From NCBI RefSeq assembly GCF_013407145.1, contig NZ_CP026993.1:952590-1016589 (forward strand): a stretch of DNA of 64,000 nucleotides, read 5' to 3'. The stretch is from Nitrosopumilus cobalaminigenes. GTDB taxonomy: Archaea > Thermoproteota > Nitrososphaeria > Nitrososphaerales > Nitrosopumilaceae. The position numbers were made by a program, and so were the translations under genes. The stretch's first letter is position 1; every line of letters begins with the position of its first letter. Positions 1 to 64,000 of this stretch are shown here, piece after piece. The notes below the pieces were generated by a model. The model searched no databases. It was not told where the DNA came from and saw only the letters and a program-made list of their open reading frames with translations.

Positions 1-318
1 TTCTCTTTGTCGATTATTATCATGTTTAGATAATTCGCCCTCTAATTTTCTACACAAATCATCAGCAATTTTTAGTATATCCCATCCAGATTCAGTATAA
101 ACAAGTTGATTTTGAGAGGTTGTAACAGTGGCAGTGGCATCATAATGAGTTCTAGAACCTTCTGGGTTTTGAGTCTCTACGGAAATTTTGGCCTCTATTA
201 TGTGAGACAAAACTTGTTGGACTTTATCTAAAGAACTACCAAATTTTGATGAAAGAGTTTCATTTGCAGGGTCATCTTTAGGCAAACCAATTACAAACAA
301 AGGGATTTTTTCAGTCAT
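1..318 (-). CDS. HPF/RaiA-like ribosome-associated protein (partial)
   Basis: A minus-strand frame opens with ATG at 318 and stays open for 106 codons to the window edge, so the C-terminus is missing. The protein starts MTEKIPLFVIGLP and later has IIEAKISVETQNPEGSR, then DILKIADDLCRKLEGEL and a basic end. That spacing (alternating beta strand, then an amphipathic helix with a DxxxAxD-like core and K/R-rich tail) resembles hibernation-promoting factor/RaiA proteins, which bind the small ribosomal subunit in resting cells. The match is by eye only; a plain conserved hypothetical protein is the alternative. The divergent CBS gene begins 110 bp away. Confidence 0.5.
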   Translation of the reverse strand, partial: MTEKIPLFVIGLPKDDPANETLSSKFGSSLDKVQQVLSHIIEAKISVETQNPEGSRTHYDATATVTTSQNQLVYTESGWDILKIADDLCRKLEGELSKHDNNRQRE

Positions 319-428
319 ATTCAAACAAATCAATCAAAACTAAATAAGTTTCTAGTAATTACCAATCATGATTTTCAGAAATGATTTTGTTGAAAGACAT
401 TTATCAAAATGTTAGATAGAATATCTTT

Positions 429-1283
429 ATGGATGTAAAAAATTTAACATTAACAGAGTTTATTACAAAACCCATCACAGTTGGTCCCAACACATCATTA
501 ATGAAAACAAGAGAATCAATATTAAAAAATAAAGTAAAACGAGTTATAATCGTAGACAAGAAAAAACCTATCGGAATAATAACTGAAAAAGATCTAGCAA
601 AAAAAATTTATGAATTAGGAACAAAGCCAATAACATCTGTAAAAGCAAAGGATTTCAAACCAAGAAAATTATTTGTCTTAACAAAAGAGAACAATGTAAA
701 AGAATGTGCAAAATTGATGAAAAAACATAGAATTAGTGTAGTAATCATTCTAAATAAAGACAAAACCCTAAAAGGAATTGTAACAAAAACAAATCTTGTA
801 AAGGCATTCCTTACAAAAGGTTCAGATGCAAGAAAAGTTTCAGAAATAATGAAATCAAAGATAATCACATCTGCTCCAAGTGATCCAATATTACATGTTG
901 AAAGTTTGCTGTTAAAATATGGGATTTCGAGAATCATAATCAAACGAAATCAAAAGCCAGTAGGCATCATAACATTTAGAGATTTTGTGCCTGCAAAAAT
1001 CCCACAATGGATTGCAGAATCAGCTGATCCTAAAGAAGTTCAAGAATACAAATTCAAAAAAGGATTAGAAGAAAAGCATTCAAATCAAATGAGTTATCTT
1101 TTCCCATTTCATGCAACAGACATTATGGCAACAAATCCAATTACAGTTGAGGCAGATAAAGATGTTAAATTTGCCATTACAAAAATGATCAAGTATGACA
1201 TTAGTGGATTACCAGTAGTTAAAAATGGAAAATTAGTGGGAATTATTACAAAATCAGATATAGTAAACACATTAGCAAATTAA
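429..1283 (+). CDS. Protein with four CBS domains
   Basis: The 284-aa protein consists almost only of CBS motifs, in two Bateman pairs: about residues 8-60, 72-130, 140-192 and 228-284. Each ends in a characteristic hydrophobic-G-hydrophobic-hydrophobic-T strand followed by a D (GIITEKDLAK, GIVTKTNLVK, GIITFRDFVP, GIITKSDIVN). Such proteins bind adenine nucleotides and sense energy status; no enzymatic domain is attached, so the partner is unknown. It converges on two universal stress protein genes 2 bp downstream and a second CBS protein follows at 2254, suggesting a stress or energy-sensing cluster. No transmembrane segment is visible. Confidence 0.85.
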   Translation: MDVKNLTLTEFITKPITVGPNTSLMKTRESILKNKVKRVIIVDKKKPIGIITEKDLAKKIYELGTKPITSVKAKDFKPRKLFVLTKENNVKECAKLMKKHRISVVIILNKDKTLKGIVTKTNLVKAFLTKGSDARKVSEIMKSKIITSAPSDPILHVESLLLKYGISRIIIKRNQKPVGIITFRDFVPAKIPQWIAESADPKEVQEYKFKKGLEEKHSNQMSYLFPFHATDIMATNPITVEADKDVKFAITKMIKYDISGLPVVKNGKLVGIITKSDIVNTLAN

Positions 1284-1285
1284 TT

Positions 1286-1714
1286 TTATTTTACAATTAG
1301 AACAGAACATGTACAGGATTGTGAAATTTTATTTGAAACACTACCCAACAACAACCTAGCTACTGACCCAAGACCTTTGTTGCCAACAATAACAAGATCA
1401 CATTTTTCTTTTTTTACAACTTTTTCGATTTCATTGAAGATATTTCCTTCCTTTAGCAATAGTTTTGCAGAAATTCCATTTTTTGATAGGATAATATTTG
1501 CTTTCTCTAAAGTTTTATTTCCAAACTTTCTTAGAATTTCAAGGTACTCCTTATGATCTAGTAAATTTATTGGGATTGATTTCTCTACAACATAAATCAA
1601 AATTATTTTAGAATCAAACACTTGTGCAAGTTCAGATGCACGTGTTAATGCTTTTTCAGAATATGGGGAACCATCAACAGGGACAAGAATTTTCTGAAAA
1701 TTATTCCGAGTCAT
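1286..1714 (-). CDS. Universal stress protein (UspA family)
   Basis: The 142-aa protein has the Usp alpha/beta fold: N-terminal KILVPVDGSPYSEKAL and, near the C-terminus, the nucleotide-binding signature G-x2-G-x9-G-S (GNKGLGSVARLLLGSVSNKI). This indicates an ATP-binding Usp subfamily member. It overlaps the preceding Usp gene (1711-2142) by 4 bp, so the two are probably cotranscribed and may form heterodimers. It converges with the CBS-domain gene. Specific ligands cannot be read from the sequence. Confidence 0.9.
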   Translation of the reverse strand: MTRNNFQKILVPVDGSPYSEKALTRASELAQVFDSKIILIYVVEKSIPINLLDHKEYLEILRKFGNKTLEKANIILSKNGISAKLLLKEGNIFNEIEKVVKKEKCDLVIVGNKGLGSVARLLLGSVSNKISQSCTCSVLIVK

Positions 1715-2142
1715 TTTACAACCAAAACAGGTTTTTTTGATTTATGTAAAACATGATTTGATACACTTCCTAAGAAAAGCTCTTTTGCAGAACCTCTACC
1801 ACGGGCACCAATAACTACCAAATCAATTTTATTTTTTGAATTATTTGCAAATCGTGCAATATCATATCCAGGATCTCCTGCAATAGCTTTTCCTGTTAGC
1901 ATAATTCCTTTTTTTGCGGCTCGTAGCTTAGCATCTCCAAGTAATTTTTTTACTTCCTTCATAGAGTTAAAATCTAAAAATCCAAGAGGATGAATTGCAT
2001 ATATTCCAGGCACGGATTTTACAGCCAAAGCAGTTATGGTTCCTTGAGATTGCCTAGCTAGATGGATTGCCATATCCAACCCACGTAAGGAATTTTTGGA
2101 TCCATCAAGAGGGACAAGAATTTTCTTGGTTTTAATTGCCAT
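1711..2142 (-). CDS. Universal stress protein (UspA family)
   Basis: The 143-aa Usp protein starts with KILVPLDGSKNSLRGL and carries GARGRGSAKELFLGSVSNHV, the ATP-binding G-x2-G-x9-G-S loop. It is the upstream member of a two-gene unit, its stop overlapping the start of the following Usp gene by 4 bp. The pair is clearly paralogous. The intergenic stretch 2143-2253 separates it from a divergently transcribed CBS gene, so the two promoters share about 110 bp. Confidence 0.9.
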   Translation of the reverse strand: MAIKTKKILVPLDGSKNSLRGLDMAIHLARQSQGTITALAVKSVPGIYAIHPLGFLDFNSMKEVKKLLGDAKLRAAKKGIMLTGKAIAGDPGYDIARFANNSKNKIDLVVIGARGRGSAKELFLGSVSNHVLHKSKKPVLVVK

Positions 2143-2253
2143 ATACTAATGAAATGCAAATCATAGTTTAAACACTTATGTGATTATCTTTATTGATTTT
2201 CAATCTTGGGAATTTAGAAATTATATCATATAATTGAAAGTAAACGTAGAGGT

Positions 2254-2691
2254 ATGAATAGTACATTTGTAAATGAAGTAATGAGTAAAGATGTACTAAC
2301 GTTAGACAAATCAACATCACTACAAGAAGCTGCAGAAAATATGAAAAAATTAAGGGTTGGATGCGTCATTGTAACAGAAGAGAACAATCCAATAGGGATT
2401 ATTACAGAGAGGGATTTTGTAACAAAAATTGCAGCAGAAGGAAGGCCCCTTTTTACAGAAATTAAAGAAGTAATGTCCACACCTTTGATTACAGTAGATG
2501 CAGAAGACACGATCTGGGAAGCATCGGAGTTAATGAAGGAGAAGTTAATCCACAAACTTCCAGTAAAGGAAGATGGCAACATTACAGGAATCATCACTAC
2601 TTCAGACATTGTAAGAATTTCCAGTGTTGGATCAGATTCAGAAATGCGTAGAATATGTGATCAAATTCTTTTGAGAATGGAAAAAGAGTAA
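2254..2691 (+). CDS. CBS-domain pair protein
   Basis: The 145-aa protein holds one Bateman module, with CBS1 about residues 8-65 and CBS2 about 72-130. The typical GIITERDFVTKI and GIITTSDIVRI strand-turn-helix pieces are present, and VMSKDVLTLDKSTSL matches the usual CBS start. There is no fused enzyme or DNA-binding domain, so it is most likely a free-standing adenylate sensor. An AGAGGT stretch lies directly before the ATG and could serve as a weak ribosome-binding site. It is divergent from the Usp pair. Confidence 0.85.
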   Translation: MNSTFVNEVMSKDVLTLDKSTSLQEAAENMKKLRVGCVIVTEENNPIGIITERDFVTKIAAEGRPLFTEIKEVMSTPLITVDAEDTIWEASELMKEKLIHKLPVKEDGNITGIITTSDIVRISSVGSDSEMRRICDQILLRMEKE

Positions 2692-2739
2692 TCAATAAGG
2701 ATATTCACTTAAATTATTGAAACTAAGACCAGAAGCATC

Positions 2740-3747
2740 ATGATGGCTGGAGATACAGCAGGGGAAGCAGTTCTTGAATCACGAGACAGTGAACCAAAAA
2801 TTCCAGATAAAAGTAAAACAAAATACGATGTAATAATTATTGGTGCAGGACCATCAGGATATACGGCAGGGATTTATTGTTCAAGGGCAGGTTATGACAC
2901 TCTAATATTATCAGGACTTTTGCCTGGAGGACAACTAGTAAACACTACAGAAGTCGAAAATTATCCAGGATTTGAAAATGGCATAATGGGTCCAGATTTG
3001 ATGATTGATATGAGAAAACAATCTCAAAGGATGGGAACAACCATTGTTGATGACGTAGTAGTAGATGTAGATTTTAGACGTAAACCATTCAAAGTTTTAA
3101 CAGCTTCTGAAGAATATGAAGGACGTGCAGTAATTATTGCAACAGGTGCAAATCCAAGAAAACTAGGTGTTGAAGGCGAGGAAACATTCAGTGGAAAAGG
3201 AGTATCTTATTGTGCAACATGTGATGGACCGTTCTTTAGAAATCAAGAAATAGTTGTAGTTGGAGGAGGAGATTCAGCAATTGAAGAGGCAACATTTCTT
3301 ACCAAATTTGCAACAAATGTACATCTGATTCACAGACGAGCAGAGTTACGAGCAAGTAAAATTATGCAAGAAAGAGCATTTAACAATGAAAAAATAAAAT
3401 TCCATTTTGATTCTGCAGTTACAAAAATTACAGGAGATCAAAAAATACAACAAGCAGTTTTAAAAAACCTAAAAACAAATGAAGAGACCATACTTGATGC
3501 AGGAGGATTGTTTGTTGCTATCGGACATGAGCCAAATACTCAACTTTTCAAAGGTCAAATTGATTTAGATGATGAAGGATATGTTGTTTTAAAAAATAAA
3601 ACACATACAAACATCGAAGGTGTTTTTGCAGCAGGAGATGTACATGATAGAAGTTACAGACAAGCAATTACAGCAGCAGGATTTGGATGTATGTCAGCAA
3701 TTGATGTGGACAAATATCTCACAGAAAATGCAGACACTCAACAATGA
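2740..3747 (+). CDS. trxB: Thioredoxin-disulfide reductase
   Basis: This flavoprotein of 335 aa passes electrons from NAD(P)H through FAD to thioredoxin. The FAD Rossmann motif GAGPSGYTAG lies at about 35-44, the redox pair C158-A-T-C161, and the NAD(P) motif GGGDSAIEEA at about 176. GVFAAGDVHD near the C-terminus is the second FAD signature. The N-terminus extends some 28 residues beyond the usual start just before KYDVIIIGAG. The first two codons are both ATG, so the exact start is uncertain. Its stop overlaps the ATG of the next small gene by 4 bp, indicating translational coupling. Confidence 0.93.
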   Translation: MMAGDTAGEAVLESRDSEPKIPDKSKTKYDVIIIGAGPSGYTAGIYCSRAGYDTLILSGLLPGGQLVNTTEVENYPGFENGIMGPDLMIDMRKQSQRMGTTIVDDVVVDVDFRRKPFKVLTASEEYEGRAVIIATGANPRKLGVEGEETFSGKGVSYCATCDGPFFRNQEIVVVGGGDSAIEEATFLTKFATNVHLIHRRAELRASKIMQERAFNNEKIKFHFDSAVTKITGDQKIQQAVLKNLKTNEETILDAGGLFVAIGHEPNTQLFKGQIDLDDEGYVVLKNKTHTNIEGVFAAGDVHDRSYRQAITAAGFGCMSAIDVDKYLTENADTQQ

Positions 3748-3959
3748 AGAATGCTCAATGCAAGAAATGCTTGAATAATTTTTATGAAAAGGAAATCTAC
3801 ACAATTCAACAATTTCAATATAGAAAAGAGCCGCCTTACAAGTGGTCAGTAGAATATTTTAAAAAATTAGGAATTACAGAATGGGATTCATTCTGTGAAA
3901 AGTGCATATCGGACCATTCAAAAGTATCAGAGAGAGAATGGAAAGATTTGAAAATCTAA
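3744..3959 (+). CDS. Small Cys-pair (zinc-binding) protein
   Basis: The 71-aa protein begins MKNAQCKKCLNNF and ends with CEKCISDHSK, giving two CxxC pairs about 45 residues apart that could bind one zinc ion. The middle is rich in aromatic residues (YKWSVEYFKKL). The ATG overlaps the TGA of trxB (ATGA), so the protein is probably made together with thioredoxin reductase. The function is not recognised; a redox-sensitive zinc protein is only a guess from context. Confidence 0.7.
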   Translation: MKNAQCKKCLNNFYEKEIYTIQQFQYRKEPPYKWSVEYFKKLGITEWDSFCEKCISDHSKVSEREWKDLKI

Positions 3960-3991
3960 ACTCTTTATTGTGAGAAAAAACACTGAGAATA

Positions 3992-4468
3992 ATGAGCCAA
4001 GATCCAGAAAATCTAAAAAAATCAGCTAAAGAGCATAGTGACAAGCTGGCAAAATTAGGAATGGAATTAGGAGAAATTCAGTTCAGTTACAGAATCGAAG
4101 AAAAAGTAACCAAAGAATACTGGCAAAAGAGAATGGATGATTTGAAAAAATATAATGAAAAAGGCTTAGAATATTACAATCAAGTACATGCCATGATGAA
4201 TTTAGTTAACAAAGAAGAAGCACAAATGTTTCTTTTACGAGTAAGTAAATTCAGACAGTTAAGCAATACATTGTCTGAAACAATGGAGAAAATCAAAGAT
4301 AATCCCTCAATTATAGATTCAAAAGATAAACAACAAAGTCAATGGAGTAAAGAAATTAAAAATCAAATTACAGAGCAAAGTAACCAATGTTTACGACATG
4401 AAATGGATATGAATGGATCATTTAGAGAATTTTATGACAAACATTTGAAAAAAATTCTTGAGCAATAA
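3992..4468 (+). CDS. Hypothetical helical protein
   Basis: The 158-aa hydrophilic protein is predicted almost wholly helical (long K/E/Q-rich stretches, few glycines or prolines) and probably forms a coiled coil. It has no membrane segment, signal peptide or recognisable motif. It starts 32 bp after the zinc-protein gene and ends flush against the convergent cysteine synthase gene. I do not recognise the family; a lineage-specific protein is likely. Confidence 0.6.
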   Translation: MSQDPENLKKSAKEHSDKLAKLGMELGEIQFSYRIEEKVTKEYWQKRMDDLKKYNEKGLEYYNQVHAMMNLVNKEEAQMFLLRVSKFRQLSNTLSETMEKIKDNPSIIDSKDKQQSQWSKEIKNQITEQSNQCLRHEMDMNGSFREFYDKHLKKILEQ

Positions 4469-5461
4469 TCAGTAAGCTAACTCTGACATGTATTTTGCAT
4501 CTTTTAGGGAATTATCAAATTCTTCTTCAGACATTACATTTTGAGATGCATATACACTCTTGAATTTTCGTCCATCGTCAGCAAAAATTCCTACTACACA
4601 TGCATTACCATCAATAGGATATTTTTTCATACATGCATACACAGCTGCAGATGAAGGACTGATTAGTAATTTGTCTTTTGCATAGACTTCTTTTACAACT
4701 GAAAATGCCTCGTCATTATCAGCAGAAACCCAATCATCTACTACGTTTTCTCGCTTTAAGAATAAATCAGGTTTTGCAGATTCTTCAAAATTTCTCCAAC
4801 CTTGAATCAGATGATTTTGTTGCGGTTGACAACCAATAATTTTAACATCAGGATTTTTTTCTTTAAGAAAAGATCCAATGCCAGTTATAGTTCCACCAGT
4901 ACCAACCCCAGTAAAGAAATGAGTAACTTTACCCTCAGTTTGTTTCCAAATCTCAGGTCCTGTTCCAACATAATGCCCTTTGAAATTTGCTTCATTAGCA
5001 TATTGGTTAGGAGAATAATATGTGTCAGGTCTCGATGATGCAATTGAAGTAGCAAGTGCAATACTTTGATCAGTTCCAGCACCAACCTTGGGACATAAGT
5101 CATCACTAGTCTCAAACACTTTTGCTCCCAATTTTCTGATGATATCTTTAGTTTCATTACTTGCTTTTTCTGGAATAACAATCTCAACTTTGTAACCAAG
5201 TACATTTGCAATTCCAGTTAATGCAATTCCAGTATTACCAGAAGTAGGTTCAATGATTATGCTTTTGCCTTTTGTTAAAATTCCTCTTTCTTCACCATCT
5301 TTAATCATCCAATATGCAGCCCTATCTTTTACAGACCCAAATGGATTATGGCCTTCTAATTTTACAAAATATTCTATATTATCATGAGATAGAGAATCCA
5401 AATGTACTAGAGGAGTGTTACCCACACGATTCAAAACATCTGTATCAGTAACAGTAGTCAT
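4469..5461 (-). CDS. cysM: Cysteine synthase family PLP enzyme
   Basis: The 330-aa fold-type II PLP enzyme would make L-cysteine from an activated serine and sulfide. NRVGNTPLVHL opens the domain, the PLP lysine is K45 in GSVKDRAA, SGNTGIAL is the substrate/phosphate loop and GVGTGGTITGIG binds the PLP phosphate. Whether the substrate is O-acetylserine or O-phosphoserine cannot be told from sequence. It lies 8 bp downstream of a TusA-like gene, so a sulfur-carrier protein and cysteine formation appear linked. The gene symbol is by family only. Confidence 0.85.
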   Translation of the reverse strand: MTTVTDTDVLNRVGNTPLVHLDSLSHDNIEYFVKLEGHNPFGSVKDRAAYWMIKDGEERGILTKGKSIIIEPTSGNTGIALTGIANVLGYKVEIVIPEKASNETKDIIRKLGAKVFETSDDLCPKVGAGTDQSIALATSIASSRPDTYYSPNQYANEANFKGHYVGTGPEIWKQTEGKVTHFFTGVGTGGTITGIGSFLKEKNPDVKIIGCQPQQNHLIQGWRNFEESAKPDLFLKRENVVDDWVSADNDEAFSVVKEVYAKDKLLISPSSAAVYACMKKYPIDGNACVVGIFADDGRKFKSVYASQNVMSEEEFDNSLKDAKYMSELAY

Positions 5462-5469
5462 GTTTTTGA

Positions 5470-5706
5470 TTATTTCACCTTTTTAATTTTGAATGTAATG
5501 GTCTCGCCATCTTTTGACATATCTAATAATTCGTGACCATTTCTTGTCACCCATCTAGAAATATCATCTTCAGCTGCAGGATCATCAGCAGATACAATTA
5601 TGATTTCTCCAACTTGCATTCTTTCAATTTCAATTTTTGTTCTAAATACAGGCTCTGGACAAAATAATCCAGTTGCATCTAATTTTTTTTCAGGAGATTC
5701 AGACAT
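5470..5706 (-). CDS. TusA-like sulfur carrier protein
   Basis: The 78-aa SirA/TusA-fold protein has the CPxP signature (LDATGLFCPEPVFRTKIEI) with the acceptor cysteine at C16. TusA proteins carry persulfide sulfur between enzymes, for example for tRNA thiolation or molybdenum-cofactor work. The gene is immediately upstream of a cysteine synthase gene on the same strand (8 bp), which suggests a sulfur-trafficking operon. The length matches the family. Confidence 0.88.
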   Translation of the reverse strand: MSESPEKKLDATGLFCPEPVFRTKIEIERMQVGEIIIVSADDPAAEDDISRWVTRNGHELLDMSKDGETITFKIKKVK

Positions 5707-5789
5707 TGTAACTATTTCCTAAAGTCGGATTTGTCATATTAAAAGCTATTTGAGTTTTAGAAAGATGGAACTGAAAAGAAGGAGTGTTT

Positions 5790-6053
5790 TCACAGTTCAT
5801 CAGAAAGGCGTTTAATGTGAGAGGTACTATTTGCAAATGCTGCATCAATTGAGCGTTGCATTTCATCCTCATATTCCTTCATCTCATCTTGATTTCTTTT
5901 GAGTATAGTTAATTCTTCAATAGTAGGTAATTCTTTGAAATTGACGTATTGTGAATGAGTCATGTAACAAGTGTAAGATTCGTCTTCATCAAAAAACTTG
6001 TACATTACTTTAAAAACCATAGAAAATTTTTTGCAAGAGTTAGAATATAACAT
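5790..6053 (-). CDS. Conserved hypothetical protein
   Basis: This encodes 87 aa from the first ATG, or 76 aa if the internal ATG at 6020 (MVFKVMYKFF) is used, which looks more natural. The protein is acidic with a C-terminal helix (DEMKEYEDEMQRSIDAAF). The start MVFKVMYKFFDEDESYTCYM suggests a small beta-strand sensor-like or regulatory protein, but no family is recognised. It lies between cofE (upstream) and tusA on the same strand. Confidence 0.55.
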   Translation of the reverse strand: MLYSNSCKKFSMVFKVMYKFFDEDESYTCYMTHSQYVNFKELPTIEELTILKRNQDEMKEYEDEMQRSIDAAFANSTSHIKRLSDEL

Positions 6054-6087
6054 TAACTCATAATTTCATAAAGAGGCCACTAGGATT

Positions 6088-6813
6088 TTATCTGAAAAGA
6101 TCTTCAGATTCAGGACGAATTAGTTCAGTGATTGAACTTCCCTTATCATCAAAAGAATAACCACGAATTATTGCTACAGGGCATTTCAAAGACTTGCCCA
6201 TAACTAATTCAGAAGCAGATGAAAGCTCATCAGCAATAGCAATTGCAGTTACACGCAATATTCTATTAAAAGAATCAAGAGTTCCTTCATAATCCAAAAT
6301 AGGATTTAATCCAGAGACACCAATTGCATGATTGGTTTGCCCCATCCTAAATGGACGTCCAAAAGTATCAGAAATAATCACTGCGACATTTTTGTTTGAC
6401 TGTTCTAAGATTTTCTTTCTAATTCTCTGCGCAGAGGCATCAGAATTGACAGGTAACAAAGTTGCATAGCCTTCTTCTATATTACTTTCATCTATACCGG
6501 CATTGGCACAAATGAAACCATGATTTGTTTCAACTATCAGAATACCATTATTCATACGTACAATTCGTTTTGATTCAGATAAGATCAATTCAGTAATTTT
6601 AGGATCTTTATTGTATTGAGAACCAATGCCTTCAGCCAATAAAGAAGGAGTCACAGTAGATAGATCAACTAATCGCCCTTCTTGTTTAGAGATTATTTTT
6701 TGAGCAACAACTACAATGTCGCCATCTTGTAATTTTTCAGATTCTAAAATAATTTCAGAGATATCATCAGAGGGACTGATCTCTTTTTCAAAATGGATGG
6801 GAATTATTTGCAA
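6088..6813 (-). CDS. cofE: Coenzyme F420-0:L-glutamate ligase
   Basis: CofE adds gamma-linked glutamates to F420-0 in a GTP-dependent reaction, finishing the redox cofactor F420. The 241-aa protein starts with a TTG codon and shows the family pattern: IPIHFEKEISPSDDISEII, LQDGDIVVVAQKIISKQEG, GFICANAGIDESNIEEGY and ISDTFGRPFRMGQTNHAIG, the last holding metal and nucleotide residues. The other dedicated steps are at 38494 (cofD) and 39416 (cofC), so the pathway is spread over the window. It lacks the C-terminal reductase extension found in some bacterial FbiB fusions. Confidence 0.92.
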   Translation of the reverse strand: MQIIPIHFEKEISPSDDISEIILESEKLQDGDIVVVAQKIISKQEGRLVDLSTVTPSLLAEGIGSQYNKDPKITELILSESKRIVRMNNGILIVETNHGFICANAGIDESNIEEGYATLLPVNSDASAQRIRKKILEQSNKNVAVIISDTFGRPFRMGQTNHAIGVSGLNPILDYEGTLDSFNRILRVTAIAIADELSSASELVMGKSLKCPVAIIRGYSFDDKGSSITELIRPESEDLFR

Positions 6814-6847
6814 GTATAATGTCTGAAATAATGTACTAAAAAATTGT

Positions 6848-7498
6848 TTATGCAGGAGTTGCAGCTTCTAACTCAAGTTTGTAATGTTTGTTGATAATAT
6901 CTATGATTTTAGAAAGATCTTTTTCTTCCAAAGTTGTAGTTGCCAAATCTTTTACTAAATCTTGGGCACGATAAGCAATTCCCAGTCCACAAATATCAAA
7001 TAATTTGATATCATTAGCACCATCTACCACACAAACAATATCTTCTTTTTTCTCACCCCATTCTTCAATTTTTACTCTAGCAGATTTTGATTTATCCGAA
7101 TCAACATTTATTGTGACACCATCTAATTTCCCATCCTTGAAAATCAGATCATTAGAATAAACATAATCTAAATCCAATTCTTTTTGCAACCTATGCATCA
7201 TCAAAGTAAATCCACCAGATACAGCCATAAGTTTCCATCCGGCAGCCTTTAATGCCCTACATGCTTCTTTTGCACCAGTCATAATTGGTAATGCATCAGA
7301 AACTTCTTGACATGTTTTTTGATCAAGGCCCTTTAGTGCTGCAACTCTAGTTCGCAATCCTTCTTCCCAGTTAATTTTTCCTTGAATTCCCTGTTTGGTA
7401 ATTTCCCAAATTTCATCTTGTTTGTTGAGTTTTTCTGCAAGAATTGGAAGATACTCTTCATCATACAAAACACCTTCAACATCAAAAATCACTAACAA
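6848..7498 (-). CDS. HAD-family phosphatase, phosphoserine phosphatase-like
   Basis: This 216-aa HAD hydrolase starts with TTG. Motif I is FDVEGVLYDEE with nucleophile D6; motif II is MAVSGGFTLMM, motif III has K in SKSARVK, and motif IV is CVVDGANDIKLF. The overall pattern fits SerB-type phosphoserine phosphatase, the last step of serine synthesis. The second acid of the DxD motif is E8 instead of Asp, which is unusual for SerB. A different phosphomonoester substrate therefore remains possible. Confidence 0.75.
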   Translation of the reverse strand: MLVIFDVEGVLYDEEYLPILAEKLNKQDEIWEITKQGIQGKINWEEGLRTRVAALKGLDQKTCQEVSDALPIMTGAKEACRALKAAGWKLMAVSGGFTLMMHRLQKELDLDYVYSNDLIFKDGKLDGVTINVDSDKSKSARVKIEEWGEKKEDIVCVVDGANDIKLFDICGLGIAYRAQDLVKDLATTTLEEKDLSKIIDIINKHYKLELEAATPA

Positions 7499-7601
7499 TG
7501 GTTTTCTGATTTGGAAAAAAATCGCTAATTATATTAAAGTTTAAACTGTTTTTAGATCTAAAAAACGCTAGTAATAAATCACCGAATGTTTTCTAAATGA
7601 T

Positions 7602-7886
7602 ATGGCTGAATTAGACCGCAAATATGAAGTAGAAATTCTAGAAAGAGAAGGCAGACAAAAACTCCCTGATCCTGTCAAAGAGGAATTAAAAGCATCAGGA
7701 ATGATGGATGAAAAAGGAAAATTAAAACTAAAAGGAGTCAGCCCAAAAATGCTCAAAAGAATGAAACAAGAGTATGTTGAATGTCCAGTTCTAAAAGAAG
7801 ATATTCACTTCATCCAGTGTTTTGTGTGTCCAAATTTCCAAAGTAGAGTAATGGGAAAAGTACTTTGTAAAGGCGAAAAACTATAA
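7602..7886 (+). CDS. Conserved hypothetical protein with four-Cys C-terminus
   Basis: The 94-aa protein has a charged helical N-terminus (AELDRKYEVEILEREGRQK) and a C-terminal half with four cysteines in the order C-x11-C-x2-C-x11-C (from CPVLKEDIHF to VLCKGEKL). That arrangement could bind zinc or an iron-sulfur cluster. It precedes the prolyl-tRNA synthetase gene by 50 bp on the same strand. No family is recognised. Confidence 0.7.
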   Translation: MAELDRKYEVEILEREGRQKLPDPVKEELKASGMMDEKGKLKLKGVSPKMLKRMKQEYVECPVLKEDIHFIQCFVCPNFQSRVMGKVLCKGEKL

Positions 7887-7936
7887 TCATCTTAATTTAA
7901 AATTCTCACGAAAGGCTCATTAGTTAATTTAATTCA

Positions 7937-9391
7937 ATGAATTCTAGTTTGGGAAAAGAAGACGTAGGAATCACAGTTTCAAAAAATGATGATTTTAGTG
8001 AATGGTATACTCAAGTAGTACTCAAGGCCAAATTAGCAGATTATGCACCTGTAAAAGGACTAATTGTCCTCAGACCAGATGGATATTCAATTTGGGAATC
8101 ACTAAGAAGCACATTTGATAAGAAATTTGCTAAAAATGGAATCAGAAACGGATTCTTGCCAATATTGATTCCAGAATCACTACTGGGAAAAGAACAAAAA
8201 CATTTTGCAGGATTTAATCCAGAAGTATTTTGGGTAACACATTCAGGAACTAATGAGATAGGGGACAGACTAGCATTAAGACCAACATCTGAGACATTAG
8301 CATATACACTATATTCAAAATGGATCCAAAGTTGGAGAGATTTACCATTAAAGATCAATTTTTGGAATACAGCTTTGAGAGCTGAAATTAAAGCAACAAA
8401 ACCATTTCTTAGAACTTCAGAATTTTTGTGGCAAGAAGGTCACACAGTACATGTCACACAAGAAGAAGCAGAGAAAGAAGTAATGAAAATTTTAGATATT
8501 TACAAAAATACAGTAGAAGAAGAACTTGCAATCCCAGTAAGTACGGGAAAGAAAAGTGAGAAAGAAAAATTTGTTGGCGCAGTATATACAACAACCATGG
8601 AATCAATAATGCCAGACGGTAAAGCACTACAAATGGGCACATCACATTTCTTGGGACAAAATTTTTCAAAACCATTTGAAGTCAAATTTGCAGACAAAGA
8701 TAACGTAGAACATTTTGCATGGCAAACATCATGGGGGGTGTCATGGAGATTAATTGGTGCAATGATAATGGCTCATGGAGATGATAAAGGATTAGTATTA
8801 CCACCAAAAGTAGCTCCAATGCAAGTAGTAATTGTACCTATTTACAGAAATGACGAAGGTAAAAATGCTGTATTACCAAAAGTTGAAGAAATCAAAAATA
8901 CACTAGAATCTAAAGATATCAGAGTACATGTAGATGAAAGAGAAGGATTATCTCCAGGATACAAATTCAACGATTGGGAAATGAAAGGTGTGCCATTAAG
9001 GATTGAGATTGGACCCAAAGACATTGAAAAAGAAAGCATAGTTGTTGCAAAACGTTACAATTTAGAGAAAATTAATTTGAATTTCAAAGAGATAGAAAAA
9101 ATCCCCACAATATTAGAGGAAATTCAAGTTGAGATGTTAAAAAAAGCCAAAGCAGAAGCGAAAAATAACACATTAGATATTTCAGATTATTCAGAATTCA
9201 AATTAAAAATAGAGAAAGGAGGTTTCTTCAACTCTCCATGGTGTGGAAAATTAGAATGTGAAGATAAAATTAAAGAGGAAACAGGCGCTGAAATAAGAGT
9301 AATTCCATTTGGAAGTGAAGATACAAATCAAAAATGCATTTACTGTCAAGAACAAAGTGCATCAAGACCAATCTTTGCTAGAGGATATTAG
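7937..9391 (+). CDS. proS: Prolyl-tRNA synthetase, archaeal/eukaryotic type
   Basis: This class II synthetase of 484 aa charges tRNA-Pro. Motif 2 region LRPTSETLAYTLYSKWIQSW and the proline-site block TSEFLWQEGHTVH are clear, followed by an anticodon-binding domain (VVIVPIYRNDEG onward). The C-terminal domain contains CGKLECEDKIKEE and CIYCQ, the zinc-type extension of the archaeal/eukaryotic form. There is no bacterial editing (INS) domain. The product ends in ARGY, the typical C-terminal tyrosine of this type. Confidence 0.95.
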   Translation: MNSSLGKEDVGITVSKNDDFSEWYTQVVLKAKLADYAPVKGLIVLRPDGYSIWESLRSTFDKKFAKNGIRNGFLPILIPESLLGKEQKHFAGFNPEVFWVTHSGTNEIGDRLALRPTSETLAYTLYSKWIQSWRDLPLKINFWNTALRAEIKATKPFLRTSEFLWQEGHTVHVTQEEAEKEVMKILDIYKNTVEEELAIPVSTGKKSEKEKFVGAVYTTTMESIMPDGKALQMGTSHFLGQNFSKPFEVKFADKDNVEHFAWQTSWGVSWRLIGAMIMAHGDDKGLVLPPKVAPMQVVIVPIYRNDEGKNAVLPKVEEIKNTLESKDIRVHVDEREGLSPGYKFNDWEMKGVPLRIEIGPKDIEKESIVVAKRYNLEKINLNFKEIEKIPTILEEIQVEMLKKAKAEAKNNTLDISDYSEFKLKIEKGGFFNSPWCGKLECEDKIKEETGAEIRVIPFGSEDTNQKCIYCQEQSASRPIFARGY

Positions 9392-9439
9392 AAAATAATA
9401 CCCACAAATATAATAATAGAAAAAAATAATTTTTCAATA

Positions 9440-10750
9440 TTGACATCAAATCCAGAACTTGATTCAAGAAATGCACTACTAGAGCAGTTTAAAGAAACAC
9501 GTAGTAGAACATTGGAACTTGTTAAAACTTTGGAAAAAGATGATTTTGTTGTACAAACCGCATTTTTCATGAGTCCACCAAAATGGCACATAGGTCATGT
9601 AAGTTGGATTTATGAAGCAATAATGAGTAAAATTGATAAGAATTATGAATTTTATTCAAAAGAATTTTCAGAATATCTCAATTCATACTATCAACAGTTT
9701 GGAGTTCCACATGATAAAGGATTACGCGGAGTAGTATCAAGACCAACAACGGATCAAATTTTCCAGTACTTTAACACAATAAACCAGAGAGTGGAGAAAT
9801 TTATTGGCTCTCAAACATTAAGTGAAGATGCCACAAAAATGATAGTGATGGGATTCCATCATGAATGTCAACATCAAGAGCTTTTAGTTTATGATTTACA
9901 ACATTTACTTGCAGAGCAATATAGACCTGTAAAGAAAAATCAAATTCCAAAACCAATTAACATTGAAACTGAATCAAAACAAATCAGGGGAGGAATATAC
10001 ACAATGGGTAACAATGGCAAAGAATTTTGCTATGACATCGAATTACCAGAACACAAAGTTTTCTTAAATGATTACAAAATAGATGTATTTCCAATTACGA
10101 ATAAGCAGTATCTAGAATTTATCGAAGCCGGAGGATATGAGACATACAAATATTGGTTATCAGATGGCTGGGAAAAAGTCAAATCAAACAAATGGAATTC
10201 CCCAATGTACTGGGAAAAAATTGACGGCATTTGGCATGTAAGGGATTTTGCAGGAATCAGAAAAATAAATCCAAATGAACCGGTATGTCATGTAAGTTAC
10301 TACGAAGCAGATGCATATTGTAAGTGGGCAGGAAAAAGACTTCCAAATGAGGCAGAATGGGAAAAAGCAGCTTGTTGGAATGAAGAAAAACAAGAAAAAA
10401 CAACATTCCCATGGGGAAATGAAAGACCCACATCAGACAAATGTAATTTGCTTGAATCATACAATTGGAGTTGTTCAGAAGTGGGATCTTATCCAGAAGG
10501 AGCAAGTCATTCAGGTTGTCAGCAAATGATTGGAGATGTTTGGGAATGGACCACATCAGAATTTACAGGCTATCCAGGGTTCAAGTCAGGATTTGATGAG
10601 TATAACGACAAGTGGTTTACCAATCAAAAAGTTTTACGAGGAGGGTCATTTGGGACTCCAAAAATGTCAATTAGAGGAAGTTATAGGAACTTCTTCAGAT
10701 TAGATGAGCGATGGTTGTTTTCAGGATTTAGATGTGTAGAAGACGTCTAG
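9440..10750 (+). CDS. egtB: EgtB-like ergothioneine sulfoxide synthase
   Basis: EgtB is an iron enzyme that joins cysteine or gamma-glutamylcysteine to trimethylhistidine with O2. The 436-aa protein (TTG start) has an N-terminal DinB-like helical domain with PPKWHIGHVSW (H50/H53) and HHECQHQELLVYD (H141, H145), the three-His iron site. The C-terminal formylglycine-generating-enzyme fold spans about residues 180-436, including WAGKRLPNEAEWEKAA, GDVWEWTTSEF and VLRGGSF. The convergent neighbour is EgtD, and the two TAG stops share the palindrome CTAG. Which thiol donor is used cannot be decided here. Confidence 0.88.
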   Translation: MTSNPELDSRNALLEQFKETRSRTLELVKTLEKDDFVVQTAFFMSPPKWHIGHVSWIYEAIMSKIDKNYEFYSKEFSEYLNSYYQQFGVPHDKGLRGVVSRPTTDQIFQYFNTINQRVEKFIGSQTLSEDATKMIVMGFHHECQHQELLVYDLQHLLAEQYRPVKKNQIPKPINIETESKQIRGGIYTMGNNGKEFCYDIELPEHKVFLNDYKIDVFPITNKQYLEFIEAGGYETYKYWLSDGWEKVKSNKWNSPMYWEKIDGIWHVRDFAGIRKINPNEPVCHVSYYEADAYCKWAGKRLPNEAEWEKAACWNEEKQEKTTFPWGNERPTSDKCNLLESYNWSCSEVGSYPEGASHSGCQQMIGDVWEWTTSEFTGYPGFKSGFDEYNDKWFTNQKVLRGGSFGTPKMSIRGSYRNFFRLDERWLFSGFRCVEDV

Positions 10751-11766
10751 ATTTTAGTTACTAAACTAAGCGAAAAATGCTTTTTCTCATCAAGCCAAGT
10801 ATGTTTTAATTCAAATCCAGCATCATCAAGAAGATCATGAATTTCAGATAAACGATATTTATGAGAATACTCAGTATGGATTAATTCATCTTTTTTTAGT
10901 TTTAATTCTAAATTAGATTTTGAAATTATTACCGATTGGTCATGGATTGATTTAAGATACATTTCAATTCGTTGATCTTTTTCATTGTAAATTGCATGAT
11001 GTAAAAAATTATTTAGATCAAAATCAGCATCAAGTTCATCATTGATTCGAGACAATACATTGAGATTAAATTTGGCAGTGACTTTTTGTGAATCATCATA
11101 TGCAGATTCAAGTATTTCTTTTTCTTTAACAAGATCAAGACCAATCAAAAATAAATCACCGGGTTTCATTGCCGAATAAACTTTTTCTAGGAATTTGTAA
11201 CCATCGATTGGAGAAAAATTACCATAACTAGAACCTAGAAAAATTATCAAGTTTTTCTTTTTATCATATGTTTTAAGAAATTCCAAACCACCTTCATACG
11301 TATCAATAATTCCAGTAATAGTCAGATTATCATAATCACGAAGTAATTGTTCAGAGCTTTCAGCAAGAATTTCAGAGATATCAATTGGAAGATATTCTAT
11401 GTTTTTTTGAGAGGTTAGAATATCTAACAATAATCGGGTTTTGACTGAAGAACCACTTCCCAACTCAACTAATCGAAAATCATCATCTAGAAAAGGAGGT
11501 AATTCATTTTTTAGTTGTTTTAGGATAGAAATCTCTGTTCTTGTCGGATAATATTCAGAGGTTGAGCAGATTTTCTCGAATAATTCAGAACCATTTTTGT
11601 CATAAAAGAATTTTGGAGAGATGAACTTGGAATTGCGATTCAAACTGGATGAAATCTCTTCTGCAAAAGTTTTCTCAATTTGCGTTGCATGGGGTTTGAA
11701 ATACTGTAGATTAGAATCAACTACATATTTTTTGTAATCAAGATTTTTTTGGATAATATCGGTCAA
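10747..11766 (-). CDS. egtD: L-histidine N-alpha-methyltransferase EgtD
   Basis: EgtD trimethylates histidine to hercynine using S-adenosylmethionine, the first ergothioneine step. The 339-aa protein (TTG start) shows FAEEISSSLNRNSKFISPKF, YDKNGSELFEKI, YYPTRTEISIL, the SAM-binding stretch LVELGSGSSVKTRLLLDIL and LGSSYGNFSP, all typical of the family. Together with the convergent EgtB-like gene, the two core steps of the pathway are present. No separate EgtC or EgtE is seen nearby, so sulfoxide cleavage must come from elsewhere. Confidence 0.92.
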   Translation of the reverse strand: MTDIIQKNLDYKKYVVDSNLQYFKPHATQIEKTFAEEISSSLNRNSKFISPKFFYDKNGSELFEKICSTSEYYPTRTEISILKQLKNELPPFLDDDFRLVELGSGSSVKTRLLLDILTSQKNIEYLPIDISEILAESSEQLLRDYDNLTITGIIDTYEGGLEFLKTYDKKKNLIIFLGSSYGNFSPIDGYKFLEKVYSAMKPGDLFLIGLDLVKEKEILESAYDDSQKVTAKFNLNVLSRINDELDADFDLNNFLHHAIYNEKDQRIEMYLKSIHDQSVIISKSNLELKLKKDELIHTEYSHKYRLSEIHDLLDDAGFELKHTWLDEKKHFSLSLVTKI

Positions 11767-11859
11767 GTATTAACCCGGCCATTATTTGACATAAATGCTT
11801 TATCCCAATTCTTTATGCGTAAATCATATTTCTTGATATACCTCTTAATGTAACAATAA

Positions 11860-12828
11860 TTGTTGAATGAAATCCTAAAAGTTGAACATTTGAAAAAATA
11901 CTTTACAAAAAAAGGAATGTTTGGAGCCAAATCAACTACAGTTAGGGCAACAGATGATGTTTCATTCTCATTAAAAGAAGGAGAAGTTTTTGTTTTAGCT
12001 GGGGAATCAGGTTCAGGTAAATCAACTATTGCAAAATTAATTTTAAAGTCAATTGAATTAGATTCAGGTAAAATATTTTTTGAAGATCAAGAGATTGACA
12101 ATCAAAAAGAAAACTTGGCAAAAATTAGAATGAATTGTCAAATGATTCATCAAGATCCATATGATTCAATAAATCCAAGAATGAAGATTGGAGATATTGT
12201 ATCAGAGCCGCTAGAAATTCACAAAATAGGCAATAAAGAAGACAGGTACAAAAGAGTTATCGAGGTATTGCAAGAAGTAAAGCTTGAACCAGCAGAAGAT
12301 ATTGTGAAAAGATATCCACATATGTTATCTGGAGGACAAAGGCAAAGAGTTGTTTTAGCAAGAGCACTTGCACTAAAACCAAAAATAATTCTTGCAGATG
12401 AACCAGTCTCAATGTTAGATGTATCCATCAGAGCAGAAATGTTAGAATTGATGCATGAATTACAAAAAAAATACAATATTTCATTTATCTATATTACACA
12501 TGATTTAGCCACTGCCAGGTATTTTGGTCAAAGAATAGGGATTTTGTATATGGGCAAAATTGTAGAGATTGGTCCAGTCAACAAAGTGTTGGTAAACCCC
12601 AAACACCCTTACACGCAGGCATTAATTGATGCAATTTCAGAGCCAGACCCAGAAAATTTACACAGAGAAAGAAAAATCAGAATCAAGGAAGCTCTAGATA
12701 TTGATGTGTATCAAGGATGCCGCTTCAGAGCAAGATGCCCATATGTCATTGACAAATGTACTGTAGAGCCAGAATTAGAAATGACAAGTGATGAACATTA
12801 CTCTGCTTGTTTTGTAAAATTAGATTAG
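11860..12828 (+). CDS. Oligopeptide/dipeptide ABC transporter ATPase (OppF/DppF type)
   Basis: The 322-aa ATPase energises peptide or related uptake. Walker A is GESGSGKSTIAK, the signature is LSGGQRQRVVLARALAL, Walker B is ILADEPVSMLD, followed by the H-loop YITHDLATARYFG. The C-terminal OppF extension holds a four-Cys region (CRFRARCPYVIDKC and SACF) as in other Opp/Dpp ATPases. No permease or second ATPase lies nearby; a family-5 solute-binding protein at 59265 could be a partner. The start is one of two TTG codons in tandem. It overlaps the convergent smc gene by 4 bp. Confidence 0.9.
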   Translation: MLNEILKVEHLKKYFTKKGMFGAKSTTVRATDDVSFSLKEGEVFVLAGESGSGKSTIAKLILKSIELDSGKIFFEDQEIDNQKENLAKIRMNCQMIHQDPYDSINPRMKIGDIVSEPLEIHKIGNKEDRYKRVIEVLQEVKLEPAEDIVKRYPHMLSGGQRQRVVLARALALKPKIILADEPVSMLDVSIRAEMLELMHELQKKYNISFIYITHDLATARYFGQRIGILYMGKIVEIGPVNKVLVNPKHPYTQALIDAISEPDPENLHRERKIRIKEALDIDVYQGCRFRARCPYVIDKCTVEPELEMTSDEHYSACFVKLD

Positions 12829-15800
12829 GAAGTTTTCACAGATGGCATTCGTTTGTCTTTGTATGTAACAACATTGGATACACCATTCTTTGGAAATACA
12901 CCATAGATCAGTTTTGCCTTTTGTATGACAGAATCTTTTAAGGACACCATGATAAATTGACTTTCTTTGGATCTTTCTTCTAAAATTTTTGCTAGTCTTT
13001 CAGAGTTTGGAGCATCAAGATGTGCATCAACTTCATCAAACAAGTAAAATGGTGAAGGTTTTAGTTTTTGCAAAGCCAAAACAAATACAATTGCAGCTAG
13101 TGTTTTCTCACCTCCACTAATTGATGTAGATTCTCGTTTTGGTTTATTTGGGAATTGAATCAAGTAAGAAATTCCAGAATTAAATATATCATCTTCATTT
13201 TGCAATTCTAACCAAGCATTTCCATCAGTCATTTTATTGAAAATTAAACGAATTTCTTTATCGACCTTGTCAAAAGCATCCAAGAAAGTTTGACGTTTGT
13301 CTTTTTCAATGTCTTCGATGAATTTTACAATGGAATTTCTTTCTTCTTCAAGAGAATTCTTTCTAGTCGACATTGAACGATAACCATAAGATACTTCAAG
13401 ATATGTTTCAGGTGCTTTTGCATTTAATGCATTAAGAGAATTCAATTCAGTTGTTAATCCATGTACAATAGATTCAACATCAAATGTCTCCATGTCTTTA
13501 TCAAATCCAAATGCAGATAGCAATTGTTGTAATTTGGTCTCTTTTTCAGTCAATTCATGCAGATCACGTTTCAAAGCATCAGATTGTCTTTCAATAGTAT
13601 TGATTTGCTTTGTAAGTTCTTTATCTTTTTCAATTAGAATATTTAATTTGTCATCATATTCTTTTAATTGACCAATAGAAGAACCAGATGAGGAAATCAA
13701 TTCTTGTTCTTTTTCTCTGAGTTTTACAAGTACTTCATTTTTAGATTCTTTTTGAGTTTCTAATTCTTTAATTTTTGTTTCCAATTCTTGTTGTTCTGTT
13801 TTCAAAGAATTTTCTTCATCATGAAGACGGTTAGATTGAGATTTTTCTCTATTATCCTGTGTCTCCATAGTTGTAAGTTGTGAGGATTTATCACGATATT
13901 CATTCATGAGAGTAGTATGTAATTTTTCAATCTCTGTTTTTTTAAGATTAATTCTTTGTAATTCACTTGCGATTCTAGTTTGTTCTCCACTAGCATAGTT
14001 TTGTTCCATAATTGAAATTCTATCATTTAGGGAATCAATGTGAGATTCATCAGTACTAACTTGAGATTCAATGAGGTTATTTCTTGTAGTTAAATCAGAA
14101 ATTCTCGTTGTCAGTTGTTCTTTCATTTTAAGTGCAGATGAAATTCTGGATTTTAGATTAGAATAATTTTCAGTCGCAGAGGATAGAGATTTTTCAGATA
14201 ATGAAAGTCTATCAGTGTTTAATTGAATAGCATTATCCAATTTTTTTATTTCTTGTTTTTTATTTAGCATTACTTTTTTAACCAAACTTATAGATTGAAA
14301 CAAACCTTCAATATCGCTACTTAGAGAAATCAATTTTGTGAGTTTTGAAATTTTGGAATTATTATCAATTGTGACAGTGCTGCCTTTAGATTCAAAGAAC
14401 TCACCATCAATTGTTACTGCTTTGTAGCCAGATTGTGATAGATTGTAGGCAGATTCTCGAGTTTCAGTGAGGATAATATTGCCAAATAGGAAGGTTTTGA
14501 GGGCAGAGTAGGCAGGATTGCATCTCACATTATCAGATAAGACACCCAAAATTCCAGGTTCTTTTGGAAGAGTTAGTTTGAATTTTGGAATAGCATCAAG
14601 GGGAATGATTTTTAGTTTTGGAAGTTTCTTGTTTCGTGCAACTTCAGCAATTCCAAGTAGAGTTGCAAAGTCTTTGACAACGATTGCTTTAATCCAATCA
14701 GAGCTTGCTGCTAAAACAGAACGCTCGTATTTTTTATCCCAAGAAATCATTTCGTATACTAAACCTTCAATACCAAGTCTTTCTGCATCTTCCTTTAATT
14801 TTGCAACAGTATAATCTTCATGCATAAATCCTTTGACAGTTTTAATTTTAGATTCATAACGTGTTGCTTGTTGATCTGATTTTTCAATAATTTGTGCCCA
14901 TTCATCTAAATCATTAAGAGTGCGAGATTTTTTTGTTTGGTGTTTTTTTATTCTAGATTTTAATTCAGTGATGGTATCATTGTTATTTTGCATTAAAGAT
15001 TCCAGTTGAGTTTGTGCTTTACTTAATTCTTCAATTCCAGATTCCATGTCAGATAATTTCAAAGAGTTTATTTCAATAATTTTTTTAGATTGTTCTTTTT
15101 CATGTTGTGCCTTGGAGAATTTTAATTTTGCATTGTTTAGTTGTTCGTTTAGTGTTTTGATTTTTTCATCAATTTCAGATTTTTTAGCAGCAGCCTCTGA
15201 TTGTTCAGATAGTACTTTTTGTCTTTCAGAGTCTACAATTTCTAATTCTTTACTAATGTTATTTTTCTTTTCATTTGTTTCTTGTATAGATTCTTTGATC
15301 TTTTGAATTTGAATATCGATGTCAGTTCTAGCATTATCAATAGATTCCAATTCCATTTTAAGCTCAGGGAGTCTTGCAGAAATTCTTTCAATTCTTTTTT
15401 GAGATGCAGAGATTGCACTGTTATCAATTTCGTATTGTTCCATAGCAGTAGAAATTTCAGAGTCTAATGCAGATTTTGTTTGGTTGTATGCATTGGCCTC
15501 CCCCATCAATTTTGATTTTTCAGTTTGCAGCGTTTCAATTTCAGTTTTTAAAAGAGTGCTTTCTTCTTCAAATTTTGTGACTTCAGCAGTCAAAGTGTGT
15601 AAAGTGGTCTCTTTGGAGACTTTTTTGCCAGAAATATCCTTCATTTTGTTGGCTGCATCAATAGCTTTGTACCTGTTTAGTTCTCTTTCAAGAATATCAT
15701 GGCGTAATTTTTGATTTCGTTCTTCTTCAAGTTCATCAATTCGTTTTTTAATTTCACCCATTTTGGCCAGAGCAATCTCTAATCTTCGGTCTGCCTCATC

Positions 15801-16349
15801 AAGTTGCTTTACAGATTCTAATTTTTTTTCATCAAAATACGATAGACCGATTAAATCTTCAATTGTTTTTCTTTTTTCTTCAGAAGTAAACTCAGAGATT
15901 CTAGTGACAGTTCCTTGCTGTACTGCATTTAATTGTCCTAATCCAGCATTTGCCATATCAAGCAAATCAAGAACTTGGTTTCTTTGTACTTTCTTTTTGT
16001 TTAGATAGTATGTGTTCTCACCTTCACCATTCATCTCTCGGGTAATTTCAACAACATCGGAATCTACAGGAATTTTTCTATCAGAATTATCAAAGTGAAC
16101 ACTTGATCTTGCCATTTTTGGTCCACGTCTATTTCCTTCAATATCATGAATCAGTGATCGTAGTTTATCAACCCTCATAACTTTGGGTTTGTTTTCACCC
16201 ATTGCAAAAATAATTGCATCCAAGATGTTACTTTTACCAGAACCATTTGGTCCAGAAATTGAAACTAGTCCAGGTTCAAACTGGACTGTAGTATTCTTAA
16301 ATCCAAATGACTTGAAACCAAAGATCTCAACTTTTTTAACATGAACCAA
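12825..16349 (-). CDS. smc: Chromosome segregation protein SMC
   Basis: SMC is a DNA-loop-forming ATPase of 1174 aa. The N-terminal head has GFKSFGFKNTTV and Walker A GPNGSGKSNI; two long coiled coils flank a hinge at about residues 505-680. The C-terminal head has SISGGEKTLAAIVFVLAL and Walker B PFYLFDEVDAHLD. Length and order match bacterial and archaeal SMC. Kleisin (ScpA) and ScpB genes are not adjacent. A 181-bp gap separates it from the divergent nitrilase gene and holds no further gene that I can see. Confidence 0.97.
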   Translation of the reverse strand: MVHVKKVEIFGFKSFGFKNTTVQFEPGLVSISGPNGSGKSNILDAIIFAMGENKPKVMRVDKLRSLIHDIEGNRRGPKMARSSVHFDNSDRKIPVDSDVVEITREMNGEGENTYYLNKKKVQRNQVLDLLDMANAGLGQLNAVQQGTVTRISEFTSEEKRKTIEDLIGLSYFDEKKLESVKQLDEADRRLEIALAKMGEIKKRIDELEEERNQKLRHDILERELNRYKAIDAANKMKDISGKKVSKETTLHTLTAEVTKFEEESTLLKTEIETLQTEKSKLMGEANAYNQTKSALDSEISTAMEQYEIDNSAISASQKRIERISARLPELKMELESIDNARTDIDIQIQKIKESIQETNEKKNNISKELEIVDSERQKVLSEQSEAAAKKSEIDEKIKTLNEQLNNAKLKFSKAQHEKEQSKKIIEINSLKLSDMESGIEELSKAQTQLESLMQNNNDTITELKSRIKKHQTKKSRTLNDLDEWAQIIEKSDQQATRYESKIKTVKGFMHEDYTVAKLKEDAERLGIEGLVYEMISWDKKYERSVLAASSDWIKAIVVKDFATLLGIAEVARNKKLPKLKIIPLDAIPKFKLTLPKEPGILGVLSDNVRCNPAYSALKTFLFGNIILTETRESAYNLSQSGYKAVTIDGEFFESKGSTVTIDNNSKISKLTKLISLSSDIEGLFQSISLVKKVMLNKKQEIKKLDNAIQLNTDRLSLSEKSLSSATENYSNLKSRISSALKMKEQLTTRISDLTTRNNLIESQVSTDESHIDSLNDRISIMEQNYASGEQTRIASELQRINLKKTEIEKLHTTLMNEYRDKSSQLTTMETQDNREKSQSNRLHDEENSLKTEQQELETKIKELETQKESKNEVLVKLREKEQELISSSGSSIGQLKEYDDKLNILIEKDKELTKQINTIERQSDALKRDLHELTEKETKLQQLLSAFGFDKDMETFDVESIVHGLTTELNSLNALNAKAPETYLEVSYGYRSMSTRKNSLEEERNSIVKFIEDIEKDKRQTFLDAFDKVDKEIRLIFNKMTDGNAWLELQNEDDIFNSGISYLIQFPNKPKRESTSISGGEKTLAAIVFVLALQKLKPSPFYLFDEVDAHLDAPNSERLAKILEERSKESQFIMVSLKDSVIQKAKLIYGVFPKNGVSNVVTYKDKRMPSVKTS

Positions 16350-16530
16350 TGATAATAATTTCTCAATACGTAGGATAATCGATGGTTAACAAGTTTAGTT
16401 GACATAATTGCATAATTTTTCTTGTTGTGTTATGATATTTTTCGTAGCGGTGCAAGTATATTGATTATTTTTTTATGAATTGATCGCACGTTTACGCCTA
16501 CTATAATTACTGAGAAAGAATTGTAAATGT

Positions 16531-17268
16531 ATGGTAAAGCTTGGATTAATTCAAACTAAATCACAAAGTACAAATCAAAAAGGAATTGCACAGGTTTCAA
16601 ATATTTTAAAAAAATTAGGAAGGACTGGCACGGATGTAGTATGCCTGCCAGAACAATGGCTCAAAAATAATGAGATCAGTGATTTTGATGCAGAGTTTTC
16701 AGAGTTTAAGAAAATAGCAAAGGAATTTTCCATGACTGTTATTCCAGGGGCATTTTATGAAATTACTAAAACCAAGACATCGATAGTTTCCCCAATAATA
16801 GGACCAAAAGGGGAAATCATAGGAAAACAGGAGAAAATCCACCCATTTGACTATGAACGTGATAATGTCAAGCCTGGAAAAGAGGCTAAAATCTTCGATA
16901 CAGCATGTAAGTTTGGAGTGATAATTTGCTATGACATGGTATTTCCCAAAGTCGCCAACACATTTGTGAAAAAAGGAGCCCAAGTACTGTTTTCACCAAG
17001 TAGAATAGTCAGACGAGGGATTGAGCCATGGCAAATGTATGTTCAAGTACGTGCATTAGAAAATAGAATTCCAATTTTGGCCGCAAATGTTGAAAATCAT
17101 AGATATGGAGGAAATAGTCTCATCATAGACTTGACTGAAAATAACAAAGTAATGACAACCAAAATTATGAAATTAAATGGTGAATGTGGGACAAGTAAAG
17201 AATTTGATTTAAAGAAATATGAAAAGAGTAGAGAGATAAGATTTTCAGATTCAAATAAATTTCAGTGA
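16531..17268 (+). CDS. Carbon-nitrogen hydrolase (nitrilase superfamily)
   Basis: The 245-aa amidase-type hydrolase has the catalytic triad E41 (VCLPEQW), K102 (GKQEKIHPF) and C133 (GVIICYDMVFP). The GVIICYDMVFP nucleophile elbow and ALENRIPILAANV region are typical of the superfamily. The substrate is not evident; omega-amidase or N-carbamoyl hydrolase roles are possible. It ends 2 bp from the convergent inositol-phosphate synthase gene. Confidence 0.88.
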   Translation: MVKLGLIQTKSQSTNQKGIAQVSNILKKLGRTGTDVVCLPEQWLKNNEISDFDAEFSEFKKIAKEFSMTVIPGAFYEITKTKTSIVSPIIGPKGEIIGKQEKIHPFDYERDNVKPGKEAKIFDTACKFGVIICYDMVFPKVANTFVKKGAQVLFSPSRIVRRGIEPWQMYVQVRALENRIPILAANVENHRYGGNSLIIDLTENNKVMTTKIMKLNGECGTSKEFDLKKYEKSREIRFSDSNKFQ

Positions 17269-17270
17269 CA

Positions 17271-18365
17271 CTAGTCACCTGCAACAAATTTTTCACAAGC
17301 AGCTTTTGCTTTAACATCAGAAGTCTGCTCAATCGGATGTTTCATCAAATAAGCACTAGCAGGTTTTATTGGACCGCCTATTCCTCTATCTAGTGCAATT
17401 CTTGCTAATCTAATGGCATCAATTACAATACCTGCAGAATTTGCTTTGTCATCAACTTCTAAACGTACTTCCATATTGTAAGGAATATTTGCCCATTGAC
17501 GACCTTCAATTCTCATAAACATGAGTTTTGTATTGCCTAAGAACGGAATAAAGTCTGAAGGACCAACATAGATTTGATCATCATCTAATCTTTCTTTAAG
17601 TTGACTTTGAACACTTTCTGTTTTAGAGATTCTCTTTGATGCTAATCTATCTTGTTCTTTCATGTTTAAGAAATCAGTGTTACCTCCCACGTTGATTTGG
17701 TATGTTTTTTCAATTTTTGTTCCCCTATCACTACAAAGTTTAGCCAAAGTTCTATGAACAATTGTTGCACCAACCTGACCTTTGATGTCATCGCCAATAC
17801 AAGGAATATTTTTCTCTTCAAACTTTTTAGCCCATTTTTCATCAGATGCGATAAAAGAGGGAATACAATTTACAAATGCAGTATTAGTATCAAGACAAAT
17901 TTGAGCCCAAAATTCAGTTACCTTGTCAGAACCTACTGGTAAATAAGATACAATAATTTCCACACCTCTTTCTTTGATGATTTGTTTCACCTCATCGGCA
18001 ATTTGTTCAGGTGTTTTTGTGCTGGTGATAGGTTTGATTCTATTTTCAACCCATACTCCGACACCATCTAAAATAGGACTTTCATAGACTAAAGCATCAT
18101 TTTTTGGTAAATCATCTTTAGCAATCCAATCTACCATGTTTGGATATTCATAAATTGCCTCATGCAAAAGTTTGCCAACTTTATTTTCACCAACATCAAA
18201 GCCACAAACAAAATCAATATCATGAATTCCATATCCTGCTAATTTATCATGAATAATTCCAGTGACTTCTTGAGAAGGATTTTTTCTATAGTATTCAATC
18301 CCCTGAATAAGTCCGGAAAAACAATTTCCAATACCAACTAAACCAACTTTAATTTTATCAGACAT
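17271..18365 (-). CDS. Inositol-3-phosphate synthase
   Basis: The 364-aa enzyme turns glucose 6-phosphate into inositol 3-phosphate using NAD, supplying inositol for archaeal phospholipids or solutes. The N-terminal Rossmann motif is VGLVGIGNCFSGLIQGIEYY, and the core contains GDDIKGQVGATIVHRTLA and NVGGNTDFLNM, which carry active-site residues in this family. Length fits the short bacterial/archaeal form. It is transcribed alone, divergent from deoxyhypusine synthase. Confidence 0.93.
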   Translation of the reverse strand: MSDKIKVGLVGIGNCFSGLIQGIEYYRKNPSQEVTGIIHDKLAGYGIHDIDFVCGFDVGENKVGKLLHEAIYEYPNMVDWIAKDDLPKNDALVYESPILDGVGVWVENRIKPITSTKTPEQIADEVKQIIKERGVEIIVSYLPVGSDKVTEFWAQICLDTNTAFVNCIPSFIASDEKWAKKFEEKNIPCIGDDIKGQVGATIVHRTLAKLCSDRGTKIEKTYQINVGGNTDFLNMKEQDRLASKRISKTESVQSQLKERLDDDQIYVGPSDFIPFLGNTKLMFMRIEGRQWANIPYNMEVRLEVDDKANSAGIVIDAIRLARIALDRGIGGPIKPASAYLMKHPIEQTSDVKAKAACEKFVAGD

Positions 18366-18438
18366 TTAAAATCCGTTGTCGTTAGGGAGGTTTAAAGTTT
18401 CCTTAGAAATATAATAAAATGATAACATCGAAGGCAGA

Positions 18439-18447
18439 ATTTTATAC
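18439..18447 (+). promoter_or_regulatory. TATA-like box of the deoxyhypusine synthase gene
   Basis: ATTTTATAC lies about 24 nt before the ATG at 18468. In archaea transcription begins some 25 nt after the TATA centre, so the mRNA would be nearly leaderless; no Shine-Dalgarno-like sequence precedes the ATG, in agreement. Confidence 0.5.
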
Positions 18448-18467
18448 TTGACACAGACAAACAGTTC

Positions 18468-19415
18468 ATGGTAGAACCAGGTCGTCCAGTAAAAGACATA
18501 GAAATCGATGCAAACACATCGTTAGAAGGAATTTTTGACGAATTGTCCCAATCAGGAGGATTTGAATCAGTGAATCTATCAGACGGATTAGAAATTTTAT
18601 CAGAAATGATTTCAGACAAACAATGTTTGAAATTTGTTTCATTTGTAGGAGCAGTGGTATCTACAGGTCTAAGAGGGATAATCAAAGACATGATCAAAAA
18701 CAAATGGTTTGATGTAGCAATTACTACCTGTGGAGCATTAGACCATGACATTGCAAGACATTTTTCACATTACAAAGAGGGTTCATTTACAATGGACGAT
18801 ATGGAGCTAGCAAATCAAAATATTCACAGGCTAGGCAACGTTCTAGTTCCAATGGATAGTTACGGACCACTAATTGAAGAAAAAATGCAATCATTCCTAG
18901 AAGAAGAATATCAAAATGGAAATAAAGAAATGAGTACTGCAGAACTATGCAAAATGATTGGAAAGCATTTAGGAGAAGATTCATTTCTTTATTGGGCATA
19001 CAAAAATGATATTGACATAGTAGTTCCAGGAATAATGGATGGAGCTGTAGGGAGTCAAATTTGGTTATTTACACAAAAACATAGTGATTTTAGATTAAAC
19101 ATGGCAGGAGATGCAAACTTACTTTCAGGATTAATTTTCAAAGCTGAAAAATCAGGAGCATTCATGATAGGGGGAGGAATTTCTAAACATCATACATTGT
19201 GGTGGAATCAATACAGAGAAGGATTAGATTATGCATTTTACATCACAACTGCACAAGAGTTTGACGGAAGTTTAAGTGGTGCATTAGTTAGAGAAGCAAT
19301 TTCATGGGGAAAAGTAACACAAATAGCAAAACAATCAACACTACACGCAGAGGTAACAACCATACTTCCATTCATTTATGCGGCATTACTTTCGAAATTA
19401 CAAAAAAAGAATTAG
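18468..19415 (+). CDS. dys: Deoxyhypusine synthase
   Basis: The 315-aa enzyme transfers an aminobutyl group from spermidine to a lysine of aIF5A, the first hypusination step. The NAD/spermidine-binding stretches SFVGAVVSTGLRG, TTCGALDHDIARHF and MIGGGISKHHTLWWNQ are present. The C-terminal AISWGKVTQIAKQS contains the catalytic Lys of the SWGK motif. No hydroxylase is expected in archaea. The next gene encodes a PAC2-family protein, 37 bp downstream. Confidence 0.95.
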   Translation: MVEPGRPVKDIEIDANTSLEGIFDELSQSGGFESVNLSDGLEILSEMISDKQCLKFVSFVGAVVSTGLRGIIKDMIKNKWFDVAITTCGALDHDIARHFSHYKEGSFTMDDMELANQNIHRLGNVLVPMDSYGPLIEEKMQSFLEEEYQNGNKEMSTAELCKMIGKHLGEDSFLYWAYKNDIDIVVPGIMDGAVGSQIWLFTQKHSDFRLNMAGDANLLSGLIFKAEKSGAFMIGGGISKHHTLWWNQYREGLDYAFYITTAQEFDGSLSGALVREAISWGKVTQIAKQSTLHAEVTTILPFIYAALLSKLQKKN

Positions 19416-19452
19416 ATAAAAGCTATTATTTGATCAATACTCAAAATATTTA

Positions 19453-20166
19453 GTGTTCCCAAAAATCAAAATTAGAGAATTAAAGAAAATAAATTTAGAA
19501 GAAGGATATCTTATTGACGGATTTCCATCAATGGGATTTAGCAGTGCAATTGCAACTGAATCGATGATTCATACTTCAGAATTTGAATTAAGTGGTGTAA
19601 TTTCTTCAGAAAGTTTTCCACCAATAAGCGTAATAAAAGAGGGAAAACCAAATTTCCCAACCAGAATATTTGTTAATGAAAATTTGAAAGTAGGAATTTT
19701 TCTTTCTTACTTAACTTTAGAACAATCTCTACACAGAATTATTGCCAAAACAATGCTATCATGGGCAAAAAAACACAAGATCAAATTAATTCTTAGCAGT
19801 GTTGCAGTAAAATCACCCAATGGGGAAGGAGAGACAATAGGAGTTGGAAGTACAGAGTCAGCTAGAAATAAAATAAAGGATGCAGGTTTGAAAGTGTTAG
19901 AACATGGAACTGTTCCAGGAATTCCCGGGATATTACTAAATGAAGGAAGTATATCAGGACAAGATGTAATTGTGATAATTTTTCATACAGACGGACAAGG
20001 TCCAGATTTTAAATCAAGTGCAGATCTATGCATGGCAATGACAAAATTAATTCCTGGTGCAACATGCGACATTTCATTATTACAAAAAGAAGCTGAAAAA
20101 GCCGAGAAAATCATTAAAGAGGCAGAAGAAGAGTCAGTGCAAATGAAAGATTCCATGTATAGATAA
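19453..20166 (+). CDS. PAC2-family (proteasome assembly chaperone-like) protein
   Basis: The 237-aa protein starts at GTG. The PAC2 core is visible in EEGYLIDGFPSMGFSSAIAT, GVISSESFPPISVI, and LLNEGSISGQDVIVIIFHTD. Archaeal PAC2 proteins are related to eukaryotic proteasome assembly chaperones, though their role in archaea is not settled. A C-terminal charged helix (KEAEKAEKIIKEAEEES) could form a coiled coil. It probably shares a transcript with the deoxyhypusine synthase gene. Confidence 0.85.
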   Translation: MFPKIKIRELKKINLEEGYLIDGFPSMGFSSAIATESMIHTSEFELSGVISSESFPPISVIKEGKPNFPTRIFVNENLKVGIFLSYLTLEQSLHRIIAKTMLSWAKKHKIKLILSSVAVKSPNGEGETIGVGSTESARNKIKDAGLKVLEHGTVPGIPGILLNEGSISGQDVIVIIFHTDGQGPDFKSSADLCMAMTKLIPGATCDISLLQKEAEKAEKIIKEAEEESVQMKDSMYR

Positions 20167-20210
20167 AATTCAATCAAGTTTATTTCATGATCAGATAGTA
20201 AAAACATAGA

Positions 20211-20831
20211 TTGATTCAAATTTTTGAATTTGCAGTTATTGTAATAGCCATTTCAGCATCAGGAGTAATGGCACCAGGCCCACTATTTGCAGCCAATGTC
20301 TCATATGGATTACGCGGCGGAGTAAAGTCAGGAATTAAAATGGCCATGGGACATACCATCGTAGAATTTCCTCTAGTAATTTTGTTAGGAGTAGGAGTAT
20401 TTTCTTTAGAAATATTTCCAGAATTTAGAACATTGATTTCAGTTTTTGGAGCAATCACATTATTTGTATTTGCAATATTGCAAATTAGGACAGTTTTACA
20501 GAAAAAAGAAAACATCACAACAAAACCAAAACATGGTCCATTAATTACAGGAATTGCATTAAGTGCATTAAATCCATTTTTTATCATTTGGTGGATAACA
20601 ATAGGATTCAAATTAATTTCAGATGCGATGTTAATTTGGGCATTTTCAGGCATACTAGTAATGTTTTTTCTTCATATTTGGATGGATTTTGTGTGGTTGG
20701 GAGGAGTTGCATTCCTTGCATCAAAAAGCTCGCGTATCCTTTCAAATAGAAATTACAAAATTTTGATGATAGGATTAAGTTTGATGTTAGTTTACTTTGG
20801 AATAACTTTTTTGACAGATTTGTTTTCTTAA
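20211..20831 (+). CDS. LysE-family amino-acid exporter
   Basis: The 206-aa integral membrane protein starts at TTG. It has about six hydrophobic segments. The N-terminal SASGVMAPGPLFAANVSYGL matches the LysE/RhtB signature with its conserved proline-glycine-proline stretch, and ITGIALSALNPFFIIWWI is the second conserved block. Such proteins export amino acids or small cationic solutes; the substrate is unknown. It overlaps the convergent small gene at its 3' end by 4 bp. Confidence 0.85.
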   Translation: MIQIFEFAVIVIAISASGVMAPGPLFAANVSYGLRGGVKSGIKMAMGHTIVEFPLVILLGVGVFSLEIFPEFRTLISVFGAITLFVFAILQIRTVLQKKENITTKPKHGPLITGIALSALNPFFIIWWITIGFKLISDAMLIWAFSGILVMFFLHIWMDFVWLGGVAFLASKSSRILSNRNYKILMIGLSLMLVYFGITFLTDLFS

Positions 20832-21085
20832 CCACAATCCAAAATTTCTATTTTGGATTGACATTGATCATTATACAAATCAATTCTTTCAAGGATATTT
20901 TCACAGTATTCAGGGTCTAATGATTTTTCATACGAATTAATATCATTTGAAATTAAAATATGATCAACACTACAAGAGTTATTTGTAAATATAGAAATCC
21001 CCACCAAAATTGAAAATCCAAACAGAATTAAGAATAAATATTTTAAATTAGTTTTTTGAAATATCAATTTCCATAGTAGAAACAT
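20828..21085 (-). CDS. Small membrane protein downstream of Alba fusion
   Basis: The frame is open from 21100; I choose the internal ATG at 21085, which starts [19 protein letters not shown] and gives about 85 aa. One strong membrane segment ([18 protein letters not shown]) is followed by an extracellular part with four Cys ([27 protein letters not shown]), which may form disulfides. The start overlaps the end of the Alba-repeat gene by about 38 bp, hinting at coupled translation. The family is not recognised. Confidence 0.55.
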
Positions 21086-21746
21086 TACGCTGTTTTCCAT
21101 CTTGAGATGTTAAAGAATCAGATGAGATTCTAACATCACTAATTACATATCCTACAGAATCCATTCGTTTTACTATCATTTGTGAAACATCAACAGCTTG
21201 TGTAATACGTTTACCTCTAGCTTTAATGGTAACGGTTGGTCTTGTAGAAAGTTGAGTTAAAGTTGCCGATACATATGTCATGATAGGTTTTGTTCCAACG
21301 AAAATTACATCACGTTCCTCAGGAACTTTTTTTGTTTCAGTAGAATCATTTGCCGGTTCTGGTGTTGGTTCAGGTTCTGGTGTTGGTTCAGGTTCTGGTG
21401 TTGGTTCAGGTTCTGGTGTTGGTTCAGGTTCTGGTGTTGGTTCAGGTTCTGGTGTTGGTTCAGGTTCTGGTGTTGGTTCAGGTTCTGGTGTTGGTTCAGG
21501 TTCTGGTGTTGGTTCAGGTTCTGGTGTTGGTTCAGGTTCTGGTGTTGGTTCAGGTTCTGGTGTTGGTTCAGGTTCTGGTGTTGGTTCAGGTTCTGGTGTT
21601 GGTTCAGGTTCTGGTGTTGGTTCAGGTTCTGGTGTTGGTTCAGGTTCTGGTGTTGGTTCAGGTTCTGGTGTTGGTTCAGGTTTAATTCTTGAATCGAATT
21701 CAGATAAGATGTCTTCTGCGTCTTTAGATTTTTTATTGCTGCTCAA
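21048..21746 (-). CDS. Alba DNA/RNA-binding domain with long Pro/Glu repeat N-terminus
   Basis: The 232-aa protein has a short charged start (residues 1-22), an 18-copy hexapeptide repeat of E-P-T-P-E-P type (about 23-131), a linker, and a complete Alba domain at about 145-232. The Alba part shows [17 protein letters not shown], the RNA/DNA-contacting [13 protein letters not shown] and [16 protein letters not shown], close to the classic Alba pattern. The lysine of GTKP matches the lysine that is acetylated in Sulfolobus Alba. The acidic Pro-rich tail should be extended and exposed. A free Alba would be about 95 aa, so this is an unusual architecture. Confidence 0.9.
21355..21678 (+). repeat. 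18 x 18-bp perfect tandem repeat inside the Alba-fusion gene
   Basis: The unit GGTTCTGGTGTTGGTTCA (plus strand) is repeated without visible change 18 times, 324 bp in all, followed by a partial unit. Being a multiple of 3, copy changes keep the frame. On the minus strand it encodes the hexapeptide repeat rich in Pro and Glu. Perfect identity points to recent expansion or ongoing homogenisation. Confidence 0.97.
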
Positions 21747-21795
21747 TTTTAAATTCCTGTTATAACAAATTTCTCTCTCGCTTTTATTTAATTTT

Positions 21796-22035
21796 TCAGG
21801 TATTTCCTTTCAAATAGTCTTCAAATAATTTTTCAAGATCGTCATCATTGTCAATTTTCTTAATTTGGTCGACTAGATCTGTTTCTTCGATTTCATAGCA
21901 ATTTAGAACATCTTGAGAATCTTTGAAAATTAACATTGCTTTATTCTTAAAAATACAATGATAGAGTTTTTCTTTCTCCATTTTTTCAGGTTTTAGATTT
22001 ACTCCATTTTCATCTACAGATAAGGGATATTCCAT
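21796..22035 (-). CDS. Small acidic hypothetical protein
   Basis: The 79-aa acidic protein has no signal peptide. Two Cys are present (YHCIFKN, VLNCYEI) and the C-terminal half is an acidic helix ([20 protein letters not shown]). It looks like a small alpha/beta cytosolic protein. Spacing to the Alba-fusion gene is 49 bp on the same strand, and to the sensor kinase gene 80 bp. The function is not recognised. Confidence 0.55.
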
Positions 22036-22115
22036 GAAAAGACTTTCTTTTTTTGTTATTTAGATTGTTCTAAATATTACAGCAAAATTTTGTATTAATA
22101 TCTTTTAAAACAACA

Positions 22116-23690
22116 TCAAGATTCAATTTTTGGAGTTTGTGAAATCTGTGATTCTCTATCATTTAATGGCAACATTATTGTGAATCTAGTAAATTCACCA
22201 ACTTTTGATTCTACAGTTATTGTTCCGCCATGCATATCAACGATTCCTTTTGTAATAGACAATCCTAAACCAGTCCCACCATACTCTCTTCTTAACGAGG
22301 AATCAACTTGATAATATTTTTGGAATATATGTTCAAGTTTATCTTCAGGAATTCCCGAACCATTATCCTCTACAAACAATTTTGCAAACTTACCTTCTTT
22401 AGATAATGAAATAATTATTTCTCCATCGGAAGAAGGAGTAAAATCTATAGAATTTGTAAGTAAATTTAAGACAACTTGAGAGATTCTAGATTTATCACAA
22501 AAACATCCTACATGATTTAATTGCAAATTTATTTTAATTCCTTTTTTATTAAAATCAGGCTCGAGTTTGATTACAGTTTCATTGATGATATCAGATAATG
22601 AATTGATTTCCCTATGCATCTTCATGTTTCCTGTATCTAATTTTTGAACATCAGATAAATCATCAATGAGTTTATTCAGAGATTCTGCGCTTGAACGAAC
22701 AATTTCCAATTTCTCTATTTGTTGTGGTGTGAGTTGACCAATTTTCCCTGAAATTATCATATCTAAATAACTCTTTATTGGAACCAAAGGAGTTTTTAGC
22801 TCATGGGCAATCATAGATGAAAATTCATCTTTTCTAGTTTCTGTTTGTTTAAGTTCAACTATCTCTTTAGATTTAGTTTCAACTTTTGCTTTAGAATAAA
22901 CAATGATTGCGATGGCAAGTGTACCGATTGCAATAATTACAGGTACAACATTATGATACAAATCATGAATTCTTTTTTGGGTCTCGGCCTTTTGAACCAA
23001 AATCTTTTGAGAAAATTCAGAAGGACCATCCCAAGCATCTAAAATTGGAACTTTTTGATTATCAATTATTGCATAATCTGTAAACCTTTCTGTAAACGAT
23101 ACTTCGATTCCAGTTTTGGGTTCAATGAAATTGGTAGCAGAATAATCTTCATAAATTGGGACATCAAAATCAGGATAGATATAAGAAACTTCAAAAGTTG
23201 TTTCACCTGAAAATTCATAAACTTCCAACCCTTCAATTTCGGTCACACCTACAAAATTATAATTCAATACGGAGCCACCAACATCATAAACTTGATAGTT
23301 TTTTTGTTCTAAATCACTTGGGAACATAAAATGGCCAGGCTTGTCAATATACTTTCGAGTAGTTGCATCTACAGTTTCATCAAGAGTGGTTTCCCAAAGA
23401 ATTTCGTCAGTAAGTATATCTCTGTATGTATATGATGTTTGCATTTTTATTTCATTTCCAATTCTTTCAACTACATTTCCATTCCAAACAAAAACCATTT
23501 TGATAGGATCAGATAAGGGGGAACCAATATCATCAGCAATCTGAATCATGCCAATATTTTCAGCTGAAACTTCGAATACTTCAGGAGAGGTTGACAACTC
23601 AGGTACGGCATAAAAGAACCAAATCAACATGACAACAACACCAGATGTTAAAATTCCACCCAGAGTGATTTTGCCCATAAAAATAAACAA
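22116..23690 (-). CDS. Sensor histidine kinase with DUF3068-like outer domain
   Basis: The 524-aa membrane kinase has TM1 at about 8-28, an outer domain at 29-247 and TM2 at 248-266. HisKA follows with phospho-acceptor H296 in IAHELKTP, and HATPase_c shows DNGSGIPEDKLEHIF and GGTGLGLSITKGIVDMHGG. The outer domain has KYIDKPGHFMFPSDLEQKNY, FVGVTEIEGLEVYEF and EPKTGIEVSF, a pattern I recognise from DUF3068/PorA-like surface proteins of actinobacteria. No response regulator gene is adjacent, so the output is unknown. The sensor assignment is by motif only. Confidence 0.85.
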   Translation of the reverse strand: MFIFMGKITLGGILTSGVVVMLIWFFYAVPELSTSPEVFEVSAENIGMIQIADDIGSPLSDPIKMVFVWNGNVVERIGNEIKMQTSYTYRDILTDEILWETTLDETVDATTRKYIDKPGHFMFPSDLEQKNYQVYDVGGSVLNYNFVGVTEIEGLEVYEFSGETTFEVSYIYPDFDVPIYEDYSATNFIEPKTGIEVSFTERFTDYAIIDNQKVPILDAWDGPSEFSQKILVQKAETQKRIHDLYHNVVPVIIAIGTLAIAIIVYSKAKVETKSKEIVELKQTETRKDEFSSMIAHELKTPLVPIKSYLDMIISGKIGQLTPQQIEKLEIVRSSAESLNKLIDDLSDVQKLDTGNMKMHREINSLSDIINETVIKLEPDFNKKGIKINLQLNHVGCFCDKSRISQVVLNLLTNSIDFTPSSDGEIIISLSKEGKFAKLFVEDNGSGIPEDKLEHIFQKYYQVDSSLRREYGGTGLGLSITKGIVDMHGGTITVESKVGEFTRFTIMLPLNDRESQISQTPKIES

Positions 23691-23799
23691 AATTTGATTG
23701 AATATAACCGATCAGTTGTAAAAAATTGTACTTACCATCAAACTAGCCTCAAAAAGAAAATACACAATCTAGTAATAATCAAAGTATCTTCAAAGAACA

Positions 23800-24894
23800 T
23801 TGGAAACAAGAATAGTTTTCCACATAGATTTTGATTATTTTTATGCACAATGTGAAGAGACAAGGGCCCCAGAATTAAAATCAAAACCAGTATGTGTTTG
23901 TGTTTTTTCAGACAGGGGAGGAGATAGCGGAGCGATTGCAACTGCAAATTATACGGCAAGAAAATACGGAGTAAAGTCAGGAATACCAATTGCTTTTGCA
24001 AAAAAAAGATTAGAAGAAAGAAAAGATGCAGTGTTTTTACCCGTTGATTTTGATTTCTATTCAGATATTTCTGAAAAAGCAATGGAAATCATGAAAGAAA
24101 ATGCAGATATTTTTGAATATGTCGGTCGAGATGAAGCATATTTGGATGTAACAGAAAGAGTTGAAAGAGATTTTGAGAAAGCAAGTCATCTTGCTCAACA
24201 AATTAAAAATTCCATAAGAGATAAAATAAAACTTAGTTGTTCAATAGGGATTTCACCTAACAAACTTATTTCAAAAATAGCATCAGATTTTCAAAAACCA
24301 GACGGATTAACAATAGTTTCACCTGAAAAAGTTGAAGCATTTTTAGAGCCATTAAAAATTAGAACGATACCAGGTATAGGTAAAAAAACTGAAGATAAAT
24401 TTTCAGAGATGAAATTAGAAACAATTCAAGATTTAAAAAAAATTGATATATTTACATTAAACAAATTTTTTGGAAGAAAAACAGGAGCTTATATTCATAA
24501 CGCAGCAAGAGGATTAGATAACGAACCAGTAAAAAAACGAGAAGCGCGTATTCAATATAGTAAAATTACCACATTAAAACAAGATTCGAAAGATTATGAA
24601 TTTTTATCAGAAAATATTTCAGAATTATGTAAAGAAGTTCATAGTGTAGTTAAGAAAAATAATCAAATGTTCAAGTCAGTTGGAATACATTTTGTCCAGT
24701 CAGATTTGTCAAATAAATCAAAATCTAGAATGTTAAGAAACCCAACATCAGGTATTGAAGAATTAGAAAAAACATCTGATCAATTACTAAAAGAAGCATT
24801 AGAAAATCAAACCATTACAATTAGGAGATTAGGCGTAAAGGTTTCAGAACTTTCAGATGTGCAAGGCCAAAGCGATATCACTTCTTATTTTTAG
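23800..24894 (+). CDS. dinB: DNA polymerase IV (Y-family translesion polymerase)
   Basis: The 364-aa Y-family polymerase starts at TTG and opens METRIVFHIDFDYFYAQCEE, with the first catalytic Asp and the steric-gate region. YVGRDEAYLDVT carries the other catalytic acids. A helix-hairpin-helix (IRTIPGIGKKTEDKFSEM) and a little-finger domain follow. The C-terminus QSDITSYF resembles a PCNA-interacting (PIP) motif with its Q-x2-I-x2-YF pattern. This enzyme would copy across damaged bases. Confidence 0.95.
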   Translation: METRIVFHIDFDYFYAQCEETRAPELKSKPVCVCVFSDRGGDSGAIATANYTARKYGVKSGIPIAFAKKRLEERKDAVFLPVDFDFYSDISEKAMEIMKENADIFEYVGRDEAYLDVTERVERDFEKASHLAQQIKNSIRDKIKLSCSIGISPNKLISKIASDFQKPDGLTIVSPEKVEAFLEPLKIRTIPGIGKKTEDKFSEMKLETIQDLKKIDIFTLNKFFGRKTGAYIHNAARGLDNEPVKKREARIQYSKITTLKQDSKDYEFLSENISELCKEVHSVVKKNNQMFKSVGIHFVQSDLSNKSKSRMLRNPTSGIEELEKTSDQLLKEALENQTITIRRLGVKVSELSDVQGQSDITSYF

Positions 24895-24900
24895 AAAAAG

Positions 24901-25818
24901 TTATTTTTCAGATTTTTTGAGTCGCCTTGATTCTATCAAAATTACTACCAAAATGAATGCAAATAGCCACGGCAAGAACATTATTTCACCGGCTATTTTG
25001 TGATATTCTTCCCATGCAACAGGATCAGTTGTTACTTTGAGAGCATACCAAGACAAGGAGAAAATACGGATCAAATTAACAATAATCGTACCGATAATTC
25101 CCAATACAAAATAGATGATTTTTCTATTTCTCGGAATGTTTAGTTTTAACATGAATGCCCCAATGACCAATGAAAAAATTATGATACTATGTACACCAGC
25201 TGAAGGCCAAAATACTTGAAGAGCCATTGAACCGTGTTCTCCTCGCAAAAACATTACATTGTCACGTGCAACTGCAGTTCCAAGATCAAGTGCAGTTACC
25301 AACCAAACATTTGCTTGAACAAAGTACGGGACAACATATTGTAATGGGCCAAGTGTATCATATGGGAAAAATGCATCAAGTGAAAGGATTATCGCAGTAC
25401 CAGTTAGAAATATTGGACCAGCTGGAGCAATTCTAATCCAACGTTTTCCAAAGAATATACTTAATGCTGCAACGACAAAGATTGCCATTACAACAAAGTC
25501 CCACATCCAAGTCCAAGAATAAATTAATTGTACATCAAATTGTTCTGCAGATGAAATAATGTATTCTCTTAAACCATATTCTAAAGAAACCAAGTATACA
25601 ATAGTTGCAAGAGCCATTGGAATGACTGCAAGTAATTTTTTCTTTGAAATTACAATTTTTAATCCAATTAATTCAGCGACAATAAAGATAAGAGCAAAAA
25701 AGTAACCACCACGCCCCTCATTCCAACTCCAAGCTATAGAATCAGGAAATGCAATCATTGAAAATAGAATCGGACTTGAAATGATCAGAATTCCAAAAAT
25801 TAAATTCCAATTCTGCAT
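24901..25818 (-). CDS. Thaumarchaeosortase-like membrane transpeptidase (Cys to Ser)
   Basis: The 305-aa protein with about eight membrane helices resembles the exosortase/archaeosortase family, which cleaves C-terminal sorting signals of surface proteins. The catalytic neighbourhoods are visible: FWPSAGVHSI (where the family usually has Cys; here S206), VNLIRIFSLSW (R251) and WEEYHKIAGEIMF (H273). Substrate proteins with a PEFG-type C-terminus are not in the window. If the serine is real, the chemistry differs from the Cys-based enzymes. It is convergent with dinB, 6 bp apart. Confidence 0.72.
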   Translation of the reverse strand: MQNWNLIFGILIISSPILFSMIAFPDSIAWSWNEGRGGYFFALIFIVAELIGLKIVISKKKLLAVIPMALATIVYLVSLEYGLREYIISSAEQFDVQLIYSWTWMWDFVVMAIFVVAALSIFFGKRWIRIAPAGPIFLTGTAIILSLDAFFPYDTLGPLQYVVPYFVQANVWLVTALDLGTAVARDNVMFLRGEHGSMALQVFWPSAGVHSIIIFSLVIGAFMLKLNIPRNRKIIYFVLGIIGTIIVNLIRIFSLSWYALKVTTDPVAWEEYHKIAGEIMFLPWLFAFILVVILIESRRLKKSEK

Positions 25819-25905
25819 TAAATTAGATCTAAAAAAGGCAAATAAATATCTCGACTTTAATTAATTCAAAATTTATCAAATTGTAATAGAAATTTGGGAG
25901 TGATG

Positions 25906-26057
25906 CTAGTCTTCAGCATCTTCAATTTCATCAGCTTCTGGATCTCTCCTACTAGGTCTGATTGGCACATAGATGAATGTCACAATAATACATGAAAAGG
26001 CTGGAAGATACATTCCAAGGTTGCAAAAGTTTGCCTAATTGGTAATTTCTTATCCAT
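25906..26057 (-). pseudogene. Small membrane protein gene with apparent -1 frameshift
   Basis: An ATG at 26057 overlaps the TAA of the preceding membrane-protein gene by one base (TAATG) and reads MDKKLPIRQTFATL before entering a frame that stops at 25978. The other frame continues from GMYLPAFSCIIVTFIYVPI to an acidic tail ending DAED at a TAG (25906-25908). Adding one G to the GG at about 26015-26016 would join them into a natural 50-aa protein with one membrane helix. Either the gene is broken, or the sequence has a one-base error. The coupling to the upstream gene favours a real gene. Confidence 0.5.
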
Positions 26058-26542
26058 TATGAATTGGGATCAAACTTGCATTCTATTTTCAAGGATTTTA
26101 CAGTTGTAAAGTAAGTAATAGCAAGAATTCCAATGGCAATTATTCTAATTGGAATTTCATAGTTTGTTAGAAATGCTGTTGCAGTAGCTCCAACTGAGCC
26201 AAATGTAGAGATCACAGCAAAACCTATTGGACCACAACTACATGCTCCTGCAGCTGCACCAATAATAGAACCAAAAATACCTCCACCCATTTTCTGTTTT
26301 GATTTTTTTAGAATATTTATACGAAAAATATTCATCGGCAAGACCAATGCAGAAAGTGCAGATATAGTTACAATCAGCACAAACCCAAATTCAGTTCCAG
26401 AAGGAAGATGACTAACAACATATGGTTCCAAAAAGATGTATTCAGATAAAATTAGCAATCCAACTAGCATAGAGGAAAAGATTACCAGTGAAAGTATCAG
26501 ATATTTGAGATTTGAAAAAACGAGACTAATTACAGATGTCAT
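26057..26542 (-). CDS. Membrane protein with GACSCGP motif in DsbA operon
   Basis: The 161-aa protein has about four membrane helices. A loop and helix contain GAAAGACSCGPIGFAVIST, with a C-S-C pair that could be redox active. It begins one base after the stop of the DsbA-like gene and ends overlapping the ATG of the next small gene, so the three form one operon. DsbD or VKOR-type partners of DsbA have similar sizes, but this is not clearly either. Re-oxidation of the DsbA protein is a hypothesis from context. Confidence 0.65.
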   Translation of the reverse strand: MTSVISLVFSNLKYLILSLVIFSSMLVGLLILSEYIFLEPYVVSHLPSGTEFGFVLIVTISALSALVLPMNIFRINILKKSKQKMGGGIFGSIIGAAAGACSCGPIGFAVISTFGSVGATATAFLTNYEIPIRIIAIGILAITYFTTVKSLKIECKFDPNS

Positions 26543-27205
26543 CTAAACCATAGAATCCAATACTTGTTTGAACACAGAAAATGGTTGTGCACCACCAAGT
26601 TGTTGTTGTCCATCAGGGCCAACTACAATGAAATTAGGAGTTCCACGAACATTGTGATCTCTAGCTTGTTGTGTATTGTATTGAACACGTTTAGTATATT
26701 TCCCAGAATCAAGACAACTCTCAAACAAATCAGAGTTTAGACCTAAATCAAGTGCAATAGCTTTGAGTCTTTCAGAGTTTGCCCAACCACCATCAATTTT
26801 GTCTTCTTGTAAAGTGTAAAGCATATCATGATATTCCCAATACATTCCTTGTTCTTCTGCACAATATGTTGCTTGAGCAGCCTTTGGAGAATCACGTCCT
26901 AAAAATGCCATGTCGACAAAAACTAAATTAACTTTTCCAGTTGCAATGTAATCTTCAAAGATTGCAGGTTTTGTATTATGAAACCAATTGTAGCATTGGT
27001 GGCATTGGTAATCTCCAAACTCAATAATAGTGATTGGTGCTGAAGGATCACCTAAGATAGGAGAGCCCATAGCAGTAGAAATTGTACCATGAGTCCTACT
27101 CATGTCCAAATTAACAGTTTCGGAAGGAGATGAAGATACAGATGCAGCAATTCCAGATATAATTGCAATTGCAATCACGCCTAAAATTACTCCTTTTTTA
27201 TTCAT
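26543..27205 (-). CDS. DsbA-type thiol-disulfide oxidoreductase
   Basis: The 220-aa secreted protein has an N-terminal membrane segment or signal anchor (GVILGVIAIAIISGIAAS) followed by a thioredoxin fold with inserted helical part. The active site is C68-H-Q-C71 (GDYQCHQCYNW) and the cis-proline loop is VRGTPNFIVVG. It should introduce or reshuffle disulfides outside the membrane. The partner gene starts immediately at its stop. The Cys-rich surface proteins encoded in the window are plausible clients. Confidence 0.88.
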   Translation of the reverse strand: MNKKGVILGVIAIAIISGIAASVSSSPSETVNLDMSRTHGTISTAMGSPILGDPSAPITIIEFGDYQCHQCYNWFHNTKPAIFEDYIATGKVNLVFVDMAFLGRDSPKAAQATYCAEEQGMYWEYHDMLYTLQEDKIDGGWANSERLKAIALDLGLNSDLFESCLDSGKYTKRVQYNTQQARDHNVRGTPNFIVVGPDGQQQLGGAQPFSVFKQVLDSMV

Positions 27206-27237
27206 AATTCAAAACAGATAGAGTAGGTTAAAAAAAC

Positions 27238-27441
27238 TTATTCCAAATTATGTGAAGATTTTCGTCTGAAGAGATTCACAAATTTGGCAATGGCTGTATC
27301 AATTGGACAAACCTCGCATGTAACAGTAGAAGAATGACCATCAAGATGTTTTTCAAATTTTTCACGAGACTCTAAAATGAGATCACATTTTTCACAATAC
27401 ACTTTTGCAATGTTATTTTTAGGGGATTTTGTCACAATCAT
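27238..27441 (-). CDS. Small C2H2 zinc-finger protein
   Basis: The 67-aa protein holds one finger: YCEKCDLILESREKFEKHL followed by DGH, giving C-x2-C-x12-H-x3-H. A second Cys pair (TCEVC) follows. The basic C-terminus FVNLFRRKSSH may touch nucleic acid. It is one of several small zinc-finger proteins of this lineage in the window (27773, 36635). It is divergent from the gene at 27486. Confidence 0.75.
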   Translation of the reverse strand: MIVTKSPKNNIAKVYCEKCDLILESREKFEKHLDGHSSTVTCEVCPIDTAIAKFVNLFRRKSSHNLE

Positions 27442-27455
27442 TTTGAGTAATTAGT

Positions 27456-27465
27456 GCTTATAAAG
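27456..27465 (+). promoter_or_regulatory. TATA-like box for the 98-aa gene
   Basis: GCTTATAAAG lies about 25 nt upstream of the ATG at 27486, the spacing expected of a leaderless archaeal transcript. The first six bases resemble the GCTTAAG boxes found in the mobile element (51832, 53101, 55819). Confidence 0.45.
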
Positions 27466-27485
27466 ATCCTGTTGAAAATCAAAAT

Positions 27486-27782
27486 ATGAGAAAAATTGCA
27501 GATAAAATAGTAACAATATTTTTTATAATTTTACTAGGAACATTGTGGTATTGTACAAAATGCTTTGTCAAACCCACAAAGTACAAAATAATCATTTATG
27601 ATATTTTAGGAAATCAAGTAAATGTTGATGGGGTTAGAACAAGTTTCAACACACCAAAAGTTGCAAATAATTACATTTCAGAATACCAAAACAGATTTTC
27701 ACAATATAGCTTTTCAATGGCGTCAGATATGCCAATCATTAAAAGAAATTGGTTGTTAGAAAAACTAAAAATTCAAAGATAG
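27486..27782 (+). CDS. Hypothetical protein with N-terminal membrane segment
   Basis: The 98-aa protein starts MRKIADKIVTIFFIILLGTL, a signal anchor or single membrane helix. The rest is a hydrophilic beta-strand-rich domain beginning KYKIIIYDILGN. No conserved motif is seen. Its stop overlaps the convergent zinc-finger gene by 10 bp. The function is unknown. Confidence 0.6.
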   Translation: MRKIADKIVTIFFIILLGTLWYCTKCFVKPTKYKIIIYDILGNQVNVDGVRTSFNTPKVANNYISEYQNRFSQYSFSMASDMPIIKRNWLLEKLKIQR

Positions 27783-28165
27783 TGTATTCTCATATGAACA
27801 TTTAGTTCAACCTGATACTGAGTAACATATCCACAGTGAGTACATGAAAACAATCCAGATTGTGATTCAGTTTCTGTTTTCTCTATCACTCTACCAGAAA
27901 TAGATGTAATGTTAATTACATCATTATTTGAAATTACAGCAAAATTACGACCTTCATCTATAGAATCTAAATATTCCTTAATTGCAGAAATGACTTTAGT
28001 AGTATCAAGAATTTCGTCATCATCCAATGATGATAAAGTAAATTGGTTATTCTTCAAAGTAGGAATTGCAGCCACCTGATCAGCCACATACACAAGCAAA
28101 TCATTTTTTACTGAAATTACATCTTTACAGTCAATAGTAAGCATAAGATAATGTGGTTGAATCAA
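27773..28165 (-). CDS. Protein with C-terminal C2H2 zinc finger
   Basis: The 130-aa protein has a mostly hydrophilic N-terminal domain (residues 1-100) with no recognised motif, and a single C-terminal finger FSCTHCGYVTQYQVELNVHM followed by RIH. This finger is of the classical C2H2 type (C-x2-C-x12-H-x3-H). The N-terminal half may be a ligand or partner domain. Divergent from the 128-aa gene at 28227. Confidence 0.75.
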   Translation of the reverse strand: MIQPHYLMLTIDCKDVISVKNDLLVYVADQVAAIPTLKNNQFTLSSLDDDEILDTTKVISAIKEYLDSIDEGRNFAVISNNDVINITSISGRVIEKTETESQSGLFSCTHCGYVTQYQVELNVHMRIHYL

Positions 28166-28226
28166 TATTTTAGTTTAACAATCATAGAAAATGATTATTA
28201 TGGATTAAGATGGTGAATGAGATGAC

Positions 28227-28613
28227 ATGGGAGATTCAGAGACATTTGGAGTTGAAAAAGATCATGGTGAAGAAGTTGTTTCATGGTTAAATGAACAAGC
28301 TAAAGCACAATCCAAGAAATTAGAAGCCAGATTATACGGATATACTGTAACAACGGAAAATTTCGGGGATTTTGAAATGTTTTCATGGATTGGCGATGTA
28401 CAAAATGCAAGAAAAATGATTATCAAAGCAAGTAAGAGATTCAAAGTAAAAGTTATCGAAGGAGGATACAAACCTAAAGAAAAAATGATCAAAATGAAAA
28501 AATTTGATTTTGCCAAAGTCAAAAAAGGAGATAAAACAATTGGGCAAATACAATTTGTAGCATCAAGATTCGGTAACAAAAATTGGGAAATTCAAGATGA
28601 AGAGCGTCATTAA
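28227..28613 (+). CDS. Conserved hypothetical protein
   Basis: The 128-aa cytosolic protein is basic in its C-terminal half (KPKEKMIKMKKFDFAKVKK). The pattern KMIIKASKRFKVKVIEGGY looks like a small alpha/beta fold. No family is recognised. It lies 24 bp before a dehydrogenase gene on the same strand and could share its transcript. Confidence 0.6.
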   Translation: MGDSETFGVEKDHGEEVVSWLNEQAKAQSKKLEARLYGYTVTTENFGDFEMFSWIGDVQNARKMIIKASKRFKVKVIEGGYKPKEKMIKMKKFDFAKVKKGDKTIGQIQFVASRFGNKNWEIQDEERH

Positions 28614-28637
28614 AAATAAAATATTGGATATGGTTCA

Positions 28638-29510
28638 ATGAAAAAAATTGGAATTATAGGATTAGGGATGTTAGGCAATGCAGTTGCATTACATTTGTTG
28701 AATTCAGATTTTGAAATAATTGCATACAATAGAACTAAAGAAAAAACAAATGAATTAAGAGAGAAGGGAGCCATAATAGCATCAACACCAAAAGAAGTTG
28801 CAGAAAAATCAGAATTGGTGATCATCGTAGTAAAGGATGCAGATGCAGTAAAACAAGTTTCATTTGAAGGAAATGGAATTATCAAAGGAATTCATGAGAA
28901 ATTAATTGTGGCAGATATGAGTACAATTGACCCATCAGAATCAAAAAATATCACAAAAAAATTTCTTGAATACAACATAAACAAACTAGACATTCCAGTA
29001 ATGGGAGGGCCCAATGTTGCAATTACAGGAAATTTGGTCATGATGGCATCTGGAAATAAAAATAGTTTTGAGGAGTGTAAAATAGTCTTTGACACTATTG
29101 CAAGCAAAGTTTTCCACCTGGGTGAAAGTGGAGTGGCCCACTCAGTGAAACTGGCAATGAATCTTCAAATCACCATGTTAGCATTGGCATTATCTGAAGG
29201 TATCACTCTTGTCAAAAAAGCAGATGTCGATCCCAAAATATTTCTCGAAATTTTAAACTCTACATATTTCAAAACAGGAATGAGTGAAAAAAAGGCATAC
29301 AAGATGATCGATGGCAAATACAATACAACGTTCACTCTAGCTAATTTGAAAAAAGATATCACCACGATTACAAATACTGCAAAAACTCTAGGAATTGAAC
29401 TACCTATGATTAGCAAAGCTGAAGAAGTATATGAAAATGCAATCAAAGAAGGTCTTGGAGATATAGATTATACAGGAATTATCGAGTATCTTAAAAAAAT
29501 TAATAGATAA
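28638..29510 (+). CDS. 3-hydroxyisobutyrate dehydrogenase-family oxidoreductase
   Basis: The 290-aa NAD(P)-dependent beta-hydroxyacid dehydrogenase has the N-terminal Rossmann motif KKIGIIGLGMLGNAVALHL. VMGGPNVAITGNLVMMASG is the substrate-binding loop, and SVKLAMNLQIT carries the catalytic lysine. Substrates in this family include hydroxyisobutyrate, tartronate semialdehyde and glyoxylate derivatives; the sequence does not decide. An SDR gene follows 65 bp downstream. Confidence 0.85.
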   Translation: MKKIGIIGLGMLGNAVALHLLNSDFEIIAYNRTKEKTNELREKGAIIASTPKEVAEKSELVIIVVKDADAVKQVSFEGNGIIKGIHEKLIVADMSTIDPSESKNITKKFLEYNINKLDIPVMGGPNVAITGNLVMMASGNKNSFEECKIVFDTIASKVFHLGESGVAHSVKLAMNLQITMLALALSEGITLVKKADVDPKIFLEILNSTYFKTGMSEKKAYKMIDGKYNTTFTLANLKKDITTITNTAKTLGIELPMISKAEEVYENAIKEGLGDIDYTGIIEYLKKINR

Positions 29511-29575
29511 AATAAGCAAAAATCACGAATAGAATTCAACAAAAATTCTATAAGTTATGAATACAGCATAGTATT

Positions 29576-30337
29576 ATGCGATTAAATGAAAAAGTTGCCA
29601 TAGTCACAGGAGCATCTAGTGACATTGGAAAAGGTATTGCAAAGAGATTTGCAGAAGAAGGTGCAAAAGTAATCCTAGTTGCAAGAAATTTGGAACGATT
29701 GGAAGCAACTAGAAAAGAAATTGGCAATGAAGAGTCCACAGCATCAATTTCATGTGATTTGACAGATGAATCCCAAGTATTGCAAGCTGTAAATCAAATT
29801 ATGGATACATATGGAAAAATCGATATTTTGGTAAATAATGCCGGAGCAATTAATGACCCAATACATTTTCACGAAATGCAAGATGCAGATATTAAAAAAT
29901 TAATTGACGTAAACTTGTTAGGAGTGTTTCATATGACAAAAGCAGCTTTAACAAAAATGTCAGATGTTAAAAATGGTGCAATAGTTAATGTGGGCTCAAT
30001 TTCTAGTGAAAGAGCAATTCCAAGAGTTCACTTGGCAGTATATTCATCTACAAAAGCTGCAATTTCGATGTTTACAAAATCAATTGCAGTTGAATATGCA
30101 AGAAGAAACATCAGATGTAATTGTGTAAATCCAGGAATTATTAATTCTGGAATGATAAAACCATATCTTGATGATCCTCAAGCAAGAAAAGTTCTTGAAG
30201 AAAGATTGCCACTTGCAAGAGTTGGAGAACCAGAAGATGTTGCAAATGCTGTACTTTACTTGGCTTCAGATGAAGCAAACTGGGTTACAGGAACCATTCT
30301 AAATGTAGATGGCGGCAAAACAGCTTCAGAAGGATGA
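29576..30337 (+). CDS. Short-chain dehydrogenase/reductase
   Basis: The 253-aa SDR has cofactor motif [16 protein letters not shown]; the central G of the usual TGxxxGxG is D, which is odd. NNAGAIN stabilises the sheet. The catalytic set is S in [10 protein letters not shown], and Y-x3-K in YSSTKAA. The C-terminal [11 protein letters not shown] is typical of FabG-like members. The substrate is unknown; 3-oxoacyl or sugar-type ketones are possible. Confidence 0.88.
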
Positions 30338-30370
30338 AAATCTTAAATTTGAAATTCACATACCTTATTT

Positions 30371-30568
30371 GTGGCAACTAGAGATGATCTAAAAAACGAT
30401 ATTCTAAAAGCTACAGAAGAACAGGAAAAATTAATGGCCCTAAGAAAACCATATCTCGGGTCTAAAGACAACGAAGATCAAATGAATGCATTTAGAATAA
30501 CAACTCAGATTATGAAATATGAGGATTTTATTCGAGATACAGAAAAACAACTTAGAACAATGAAATAA
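30371..30568 (+). CDS. Small helical hypothetical protein
   Basis: The 65-aa protein starts with GTG and is nearly all helical and charged (DDLKNDILKATEEQEKLMAL, then MKYEDFIRDTEKQLRTMK). It has no Cys or membrane segment. It lies 33 bp after the SDR gene on the same strand. Function is unknown. Confidence 0.6.
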   Translation: MATRDDLKNDILKATEEQEKLMALRKPYLGSKDNEDQMNAFRITTQIMKYEDFIRDTEKQLRTMK

Positions 30569-30583
30569 TTTTATACAAACGGA

Positions 30584-30703
30584 TCAAGATGAAGAGATCT
30601 TATTTTTTTTAGAGTAAGCACGATAACTAACTCCAGTTACTAGCATTACAACCCCTGTGATTACAGACCATATCAAAAAAGATACAAGTTCAGATTCATC
30701 CAT
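30584..30703 (-). CDS. 39-aa single-pass membrane protein
   Basis: A short minus-strand frame reads MDESELVSFLIWSVITGVVM and continues LVTGVSYRAY before a Lys/Ser-rich end. It has one membrane helix, an acidic N-terminus and a basic C-terminus, which would orient the C-terminus inside. It fills an otherwise empty 216-bp gap between genes of the opposite strand. The hydrophobic design supports a real gene, but nothing is known of its role. Confidence 0.5.
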   Translation of the reverse strand: MDESELVSFLIWSVITGVVMLVTGVSYRAYSKKNKISSS

Positions 30704-30802
30704 AGTTTCCTATGAAATGATAAACATCTAAAGTTTAGGTTGAGAACAAATTTTTCTCTCAAAGCATGAAACATCTAAATAGATTTGAAACTGACGGAAT
30801 TT

Positions 30803-31012
30803 ATGCCTGAATTTACATGTCCAGACTGCGGAAAACGACTATTTCATGAAAATGAAACAACATTAAAAGTCGAAGAGACAATTCATTCAAAATTCTGCAG
30901 AAAGGCAGAAGGAGAAACTCACAGTTTCATGCATAGAGATCCAGCACATATGGAAACTTTTGATTCAGAAAGAGAAAACGATTCCACAGGCACACCGGTA
31001 TTAAAAAAATAA
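30803..31012 (+). CDS. Small zinc-finger-like protein
   Basis: Starting from the ATG at 30803 (a TTG at 30785 could add six residues), the 69-aa protein begins MPEFTCPDCGKRLFHENETT. CxxC is followed by a His and Cys in IHSKFC, about 20 residues later, making a likely single zinc site. The C-terminal part is hydrophilic and His-rich (HSFMHRDPAHM). No family is recognised. Confidence 0.65.
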   Translation: MPEFTCPDCGKRLFHENETTLKVEETIHSKFCRKAEGETHSFMHRDPAHMETFDSERENDSTGTPVLKK

Positions 31013-31059
31013 CTAAACGACCTCAAAATTATATCCTAGGTAATCATCATTGAAATTAA

Positions 31060-32274
31060 TTGTCTGAAGAACATAATTATGATTTAGTAGTTGTTGGGGG
31101 AGGACCTGCAGGATCGTCAGCCGCATTTGCAGCTGCAACAAATGGAATCAAAGTTGCGCTACTTGAAAAAGAAGAATCCATTGCAGAAACAGTGAGAACT
31201 AGCGGAGTCACATGGATTCAAAATATTAAAGAATTTGGAATTCCAGATGATTGTTTTAATCCAATCAAAAATTTTTCATTTTGTTCACCAAATAATGAAG
31301 TTACAATTAGCGATGTTGTTCCAAGAGCTGCAGTATTGGATGTCAGAAAAACATACAGATGGTTAGCTAATGAAGCAAAAAAACAAGGAGTGGATATTTT
31401 TGTAAAGATGAATATCAAAAATATAATCAAAAATAAAAACGGAGACATTATAGGAGTTAAAGGAATAGGTTCCAACGGAGAAACAACATTTCATTCCAAA
31501 GTGGTAATTGATGCAACAGGATTTCCTTCAACAGTTTGTAAAGCAATGGGATTTGCAACTCAATGGGAAAGGTTTGGCGCAGGTGCAGAATATGAAGTAA
31601 AAGCTGAAAATGTTGATGAAGATACATGGTGGTTAATGGTAGGGCAAGAATATTCCCCAGCTGGATATGCGTGGATTTTCCCATTAGGGAATAATATCGT
31701 AAGAATCGGTGTAGGGGTAGGAAAGCCTGAATCAAATGTCGACCCCACACAAAGACTCAAAGAAATCATGGAGAAAAAATTAGGCCCAATAAAAAAACTA
31801 GGAGAATTAACTGAGATAGAATTTCACTATGGGTTAATTCCCAATGACGGATTGTCTAGAAAAACAGTTTTCAATAATTTGATTCTGGTTGGAGATTCAG
31901 CAGGACAAGCAAATCCATTGGTATTGGAAGGAATCAGATATGCAATAAAATTCGGAAGAGTTGCAGGAAAAGTAGTAGCAGATGCAGTAAAGTCAGGAAA
32001 AACAGATGAAAAATCACTTTATCCTTATGAGGAGAATTGGAGAAAAGAGATTGAATCAAAAATTAATTCAGCAGGAAAAGTTCAAGATAGATGGATAGGG
32101 TTAACAGATGATGAATGGGACAAAGAGCTAGACATCATTAAAGAATTAAAATCTGAAGAATTCATTGATTTTATCAAAGCAGATTTTGGATTATCCAACA
32201 TGATCAAACTAGCAACTCACCATCCAAAACTTGCGGTAAGACAGCTCTTTAATTTAGTAAAAGGGAAAAAATAA
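31060..32274 (+). CDS. Geranylgeranyl reductase-family FAD oxidoreductase
   Basis: The 404-aa flavoprotein starts at TTG. The FAD motif is DLVVVGGGPAGSSAAFAA, and the family-specific region LVGDSAGQANPLVLEGI includes the GD-x-A motif that contacts FAD. Archaeal members saturate the isoprenoid chains of membrane lipids. GWAWIFP-like AGYAWIFPLGNNIVRIGVG is also typical. No lipid gene is adjacent, so the exact substrate (lipid or chlorin-like) rests on family resemblance. Confidence 0.87.
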   Translation: MSEEHNYDLVVVGGGPAGSSAAFAAATNGIKVALLEKEESIAETVRTSGVTWIQNIKEFGIPDDCFNPIKNFSFCSPNNEVTISDVVPRAAVLDVRKTYRWLANEAKKQGVDIFVKMNIKNIIKNKNGDIIGVKGIGSNGETTFHSKVVIDATGFPSTVCKAMGFATQWERFGAGAEYEVKAENVDEDTWWLMVGQEYSPAGYAWIFPLGNNIVRIGVGVGKPESNVDPTQRLKEIMEKKLGPIKKLGELTEIEFHYGLIPNDGLSRKTVFNNLILVGDSAGQANPLVLEGIRYAIKFGRVAGKVVADAVKSGKTDEKSLYPYEENWRKEIESKINSAGKVQDRWIGLTDDEWDKELDIIKELKSEEFIDFIKADFGLSNMIKLATHHPKLAVRQLFNLVKGKK

Positions 32275-35232
32275 TTATTTTACATTAAAGAAATCAGTGA
32301 CTACTACATCATGATATTGTAATTGTGTAACATATACACCTGGTTCAAATGCTCTAGAAACAGTTTCAGTGAATAATCCCGAAGAATTATCTTTTAATGA
32401 AATCTCTTCAATCAAAGTTCCTCGTTGATCATAGACATCCACAAACAAATCCTCTCTAAAGGCAAGAGTCTTTTGAACAGCACCAGATACAATCAACTTG
32501 TCATCATCATAAATGGCTTCAACTACTGCCACACGAGAACGTACTGGAAGATATCTTTCTATGATAGTTTTTAATTCATTTAGATTGTCATCAACATCCT
32601 CAGCATCTTTATCTTTGAATGCAAATTCGATTTCATTAATTACAGAAGCAAATCGAGGATTTTCAAAATAACTCTCACCACCAAATGCTTCAGCAAATGA
32701 TTCTAATTCTTCAAATTCACGTGCAAGTTCAACCATACTCAAATCAGTAGCATTGTATTCATAGTCAAATTCTTCTTCAATATGCACGATTTGTGAAGCC
32801 TTTGAATCCTTATATTGCAACATTACAACATATAGTCCAGGATCAGCAGGAGCAATCCATTGTGTGAAAAAGTTGCCTTGTTTAGTATCAGTGAATTCAA
32901 GACTACTGTGTTTTGTTCCATCCATATTATAGACAGTGACATAGAGATTTTCTCGTCTATCAAAGGCAGATTTTTCTGTAGCCCCATTAATTACCCAAAT
33001 ACTTTTTTCAGCATCAAAGGAAATATCGTAAATAATACTAGAGTTATCTAATACAAGATATTTACTAAGATAATCTCCAATTTCAGAGATTTTTGATTCT
33101 GCATCAACAAAGTTTGCTAGTTCAATCATCTGATTGGCATCTGCCATTTTTTGATTATATTCATCCACATATTCTGAAAATCCTGTATTGTAAAATGAAG
33201 AAACCATGTTTGAGAAAGCATCTAGCTTTTTGCGGAATTCAATACGCTTGATTTCATCAGCAGTGTAACCCACTTCAGATCCTAATGGATCATCAGTGTA
33301 TGCTTTTGAAACTTGACTCCATTCATCAAACAAATCACGAACTAATTCATCTGCCTGATCAAGATCATTTTTAATCACAAGATCTCTCACATTATCAATT
33401 TTTTCATTGAATGTTTCTGTAAATTCAATATAATTTGGCAAGAATCTGTTTTTAGTTAAACTCAACTCAACTAAATTTTCAAGAGATTTTGCACGTTGTA
33501 AAATATCACTGGCTCTTACTTTGTATGCATCTTTATTGTAAGCATCCAAATCTTCTTGTATTTTTGGAGACATTTCACTAACCCAACTTAGTAAAACTTC
33601 AATTCTATCAATTCTAGTAATAGATGGATTTCCAGATTCCATTTGTTTGGCAGTATCCAAAATTCTCAAAGCATTATCAATCAAAAATAAATTTTCATAA
33701 TCTGCTTGCAATTCAGCCTTTTCTTTCATTGTTTTGTACTGAAACTCCAAAACTACCAAAGGATTTCTTTTCTCACGTAGTTCGGTCATAGATTCATCAA
33801 ACTCTAAAACAATTTCTAAAATATCATCAACTGAATCCGCATTTTCAACTCGTTCTAAAAGAGATTTCCAGTCTTCAACAAGAGAAGAGTCAATCCCACT
33901 CATTTGAGAAATTTCTACACTCTTACTGATTCGTGATGAAATATCTATAATCTGCACCATTTGGTGGATTTGGGATTCAGATTCCAAAATATCCTCAACT
34001 GAAGAGGCTAAAGCCAAATCCCGTTCCAAGGCACTCCAATCAGGTTGAATTAGATTGGCAAGATCCCCATTTTCTTCAGAATCAGAGGAAATGAACCTAT
34101 CAACACTATCAAGTTCTCGTAGCAAAATAGCTGCTTGATGTAATTCCGTAACTCGTATAGATGAGGCAATTAATTCATCAATGGATTCTTTGCCCATCAG
34201 AGAAGGCTTTAGAGACTCCCAGTCATTTTGAACCAATTTGTAAAGGTCACTTTGTTTTCTTGAAACCACGTCAAGATAGCGGGATTTTGAGAGAACATCA
34301 ATTAGTTCTCCAATTTCATCAGAATAAACAGGAGCAGTACCTCTTGCAAAAATAAATCCAACTTCGTTTTTGACAGATTTGCTCATCACAGTGTCAGATT
34401 TTTTCATTAAATTTAACAGAGTTTCTTCTAATTCATCAAAAGTTGGAGCTCTTTGATTGGATACTTTTTCAGGATTTACGTTTCTTACATCTACAAAGGC
34501 ATCAGTTAGCAAATCAATGGCTTTTGTTTTATCTCCTATCTCATAATAAAATACAGATGCAAAGATAATTTCATCAATAGATTTTGCAATTTCAAAAGAA
34601 ATTTCATCGTCATCTAATAATTGTTGTACAGAATCTAACGATGAAGATACAGCAGGTCTAATTAACGGATTAATTTCTGTAATTAAATCATCTACAAAGA
34701 ATTCATTCCAAAGTGAAACATACTCAGATTCTAATTCAGATAAATTGCTAGATGTTTGATTTGATACAGGGGAAGGAATGTCATACAAATTGCCAATAAC
34801 AGATCCTTGTTCAGATAACAAATTTTTGGCAGATGAAATCATTTGATCTTTTGTTGGTTCAGAGAAAGAACCAGATGAGACACTAAATGTTGTAGATGTA
34901 GAGTAATCCCCATAGAATAATTTAATTTCATATTCACCAGGAATTCCACAAATTCTTCCCTTTAGAGGGATTACATCTGTGATAAATGCACCATTAGACA
35001 GAGGCATCAATTGTTGAATTTGGCATATGTCACCTTGGGGATTAAAAATCTGCATAATTAGAAAAGAATCATCAACTATACTTGCAATCTGTCCATAAAC
35101 AAATAACGGCTCACCGCTTTCGTAATTTCCAAAATTCTCCAAGAGAGTAATTCTATCTGGAGTCTGAGCAGATGCATATACAGGCATCAAAAGAACAACA
35201 AACAGGCTCAATACTACTGGAATTCGGCTCAC
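32275..35232 (-). CDS. Large secreted protein, helical with Ig-like ends
   Basis: The 985-aa protein has an N-terminal signal peptide (VVLSLFVVLLMPVYASA). An Ig/MG-like beta domain lies at about 25-120 and two related ones near the C-terminus (about 745-835 and 905-985), with similar endings (PGLYVVMLQYKDS and PGVYVTQLQYHD). The middle is a long helical region rich in D/E/L, with repeated DDI/ADSVDDIL motifs, probably elongated. No C-terminal membrane anchor is seen. It may be a surface scaffold. The gene starts 3 kb upstream of the convergent reductase and ends flush with it. Confidence 0.7.
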   Translation of the reverse strand: MSRIPVVLSLFVVLLMPVYASAQTPDRITLLENFGNYESGEPLFVYGQIASIVDDSFLIMQIFNPQGDICQIQQLMPLSNGAFITDVIPLKGRICGIPGEYEIKLFYGDYSTSTTFSVSSGSFSEPTKDQMISSAKNLLSEQGSVIGNLYDIPSPVSNQTSSNLSELESEYVSLWNEFFVDDLITEINPLIRPAVSSSLDSVQQLLDDDEISFEIAKSIDEIIFASVFYYEIGDKTKAIDLLTDAFVDVRNVNPEKVSNQRAPTFDELEETLLNLMKKSDTVMSKSVKNEVGFIFARGTAPVYSDEIGELIDVLSKSRYLDVVSRKQSDLYKLVQNDWESLKPSLMGKESIDELIASSIRVTELHQAAILLRELDSVDRFISSDSEENGDLANLIQPDWSALERDLALASSVEDILESESQIHQMVQIIDISSRISKSVEISQMSGIDSSLVEDWKSLLERVENADSVDDILEIVLEFDESMTELREKRNPLVVLEFQYKTMKEKAELQADYENLFLIDNALRILDTAKQMESGNPSITRIDRIEVLLSWVSEMSPKIQEDLDAYNKDAYKVRASDILQRAKSLENLVELSLTKNRFLPNYIEFTETFNEKIDNVRDLVIKNDLDQADELVRDLFDEWSQVSKAYTDDPLGSEVGYTADEIKRIEFRKKLDAFSNMVSSFYNTGFSEYVDEYNQKMADANQMIELANFVDAESKISEIGDYLSKYLVLDNSSIIYDISFDAEKSIWVINGATEKSAFDRRENLYVTVYNMDGTKHSSLEFTDTKQGNFFTQWIAPADPGLYVVMLQYKDSKASQIVHIEEEFDYEYNATDLSMVELAREFEELESFAEAFGGESYFENPRFASVINEIEFAFKDKDAEDVDDNLNELKTIIERYLPVRSRVAVVEAIYDDDKLIVSGAVQKTLAFREDLFVDVYDQRGTLIEEISLKDNSSGLFTETVSRAFEPGVYVTQLQYHDVVVTDFFNVK

Positions 35233-35308
35233 AAGGATCCAAATCGAGGCTCATACTACTTAAAACTTGAGCAGCTATGATATCATAGATTTTTGTTTAT
35301 TTCGTAAA

Positions 35309-35524
35309 TTAAGCCATGGCAACTACCATCGAGTAGTTACCAGACTCAATTGTTGGCACAGCGTTGGTTTGGTTGGTCTGGTAAGACATACAAAATGAAT
35401 GGAATTGCACTTGAGTACATTTTTCACAGTGATTACAAATCATACTAGTTGGCTTGAAGCATTGAGAGCACTTTGTATTCTCAGATAAATTTCCACCACA
35501 ATTTCGGCATGATTCATCAGGCAA
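35309..35524 (-). CDS. Small double zinc-ribbon protein
   Basis: The 71-aa protein (TTG start) has Cys pairs CRNCGG, CSQCF, CNHCEKC and a lone FCM, probably two zinc ribbons. The C-terminus SYQTNQTNAV is followed by a short hydrophobic end. A similar YQTN string occurs in the cytoplasmic tail of the surface protein at 37013. The function is unknown; such ribbons usually bind nucleic acid or proteins. Confidence 0.7.
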   Translation of the reverse strand: MPDESCRNCGGNLSENTKCSQCFKPTSMICNHCEKCTQVQFHSFCMSYQTNQTNAVPTIESGNYSMVVAMA

Positions 35525-35611
35525 TTCTCTTCAGAATTAATTAAAAGAAATTGAATATAAGAGACACTGAGAAGTTGTTCATACTAAAGCTCAGTGAAAA
35601 GAAGATTATAA

Positions 35612-36265
35612 TTGAAAGAAAAAAGATTTGAAAATATGGATGGAGTGAGAAAAACTTTTGATGAATGGGCTCAAAATGGAAGAGCCGAATTAATGGAGAT
35701 GGAGCATGGCAAAAATGTTTTAAAATTTTTAAAAACAATATCTTTTGAAAAACCATTTACCTTTCTAGATGTAGGGTGTGGTAATGGATGGGTAGTTAGA
35801 AAAATTGCCAGTGAAAAAGAGTGTAAAAAAGCAGTCGGAATTGACAAGAGTAAGAAAATGGTCATTCAATCTAAAAAAAAGATTGAAAGTAAAAAAGAAG
35901 AGTATATTCACACAGACATTGAATCAATGAAATACAAAGGGAAATTTGACTTTATTTTTTCAATGGAGTCATTGTATTATGCAGACTCTATAGAAATAGC
36001 ACTAGAAAAAATATACAAATTATTAAAACCAGGGGGACAATTTTTCTGCGGTACAGATTTCTATACAGATAATAAATCAACAGCTAGGTGGGCAGGAATT
36101 ATGAAAATACAGATGCACCTTCATTCAAAAAAAGAATGGAGGAGTTTTTTCAAAAATGTAGGATTCGATGTAAAAACAAAACACATCAAAGATTTGAAAA
36201 ATAAGAAAAAATGGAAAAGAGAATACGGTACATTGTTCATCATAGGCACAAAACCTGCAAAGTAA
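35612..36265 (+). CDS. SAM-dependent methyltransferase
   Basis: The 217-aa class I methyltransferase starts with TTG at 35612; an ATG at 35636 would give MDGVRKTFDEW. Motif I is FLDVGCGNGWVVRKI, motif II is the acidic KAVGIDKSK loop and motif IV is FDFIFSMESLYYAD. The pattern fits a type 11 methyltransferase acting on small molecules or lipids, but no substrate is evident. It is followed by the RNase P RNA gene 31 bp downstream. Confidence 0.85.
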   Translation: MKEKRFENMDGVRKTFDEWAQNGRAELMEMEHGKNVLKFLKTISFEKPFTFLDVGCGNGWVVRKIASEKECKKAVGIDKSKKMVIQSKKKIESKKEEYIHTDIESMKYKGKFDFIFSMESLYYADSIEIALEKIYKLLKPGGQFFCGTDFYTDNKSTARWAGIMKIQMHLHSKKEWRSFFKNVGFDVKTKHIKDLKNKKKWKREYGTLFIIGTKPAK

Positions 36266-36296
36266 TACTCAAATTCAATGAGAGGTATGAGTTTTC

Positions 36297-36579
36297 ATGT
36301 GAGCTGGAGCACGACACGCTGCTACGGCAGAGGAAACTCCTCCCTCCAAACAGGAAATGTGATCTGGAGATAGATAATCAGAGATGGTTGGCAACGGAGC
36401 AGAAAAGAATCCAATATGGCGCACAATGATGGCAAAACCTGAGGTTTCCATAAAAGGAATGAAACAGACGACCCACATGGAGCAAAGCCAAACAGAACTA
36501 ATAGTTCCTGTACTAAGTTCAGGTAGGCTGCAAAGCGAAATATCGTGAAAACAGAAGGAGGGTTACTCCCAGCACACAT
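36297..36579 (+). ncRNA. rnpB: RNase P RNA
   Basis: This RNA is the catalytic part of RNase P, which trims tRNA 5' ends. Three universally conserved stretches are readable in order. GCAGAGGAAACTCC (36327-36340) is the CR-I type, GGAGCAAAGCCAAACAGA (36479-36496) matches the CR-IV consensus, and AAAACAGAAGGAGGGTTACTCC (near 36548-36569) is the CR-V type. The ends close a P1 helix: ATGTGAGCTGGAG at 36297-36309 pairs with CTCCCAGCACACAT at 36566-36579, with one mismatch and one bulge. A T-run (36579-36583) follows as terminator. No tRNA or protein frame fits better; small frames here should be ignored. Confidence 0.93.
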
Positions 36580-36634
36580 TTTTAATATTTTACAATAGTT
36601 AATATATGAATTTCATAAAAAGTATGAATATAAG

Positions 36635-36745
36635 ATGGTGAAACGAATTCAATGCCCCCATTGTAAAAAACATCTAGCTGGAGAAGGTCATCTCAAAAGA
36701 CATATCATGACAATTCACAAAATAAAAATATCAAAAAAAGAATAA
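36635..36745 (+). CDS. 36-aa C2H2 zinc-finger protein
   Basis: The frame reads MVKRIQCPHCKKHLAGEGHL and then KRHIMTIHKIKISKKE. C7-x2-C10-x12-H23-x4-H28 forms a single C2H2 finger with a basic tail, which fits a nucleic-acid-binding protein. The gene is 56 nt after the RNase P RNA. Short fingers of this type occur at several places in the window. The frame ends two bases before the convergent RHH gene. Confidence 0.65.
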   Translation: MVKRIQCPHCKKHLAGEGHLKRHIMTIHKIKISKKE

Positions 36746-36747
36746 TT

Positions 36748-36891
36748 CTATTTTAATCCTTTTTCTAAGACTTCATTTACAATTCTTGAAAAACTAACTG
36801 TTGAAGAAGATTCTTTGATTTTCTTTGCTTGAAGGGCTCTAAGCTTTTTTGCAATATCGCTGTTTAGCATTATTGTGAGTCTCTCAGACAT
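36748..36891 (-). CDS. 47-aa ribbon-helix-helix protein
   Basis: It reads MSERLTIMLNSDIAKKLRAL, then a Lys/Ser-rich loop and SFSRIVNEVLEKGLK. The start-strand MSERLTIML with a helix, a turn with SFSR and a final helix is the ribbon-helix-helix arrangement of CopG/Arc-like repressors and antitoxins. No toxin gene is adjacent. It is convergent with the 36-aa zinc finger gene and is not preceded by another gene for 120 bp. Confidence 0.72.
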   Translation of the reverse strand: MSERLTIMLNSDIAKKLRALQAKKIKESSSTVSFSRIVNEVLEKGLK

Positions 36892-37012
36892 TACTAATCA
36901 TGGTATTTACTAGTATTTTGAATAATGAGAAAATGATTTTTTAACAAAAACATTAAACATCGTGAATATTCCCATTTGTGGAAATATTAAGAGTAGAAAA
37001 TTACGGTAAGAA

Positions 37013-38377
37013 TTAACTCATAGAGTTAGCTTGTTCTTTACAAATATCTGCACCACATCTACATGTAGCATCACATAGACAAGCACCTTGCATTGCACAA
37101 TCACATTCTGAGCCCATTTCAGCAGAAGCTGCACAGCCACATGCTGCTTCTTCTTCAGTTGAAGGAGTTGCTTGTGGAGGAGGACTTTGAGTAGAATCAC
37201 CCTCATATACGCTTCGGGTTTGCTGATAATCAGTATCATCTTTGAGTTGAGCCTCACCTCTATTGGTTTGATAACCACCAGAAGAAGCACTTGTTTGGTA
37301 ACCTACCAATCTTTCAGGGTCAATTCCTTGCTGGCCTTGTTTCTCATTTTTGAGTGATCTGCTACTCACAAAGAAAAATGCAATACCTGCAACAGCTGCT
37401 ATTCCAGCCATTCCATAAACTATCATTACTGGGAAATCACCAGTTGAGGTAGTCATATAATCCTCAGGAGGAGTTGGAGTAACACCGGCAATTTCAATTC
37501 CATCCAAATTATCTAAAGCACCAAAACCAATTGTTGACAAGTTTGCAGTATCAGTTGATTGAACACTTCTAACAATGTATGTTTGATCAGAAGTTACTGA
37601 AGCCTCAAAAACTCTTTCAACTTGTCTTCCTTCTCTGATACTACTTTCACCCATGGTCCAAGATGAAACTACAAATCCTGCAATTTCATCATCCAATCCA
37701 AAAGTTCCAGCATCTACATTGATACCAGTGGGATCAAATAGAAAGTGCCAGTTAGTTAATGGTTGTTCTAAAATAAAATCAGCATTAATGAGATGTTTAC
37801 CTAAAACATTTTCTGCTTCAGTACCAGCAAAGAAAGTATAAACTTCAGGTTCTTGGTCTCTCAGAATATTAATTGGAATGTTAATTTCGACTCCATCAAT
37901 TACAATTTCTTTATCAGTAGACATTGCTCTCCATCCTAAATCAACTAGAGTTCTTTGTCCATCATCAGTAATTACATAATCAGCTAAAGTTCCCTCTAAG
38001 ATTACACGATAATCAATTGAAGTGTTGATGTTTCTTGCTTTAAGGTGAATTTCATAATCTACAACTAAATCATCGATTTGAGCTTGACTTCCATCATTTG
38101 CAATACCACGATTTAGTTCATTTTTTAATTGTTGAACTCCAGGATTTGATATATCTGCAGTTCCAGAAATGGTCCATTCTTTTCCTTTAAGTTCATCAAA
38201 GAGATTTCCACCATTTGGATATTCAATAAAGACAGTTTTCAGATAAGTCATCTTAAACGGAGATGTTTCAGTATTAGGATTAATTCGAGCATCTAATTGA
38301 GCAGCCCACACAGGAGTGCTTGTACCTACAACGATGAGAGTTGCTAACAAAACAGACAATAATACAGCCCGAGACAC
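37013..38377 (-). CDS. Membrane-anchored surface protein with Cys-rich tail
   Basis: The 454-aa protein has a signal peptide (LLSVLLATLIVVGTSTPVWA), an outer beta-rich domain of about 290 residues, and a membrane helix near 330-350 (VYGMAGIAAVAGIAFFFV). The cytoplasmic tail has repeated YQT elements and ends in about 30 residues with ten Cys (CGCAASAEMGSECDC and GACLCDATCRCGADIC), which must bind metal. Such a joint outer and inner domain suggests a sensor or metal store linked to the envelope. The family is not recognised. A divergent cofD gene starts 117 bp upstream. Confidence 0.72.
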   Translation of the reverse strand: MSRAVLLSVLLATLIVVGTSTPVWAAQLDARINPNTETSPFKMTYLKTVFIEYPNGGNLFDELKGKEWTISGTADISNPGVQQLKNELNRGIANDGSQAQIDDLVVDYEIHLKARNINTSIDYRVILEGTLADYVITDDGQRTLVDLGWRAMSTDKEIVIDGVEINIPINILRDQEPEVYTFFAGTEAENVLGKHLINADFILEQPLTNWHFLFDPTGINVDAGTFGLDDEIAGFVVSSWTMGESSIREGRQVERVFEASVTSDQTYIVRSVQSTDTANLSTIGFGALDNLDGIEIAGVTPTPPEDYMTTSTGDFPVMIVYGMAGIAAVAGIAFFFVSSRSLKNEKQGQQGIDPERLVGYQTSASSGGYQTNRGEAQLKDDTDYQQTRSVYEGDSTQSPPPQATPSTEEEAACGCAASAEMGSECDCAMQGACLCDATCRCGADICKEQANSMS

Positions 38378-38493
38378 GAGTAAAATCCATGAAATTACCG
38401 TAATAAACTTATCCTAAATAACTAGATCGGCATTTTTTGAAAAAGTAATATTGAGTAACAAAGTCAGTAACTTCAGTTTTAGAGGAATATGAT

Positions 38494-39414
38494 ATGATTA
38501 CAGTTTTAGCAGGAGGAACAGGGTCGGTGAAACTAGTTAGAGGGCTAGTTGCACAAGAATCCAAAGTCAACGTAATTAGCAATGTTGGAGATAATTATTG
38601 GCTATACGGACTTTACGTATGCCCAGATATCGATACAATCGTGTATGGATTAGCAGATTTACTTGATCAAGAGCGAGGATGGGGAATGAAAAAAGACACA
38701 TTCAACTTTTTACGTCAAATGGAAGTCTTTGGAGAAGAGACATGGTTTAGAGTGGGAGATAGAGATGCTGCCACTCATTTGATTAGAACAAACATGCTAA
38801 AAAATGGAAAAAATCTAAGTGACATTACAAAATGGATGTGTGAGAAATTTGCAGTTAGTGCAAATATCATTCCAGTTACAGACAACAGTATTGAAACAAG
38901 AATTACTACAGACAAAGGTGAATTACACTTACAAGAATATTGGGTAAAACATAGAGGAAAAGATCCTGTCGAGGGGATTCAATATATCGGAGCAGACAAA
39001 GCCCGTCCAAATCCTGAAGCAGTGAATGCAATTCATGATGCAGACATGGTAATATTGGCACCAGGGAATCCACTAACGTCAATTGGCCCAATGTTGCAAA
39101 TCAAAGGCATTAGAAAGGAATTATCAAAAATAAAGAAAAAAGTTGTTGCAATTAGTCCATTAATAGGAGATAATGCAATTAGCGGACCTGCTGCAAAATA
39201 TATGCAAGCTGCAGGTATAGAATCAAATGCTTATGGATTAGCAAAGATGTATTCTGATGTATGCTCAAACATAATTGTAGATACAAAAGATAGGATGCTA
39301 GTAAATAAAATTCAAAGTTTAGATATGAAAGTTTTTGAAACAAAAATCACCATGAAAAATAAACTTGCTGAAGACGCATTGGCAAATTTCATTTTAAAAC
39401 AAGTACACGTATAA
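38494..39414 (+). CDS. cofD: 2-phospho-L-lactate transferase
   Basis: CofD joins the activated phospholactate to Fo, forming F420-0. The 306-aa enzyme starts MITVLAGGTGSVKLVRGL, with AGGTGSVK as GTP/product-binding loop. ISNVGDNYWLYGLYVCPDID and APGNPLTSIGPMLQI are conserved. CofC follows one base after the stop, so the two make one operon. The third enzyme, CofE, is at 6088. Confidence 0.93.
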   Translation: MITVLAGGTGSVKLVRGLVAQESKVNVISNVGDNYWLYGLYVCPDIDTIVYGLADLLDQERGWGMKKDTFNFLRQMEVFGEETWFRVGDRDAATHLIRTNMLKNGKNLSDITKWMCEKFAVSANIIPVTDNSIETRITTDKGELHLQEYWVKHRGKDPVEGIQYIGADKARPNPEAVNAIHDADMVILAPGNPLTSIGPMLQIKGIRKELSKIKKKVVAISPLIGDNAISGPAAKYMQAAGIESNAYGLAKMYSDVCSNIIVDTKDRMLVNKIQSLDMKVFETKITMKNKLAEDALANFILKQVHV

Positions 39415-39415
39415 T

Positions 39416-40054
39416 TTGAAAATAGCGGCAATCATTCCTGTAAAGACATTTTCAAATGCTAAAACACGTTTAGATTTATCACAAAAACAAGTTGAAGAAT
39501 TATGCATTGTCATGTTAGAGGAAATTTTGCATACATTATCAATATCCCCTCAAATTGAAAAAACAATCATGGTGACAAAAGAAGCAAAAGCAATAGAGAT
39601 TGGAAAAAAATTCAACACTGAAACAATAATAGATGAAAAAGAAGAAAGTGTCAACAGTGCAGTTGCGTTGGCTGACAAGTATTTACTTGATAATAATTTT
39701 GATGCATCAATTGTTTTTCCTCAAGATATTCCATTTATCAAAACTCAAGATATCGATTTTATGTTAAACTACAAAATGCATCCAAATTTTGCAATCATTG
39801 TTCCATCAAGAAGATTTGATGGCACTAATGCCCTAGCTAGAATGCCAATAGATTTGATGAAAACCCATTATGATGAAGATAGTTACAAAATACACATGAA
39901 TACTGCAAAAGAGCATACACTCAATGTCGCCATGGTTTTTGTAAAAAGAATAATGTGGGATGTAGACAATGCAGAAGATTTGAAATTTTTACTTGAACAA
40001 AATGAGAAACCAGAAATTTCTAAAAAAATTAAAAAAATACTAGAGTATAATTAA
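39416..40054 (+). CDS. cofC: 2-phospho-L-lactate guanylyltransferase
   Basis: CofC activates 2-phospho-L-lactate with GTP to give the CofD substrate. The 212-aa nucleotidyltransferase starts with TTG, then KIAAIIPVKTFSNAKTRL, which is the nucleotide-binding loop. The metal and substrate regions VFPQDIPFIKTQDIDFML and SRRFDGTNALARMP follow. It is one base after cofD. In related lineages the guanylyltransferase may use PEP or other C3 acids, which cannot be decided here. Confidence 0.92.
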   Translation: MKIAAIIPVKTFSNAKTRLDLSQKQVEELCIVMLEEILHTLSISPQIEKTIMVTKEAKAIEIGKKFNTETIIDEKEESVNSAVALADKYLLDNNFDASIVFPQDIPFIKTQDIDFMLNYKMHPNFAIIVPSRRFDGTNALARMPIDLMKTHYDEDSYKIHMNTAKEHTLNVAMVFVKRIMWDVDNAEDLKFLLEQNEKPEISKKIKKILEYN

Positions 40055-40113
40055 ACAAAAAACTCTCAAACCATAAAAAAATTCCCATTTTAGGTATGAA
40101 ATTACAGACATAC

Positions 40114-40121
40114 TTATATAT
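40114..40121 (+). promoter_or_regulatory. TATA box of the TFB gene
   Basis: TTATATAT sits 46 nt upstream of the ATG at 40167. Transcription would begin at about 40143, giving a short leader that contains AAAGG about 8 nt before the ATG, a possible Shine-Dalgarno sequence. This is the best TATA box seen in the window. Confidence 0.55.
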
Positions 40122-40166
40122 GATAAATTAGAAAATGTTAAATATTATCATAAAAGGTTTTGAAAA

Positions 40167-41075
40167 ATGGTTAAATCAACGAATCCAAAAGACAAATGCC
40201 CCAGATGTGGAAAGGGAACACTAGTTACAGATGCAAATACGGGTGAAAATTTTTGTGGAAAATGTGGATTTGTGATCACTGACAAAGTAGAAGAATCAGG
40301 ACCAGAGTGGAGATCCTTTTCAAATGAAGGGGAAAACAAAAGCAGGGCAGGAGTTCCAACATCACTTGCCATGCACGATATGGGATTGGCCACAGTAATT
40401 AATCCACAAAATAGAGATGCGACAGGCAAACCATTAACTGCTGCAATGAAAAGCACCATTGAAAGATTAAGAACATGGGATAGTAGAAGTCAGGTTCATG
40501 AACCTGTTGATAGAAACTTTAGACAAGCATTTAGTGAATTAGACAGATTAAAAGACAAACTTGCTGTTGGAGATTCAGTAATTGAAAAAGCAGCTTATAT
40601 TTACAGAAAAGCACTTGAAAAAGGTCTGGTTAGAGGTCGCTCTATTTCAGCATTAATTGCATCAGCATTGTATGCAGCATGCAGAGATACAGAAACTCCT
40701 AGAACGTTAAAAGACATTGGTCAAGCAAGCAATATTAAACGAAAAGACATTGCAAGATGTTATCGATTATTACTAAGAGAGTTAAATTTGAAAATGCCAG
40801 TAGTAGATCCAGTAAAATGTATTTCAAGAATTGCAAGTAAAGCAGGACTATCTGAAAAAACAAAAAGAAAAGCAACTAAAATATTACAAACAGCAGAAGA
40901 GCAAAAAATATCAGCAGGCAAAGATCCAATGGGATTAGCAGCTGCAGCATTGTATGTTGCATGCGTGACAAATGGTGAAAATAAAACTCAAAGAGATGTT
41001 GCAGAAGCCGCAGGGGTAACAGAAGTTACAATTAGAAATAGATACAAAGGTTTGAAAGTAGCATTAAATTTGTAA
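40167..41075 (+). CDS. tfb: Transcription initiation factor TFB (TFIIB)
   Basis: The 302-aa factor recruits RNA polymerase to TBP-TATA promoters. The zinc ribbon has C11, C14, C30 and C33 (CPRCGKG, FCGKCG). The B-reader/linker follows (GPEWRSFSNEGENKSRAGVP). Two cyclin repeats occupy about 110-300; the second ends AAGVTEVTIRNRYKGL. Its length is normal. Thaumarchaea usually carry several TFB paralogues; the others are not in this window. Confidence 0.97.
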   Translation: MVKSTNPKDKCPRCGKGTLVTDANTGENFCGKCGFVITDKVEESGPEWRSFSNEGENKSRAGVPTSLAMHDMGLATVINPQNRDATGKPLTAAMKSTIERLRTWDSRSQVHEPVDRNFRQAFSELDRLKDKLAVGDSVIEKAAYIYRKALEKGLVRGRSISALIASALYAACRDTETPRTLKDIGQASNIKRKDIARCYRLLLRELNLKMPVVDPVKCISRIASKAGLSEKTKRKATKILQTAEEQKISAGKDPMGLAAAALYVACVTNGENKTQRDVAEAAGVTEVTIRNRYKGLKVALNL

Positions 41076-41076
41076 G

Positions 41077-42186
41077 TTATTTGTTTATAGTAAGAGATTT
41101 AATTTCTTTTAGTAATTCAGAGTCATCAATTATAAGATGTTCAGGATAACAGTTTAACATTTTTCCATTAGATATAGAATAAAATTCCCAATTCAAACAT
41201 TCAATATCAAATTCGTATGGATGTGTATTTTCATTTTTCCAATTAAATCCATTTTGGATATTTTCATCAGGATAACCATGACCTGAAATTAGTGAAATGG
41301 TATCATCAGAATAATTAACTGAAATATGCCCATATAGTGAATTGGGATACAAATGCAATACATGAGGATGAGTCGTAATTGCATCAAATTCATTTTGGGT
41401 CACATATTCATTATGAAGAACAATTACTGAATCAAATTCACTTAAAATTTCAGGATTTTGATCAACATCAATATCATAAACAAATGGATACCCAAGTAAT
41501 GATAAAATTTTTACAGCATTATCAGATGCATTGAAACCAAAAAATTTGGAAAATTCAATATTTGTAGTTAGACATTCAATACCACATTCGCCTCTAAAAA
41601 AATTATAAAAACCAGGCTCCCAATAAGCACTGGAAGTAAAAATTGGGATTATAACCACAACATTTTGTTTTGTGGAATCATAGGTGATTTCTTCAAGATC
41701 AAAATAATCTGATTTTAATTCAAATTGGATATCTTTAGGAATTGGAACATCATTATCAAAGTAAAAATCTTTTTCATAAGCATATATTTTAAAAATTTCA
41801 TTAGTTCCAGAAAATCGATGTTCTTTGTAATCAGATATAGATATACTGCGTTGAATTGAAATTATATTTTGATCAAGTAGATATTGTAATCCATCTATGA
41901 ATTCAACATTAGAAATTAAATCATTTGTCCAATAAGATGCAACATTTTTGAACCAATGAGGGATGTTATTTTTTGAAGAGACCGAAGAAGACTCCAAGAG
42001 AGTATCAAATAACAACCAATCAACACCATGAGCAAATTCATCATCATTTATTTTATCTAAAGACCACCAATGAGCATTATTTTGGATCCAAAAAGGAATA
42101 TCATTATCAGCATATACATACGACATACTTCCAAAACAAAACAAAAATAATAAAAATAGAAATGATTTCATTTTAGGAACCCACAC
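41077..42186 (-). CDS. Secreted protein with two W-x3-N repeat modules
   Basis: The 369-aa protein has a signal peptide (FLFLLFLFCFGSMSYVYA) and two N-terminal copies of a roughly 35-residue module (IPFWIQNNAHWWSLDKINDD, then IPHWFKNVASYWTNDLIS). These modules are typical of secreted thaumarchaeal proteins. The C-terminal 230 residues form an unrecognised domain with NSLYGHISVNYSDDTISLIS and GHGYPDENI. It overlaps the CAAX-protease gene by 14 bp. The function is unknown. Confidence 0.68.
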   Translation of the reverse strand: MWVPKMKSFLFLLFLFCFGSMSYVYADNDIPFWIQNNAHWWSLDKINDDEFAHGVDWLLFDTLLESSSVSSKNNIPHWFKNVASYWTNDLISNVEFIDGLQYLLDQNIISIQRSISISDYKEHRFSGTNEIFKIYAYEKDFYFDNDVPIPKDIQFELKSDYFDLEEITYDSTKQNVVVIIPIFTSSAYWEPGFYNFFRGECGIECLTTNIEFSKFFGFNASDNAVKILSLLGYPFVYDIDVDQNPEILSEFDSVIVLHNEYVTQNEFDAITTHPHVLHLYPNSLYGHISVNYSDDTISLISGHGYPDENIQNGFNWKNENTHPYEFDIECLNWEFYSISNGKMLNCYPEHLIIDDSELLKEIKSLTINK

Positions 42187-43165
42187 TCAGGGTTTCTTTT
42201 TTGGAATAAAATCTATTTACAAATAAAATACAAACAGAAAATATGCCAGCAGCTAAAAGTAGAATTTCTAATGTAAACATCAAAGAATGAGAGAATGCAT
42301 CTTCAATAGAAATCACATTAATTTGAGAAATAAAAGTAGCATATGAAAATACAAAATAATTTGCAGCCCAATGAATCAAAAGAGATGCCACAAATCCATA
42401 TCGAAGATAAACCCAACCTAGAATAATTCCACTAGCAGTAGCTTGGGCAAATTTCCCACTACTCCAAGAATCCCCAAAGGCAATATGAGAAAAACCAAAA
42501 AGAATTCCAACAAAAATTATCAATAAAAATGCCTTTTTCGAATCATGAATGTTCAGAGTATCAGGAGTCCACAAGCACCTTAGAAAATATTTCACAGAAG
42601 ACCTTCCAGAATGAAGAGCAAACAAGGGTATGCCTAGTAAAATCAATCGAAAGCCAAATTCTTCAATCAAAGGAGCAAGACTAACATAGAAAAACTGAAT
42701 CAGATCATTGTCATCTAGTGGGGGAATAATTTCGATTCCAATTCCCTCTTGAACAAAGTTAATCACGGCAGAAATTAAAATCAAAATTGAAAACCATTTT
42801 GTGATTCCAATCATATAATTTGCACGAGTGTCATATCGACCAAATGAGATAATTGGAGAAAGAGTTTTCAGAAAATCATGTTTAGGACCTAAAATAGCAA
42901 TTACAAATAGTATAAGATAGAAAATCCACAGTATTACAAATGCATCACCCAAACTCACATCAGTCGAGGCTTGATAGAAATCAGTATTTTCAAATAATTT
43001 TAGATGAGTGATAGGATATTCATAATTGATATCTCCCCCAACATCAGTTTCAAAAACAACAAAGATACCAATAGGGAATGATACAAGTAGTAACCCAAAA
43101 ATTACTGATAATAATGCAGTGAATGGAATTCCAAGTGATTGGAGAAATTTATTTGAATTTTGCAA
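42173..43165 (-). CDS. CPBP-family intramembrane metalloprotease
   Basis: The 330-aa membrane protein has about eight helices. The family motif E168-E169-x3-R173 (LIEEFGFRLIL) and two histidine helices (FGFSHIAFGDSW with H227; LLIHWAANY with H265) are present. These are the active residues of CAAX-type peptidases. The target is unknown. It precedes the W-repeat secreted protein in an overlapping unit. The short SUI1 gene lies 6 bp upstream on the same strand. Confidence 0.88.
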   Translation of the reverse strand: MQNSNKFLQSLGIPFTALLSVIFGLLLVSFPIGIFVVFETDVGGDINYEYPITHLKLFENTDFYQASTDVSLGDAFVILWIFYLILFVIAILGPKHDFLKTLSPIISFGRYDTRANYMIGITKWFSILILISAVINFVQEGIGIEIIPPLDDNDLIQFFYVSLAPLIEEFGFRLILLGIPLFALHSGRSSVKYFLRCLWTPDTLNIHDSKKAFLLIIFVGILFGFSHIAFGDSWSSGKFAQATASGIILGWVYLRYGFVASLLIHWAANYFVFSYATFISQINVISIEDAFSHSLMFTLEILLLAAGIFSVCILFVNRFYSKKETLSVGS

Positions 43166-43171
43166 TTCACT

Positions 43172-43480
43172 CTAGTGTAATTCTATAGTGTCTTCTGCAA
43201 ACCCAAGGTGGATCAATGTATCTTTAATCGTATCTCTATGATCACCCTGTAAGAAGATATAACCTTCTTTGGCAGTTCCACCACACGCATATTTATTTTT
43301 GAGTTCTTTTGCAACAGTTTCCAGATTATTTAGTTTAGGATCTAATCCTTCTATCATAGTACCCTTTTTCTTAAATCGTCTAGTTTCTAATCGAATAATT
43401 ATTTTAGTACTATCTTTGGCAAGTTCACCACATGCGCATAAATCTTCTGGAAGACCACAAGTATTACAAATTACTGCCAT
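43172..43480 (-). CDS. Translation initiation factor eIF1/SUI1
   Basis: The 102-aa protein has an N-terminal Cys-rich segment (CNTCGLPEDLCACGELAK), then the SUI1 fold with KIIIRLETRRFKKKGTMIEGLD, LKNKYACGGTAKEGYIFLQG and DHRDTI. It checks start-codon selection on the small subunit. The extra zinc-like N-terminus is common in archaeal members. Confidence 0.92.
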   Translation of the reverse strand: MAVICNTCGLPEDLCACGELAKDSTKIIIRLETRRFKKKGTMIEGLDPKLNNLETVAKELKNKYACGGTAKEGYIFLQGDHRDTIKDTLIHLGFAEDTIELH

Positions 43481-43583
43481 ACGTTCGAAATCAATTCAAT
43501 TATTCGCACTATTAAGCCTTGTTTGAATATGAAGAAAAAATAGAAAACAAACTAATTTTTAGATAGAAAATATACAAAAAGTA

Positions 43584-43913
43584 ATGCCAGAAGAATTAAC
43601 TAAAAAAGCAGCAGAAATGTTACTAAAAGGAGCAACATTACTAAGCGAACCATGTCCATATTGTAAAGGAGTTAGAGTCATGAAGGAAGGTCAGGCTTTG
43701 TGTATTGGGTGCGGTCGTCAACCAGAGAAAAAGGAGGTTCCAAAACCAGAATTATCAAAAGATCCTACATTGATAGAGAAAACATTTGAGAAAAAATTGG
43801 AATCACTCTCAAAAGAATTAGAAAATGAAAAGGATCATGAAAAACAGCAAAGTATACTCAAAACGATCAATTCGCTATTGGAAACAATAGACAAAATGAA
43901 AGGGAAACAATAA
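43584..43913 (+). CDS. UPF0148 / Sjogren-scleroderma autoantigen 1-like protein
   Basis: The 109-aa protein begins EELTKKAAEMLLKGATLLSE and has a zinc ribbon CPYCKGVRVMKEGQ-ALCIGCG, the family signature. A charged coiled-coil C-terminus follows. It is the last core gene before the accessory element, whose integrase starts 50 bp downstream. Its 3' end is complete, so the integration did not break it. Confidence 0.87.
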   Translation: MPEELTKKAAEMLLKGATLLSEPCPYCKGVRVMKEGQALCIGCGRQPEKKEVPKPELSKDPTLIEKTFEKKLESLSKELENEKDHEKQQSILKTINSLLETIDKMKGKQ

Positions 43914-43943
43914 AGAAAAACTAGACAAAACGGGGTATAACCA

Positions 43944-43965
43944 TCAGGCATGTACTGTACACATT
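43944..43965. repeat. Repeat copy 1 upstream of the integrase
   Basis: TCAGGCATGTACTGTACACATT is 18/22 identical to the copy at 45996-46017. It contains the palindrome TGTACTGTACA and touches the TTG proposed for the integrase start. It may be an operator or a recombination site. Confidence 0.6.
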
Positions 43966-45049
43966 GTCTTTAATTCGTGAAAATGACTTTAATTCATTGC
44001 AACGAAGTCTACTTCTCTTTGAAAACGCCATTCATTCAGATGCTACAATGAAACTCTACACAAAAGGCTTGCAGAACTTTATGCAATTTGTTGGATACGA
44101 GAATAAACATGATGAGTATGCCAGTTTACATTCCAAAGTTATCGACAAACATCTAGAAGATTATGTGTTGTATCAAAGTCATAGAAAAATCAAAGGAATA
44201 ACAGTTAGGAATTATCTAAAACCAATCTATCTTTTCTTGGATGTGAATCGAATCCAGTATTTTCCTAAAGCAATTAATCGATTAATTCCCAGAGACAAAA
44301 CAAAGAAAGGAAGTTCCAAACCATTTACAGATAAAGATATTCAAGATATGCTAGATTACACAAATAGTTCACGTAACAAAGCATTGGTCTTATTTTTTAG
44401 CTCTATTGGAGGTCGTCCTGCAGTGTTAACTGATCCTATCTTGTGTTTCAAACATCTTCATGTAATGCCACATGGTTGTAAGGCAGTCTTGATGTATGAA
44501 AATTCAGATGAAGAGTATTGGGGATTTTTAACACCTGAAGCATCAAATGCTCTTGAAGTGTACAGAGATGAAAGAATCAGAAATGGGGAAATCATTTCAC
44601 AAGAATCACCATTGTTTGCAATTCAAAAGAAAAACAGATTCAAAGAGGAATTGTATCTGAGCATACCTGCACTGAATTCAATTTTTGAAAACTTGGAGAG
44701 AAAGGCAAACATTGAGAAAATCAAAACAGGTTATCGCTATGACAAGGCTTTGATGTATGGGTTCAGGAAGAGATTCAACACTATCTTGAAGATTGAATCT
44801 ACAGTGAACAGTAACATTGCAGAAAAATTACTTGCTCACAAAAATGGACTTGATGGAGTATATCTCAAACCAACAAGAGAGGAATGTTTTGAAGAATTTC
44901 TAAAGGCGGTACCAGAGTTGACAGTTTCAAAAGCCGAGAAATTAAGCCTGAAATTAGAGAAATCAGAGTCTGAAAAAGACAAAAAGATTTTGAAATTAGA
45001 ATTAGAGATGAAAGAAGTCTACAAATTATTAGAGCAGATTAGAAATTGA
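43964..45049 (+). CDS. Archaeal tyrosine recombinase (SSV-like integrase)
   Basis: The 361-aa integrase starts with TTG. Its catalytic C-terminal domain has the first Arg at R151 (SSIGGRPAVLTDP), the box-II region YGFRKRFNTI with R268, H292 in LLAHKNG and the nucleophile Y300 in DGVYLKPTREE. The N-terminal part (about 15-100) is a SAM-like DNA-binding domain. A Lys/Glu coiled coil ends the protein (LEKSESEKDKKILKLELEM). It marks the left edge of the element. There is no sign of splitting by integration. Confidence 0.85.
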   Translation: MSLIRENDFNSLQRSLLLFENAIHSDATMKLYTKGLQNFMQFVGYENKHDEYASLHSKVIDKHLEDYVLYQSHRKIKGITVRNYLKPIYLFLDVNRIQYFPKAINRLIPRDKTKKGSSKPFTDKDIQDMLDYTNSSRNKALVLFFSSIGGRPAVLTDPILCFKHLHVMPHGCKAVLMYENSDEEYWGFLTPEASNALEVYRDERIRNGEIISQESPLFAIQKKNRFKEELYLSIPALNSIFENLERKANIEKIKTGYRYDKALMYGFRKRFNTILKIESTVNSNIAEKLLAHKNGLDGVYLKPTREECFEEFLKAVPELTVSKAEKLSLKLEKSESEKDKKILKLELEMKEVYKLLEQIRN

Positions 45050-45151
45050 TGAAAATCACTTGTGTCTAAAATAAGAGCTTTGAAAATACGAAATATGTCT
45101 AAAATGTGACTAAAATTGAATAATTAAGCAGTATGTTAAGAGTCTAAATTC

Positions 45152-45370
45152 TTACCTGTTGAACTTCTTTCGTATATCTTTACGAAATAAGAATACATTT
45201 ACAATTATTCCAGAAATTACAAAAATAAGCATACTTGTAATTTGATCATCAGATAATCCCTTTTCTCGAATTTCTCCAAAAAATTCCCAACGTTGACCAT
45301 TCACATCATCTACAAGTGTAGGTAATGTAAACAAACCAAATATTATTGCGATAATAATTACAGGTTTCAT
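45152..45370 (-). CDS. Small two-helix membrane protein
   Basis: The 72-aa protein has two hydrophobic segments (VIIIAIIFGLFTLPTLV and ITSMLIFVISGIIVNVFLF) with a basic tail. The linker VNGQRWEFFGEI and the following GLSDDQITSM are polar. It may be a small holin-like or signal-carrying protein, but no family is recognised. It lies between the integrase and the 186-aa gene of the element. Confidence 0.55.
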   Translation of the reverse strand: MKPVIIIAIIFGLFTLPTLVDDVNGQRWEFFGEIREKGLSDDQITSMLIFVISGIIVNVFLFRKDIRKKFNR

Positions 45371-45424
45371 CTAATCCAGTATTTTACTAAAAGTAATAAA
45401 ATGATTATGCCTAAAAGCCATGTT

Positions 45425-45985
45425 TTAGGATAGGTTTTGGAGTTTGAAATCTTTAGGAAGTGGATAATGTCCAACTCTTCTTCTATAACCTAGACTATCG
45501 TATTCTAGGGATTTTTTTAGTTTGATGCTAGGAATTTGTTTTATCGTTCTTCGTTTATCTTTAGGAACTACTGTAATGATTTCATATTTACCAATTCTAT
45601 GATGCTTTCCATCTTTGTGATTATACCTTAACCAACGTTCTGGTTTTCTTTTACGAATAACGTTTCCTTTGAAATCTTTAATGATGTCACTTGCTCTTTT
45701 AGTTTCAACAATTATCGGATTGCCAACTTTGCCACAGTCAGGACATTTTTTTGGTAAGTCTATTGTTAAAGGAGTCCATTTGATATGGGTCAGTCTTTCT
45801 TTTTTCAAATCTGCAATTGCTCTCTCTAAATTCTCTGCATGAATAATGTGAGACGTTCTAATATTCATGGTGTTTTTCTTTACTTGTTTGTCTTTGATGT
45901 GTCTAGTTGATGGCTGATATTCTATCTTAAACCATTCAACATACATCAAATTACCAGTGATGGTTTCTTGAGATAATTTTTTCAT
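45425..45985 (-). CDS. Basic zinc-ribbon-like element protein
   Basis: The 186-aa basic protein contains one CxxC (LPKKCPDCGKVG) after a beta-rich N-terminus and a strongly basic region (FKGNVIRKRKPERWLRYNHK). Only two Cys are close together, so any zinc site would need His. It may bind nucleic acid. It is divergent from the replication operon, with one base between the two 5' ends of the open frames, and shares the promoter repeat at 45996. Confidence 0.6.
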   Translation of the reverse strand: MKKLSQETITGNLMYVEWFKIEYQPSTRHIKDKQVKKNTMNIRTSHIIHAENLERAIADLKKERLTHIKWTPLTIDLPKKCPDCGKVGNPIIVETKRASDIIKDFKGNVIRKRKPERWLRYNHKDGKHHRIGKYEIITVVPKDKRRTIKQIPSIKLKKSLEYDSLGYRRRVGHYPLPKDFKLQNLS

Positions 45986-45995
45986 TGTTTAACTC

Positions 45996-46017
45996 TCAGG
46001 CATACATTGTACACACT
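45996..46017. repeat. Repeat copy 2 at the divergent promoter
   Basis: TCAGGCATACATTGTACACACT is the second copy of the 22-bp element, placed 36 nt before the RHH ATG (46054) and between divergent genes. This position fits an operator for the RHH repressor. Confidence 0.6.
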
Positions 46018-46053
46018 CGGCTAAAAGGGTTAACGAGAAACCTTTCTTCAAAC

Positions 46054-46230
46054 ATGTCGGAAAAGATTCAAGCAAATCTAAAACCTGAAACAGTACAACG
46101 AATTGCAAAGATTGCAGACAAACCAGTTACTCGCGGAATAGACAAGATGATCAATCTATGCATCGATGAATTAGAACATCGAAACAGCAGTCAAGAAATA
46201 ACAGTCGAGGGTGAAAGCAATGTCGAGTAA
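46054..46230 (+). CDS. Ribbon-helix-helix regulator of the replication operon
   Basis: The 58-aa protein from the ATG at 46054 reads MSEKIQANLKPETVQRIAKI and MINLCIDELEHRNSS: a beta strand, then two helices as in RHH/CopG repressors. It heads a four-gene unit with overlapping ends (46220, 46420, 46596) that finishes with the Rep gene, so it likely controls copy number. The frame is open further upstream but the ATG is the sensible start. Its target may be the 22-bp repeat just upstream. Confidence 0.78.
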   Translation: MSEKIQANLKPETVQRIAKIADKPVTRGIDKMINLCIDELEHRNSSQEITVEGESNVE

Positions 46231-46423
46231 CTCTTTTTTTCCTAATGATAATTCAATACCAGACAAGCCGGAGCCAATAGAAGATGATTGGAGTATAGAC
46301 GATATTTCTGAAAAATGCTCTAATTGTGGTCAAATTTACGCCTACCATTCATCAAATCAGGCTCTTTTTTGTGCTAAACTAATAATTGAAAATTCAATCA
46401 ATCATGGAGCCGGTGCTGTATGA
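46220..46423 (+). CDS. Small CxxC protein of the replication operon
   Basis: This 67-aa protein from ATG 46220 overlaps the RHH gene by 11 bp. EKCSNCGQIYAYHSSNQALF with a following Cys makes a possible zinc site; the N-terminus is acidic (EPIEDDWSIDDIS). The family is unknown; operon position suggests a role in replication control. Confidence 0.6.
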   Translation: MSSNSFFPNDNSIPDKPEPIEDDWSIDDISEKCSNCGQIYAYHSSNQALFCAKLIIENSINHGAGAV

Positions 46424-46599
46424 GCTGGTGCAATCTCTGCAAAATGGAACTAGGAGATATTTCAGCATCTAGAAAATATATTCATGACATTATTTATCAT
46501 CAAGGAAATTTTGAAAATCAAATAGTTGATTTATCAAAGGAACAAATTATCATTATTCTCTGTAATGTTACAAAGACGTTTTACTTTGATGAAAATTGA
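46420..46599 (+). CDS. 59-aa Cys-pair protein of the replication operon
   Basis: A frame starting MSWCNLCKMELGDISASRKY overlaps the previous gene by 4 bp (ATGA) and the Rep gene by 4 bp (TTGA). It continues IHDIIYHQGNF to a C-terminal FDEN. CxxC with H22/H27 could bind zinc. Overlap on both sides is strong evidence for translation. The function is unknown. Confidence 0.6.
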   Translation: MSWCNLCKMELGDISASRKYIHDIIYHQGNFENQIVDLSKEQIIIILCNVTKTFYFDEN

Positions 46600-47432
46600 A
46601 TCAAGAAACGTATCCTGCAAAGACGCAAAGTAAATTTTCTGATTGGTATGATCAAACAAACTATGCTAGTATAGAATGGGATGGATGGAATCTACCAAAG
46701 TCAGGTGAATCAAAAGATGATTGCGGTCAATGGGCATGGCGTGGATGTCTTGATTACAAAAAACATTCAGATGGAATGATTCAAGCTCAGACTTACAAAC
46801 TTTGTTGTTTCAGAGCAAGTTGTCCTAAATGTGCAGGACAATGGGCAAGTCGTTCCACTGCAAGAATACTAGACAGATTAAAAGCATCAAAGAAGAATCT
46901 AAAATATCTAAAACATGTTGTAGTATCCCCACCAACCTGGCTACAGCACAAACCAATTGAGTTCTTGAGAAAAGAAGCAAGAAAAATGGCAAAGCGTGCA
47001 GGGATACAAGGAGGACTAGACATTGTACATCCATTTAGAAAGAAAGGTAAACAGTGGTATCTATCACCGCACTTTCATTATCTGGCATTTGGTTGGGTAA
47101 CACTTACTGATGAAATCTTTCAGAAAAACGGATGGTTGGTAAAAAACATTGGAATACGTGAGAATCCAATTGGCACTGTAATGTATTTGCTAAGTCATGC
47201 AGGAGTAAAGAAACGTCGTCACACAATTACTTGGTTTGGTATTTTATCATATAGCAAATTGAAAATCGAAAAGTTGGATTTTCATATCAAATGTCCTGAA
47301 TGTGAGGCTAATTTTCAGAGATTGATATGTTTTAGGGAAGGATGGGCAGTAAAACCACCTCCAATCAGCATGGAAATTAGTGATGAACCAAAGGGATGGA
47401 AGTATTGGTTAGATCATCTTAGAGGATTCTAA
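46596..47432 (+). CDS. rep: HUH (Y1) rolling-circle replication initiator Rep
   Basis: The 278-aa Rep nicks origin DNA and covalently binds it. A Cys cluster LCCFRASCPKCAGQWASR lies at about 69-86. The HUH motif is PHFHYLAFGW with H159 and H161; the nucleophile is Y197 in GTVMYLLSHAGVKKR. The C-terminus adds a second CxxC (IKCPECEANFQ). This pattern fits archaeal plasmid Reps. The start is TTG in the overlapping operon. The last 147 bp are duplicated at 50826-50972. No origin sequence was recognised. Confidence 0.88.
   Translation: MNQETYPAKTQSKFSDWYDQTNYASIEWDGWNLPKSGESKDDCGQWAWRGCLDYKKHSDGMIQAQTYKLCCFRASCPKCAGQWASRSTARILDRLKASKKNLKYLKHVVVSPPTWLQHKPIEFLRKEARKMAKRAGIQGGLDIVHPFRKKGKQWYLSPHFHYLAFGWVTLTDEIFQKNGWLVKNIGIRENPIGTVMYLLSHAGVKKRRHTITWFGILSYSKLKIEKLDFHIKCPECEANFQRLICFREGWAVKPPPISMEISDEPKGWKYWLDHLRGF
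47286..47432 (+). repeat. Left copy of the 147-bp rep 3' end
   Basis: The last 147 bp of rep, from ATCAAATGTCCTGAATGTGAG to the TAA, occur again at 50826-50972 with no indels. By hand count 17 positions differ, about 88% identity. Confidence 0.9.
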
Positions 47433-47542
47433 AATAAGTATTTGTTTGACAATATACAGAAAAGATAAACTAAGATGTGATATGATTTAATAATGATAAT
47501 AAGATATTATGAAATTTAAAAGATCATGGTTAAATATTTAGA

Positions 47543-49012
47543 GTGCTTCACGATGTTATGGAAACTGATAGTCCTGAAGAATACAATATCTTAATCAAAT
47601 TATTAAAAAAATATCCACAAGATACTGAAATGTACAATCCATGTAATACTAGAGATTTGCAGTTAGAAGCAGGTCGCTTAACTGTAAATCGCACATGGGA
47701 TGAATTATCCAATTTAGGTAACAGATTAAGAGCTCGTAGTAATTCAGATTGGAATTTATTTCTTGGAGAATATGAAGTAAGAAAAACATTAAGGGAATTT
47801 GGATGTAATATATGCGGCACCGGTGGTCCGTATGATAAATTATCATCAAATTTAAAAGATGAAGAATTTAGAGCTAAAGTAGCTGCAGAATTAGAAAAAC
47901 AAGGTAAACCACCAGAATTAATTGATAAAGTAATTTCTGCTGTGGATGGTGAATTTAAAAATAAATTAAAGGATATTTTGAGATATCCAATGCATTTCAT
48001 TTCTCTAAGGAGTCAGTTTTCTATTGCTTTGGGATATACGGGATTATTATCAGGGTTTCATAGTGTATTTAACAAACATTTTTCTGTAATTGACATTCCA
48101 ACATTTGAAAGGAAGGAAATTGATTTTATTAAAAAACTCATTGATGAATTTCAAGAAAAAAATATTTTAGGATTATTAGAAATTCACTCTGCCTTTTCGT
48201 TAGGTGATCGCGAAAAAATTCGAAATATATCCACATCTGTTTTTAATGAACAGGAATCTACGATGAAATGGTATGCCATAGTGTCAGCTACAATTGCAAA
48301 AGCAGTAACAAGTTATATTTCAGAAGATCCATCGTTGGCAAGAGCATTTGGAAAATTAGAACATTTATTGAGTCACGCTGTAAGAAGTTGGATTTTAACT
48401 AGCGTAGTTGCTATGTATGGAAAACGTATAGCATTACTTCGAGATGACGATGATGAATTCGAAGATGAAATAAAAATGGCAAGAAAGTTAGCATTTAATT
48501 CAAAAATACCAAATGGAAAAAATATTACTATTCGTGAATTATATAATAATAGTGATGAAAATGATGGGAAATATTTGGAGATAAATGGTTTCGTAAAAGA
48601 TATTGCGATTCAAAGAGAAGGTGAAAAACTCCTTACAGTTTTTAAAATTTATGAGCCAGGAAAAGATGAAGAAATTCCAGGAGTGGTAATTTTTGAAAAT
48701 ATGCCACGCCATGGGATGGTAAATAATGGTTTTATCAAAATGCATGGAACTTGGAAAAAAGATTCCAACGTGGTAGATTATCCTGTTTTTCAAGTTGAGA
48801 GAATCAATTTAACAGAGTTATCTAAAGAAAGTTGGTATGATTATATTCTAATGAAAGTTAGACCGTGGTTTGATTTCTATCCAAATTCAAATCATGTTGA
48901 ATGGTCAATTAGACCACAAGAAGAGTGGAATCCGGACGTAGAGAATCTCAATACAGGTGCGGGCGAACTTATTTTTATAAAACCTTTTACTCAAAACAAG
49001 GTGATACCATGA
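47543..49012 (+). CDS. 489-aa unknown protein, first gene of the cargo
   Basis: It starts at GTG and encodes 489 aa, with no signal peptide or membrane helix. The N-terminal half (about 1-330) is helical, with CNICGTGG and a D/E-rich segment RDDDDEFEDEIKMA. The C-terminal part (about 340-440) is beta-rich, NDGKYLEINGFVKDIAIQRE and EEIPGVVIFENMPRHG, perhaps an OB-like fold. It overlaps the next gene by 4 bp (ATGA). The family is not recognised. It is probably part of one functional unit with the Cys-rich and TGT-like proteins. Confidence 0.72.
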   Translation: MLHDVMETDSPEEYNILIKLLKKYPQDTEMYNPCNTRDLQLEAGRLTVNRTWDELSNLGNRLRARSNSDWNLFLGEYEVRKTLREFGCNICGTGGPYDKLSSNLKDEEFRAKVAAELEKQGKPPELIDKVISAVDGEFKNKLKDILRYPMHFISLRSQFSIALGYTGLLSGFHSVFNKHFSVIDIPTFERKEIDFIKKLIDEFQEKNILGLLEIHSAFSLGDREKIRNISTSVFNEQESTMKWYAIVSATIAKAVTSYISEDPSLARAFGKLEHLLSHAVRSWILTSVVAMYGKRIALLRDDDDEFEDEIKMARKLAFNSKIPNGKNITIRELYNNSDENDGKYLEINGFVKDIAIQREGEKLLTVFKIYEPGKDEEIPGVVIFENMPRHGMVNNGFIKMHGTWKKDSNVVDYPVFQVERINLTELSKESWYDYILMKVRPWFDFYPNSNHVEWSIRPQEEWNPDVENLNTGAGELIFIKPFTQNKVIP

Positions 49013-49362
49013 GTGAAAGTTGTGAAGATTACCGCGAATCGTGTATAGAAAATTGTGAGGCAATTGTTGACAGAAATGCAGAATGTGAAGATATGCAATG
49101 GGATACAGCAGAAGATTGTGCATTTGCTGCAGGGGAATGTGCTCTTTTAGCTGCTGCTACAGGTGCAACTGGGGGCGCCGCGGGAGTAATAGCAACTGCA
49201 TTGTGCGTCGGTCGAGTAGCGTCTTGTTGGGACAGTGTAATGGATATTTGGGATTGTGAAGCAGAAATGGGTGATATGGAAGATGTATGTTTAGAGTCAT
49301 GTGATGAATATCATTCATGTTTACATAGAGCTGAATATGAGCATCATCCAGATGATCCATAG
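49009..49362 (+). CDS. Cys-rich protein with Gly/Ala hydrophobic core
   Basis: Starting at the ATG overlapping the previous TGA, the 117-aa protein is acidic, with about 14 Cys. The start MSESCEDYRESCIENCEAIV is followed by a hydrophobic Ala/Gly-rich part (CALLAAATGATGGAAGVIAT, then ALCVGRVASCWDS) and a Cys/His tail (CLESCDEYHSCLHRAEYEHH). No leader peptide is seen. The design is reminiscent of small toxins or disulfide-rich effectors but no family is recognised. It sits between two large cargo genes. Confidence 0.65.
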   Translation: MSESCEDYRESCIENCEAIVDRNAECEDMQWDTAEDCAFAAGECALLAAATGATGGAAGVIATALCVGRVASCWDSVMDIWDCEAEMGDMEDVCLESCDEYHSCLHRAEYEHHPDDP

Positions 49363-49378
49363 ATTTTAAATATTTGTT

Positions 49379-50803
49379 TTGTCAAAATACAATTTTTATT
49401 TTAATCTAGGTCGTTCAACTTACAATGCACGAATTAATGGATTTGTAAATCCTGATGGTTATTTGTTATCTGTTCATCGATACACTCCTCAAAGAATTAA
49501 ATTTTGTTTAGAATTAGGATTGGAGTTTGATGAACTTATTTTTGCAGATAATGGTTTTTTTAAACATATCAATTTACTAAAAAAAGAATTCAATAATTTA
49601 TCAACCCCCCTTTTAAAACAAATTACAGATATTGAAAGATCCTTAGATCATAGCATATATCCTAATGAGGTTCCAACTGAGTTACGAGAAAAATATAGAA
49701 TTCTCATCAACAATATCAAGAACAAATTATCATCGATAGAAAAAGAAATAATTCCAGAAAATACAGTATCTGAGCAAAATAAAATCAACCCAAAACGATT
49801 AATCTGTAGAGAAGACATCCTTTTGGCATCCCTAATTGGTCTCAGTATTGAACCAGAATATGTAAAAAAATATAGTTCATTTTACACATATCGAAACAAA
49901 CGTTCAGCCCGATTCTATAATAATACAATTTCAAAAAAATATGGAAAATATTTTGGTAAACCTTATGGAGTTATTTCAGCAGTTGATTATGATAGTGCAT
50001 TTAATGCTGGAAAAGAGATGGCAAAAAACAATGTAAGGAATTTAGCGCTTGGTGTAGGGGCTTCAATGGCAGATAATAATTGGACTGATTATTACATTAA
50101 ACAAAAAAAAATTGTTGAATTACCTAGAAAAGTTCCCAGAAGATCTTTGCGAACTCCTTTAATTGTTAAGGGTATATGTGACGGATATTATTCTTGGAAT
50201 AAAAAATACCCATCAAAATTCCATTTTCTGGGGCTAGGCTCTCAAATTATGATTTTAATTTGTTCATTAATAATGCATAAAACTAGAGAAGTGAGTTTTG
50301 ATGCCACTAGTCCCATAAAAGATGGTTTTATGGGTTTGATTTATTTCAATAAACCTGCCGAAAAGAAAGTTTCTGCAAGAACATTATCGTTGATGTTTTG
50401 TAAAAACCCTGATTCAGAATGGGGGTGTAACTGTAAATATTGTAAGCATTACTTGCCAAATTATCCTTTTGATTATGAGCAAGCAGTAGAATGGTATGAA
50501 CAAAACGATCGACCTAAAAAAATTCTTGCAAAACATCTAAAAGGAAATATTGGACTGCCCGAGTCTCTACCAATGTTCAGTGAACCAGATAAAGGCCAAA
50601 GACGGACAGATATAAGAGATTGGAGAATGGGCCATAATCACATTATGATAAAAAATTTAGTAAAGGAAATTGAAAAAAACGATAAAGAAATGAATCTAAA
50701 AACATTCACAAAAAATAAAGTTATTGAATACGCCGATTCAACTACAGCACCTCATGCTTATGGTGCATCATTAGGTTATTCCATTGCAATCGGACAATTT
50801 TAA
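49379..50803 (+). CDS. TGT-fold base transglycosylase, DpdA-like
   Basis: The 474-aa protein (TTG start) resembles tRNA-guanine transglycosylase. The general catalytic Asp fits D57 (IFADNGFF) and the nucleophile Asp D308 (EVSFDATSP), after the strand FHFLGLGSQIM. The zinc site is C350-x-C352-x2-C355 (CNCKYCKHY), with H419 in MGHNHIMIKNLVKEIE matching the last helix of TGT. The spacing to the His is longer than in TGT, and there is no PUA domain. TGTs swap guanine for a 7-deazaguanine; DpdA relatives do so in DNA. DNA modification or phage defence is therefore plausible. A tRNA role remains possible. Confidence 0.75.
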   Translation: MSKYNFYFNLGRSTYNARINGFVNPDGYLLSVHRYTPQRIKFCLELGLEFDELIFADNGFFKHINLLKKEFNNLSTPLLKQITDIERSLDHSIYPNEVPTELREKYRILINNIKNKLSSIEKEIIPENTVSEQNKINPKRLICREDILLASLIGLSIEPEYVKKYSSFYTYRNKRSARFYNNTISKKYGKYFGKPYGVISAVDYDSAFNAGKEMAKNNVRNLALGVGASMADNNWTDYYIKQKKIVELPRKVPRRSLRTPLIVKGICDGYYSWNKKYPSKFHFLGLGSQIMILICSLIMHKTREVSFDATSPIKDGFMGLIYFNKPAEKKVSARTLSLMFCKNPDSEWGCNCKYCKHYLPNYPFDYEQAVEWYEQNDRPKKILAKHLKGNIGLPESLPMFSEPDKGQRRTDIRDWRMGHNHIMIKNLVKEIEKNDKEMNLKTFTKNKVIEYADSTTAPHAYGASLGYSIAIGQF

Positions 50804-50972
50804 AAATAAAAAATTAGAATTTGTAATCAAATGTCCTGAATGTGAGGCTAATTTTCAGAGATTGATTTGTTTTAGAGAGGGATGGGTAGTAAAACCGCCT
50901 CCAGTAGGCATGGAAATTTCTGACAATCCAGAAGGATGGAAGTATTGGGTAGAGCATCTTAGAGGATTCTAA
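50784..50972 (+). pseudogene. Truncated rep 3' end
   Basis: The frame encodes a 62-residue string whose last 49 residues (IKCPECEANFQRLICFREGW and onwards) match the C-terminus of Rep. It lacks HUH and Tyr motifs. It begins inside the end of the TGT-like gene in another frame, so it is a duplication scar, not a likely functional gene. The homologous DNA is 50826-50972. Confidence 0.75.
50826..50972 (+). repeat. Right copy of the 147-bp rep 3' end
   Basis: Partner of 47286-47432. Some similarity appears to continue past the stop codons: CAGAAAAGATAAACT near 47457 compared with CAGAAAGCATAAACTTAGG near 50981. Confidence 0.9.
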
Positions 50973-51020
50973 GGAGAATTTGCAGAAAGCATAAACTTAG
51001 GCAGGATATGATATGAAAAT

Positions 51021-51818
51021 ATGAATAAACAAAGTATTGGGATTTTTTTAATTGTATTAGGGTGTGTTTTGGTCACGACAGGATTGATGGTAGTTTTGAC
51101 ATCAACAAATTATGCTCAAACAACAAATGCTGAATCTTCAGAAAACATCAGACCAATTGAATTTACAACTTTAGAATATGTTTCAGGAGATCCTGAAAAT
51201 CCAACTAAAATTCAATTAAAAGTTGTTTTTTCAACATTATATGATTTTGCGGTTAATAATAAAATTGATTATGTCTTCCAAGCAAAGGTTTCTGGACCAG
51301 AAGCAATAGAACGAATTCTAATATTTTTTATGATTCCCAAGGGGGATTATTCAGGTATTAATGAATCAAACATCATTGCTACTTTTGAACAAGAAAAAGA
51401 AGAAGATAGTGCAGTAGAGCTTTTTGAAAAAGGTTCAATGAATGATGGTTCAATTCTTTTTGAAAGGACTGGATTTATCACATTCCCAATTGAACATGGA
51501 TTATCATTATATCCTATCACGATTGGAACGCACGGAGAGTTTGCCCCATTGGATAAAATGGAAAATATTGTTGAAATTAAACCTTCAACGGTTATTAAAA
51601 ATGCAGAAGCCAATGAAATGATTGTAGAATCATTCTCACAACAAAATATTTTTTCTATACAGCAAATTGGGTTGGCTGTCTTAGGGTTATCAGGAGTTCC
51701 ATTTGGAATAGGCACGTCATTAATTTTATCTGTAAAAAATCAAAAACATATTGAATTAGTGATGGATGATCTAGCAAGCAAAATTGTTGAAAAAGTAAAT
51801 AATTCTAAAAACTTTTGA
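51021..51818 (+). CDS. Two-helix membrane protein upstream of KAP NTPase
   Basis: The 265-aa protein has an N-terminal membrane helix (IGIFLIVLGCVLVTTGLMVV) and a second near the C-terminus (QQIGLAVLGLSGVPFGIGT), with a predicted outer beta-rich domain of about 150 residues between them. The C-terminus is a short charged helix. It is 43 bp before the KAP NTPase ATG, so both may act together at the membrane. The family is not recognised. Confidence 0.6.
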   Translation: MNKQSIGIFLIVLGCVLVTTGLMVVLTSTNYAQTTNAESSENIRPIEFTTLEYVSGDPENPTKIQLKVVFSTLYDFAVNNKIDYVFQAKVSGPEAIERILIFFMIPKGDYSGINESNIIATFEQEKEEDSAVELFEKGSMNDGSILFERTGFITFPIEHGLSLYPITIGTHGEFAPLDKMENIVEIKPSTVIKNAEANEMIVESFSQQNIFSIQQIGLAVLGLSGVPFGIGTSLILSVKNQKHIELVMDDLASKIVEKVNNSKNF

Positions 51819-51824
51819 GTATAG

Positions 51825-51845
51825 ACAATACGCTTAAGTTCATAG
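51825..51845 (+). promoter_or_regulatory. Repeated promoter element before the KAP NTPase
   Basis: ACAATACGCTTAAGTTCATAG occurs here and identically at 55812-55832. GCTTAAG lies about 24-30 nt before the ATG at 51862, where an archaeal TATA/BRE would be expected. Confidence 0.55.
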
Positions 51846-51861
51846 TTCTTTGAAAAGGCAT

Positions 51862-53070
51862 ATGGAAAATAGATGGTCATTAATTAAATCAATTTCAGAT
51901 GAACCTACAGGAGAAACAAAATATCTTGGAATTGGTGACGTTTGTAATACTCTTGTAAATTATATTCAATCAGAAAAAATTGTAACGCCCATGTCTATTG
52001 CCATTCATGGTCAATGGGGCAGTGGTAAAACTAATCTGTTAAAGGCTTTACAAAAAAATCTACATGAAAATAAAACTAAAGTAGTTTATTTTGATGCATG
52101 GAAACATGAATCAGGCAACCCTTCTGTGGCATTAGTTGGAAAAATCATGAAAGAATTATCAGGAGATACCACCATGATAAAAAATGTTGTCAAATTAGCA
52201 GCTGATGCATTGATTAGAAAAACATTAGACATGCAATTAGATGAAGTGGCAAATAGATTATCTGAAGGAATGGAAGCATCAGAATCATTATCTGAAGTAT
52301 TAGAAAAAAAAATTAATCGAGAAATTGGAGATGATAAAAAATTGATAGTCCTAATAGATGATTTAGATAGATGTGATATTGAAAATACATTACAAATTTT
52401 ATCGTTGTTGAAATTATTTTTAGATATTAAGAATTGTGTTTGTATTGCTGCAATTGATTTTCATAGAGTAGAGCAAGCTTGGTTTTCAAAATATGGTATT
52501 AAAGAAGCAGAAGAATCTGAATTAAAAAAAGAGGGAAGACAGTATTTAGAAAAAATATTTCAAATACGCGTACCCATCCCTCATCCAAGAAATGAACAAA
52601 AATTTGAATATATTGAAAATTTAATGAAAGATGTACCTAGAGAGTATCTCGACTTGTTTGTAAAATTTGGTCCTTCAAATCCTAGAGCAATAAAACGTAC
52701 AATAAATCTGATTTCGTATAGAAGTATTTTATGCACATCAGATGATAAAGAAATGACAGCTTTCATTTGGACATTGTTAGATGAGAATTTTGGATCTAAA
52801 GAACTGATTAAAGTATATGATAAATTTGAATCCGAAGGAGGATTCATTCAAGTGATTGATGGAATACAAACAGATGGCAATAGATTTCAAAATACAATGA
52901 GCTCAGTACATAGACCTCAAAATTGTAAAATAAAATTTCAGAGCATGGGAAACATTTTGGAGTTTTTCAAGACAACTTCAGGTATGTTTAGAGAGATGAC
53001 ATCACCTAAGGGTTCCATAGTGAAAGATTTTAGCAAATTGTATTCATCTACTAAACAATTGCAAGATTAG
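51862..53070 (+). CDS. KAP-family P-loop NTPase
   Basis: Using the ATG at 51862 (a TTG 12 bp upstream could also start it), the 402-aa protein has Walker A (HGQWGSGKTNLLKAL), then FDAWKHESGNPSVALVG, typical of KAP proteins. Walker B is LIVLIDDLDRCD and the sensor region CIAAIDFHRVEQAW. KAP NTPases are often membrane-linked and include phage-exclusion proteins such as PifA. No membrane insertion is obvious here. The upstream membrane protein may supply the anchor. Confidence 0.85.
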   Translation: MENRWSLIKSISDEPTGETKYLGIGDVCNTLVNYIQSEKIVTPMSIAIHGQWGSGKTNLLKALQKNLHENKTKVVYFDAWKHESGNPSVALVGKIMKELSGDTTMIKNVVKLAADALIRKTLDMQLDEVANRLSEGMEASESLSEVLEKKINREIGDDKKLIVLIDDLDRCDIENTLQILSLLKLFLDIKNCVCIAAIDFHRVEQAWFSKYGIKEAEESELKKEGRQYLEKIFQIRVPIPHPRNEQKFEYIENLMKDVPREYLDLFVKFGPSNPRAIKRTINLISYRSILCTSDDKEMTAFIWTLLDENFGSKELIKVYDKFESEGGFIQVIDGIQTDGNRFQNTMSSVHRPQNCKIKFQSMGNILEFFKTTSGMFREMTSPKGSIVKDFSKLYSSTKQLQD

Positions 53071-53100
53071 ATTCAAATCTCTTTTGAAAACAGCCAACAT

Positions 53101-53107
53101 GCTTAAG
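53101..53107 (+). promoter_or_regulatory. GCTTAAG box before the Cys-rich 58-aa gene
   Basis: GCTTAAG at 24-30 nt before the ATG at 53131, matching the core of the repeats at 51825 and 55812. Confidence 0.4.
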
Positions 53108-53130
53108 TCAATTAATTTTTTAAAATAGTC

Positions 53131-53307
53131 ATGGGAAAATGTCAATGCCAAGAATGCCGATGTGAAGAAAAAATAGACATCCTTGATGAACATAGACATG
53201 GACAAGAAATCAATTTAGCAAAGTTAAGAGGCAAACCTGAACCTCAACATTTGTGTTGTCAAAGATGTAAAGCAGGTCAGCATTGGAAACAGGAATTTAA
53301 AAAATGA
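53131..53307 (+). CDS. 58-aa Cys-rich protein
   Basis: The frame reads MGKCQCQECRCEEKIDILDE, then HRHGQEINLAKL and QHLCCQRCKAGQHWKQ. Seven Cys and several His could bind metal. Its TGA overlaps the ATG of the protease gene (ATGA), so the two are coupled. It may be a zinc regulator. The family is not recognised. Confidence 0.65.
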   Translation: MGKCQCQECRCEEKIDILDEHRHGQEINLAKLRGKPEPQHLCCQRCKAGQHWKQEFKK

Positions 53308-54719
53308 GATTTATAATAATTATTGCAATAGCATTTGTTTTGTTAATTCCATTATTTGCAATTCCTACATTTCAACAAGAAGCATTTGCAAAGGCAGATT
53401 ATGGTCTTAGTTATTCACAACATAAATTTTCAAACCAACCTATAGTGTGCATCTATGAACCAAATGTTCCTAATGCCAGAGATGTAATTGTGGAATCTTG
53501 GATTAAAGAAACAGTTCTAGGAGTTGAAAGTTGGCAACATGATTTAGCAGCATCAGAATACAATCTTAAAGACAGATGGAATATTCACACACAAGTAATT
53601 TCATTAGAAGACCAAGTCTTCTTTGATAACAAAGATTGCGATGTTGAGATTAGATTTGTAAAACTAGACCCAAACTATACAGCAGCAGGATGGCACATAT
53701 TTCAAAATGGTAAAAGTCAGATTAGTCTAGTATATACTGAAACTGAAGTTTGCAGGACATGGATTGAAGGAAACATCAGATATACTGAATGGTGTTACAA
53801 AGATGATCTAGTTCGCTCTAAAGCATTAGGCAATACTGCAACACATGAATTTGGTCATGCAATTAGTTTAGGACATTACACATCTGATAATCCATATGAA
53901 AATGCAGAGTGGAGTTCAGATCCTGTACGCAGTCCATCTGTAATGACTGAAGCAGTTCATTACAATGAAGAAAAAAACAAAATTCGCCCCATTGATATTA
54001 ACAAAGTCAAAGAAATCTATGGAGGAGAAGGATTTGGAGAACCAAAACAAACAACTCCTCAAAATAGCCCTGTTTTTGAAAGTAAAACTCTAGGAGGATT
54101 TGAATCCCTATTCACTTTAGAATCTACATACTACAAAGAACCAGGAAATACATACTATCTTACAATAAGTGGCAAAGTAACAGAAAAGGCATATTCCAAA
54201 GGACAAAACATTCTACTAACAACTACATTTCCAGACGGACATGATGAAGAACAAAAAGTTCTAGCTGTTGGCAGTAGAAACTTTGCAACTCAGATGAGAG
54301 TAGATTCTTCTGCTGAAACTGGTAAGTATACAATTTCTGCAAGATACATGGGATATGATAGTGAGACCATAACTTTTAGCATTCTTGATGCATCTGAAAA
54401 ACCAATTCCAAAGGCAATTCCCAAAGTAACACCAGAGCCAAAAGAAATCAAATCACTACCCACATGGTTAAAAAATAATGTAAAGTGGTGGTCTCAAGGC
54501 TCAATTGATGACCAATCATTTACTCAAGGAATTGAATATCTAATTTCAGATGGAATAATCAACGTTCCAATTACTGAAAAAACAGTTAGTCAAACAGATG
54601 AAATTCCATTATGGGTTAGAACAAATGCCAATTGGTGGGCAGAAGGAATGATTACAGATTCTGATTTTGTTAAAGGGATTGAATATTTAGTGAACAGTGG
54701 AATAATTCAGGTAAAATAA
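53304..54719 (+). CDS. Secreted zinc metalloprotease (metzincin-like)
   Basis: The 471-aa protein has a signal peptide (RFIIIIAIAFVLLIPLFAIP). The catalytic domain holds H181-E-F-G-H185-x5-H191 (HEFGHAISLGH) and a possible Met-turn (SVMTE, M214). Two W-x3-N modules end the protein: LPTWLKNNVKWWSQGSID and IPLWVRTNANWWAEGMIT. The same modules occur in the host protein at 41077, showing exchange with the host. The target is unknown. Confidence 0.87.
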   Translation: MRFIIIIAIAFVLLIPLFAIPTFQQEAFAKADYGLSYSQHKFSNQPIVCIYEPNVPNARDVIVESWIKETVLGVESWQHDLAASEYNLKDRWNIHTQVISLEDQVFFDNKDCDVEIRFVKLDPNYTAAGWHIFQNGKSQISLVYTETEVCRTWIEGNIRYTEWCYKDDLVRSKALGNTATHEFGHAISLGHYTSDNPYENAEWSSDPVRSPSVMTEAVHYNEEKNKIRPIDINKVKEIYGGEGFGEPKQTTPQNSPVFESKTLGGFESLFTLESTYYKEPGNTYYLTISGKVTEKAYSKGQNILLTTTFPDGHDEEQKVLAVGSRNFATQMRVDSSAETGKYTISARYMGYDSETITFSILDASEKPIPKAIPKVTPEPKEIKSLPTWLKNNVKWWSQGSIDDQSFTQGIEYLISDGIINVPITEKTVSQTDEIPLWVRTNANWWAEGMITDSDFVKGIEYLVNSGIIQVK

Positions 54720-54762
54720 TGAAGTTTGAAATAATTATTGTAAAAATAGAGTGTGAAAAATA

Positions 54763-55797
54763 ATGGGAATTTTTTCAAGAAAGAAAAAACCAACAAAAGA
54801 TGAGGAAAAAGAACTTGAATTAGCACATGAAGAATTAAAAAAATACAAACAGAAAATTAAAGAAAATGAGGACGAGGAAAAAATTACTCTAAAAAGAAAA
54901 CCTAAAGAAAAAAACACAATAAAAAAGGAATCTCAAGACAGTGGGAAAAGTACAGATGAGGTAGCAGCAGCGTACAAGCCAGAACATCCTCTCAAAAAAT
55001 TTCAATATGCGTTAACTTTAGAAAGATGGCAAAAATATCAACAGTCCTTAGAGTTATTTTTAGAATTAGAAGACACGCTTGAACAATCCAAAATTGAAGG
55101 GATTGATTTGTGGGAAGTTAAAATGAAAATCCCCGTACTGCATTCTAAAATGGGCAATGATCAAAAAGCATTAACACGGATTTTCTCATATTGTAATTCC
55201 ATGAACAATTACACGATTGAAGATAAAATGAAAATAAAAAAACTAATTCAAACAGAAAAAGAATTTAAAAAATTTTATACAAATTCTGATTTTCAAAATT
55301 CAGTACACATACTAAAATCCATTATACCTGAATCTGAATTTTCTGAAGAAGAGCAAGTAGAAGAGCAAGTAGAAGAGCAAGTTCGTGTAAATCTAGATTC
55401 ATGGGCATATCATTGCCTAGAAGATGCAAAATACATCATAAGAAAACATCATACAGATTACGATACTGCAGAATTTTTTTCAAATACAACATATAGATTG
55501 TTTCCACAAACAGATAGACCAAATGCGTATGGATATATCGAACTTGAACCAAATTCAAATCATTTCAACATTGGAATTCACGAAATTCTCTTGGAACAAA
55601 ACTCACAAAATGAAAGAATGCTTGTGATTGTTTTAGTTCATGAGTTACTTCACGCAATTCACGATAGAGAAGGTTGGGAACACGATAAAATCAATCCACT
55701 TGAGAGAAAACTTGCAAATTTGGCAGGTTATTTTGATGCATTAATTGAGATGGAGAATCTAGCAATTAGTGGAAGAATGCATTTCTGTAACGAATAG
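54763..55797 (+). CDS. Protein with C-terminal HExxH metallopeptidase motif
   Basis: This 344-aa protein has a highly charged N-terminal coiled coil (KKKPTKDEEKELELAHEELK), a TPR-like helical middle (about 75-180), a short 4-residue repeat EEQV, and a C-terminal domain with VLVHELLHAIHDREGWEH (H293, E294, H297). The third ligand may be H300 or a later Glu. It resembles cytosolic zinc peptidases such as SprT/IrrE-like ones, though this is not certain. It follows the secreted protease gene by 43 bp. Confidence 0.65.
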   Translation: MGIFSRKKKPTKDEEKELELAHEELKKYKQKIKENEDEEKITLKRKPKEKNTIKKESQDSGKSTDEVAAAYKPEHPLKKFQYALTLERWQKYQQSLELFLELEDTLEQSKIEGIDLWEVKMKIPVLHSKMGNDQKALTRIFSYCNSMNNYTIEDKMKIKKLIQTEKEFKKFYTNSDFQNSVHILKSIIPESEFSEEEQVEEQVEEQVRVNLDSWAYHCLEDAKYIIRKHHTDYDTAEFFSNTTYRLFPQTDRPNAYGYIELEPNSNHFNIGIHEILLEQNSQNERMLVIVLVHELLHAIHDREGWEHDKINPLERKLANLAGYFDALIEMENLAISGRMHFCNE

Positions 55798-55811
55798 ACT
55801 GATTTCAAATT

Positions 55812-55832
55812 ACAATACGCTTAAGTTCATAG
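55812..55832 (+). promoter_or_regulatory. Second copy of the repeated promoter element
   Basis: The 21-bp sequence identical to 51825-51845 precedes the ATG at 55852, with GCTTAAG 27 nt from it. Confidence 0.55.
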
Positions 55833-55851
55833 AGAATTGTGATAATTATTC

Positions 55852-56268
55852 ATGAAAACCATGTTCGTAGGAGTAATCGTAGTTGCAATAATCATGCTAG
55901 TTGTTCTTTTGATTGTAGTGGCTTCACAACAAATGCAAATTAATGAAATTAACAGACAAGATATTCTAGAAGTAGAATTGACCAAATGTAGTTTCATTAT
56001 CGCTAATTCTAATCCATTTAGCATGGATTCACAAAATCAAGCAGAAATTGAATGGGAGAATTGTTTTACTGCCGCAATAGAGGAACATGGTAATGATGAA
56101 CAAAAATTACAATGGGAAAATTCACAGGTGGAAAAACAACAAAACCAAGAAAACAAAAATGAAATGGCAATATTGATGATTCAGGATTGTAGACAAAAAT
56201 ACATTGGTCAAATTCAGGAAATGAATGATTGTCTTGATGATGTGGAATTTTTTAGATATATGCCTTGA
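55852..56268 (+). CDS. Membrane-anchored Cys-containing protein
   Basis: The 138-aa protein has a strong N-terminal anchor (FVGVIVVAIIMLVVLLIVVA). The outside part is hydrophilic, Q/E/N-rich and has four Cys in pairs (LTKCSFI, WENCFTA, IQDCRQK, MNDCLDD) that could form two disulfides. No recognised domain. It is probably the last plus-strand gene of the element. Confidence 0.6.
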   Translation: MKTMFVGVIVVAIIMLVVLLIVVASQQMQINEINRQDILEVELTKCSFIIANSNPFSMDSQNQAEIEWENCFTAAIEEHGNDEQKLQWENSQVEKQQNQENKNEMAILMIQDCRQKYIGQIQEMNDCLDDVEFFRYMP

Positions 56269-56306
56269 GCCTTTATCAACTTTGAAAACTCCTTAGATTC
56301 TAAACG

Positions 56307-56528
56307 CTAATCATACACAATTCTAACATTTTCTAATTCAGGGATAACCTCGATTGTAGGCTTTACATCTTCAACCTTAATCTCTAGATCTTCTTCATTT
56401 TCCTCCAATTCACAGACATTTTCAATCAAATCTCGAAGCATTTCGGACTGACATTTACCCTCATTATTACAGACTTTGAGGAATAATTCTGCTGTTTTAG
56501 AGTCTAGTTTGGTGGATATGGTCCTCAT
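56307..56528 (-). CDS. Ribbon-helix-helix-like regulator
   Basis: The 73-aa protein starts MRTISTKLDSKTAELFLKVC and SEMLRDLIENVCELE, a strand-helix-helix pattern of RHH regulators. The acidic C-terminus (EENEEDLEIKVEDVKPTIE) may bind a partner. It is the right-most gene of the element and transcribed towards it. No toxin is adjacent. Confidence 0.68.
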   Translation of the reverse strand: MRTISTKLDSKTAELFLKVCNNEGKCQSEMLRDLIENVCELEENEEDLEIKVEDVKPTIEVIPELENVRIVYD

Positions 56529-56627
56529 ATTCTCGAATAGACTTGAGTAGACTGGATCAAATGGTTTATGGGCAAAAAGTCTTAGCTTACAATAAAGTTT
56601 TTATGTTAAAATCCGTGTTGTCGAATT

Positions 56628-56795
56628 ATGAGCAGCAATAAGAAATCAGCACCACTTCCAGCATCAAGTGGAGGTCTCATGAGGTTCTTTGAAGATGAGA
56701 CGAAAGGATTCAAAATAGATCCAAAAATTGTAGTGTCAATTCCAATTAGCTTAATTGCTGTTTCATGGATAATCGATTTATTTTTTGCTCCGTGA
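56628..56795 (+). CDS. Preprotein translocase subunit Sec61-beta
   Basis: The 55-aa protein reads MSSNKKSAPLPASSGGLMRF, FEDETKGFKIDPK, and ends with the membrane helix VVSIPISLIAVSWIIDLFF, exactly the archaeal Sec61-beta arrangement. It is the small tail-anchored subunit of the SecYE translocon. The DUF2070 gene begins 8 bp after its stop. It marks the first core gene right of the element. Confidence 0.93.
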   Translation: MSSNKKSAPLPASSGGLMRFFEDETKGFKIDPKIVVSIPISLIAVSWIIDLFFAP

Positions 56796-56802
56796 AGAAA
56801 CA

Positions 56803-58551
56803 ATGGAAAAAGATCCAGACGATGTTTCAAATATACATAATAGATTTTCTCTTACTTTAGTCAACCCATCATCACATTATTTTTCATTAGTTGTATCATT
56901 AGTAGTTGCAACAGTAACAGTTCTTGCAACATATTTTGGGTATTTATTTAATTTTGGTTTTGATGAAAACTGGTATAGACTTCCTTTAGTTTTAGGAGTA
57001 TTAGTCTTAACACAATTACTAGATACACAATTTACAAAGAAAAAAGAATATTCAAAGTCTCTCCATTCTTCACTTTTTGGAAATATGTTATGGACGGTGA
57101 CTCTATTGATGGGAATTCTATCAAGCATAGTATTATCAAAAGAAATAGAATTATTTTTCATCGTATTTGGATTGCTATTATTTGCAAGTTTTAGAATTGG
57201 AATCTATACTACAACATTAGGAGTAAGTCTGAAAAAAGCATGGGCCATTTGTTTAATCCAACCTATGGCAATGTATTTGGTATTAATTCCACAAGAAATG
57301 TGGATTTCAGTACTAAGTGAACCTATTGGACTTGGATACGGTATATCATTTTTGATAATTGCTAGCATATGGTCATTTGTAACAGATAGGGCAGGAAGAC
57401 CGGCAATGGAAAGTACACATAAAACAATTCAAGCATATTTGGCATCTCAAGGAAATGATTTTGCAGATGCAGAGGAACTTATGGAACAACGTTCAAGTGA
57501 AACCAAAGTATCTACAGCACAAATAAAATTTTCAGCACAAAATGGGCAAAAAGAATTCAGGATGGTATTACCAGAAATTCATCCAGGTCCATATCACCCA
57601 GTAGGAGGAAGCAACATTCCATATCTGATTTACAAAAATTTGTCATCTTCAGCAATGGTCATGCACAGTATTTCAGATCATGCATTAAATTTGCCATCAA
57701 GAAATGAGGTTAAAAAATATTTAAAAAATTTAGAAAATAGCAAAGTTACAGAAGAAGGAGTGAAATGTACAGAGCCAGTAACAGTTCAAATTAACAAAAC
57801 TAGAGTTACAGGATTACTTTTTGGAAATAATCCATTATTGTTTTTGTCACGATCTCCACACGGAATGGAAGATATTCCAAGTTATATGAAAACGGAAATT
57901 GTTCAATATGCCAATAATAGAAACTATGGAAGAACAATGATTGTAGATTGTCATAATGCAATGGGGGAAGAAATTTCAAAAGAAGATGGTGAAGACATGC
58001 TAAAAGCAGCTAAATCATGTTTAGATACTCTGATTTCCAAAGAAAGTTTCCCAATTGAATTAGGTTATGCAAATACAGATGAGATGGATGTTTGGACAGA
58101 AGACTTAGGAATGGGAGGATTGGGAATTATTTGTCTAAAACTCAATGATAAAAAATATTTTCTTGGATGGGCAGATGCAAACAATATGGAAAATGGAGTT
58201 AGGGAAAAAATTATAGAGATTTTTGCAAAAAAAGATTATCAACTATTAGAAATTTGTACATCAGATACACACTATGCTCCAGTTAAAGCAAGAAATAGAA
58301 ATGGATACTATCAGTTGGGCCTAATTACTAGTGCAGAAAAACTTGCAAAATGGTTCTTTGAAATTGCAAAAAATGCAGAAGCAAATACCATATCAACAAA
58401 ATTTGAGATTTTAGAAAATGAAACTAATGTAAAAGTAATGGGACAGGGAATTTATGAAGATTATTCAAAGGCACTAGACAATTCATTAAAAATTACCAAG
58501 GGATTTGTGATTGGAGGAGTAGTGTTTTTTGTCACTAGTCTGTTCCTATAG
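56803..58551 (+). CDS. DUF2070 membrane protein
   Basis: With the ATG at 56803, the protein has about 582 aa: seven or so N-terminal membrane helices and a soluble domain with PEIHPGPYHPVGGSNIPYLI and DCHNAMGEEISKEDGEDM. The His-rich blocks suggest metal binding, perhaps a hydrolase. The C-terminus has another membrane helix (GFVIGGVVFFVTSLFL). DUF2070 is widespread in archaea, of unknown function. Following Sec61-beta closely, it may be linked to secretion. It overlaps the convergent nuclease gene by 17 bp. Confidence 0.88.
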   Translation: MEKDPDDVSNIHNRFSLTLVNPSSHYFSLVVSLVVATVTVLATYFGYLFNFGFDENWYRLPLVLGVLVLTQLLDTQFTKKKEYSKSLHSSLFGNMLWTVTLLMGILSSIVLSKEIELFFIVFGLLLFASFRIGIYTTTLGVSLKKAWAICLIQPMAMYLVLIPQEMWISVLSEPIGLGYGISFLIIASIWSFVTDRAGRPAMESTHKTIQAYLASQGNDFADAEELMEQRSSETKVSTAQIKFSAQNGQKEFRMVLPEIHPGPYHPVGGSNIPYLIYKNLSSSAMVMHSISDHALNLPSRNEVKKYLKNLENSKVTEEGVKCTEPVTVQINKTRVTGLLFGNNPLLFLSRSPHGMEDIPSYMKTEIVQYANNRNYGRTMIVDCHNAMGEEISKEDGEDMLKAAKSCLDTLISKESFPIELGYANTDEMDVWTEDLGMGGLGIICLKLNDKKYFLGWADANNMENGVREKIIEIFAKKDYQLLEICTSDTHYAPVKARNRNGYYQLGLITSAEKLAKWFFEIAKNAEANTISTKFEILENETNVKVMGQGIYEDYSKALDNSLKITKGFVIGGVVFFVTSLFL

Positions 58552-59221
58552 TCTTCATTTGATCTATATTTCCATAAAATTCATCAATAAATGAAGCAAA
58601 TTGGAAAATTGGGACTATTGGCACATTATCAATAAAATCAATTTTGTCCTGATATAATGTCACAATTACAGGTACAGCCATGGCTCCAGGAGTCTTTGAA
58701 ACATAATGTTTTGTTCTCTCAACCTGTTTTTTGACAGCAGTAGATAGAGAAGACGCACTGTAGCGTTTCCAGTGTTTACAATCAATCAAGATTGCAATTC
58801 CAAGTCTAATTCCCACAACATCAATTTCCATCCTGGGTTTTGTAAGCATCATATTTTTTATTACTGCAAAATTCTTTTCAGACAAAATTGCTCCAGTCAA
58901 TCCCTCAAAATCACGCCAGTCTAATGCAATTGAAATTTCATCTATAGGAAAACCTTTTTCCAGTAAAGCAACAGCAATTTTTAGTTTGTCTCCATCTTCA
59001 AAATAATAAAAATCATTTTCTAAATTTCCAATACCATTTTTAACAAATTCATCTAAAATTGTTTTAGAATCAGTAGAACTCATTTTTGTAACGACTGAGA
59101 AATCTTGCACAGATACACCACCAGGAATAATTCCTTGTAAACCAATTGTCATTTTTGGATGAATTTTCAATTGTAAGTTTTGAATCATATTAGAAATATA
59201 GGTTTTAGGAAATAATAACAA
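58535..59221 (-). CDS. PD-(D/E)xK-type nuclease-like protein
   Basis: The 228-aa protein has an N-terminal winged-helix-like part (about 25-105) and a nuclease-like core. EIDVVGIRLGIAILIDCKHW provides D134, D147 and K149, the D-x(n)-D-x-K pattern of restriction-like nucleases, with E107 possibly the first acid. A helix with TAVKKQVERTKHYV follows. It resembles archaeal restriction-endonuclease-like proteins (Mrr-type) of DNA repair. Substrate is unknown. Confidence 0.75.
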   Translation of the reverse strand: MLLFPKTYISNMIQNLQLKIHPKMTIGLQGIIPGGVSVQDFSVVTKMSSTDSKTILDEFVKNGIGNLENDFYYFEDGDKLKIAVALLEKGFPIDEISIALDWRDFEGLTGAILSEKNFAVIKNMMLTKPRMEIDVVGIRLGIAILIDCKHWKRYSASSLSTAVKKQVERTKHYVSKTPGAMAVPVIVTLYQDKIDFIDNVPIVPIFQFASFIDEFYGNIDQMKTIGTD

Positions 59222-59264
59222 TCAAGGTATTATGATATAGGTTTTATTACATGGCCTGAAAAGA

Positions 59265-61724
59265 ATGATTATGAAAAAAATGCTAGTAATACTACTAGCT
59301 GTTTCAGCAATACCATTTTTACATAATGAATCATTTGGAGAGAGAAACACATTTTTTGATTCAGTAAAATTCATTCAATATCTAGATGAAAATACAGCAT
59401 TAGAAGAAATAAGGAATGGAAATCTTGATGCGTATTATTATACAATTTCTCCAGACAGATTAGAAAACAATCAAGGAAGAGAAGGACTCCAAGTATTTGA
59501 CTCTACAGGAGGCTCATATAGTATTCTAGTAAATCCATCAGAATCAGAAAATTTTAATCCATTTTCAGAAAAAGAGATAAGATTTGCTTTGAACTATTTG
59601 GTGGATAGAAAATTAATCGTAAATGAATTGATGGGAGGTTATGGGTCTCCAATCGTATCTTACTATAGTCCATCAGATCCAGAATTTCTTACAGTAGTCG
59701 AACAGCTTGAGACATTTAATTTCAAATACAATCCTTCATTTGCAGAAGAAACCATATCAAGAGTTCTAAAAGATAAAGGAGCAATCAAAAATGATGGAAA
59801 ATGGGAAATCAACGGAAAATTAATTGAAATCACGATTTTTATCAGAAGTGATGATCCAGTAAGAAAATCAATTGGTGAAATCTTATCGGTAGAATTAGAA
59901 AATATTGGATTTACAGTTAAGAAAGATTTTGGGGATTTGAACAAAGCATTTGTTGTAGTTTATGGTTCAAACCCAGCAGAACAAAAATGGAGTCTTTACA
60001 CAGAAGGATGGGGGCGCTCAGCATTTGTAAAATATGATTCAGTGGGTTTAGGACAAATGTATTCTCCGTGGTTTTCAAACATGCCAGGATTTAACGATCC
60101 TTCATACTGGAATTATGAAAATGAAAAGTTAGATGATTTAACTCAGAAAATTTACACCGGGGATTTTGAAACGTCTCTACAAAGAACTGAATTGATTCAA
60201 GACGCAGTTGTTGAAGGAGTAAATGAGTCAGTTAGGATTTTTTTGGCAAGTAAAGTTGATCAGTATGTAGTAAATGAAAAAGTCAGTGGAGTTGTAAATG
60301 ATTTTGGAGCAGGAGTACCCAGTAGATTTACACCAATCAATGCACAAAATGACAATAATGAGTTAGTAATAGGAGTCAAACAAATCTACCAAGGGGCATG
60401 GAATCCAATTATGGGATTAACAGATAGTTATAGTAGGCATATTTGGGGAATCATATCAGATCCTGCAACATTCAAACATCCTTTTACAGGTGAAACTTTT
60501 CCAGTTAGAGCAGAATGGATAGTTGAAACAGACGGTCCAAATGAGAAAATAAACATTCCAAAAGAGGCTAAAATTTGGAATCCCAAATCACAGAAATGGG
60601 AAAACATTGGAAATAATTCTCAAGCAACTAGTAAAGTGATATTTGATTTTAAATTCAGTAACTGGCATAATGGAGAAAAAATGGATCTCAATGACATTTT
60701 ACATTCATTATATTTTACAATTGAATGGGGAACACAAACAGATGATAACGATAAAACTTTTGACACCGAATTTACCCCAAGAGCTGCTCAAAGCATACAA
60801 ACAATCAGAGGAATCAACATAGTTGATGAAAATACCATTGAGGTGTATGTGGACTATTGGCATTTTGATGAAGGGGAAATTGCAGAATGGGCAGCATTAT
60901 GGAGTGTAGTCCCATGGGAAATTACTTCTGCAATGGAAAAAGCAGTTACAGATGGTAAAGTATCATTTTCAAGATCAGGCGCTACAAACAAGAATGTGAA
61001 TTGGTTATCACTAATTATCCCTAATGATGCAAATACGATCAAAAGCAATTTGGAAGAATTCAAAAAAAATAATCACATCCCTAATTCATTAAAAGAAGAA
61101 AATCTAACATCAGAATATTATCAAAAAAGATATGATGCATCAATAGAATGGATTCAAAAAAATCAACATGCAGTCATTAGCAACGGTCCATTTTATTTAG
61201 AATCATATTCCCCAGAATCACGAACCATCAAAGTATCAGCATTTGAAGATAGCACTTATCCATACAAAAAAGGAGACTGGAACACATTTGAAAACGCAGA
61301 ATTTCCAATTATTGATAAAATTACTATGAAAAAATCAATGCAACAAGGTGAAGAAATTAGCATAAAAATTGAAACAGTAAATGCAGATGAAATATTATAT
61401 TTTTTGACAAATAGTCTTGGAGAAAAGATAGTATCAGAAACCAAAAAAGTGAATGAAGATAATGTAATCATTAAGATTTCAGCACAAGATTCTAAAAATC
61501 TAGGCATAGGTGCAAATAATATCAAAATATTTGCAATTTCAAACTCAGTATTGAAACCCGATTTTTATGAATCAACATTTATCATCACAGATAACAAAGT
61601 AGAGTTGCCAATTGCCAGCAATGAAAGTGTAGAATTTACTACAAACCAAATAAACTATTGGTTTTGGGCAATTCCAATTTCAATAATTATTGGAATCGTA
61701 ATATACCTAAAGAAGAAAAATTAA
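59265..61724 (+). CDS. Membrane-anchored family 5 solute-binding protein
   Basis: The 819-aa protein has a signal peptide (MLVILLAVSAIPFLHNESFG) and a C-terminal membrane helix (YWFWAIPISIIIGIVIYLKK) with basic tail. The long outer domain shows SBP_bac_5 features (NPFSEKEIRFALNYLVDRKL; EFTPRAAQSIQTIRG). Family 5 proteins feed peptides or related solutes to ABC transporters. No permease gene is adjacent; the ATPase at 11860 could be the partner. It is longer than the usual 550 aa. A Pro-poor beta domain (KITMKKSMQQGEEISIK on) sits before the anchor. A start at 59271 (MKKM) is equally possible. Confidence 0.83.
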   Translation: MIMKKMLVILLAVSAIPFLHNESFGERNTFFDSVKFIQYLDENTALEEIRNGNLDAYYYTISPDRLENNQGREGLQVFDSTGGSYSILVNPSESENFNPFSEKEIRFALNYLVDRKLIVNELMGGYGSPIVSYYSPSDPEFLTVVEQLETFNFKYNPSFAEETISRVLKDKGAIKNDGKWEINGKLIEITIFIRSDDPVRKSIGEILSVELENIGFTVKKDFGDLNKAFVVVYGSNPAEQKWSLYTEGWGRSAFVKYDSVGLGQMYSPWFSNMPGFNDPSYWNYENEKLDDLTQKIYTGDFETSLQRTELIQDAVVEGVNESVRIFLASKVDQYVVNEKVSGVVNDFGAGVPSRFTPINAQNDNNELVIGVKQIYQGAWNPIMGLTDSYSRHIWGIISDPATFKHPFTGETFPVRAEWIVETDGPNEKINIPKEAKIWNPKSQKWENIGNNSQATSKVIFDFKFSNWHNGEKMDLNDILHSLYFTIEWGTQTDDNDKTFDTEFTPRAAQSIQTIRGINIVDENTIEVYVDYWHFDEGEIAEWAALWSVVPWEITSAMEKAVTDGKVSFSRSGATNKNVNWLSLIIPNDANTIKSNLEEFKKNNHIPNSLKEENLTSEYYQKRYDASIEWIQKNQHAVISNGPFYLESYSPESRTIKVSAFEDSTYPYKKGDWNTFENAEFPIIDKITMKKSMQQGEEISIKIETVNADEILYFLTNSLGEKIVSETKKVNEDNVIIKISAQDSKNLGIGANNIKIFAISNSVLKPDFYESTFIITDNKVELPIASNESVEFTTNQINYWFWAIPISIIIGIVIYLKKKN

Positions 61725-62212
61725 ACCAATCCATAATCTTTTAAAATTAATTCTATTTGTGATTCATTTTCTAGTTTAGAATATTCATCTAAAAGATTTT
61801 GATTAAGTTCATAGAATGTATGACCCCATTTGAATTTGTTAAGTAATTCTAAAGACTGTTCTTGAGAACCCAAAATGAATAATGATGCTGCTAGAGCCTC
61901 AACAGTAGTCAACTTGTTTAATTTAGAATAATTCACAGGGTTTCCAGCTAATAATGGAGGAAGTTTTCTTTTGATTCCAGCAAATTTTTTTGAAAAGGCT
62001 TGATCTGCAAGATTCCATGAACAATCAATTCCAATTATAGAATGGATTTTAGATTTGTCTTTTGGAAGTAATGTTTTTTCAGAAAATGGATCTAATACTA
62101 ACCCTTTAGAGCCAATTTTTTTGATGTTTTGTGCAAGACCGAATTTGACCATTTTAGCAGCTGTACATTTTTTTGGGTCATCTTGATAGAACATTAAAAC
62201 TTGTAATTTCAT
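61721..62212 (-). CDS. tsr3: 16S rRNA aminocarboxypropyltransferase Tsr3
   Basis: The 163-aa protein (DUF367/Tsr3) places an aminocarboxypropyl group on a conserved small-subunit rRNA uridine, using SAM. VLMFYQDDPKKCTAAKMVKFG, SIIGIDCSWNLADQAF, RKLPPLLAGNPVNYSKLNKL and TTVEALAASLFILG are the conserved pieces. Length fits the archaeal form. It overlaps the convergent solute-binding protein gene by 4 bp. Confidence 0.93.
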   Translation of the reverse strand: MKLQVLMFYQDDPKKCTAAKMVKFGLAQNIKKIGSKGLVLDPFSEKTLLPKDKSKIHSIIGIDCSWNLADQAFSKKFAGIKRKLPPLLAGNPVNYSKLNKLTTVEALAASLFILGSQEQSLELLNKFKWGHTFYELNQNLLDEYSKLENESQIELILKDYGLV

Positions 62213-62246
62213 TTCAATTAAGAGAAAGTTGGGAAGTATTTTGAAT

Positions 62247-64000
62247 TTACTCTAATGTCTTGTAGGTAACTTTATAATAAAATCTTGAAACTTGGTCGTC
62301 TTTTATCACTTCAACATTCCAATTTGCATCAGGTAGAAATTCTATTGAAGATTCTGGCAATATACTGAATTTCTCAAGACGTACATCAGGACCACTATAT
62401 CTCACATTTAGACTAAGTCCATCAACTTCTACAACATCATAAATTTGTCCTTGTTTTCGAGTAGATTCACTAACTAAGCAGTCAGCATCAGGTCCAATAA
62501 TGCAAATTCCAGTCACAGTTGATACTTTAAGATTAACTGCAGATTCATCCCCACGGATTGGGGTTACTAATGAACCAGAAATTACTCTAGGAGCAAGTTC
62601 CACATCATCAGTTTTTTTCTCTTCGGTGAATATCGGAATTACTTTTTCTGCGATTCTATTTTCTTTTTCAATTACAGTTTCTAATTTTGGAGTATATGGT
62701 TTTTCAATTACATTGAATTTCACTGAACTAGTTTCAAAATCGGCATCAACAGTAACTTCATAGGATCCAATTGCAGTCAATTTATCAGGAATTACATATT
62801 GATGTGTAAATGAACCAGAAGGACTAGGACGTATTGTTTTTACAGGTCCAGTGTTAGTTCCACAATAAAAAGAGCCACAAGTTATTTCAGTTTCTGCTTT
62901 TTTAATTACACTTACCTCAAATTTTTCTAAATACACAAGCTTTGAGGGTTTTCCAGAGATTACTACAACATCGCCAGGATAATATTCAGATTTGTCAGTA
63001 CTCAATAGTAATGTCAAATCTATATCGCCGCCAAATGAAAAGTCATTGGCAACACTGAATCTAGATTCAGTTTGAGTATTCACATAATTGGCACGAATAA
63101 TGTATTCACCTTCTTTGAAAAGAGTTGCAGGTAATTCGAATAGACTAGAAAAATCCCCACCTTGTTTTGGGTACACTGAAGATTGATGAATTTGCTTGTA
63201 TGGCCAAGTACCATCAAGTACTTTGATGCTCACTCGTTCAGGTACAACTAATCCTTCATCACCTTGAATTCGTTTGATGACATTACCAACTACTTTGAGT
63301 TTTTCACCAGCCTTATACAGTGATTTTTCAGTAGTAACAAACAAAGGATTTGCAGATAGCGTATCATGTTCAGGATCTTTAGAAACCTTAAAGAAAAGAT
63401 CAACATTATTGGAAGCGATTGCAACTTTGATCTTGTAAATACCATAATTGGATAATCTTACATCTCTACCTTCATCTACCTTTAATTTTTGTGGTTTTTC
63501 ATAAATTGGCAATTTCCAATCCCATGAAAAACGTTGGTTTTCCACAGTAGCACCAGAGTCATATCTAGTGCCGCTAGGATTTGTTACTGTAATAGATACA
63601 GAATTATCACCAGTTGGGGGAAGTAATCCAGTTACATGTACAGTCTCACCTAGACCATACACTTCTTTATCAGTAGAAATTATTGCACTAGTTACATCAA
63701 GAGAATCCACAATAGTGAAAGTTTCAGTTTTCATATGAGAGCCATATTGTGATTTTACAACATAGTTTCCAGCAGTGAAAATATTTTTGCTTACATCCAC
63801 ATCCACAGAATATAATCCAGATGTTTCAGGAATAGCTGAAAAAGTATAACCAGTAACTACACCACCAGATGACAAACCACTATTTTTTCCTTGTGTAATA
63901 ATTTCTAATGGTTGTCCATTTTCATGAGAGATGGAGACTTTGACTCCAGCACCAGTACCATAGCTTGAATTAGAATAAGGGTCTTCTACAAAACCAGCAA
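62247..64000 (-). CDS. Large surface protein with repeated Ig-like domains (5' end missing)
   Basis: The frame is open from the window end at 64000 down to a TAA at 62247, so the N-terminus lies outside. The visible 580 or so residues form a chain of macroglobulin/Ig-like domains with strings such as YGLGETVHVTGLLPP, YKAGEKLKVVGNV and YYPGDVVVISGKPS, each a G-x-x-V-x-V-x-G strand pair. The end carries Cys pairs (CGSFYCG, GICIIGPDADC). No membrane helix or LPxTG-like end is seen. It is a likely cell-surface or S-layer-associated protein. Confidence 0.75.
   Translation of the reverse strand, partial: AGFVEDPYSNSSYGTGAGVKVSISHENGQPLEIITQGKNSGLSSGGVVTGYTFSAIPETSGLYSVDVDVSKNIFTAGNYVVKSQYGSHMKTETFTIVDSLDVTSAIISTDKEVYGLGETVHVTGLLPPTGDNSVSITVTNPSGTRYDSGATVENQRFSWDWKLPIYEKPQKLKVDEGRDVRLSNYGIYKIKVAIASNNVDLFFKVSKDPEHDTLSANPLFVTTEKSLYKAGEKLKVVGNVIKRIQGDEGLVVPERVSIKVLDGTWPYKQIHQSSVYPKQGGDFSSLFELPATLFKEGEYIIRANYVNTQTESRFSVANDFSFGGDIDLTLLLSTDKSEYYPGDVVVISGKPSKLVYLEKFEVSVIKKAETEITCGSFYCGTNTGPVKTIRPSPSGSFTHQYVIPDKLTAIGSYEVTVDADFETSSVKFNVIEKPYTPKLETVIEKENRIAEKVIPIFTEEKKTDDVELAPRVISGSLVTPIRGDESAVNLKVSTVTGICIIGPDADCLVSESTRKQGQIYDVVEVDGLSLNVRYSGPDVRLEKFSILPESSIEFLPDANWNVEVIKDDQVSRFYYKVTYKTLE

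Follow-up and report, generated by a model that had tools for sequence, protein, structure and literature searches.

Genomic context of the locus

The window analysed here is a stretch of 64,000 nucleotides from Nitrosopumilus cobalaminigenes (contig NZ_CP026993.1, positions 952,590 to 1,016,589 of the forward strand), and coordinates refer to it unless another locus is named. It contains an integrated element of 12.69 kb with the 9-bp repeat ACAATAAAG at both ends, delimited by its breakpoints against relatives with an empty site. In L188, L190, L191 and L195 the two flanks directly adjoin each other, and in L193 they are separated by ~0.86 kb of other sequence; the att repeats, missed by a repeat search alone, were recovered by this empty-site comparison. 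The element and its main features are as follows.

43907..43915, no strand: attL core ACAATAAAG, located at the 3' terminus of the conserved gene 43584-43913; breakpoint against empty sites
43964..45049, + strand: tyrosine-recombinase-like integrase of 361 aa at the left end; open reading frame with relatives beside Rep in other genomes, assigned by sequence judgement and unmatched in Pfam
46596..47432, + strand: Rep-like protein, with relatives in 23 other genomes out of 150 searched, several of them adjoining integrase fragments
47255..47432, + strand: copy 1 of a 178-nt direct repeat, corresponding to the rep 3' end; repeat search
47543..49012, + strand: cargo gene 1, a 489-aa protein with a possible OB-fold at about residues 328-428; open reading frame with weak, overlapping, sub-threshold matches to DUF1980_C and CcmE
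49009..49362, + strand: cargo gene 2, a Cys-rich protein of 117 aa from an ATG start (145 aa if it starts at GTG 48925); open reading frame with coding signal
49379..50803, + strand: TGT/DpdA-like transglycosylase of 474 aa; open reading frame, coding signal, and profile matches to the DpdA core and a short TGT family
50795..50972, + strand: copy 2 of the 178-nt direct repeat, 84% identical, an orphan rep 3' end that ends the cargo block
51850..53070, + strand: KAP-family NTPase within the element, resembling the defence proteins QatA and PDC-S20; sequence matches
56589..56597, no strand: attR core ACAATAAAG; breakpoint against empty sites in relatives

The genes for the 489-aa protein, the ~117-aa protein and the TGT (tRNA-guanine transglycosylase)-like protein run in the same direction with tight spacing and form a cargo block bracketed by the two copies of the rep 3' end. 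Because the rep genes of relatives align over nearly the whole length of this one, rep is regarded as intact and copy 2 as a remnant; the block probably arrived through recombination between related elements. An earlier note on this DNA had placed the TGT-like gene in a mobile element, beside a Rep gene and two genes of unknown function. Both points hold: the setting is an element with integrase-like and Rep-like genes and with intact empty sites in relatives, and the Rep-like gene is closely followed by two unknown open reading frames (489 aa and 117-145 aa).

No relatives of the 489-aa protein were found in 95 genomes of the same genus, in phages or in plasmids, and its faint likeness to DpdF (E 0.06) and to DpdA (score 30) was judged to be due to chance. 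The Cys-rich 117-aa protein matched no family, and the TGT-like protein has no counterpart in the same-genus genomes searched. The KAP NTPase gene lies ~1 kb from the TGT-like gene. Neither DpdB nor any other recognised Dpd component was present among the element proteins scanned, which likewise included no CD-NTase or QueC-like protein and none of QueC, QueD, QueE and FolE. Also within the element, positions 53304-54719 encode a secreted-looking protein with a weak match to matrixin-type (M10) peptidases. Elsewhere in the window, at 21048-21746 on the minus strand, a long PEPTPE-type repeat precedes what appears, as judged from the sequence alone, to be an Alba-type DNA-binding domain.

Sequence features of the 474-residue protein

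The open reading frame at 49379-50803 (+) comprises 474 codons with a TTG start and no internal stops. Its codon usage is host-like, scoring +0.155 per codon in frame and negative in the remaining frames and in antisense. The residues that characterise the TGT superfamily were located as follows.

49547..49549, + strand: codon of D57 in ADNGFF (D-x-G-x-F), putative general acid/base Asp; aligns with GDCGAF in DpdA and with DSG in TGT
49646..49648, + strand: codon of D90 in SLDH, candidate base-recognition Asp; aligns with S(L/V/I)DH in DpdA and with LDxP in TGT
50300..50302, + strand: codon of D308 in EVSFDATSP, putative catalytic nucleophile; aligns with SFDSAS/SFDTTSP in DpdA and with SFDSTRP in the short family
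50426..50443, + strand: C350-C352-C355, putative zinc cluster; aligned to CxCxxC by both hhalign and MAFFT
50633..50638, + strand: H419-N420, at the position of the fourth zinc ligand; aligns with F/I-H-N of DpdA, the short family and arcTGT

The two Asp residues of the TGT motifs (D-x-G-x-F and FD), D57 and D308, were aligned in every alignment, and F61 apparently occupies the position of the base-stacking Phe. The assignment of D90 is uncertain, one alignment favouring D146. A putative CxCxxC...H zinc site is present, with C350, C352, C355 and H419 falling on the Cys and His positions of the family; in the DpdA alignments H282 and G285 also fall on family positions. The protein ends ~50 residues beyond the HN pair and gave no PUA match in a Pfam search, and 64 residues separate the Cys cluster from the His, compared with roughly 20-35 in the aligned relatives. 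The earlier note had listed D57, D308, the 350-355 cluster and H419, the missing PUA domain and a long Cys-His insertion, all of which were confirmed, the residues at those very positions and in agreement with the alignments. It had overlooked a second and larger insertion (~65-70 residues) that separates the D57 block from the barrel strand matched next.

Homology searches and structure prediction

Sequence searches of Pfam, NCBIfam, PHROGs, PADLOC and PDB gave no match to the 474-residue protein, which was unmatched in particular by PF01702 and by the PADLOC model for DpdA (PDLC02807). No BLAST-level relatives were present in phages, plasmids, viral contigs (IMG/VR) or GTDB species contigs, nor among 398 genomes of the same phylum and 250 of the same family, so that at ordinary search sensitivity the protein is an orphan. 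Weak matches to a CBS-domain protein (L002) and an arginyl-tRNA synthetase (L003) were judged to be due to chance, and DpdA-model matches in two further genomes (G152 and G304; L042/L043) were located in unrelated small proteins.

AlphaFold gave a pLDDT of 35 from the single sequence and of 50 with a DpdA alignment; the top PDB match of the latter model was 7UI4 (E 0.12), a result biased by the alignment used. Strands were predicted in that model at residues 28-31, 54-57, 196-199, 221-225, 280-284 and 304-307, and a non-barrel fold is not indicated by models of this quality. Since structure prediction was too poor to serve as independent proof, the identification rests on sequence profiles and motif order.

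Kinship with DpdA and a short TGT family

DpdA sequences were gathered from archaea, plasmids, GTDB genomes and viral contigs. In hhalign comparisons, a trimmed core of 14 DpdA sequences matched the 474-residue protein with a score of 44.5 (P 3.4e-5). None of 40 shuffles scored above 21.7, and none of 32 other open reading frames of the window exceeded 30.0. When all ~100 DpdAs were profiled from a gappier alignment, the score fell to 33.6 (P 0.0024). The larger set adds co-linear blocks at residues 15-122 (DGxLxS, ADNGFF, SLDH) and 345-358 (DSEW-CNCKYC), each weak when taken singly. After MAFFT --add, the protein matched 23 of 55 DpdA columns conserved at 90%, a count also reached by the best of 120 shuffles. 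Conserved positions are partly altered: the invariant DpdA Gln (QGW, 36 of 36 aligned DpdAs) is replaced by S200, the invariant DCGA has become DNGF, and the signature FRGNNRNRRRGFHN is cut down to ...GHN, in which the HN and scattered residues are retained.

In the GTDB set, many dpdA loci hold a second TGT-like gene of ~300 aa that matches PF01702, and its product may serve DpdA as a partner subunit; examples lie at L132 10202-11134, L114 7052-7966 and L144 1868-2788. The profile of the full set of 26 such proteins matched the 474-residue protein with a score of 47.0 (P 9.3e-6) and with the CxCxxC aligned, subsets scoring 40.3-43.6. Here 60 shuffles gave no score above 23.0, and 42 other open reading frames none above 21.1. 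A multiple alignment of the short family with the protein remains good across the zinc site and HN, and the profile of these 18 aligned proteins, searched against the PDB, retrieved DpdA 7UI4 first (9e-20), followed by archaeosine TGT 1IQ8 (1e-12) and then queuine TGTs. In the phylogenetic tree, the protein is placed beside the short TGT family with modest support (89/77) and an end branch of 3.6; its exact position is unsure because of this very long branch and the modest support.

The likeness to DpdA and to the short family is thus above chance. The arcTGT profile scored 23.0 (decoys to 26) and 29.9 in the reverse direction, and these comparisons favour a probable enzyme of the TGT superfamily that stands closer to the Dpd-associated families than it does to the archaeosine tRNA TGT. 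Its description in the earlier note as a DpdA-like enzyme of the TGT fold is therefore upheld as to kinship (44.5 for DpdA and 40-47 for the short family, against at most 23 for shuffles) and not as to fold, for which no significant structural match was obtained. That note had also proposed a profile comparison with DpdA and arcTGT and named clear membership in the archaeosine TGT family as evidence against its view; the comparison gave 44.5 for DpdA and 23-30, near the decoy range, for arcTGT, and with PF01702 unmatched and the PUA domain absent no such membership was seen.

Proposed function and alternative explanations

TGT enzymes use an Asp nucleophile at C1' and an Asp acid/base to exchange guanine for a 7-deazaguanine. 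By analogy, D308 would attack C1' of a guanosine and expel guanine, and D57 would act as acid/base and position the incoming preQ0, or a derivative of it, supplied by the archaeosine pathway of the host. Exchange of the base in element or neighbouring DNA could then hide that DNA from host nucleases or mark it as self. The host genome, a single contig of 1.56 Mb, encodes QueC outside the element; the host can therefore make preQ0, which should be available. Its sole PF01702 gene found is the arcTGT at G000:C1:1345174-1346142, which is also the only match of the DpdA profile, so that no full DpdA was detected in the genome. The host supply assumed in the earlier note is accordingly plausible, with QueC present and a separate arcTGT of the host's own.

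We put a probability of about 0.5 on the reading that the protein is a divergent, stand-alone DpdA-like transglycosylase, carried as cargo by an integrated plasmid-like element, which modifies DNA with host preQ0; its catalysis, DNA substrate, preQ0 donor and protective role are what we infer. Nothing in the data tells DNA, RNA and protein apart as acceptor, and DNA would be the likeliest because the nearest families are Dpd-associated. Bacterial dpdA often adjoins dpdB, a gene not recognised in this element. Phage DpdA places preQ0 in DNA, which is thereby shielded from restriction (PMC6884629), so that there is a precedent for activity in the absence of the bacterial Dpd partners. Against this reading, the lack of close homologues leaves no sign of selection on the catalytic residues, and S200, the cut-down signature, the missing DpdB, a model too poor to prove the fold and the long-branched tree position also speak against it.

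Among the alternatives, the foremost, though unlikely, is a second tRNA-guanine transglycosylase that would, like the archaeosine TGT, swap guanine in the tRNA of host or element. The shared superfamily, a motif order and zinc site that fit a TGT equally well, and a preQ0-producing host all suit it, whereas an arcTGT, the only PF01702 gene found, already serves the host, the PUA domain is absent, and the arcTGT profile scores 23-30, near the decoys, compared with 44-47 for the Dpd-associated families. Next in rank, and also improbable, is a non-catalytic or decaying TGT relative, either a partner subunit like the short TGT-like proteins beside dpdA or a cargo gene in the process of being lost. 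The top profile match is indeed a family that adjoins full DpdA, the conserved Gln is replaced by S200, and the protein sits on a very long branch, has no close relatives and lies in a block with a degenerate rep copy at its edge; yet the frame of 474 codons is intact with host-like codon usage, the Asp pair, zinc ligands and HN are all kept, and the genome offers no full DpdA to partner, the DpdA profile finding only arcTGT.

Cap10 of type IV CBASS, a TGT-family protein remodelled to bind deazaguanylated protein (PMC11996544), raises the further idea of a TGT-like protein repurposed for protein handling in a CBASS-like manner or as a partner of the element's KAP NTPase. This QatA-like NTPase lies ~1 kb away, and QatA accompanies a QueC-like enzyme in qatABCD (PMC13279940). 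We hold the idea to be quite improbable: a scan of the element's proteins revealed neither a CD-NTase nor a QueC-like one, the two catalytic Asp residues are retained, and KAP NTPases are common enough for the association to be fortuitous. The least probable reading is a chance resemblance of motifs in an orphan protein unrelated to TGT. It would account for the absence of direct database matches, for the low confidence of both the single-sequence and the DpdA-aligned models and for a conserved-column count that overlaps the shuffles, but not readily for scores of about twice the best shuffle in two separate families, nor for co-linear blocks, independent of one another, that keep the catalytic and zinc positions in their order.

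Returning to the DNA-modifying reading, a specific and tentative version of it is a single-enzyme hypermodification module, in which a remodelled transglycosylase, perhaps with the 489-aa protein as an OB-fold partner, might use preQ0 from the host tRNA pathway to modify the element's DNA; biosynthesis and restriction genes would be absent from such a module.

Related islands in the genus and significance

The earlier note's claim of a new type of DNA-modification or anti-restriction system goes too far, since Dpd modules are already found on haloarchaeal plasmids and on two islands in the same genus. One integrase-bearing island (L213 3714-13525; G549:C60) carries a TGT/DpdA-like gene (348 aa) and QueC, together with a DUF5591 protein, a DrmC-like PLD protein, an AAA ATPase and a KAP NTPase. 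The other (L214 1-14201; G537:C74), also integrase-bearing, encodes DrmA- and DrmB-like proteins, QueC, QueD and a partial DpdA-like stretch fused to DUF6884, and resembles a helicase system of the DISARM type that has 7-deazaguanine genes as its partner instead of a methylase. What is unusual in the 474-residue protein is that it stands alone and is extremely divergent, with altered conserved residues.

If the protein modifies DNA, a minimal 7-deazaguanine system could run on the archaeal tRNA precursor pool without preQ0 genes of its own, and 7-deazaguanine DNA modification would be placed in a lineage taken, on the strength of gene content, for ammonia-oxidizing archaea. Integrative Dpd-like islands within the genus make this minimal-system idea testable in relatives. 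Should it act on protein or tRNA, it would be a further case of mobile elements re-using the TGT fold.

Comparison with known systems

With DpdA (PDLC02807, 7UI4) the protein shares DGxLxS, D-x-G-x-F, S-x-D-H, HxxG, SFDxxS, DxxW-CxCxxC and HN in identical order, as well as a location on mobile DNA, archaeal plasmids included. It differs in being only ~20% identical, in the loss of the FRGNNRNRRRG signature, in its two insertions and in the replacement of Gln by S200. Phage DpdA of the 9g type (phrog_887), of which the known cases act on DNA (PMC6884629), has D-x-G-x-F and the nucleophile region in common with it; the CxCxxC cluster is missing in 9g DpdA, and the score of the 474-residue protein to a mixed short set was only 25.7, near the decoys.

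The archaeosine tRNA TGT (PF01702; 1IQ8) has the superfamily, the catalytic Asp pair and the zinc site in common with the 474-residue protein, which lacks its PUA-type C-terminal part. Cap10 resembles it as a TGT-family protein in deazaguanine-dependent defence (PMC11996544), a likeness drawn from its description, whereas neither a CD-NTase nor a QueC-like Cap9 was found among the scanned proteins of the element. The short TGT-like proteins of ~300 aa from Bacillota and Chloroflexota (PF01702) resemble it in the N-terminus (FYxxW / FYFNLG), in an SFDxTxP motif followed by an (I/F)Y(S/F)xP stretch, in CxCxxC and in HN. Unlike them, the protein reaches 474 aa through its insertions, has no dpdA alongside and no longer scores to PF01702, as they still do.
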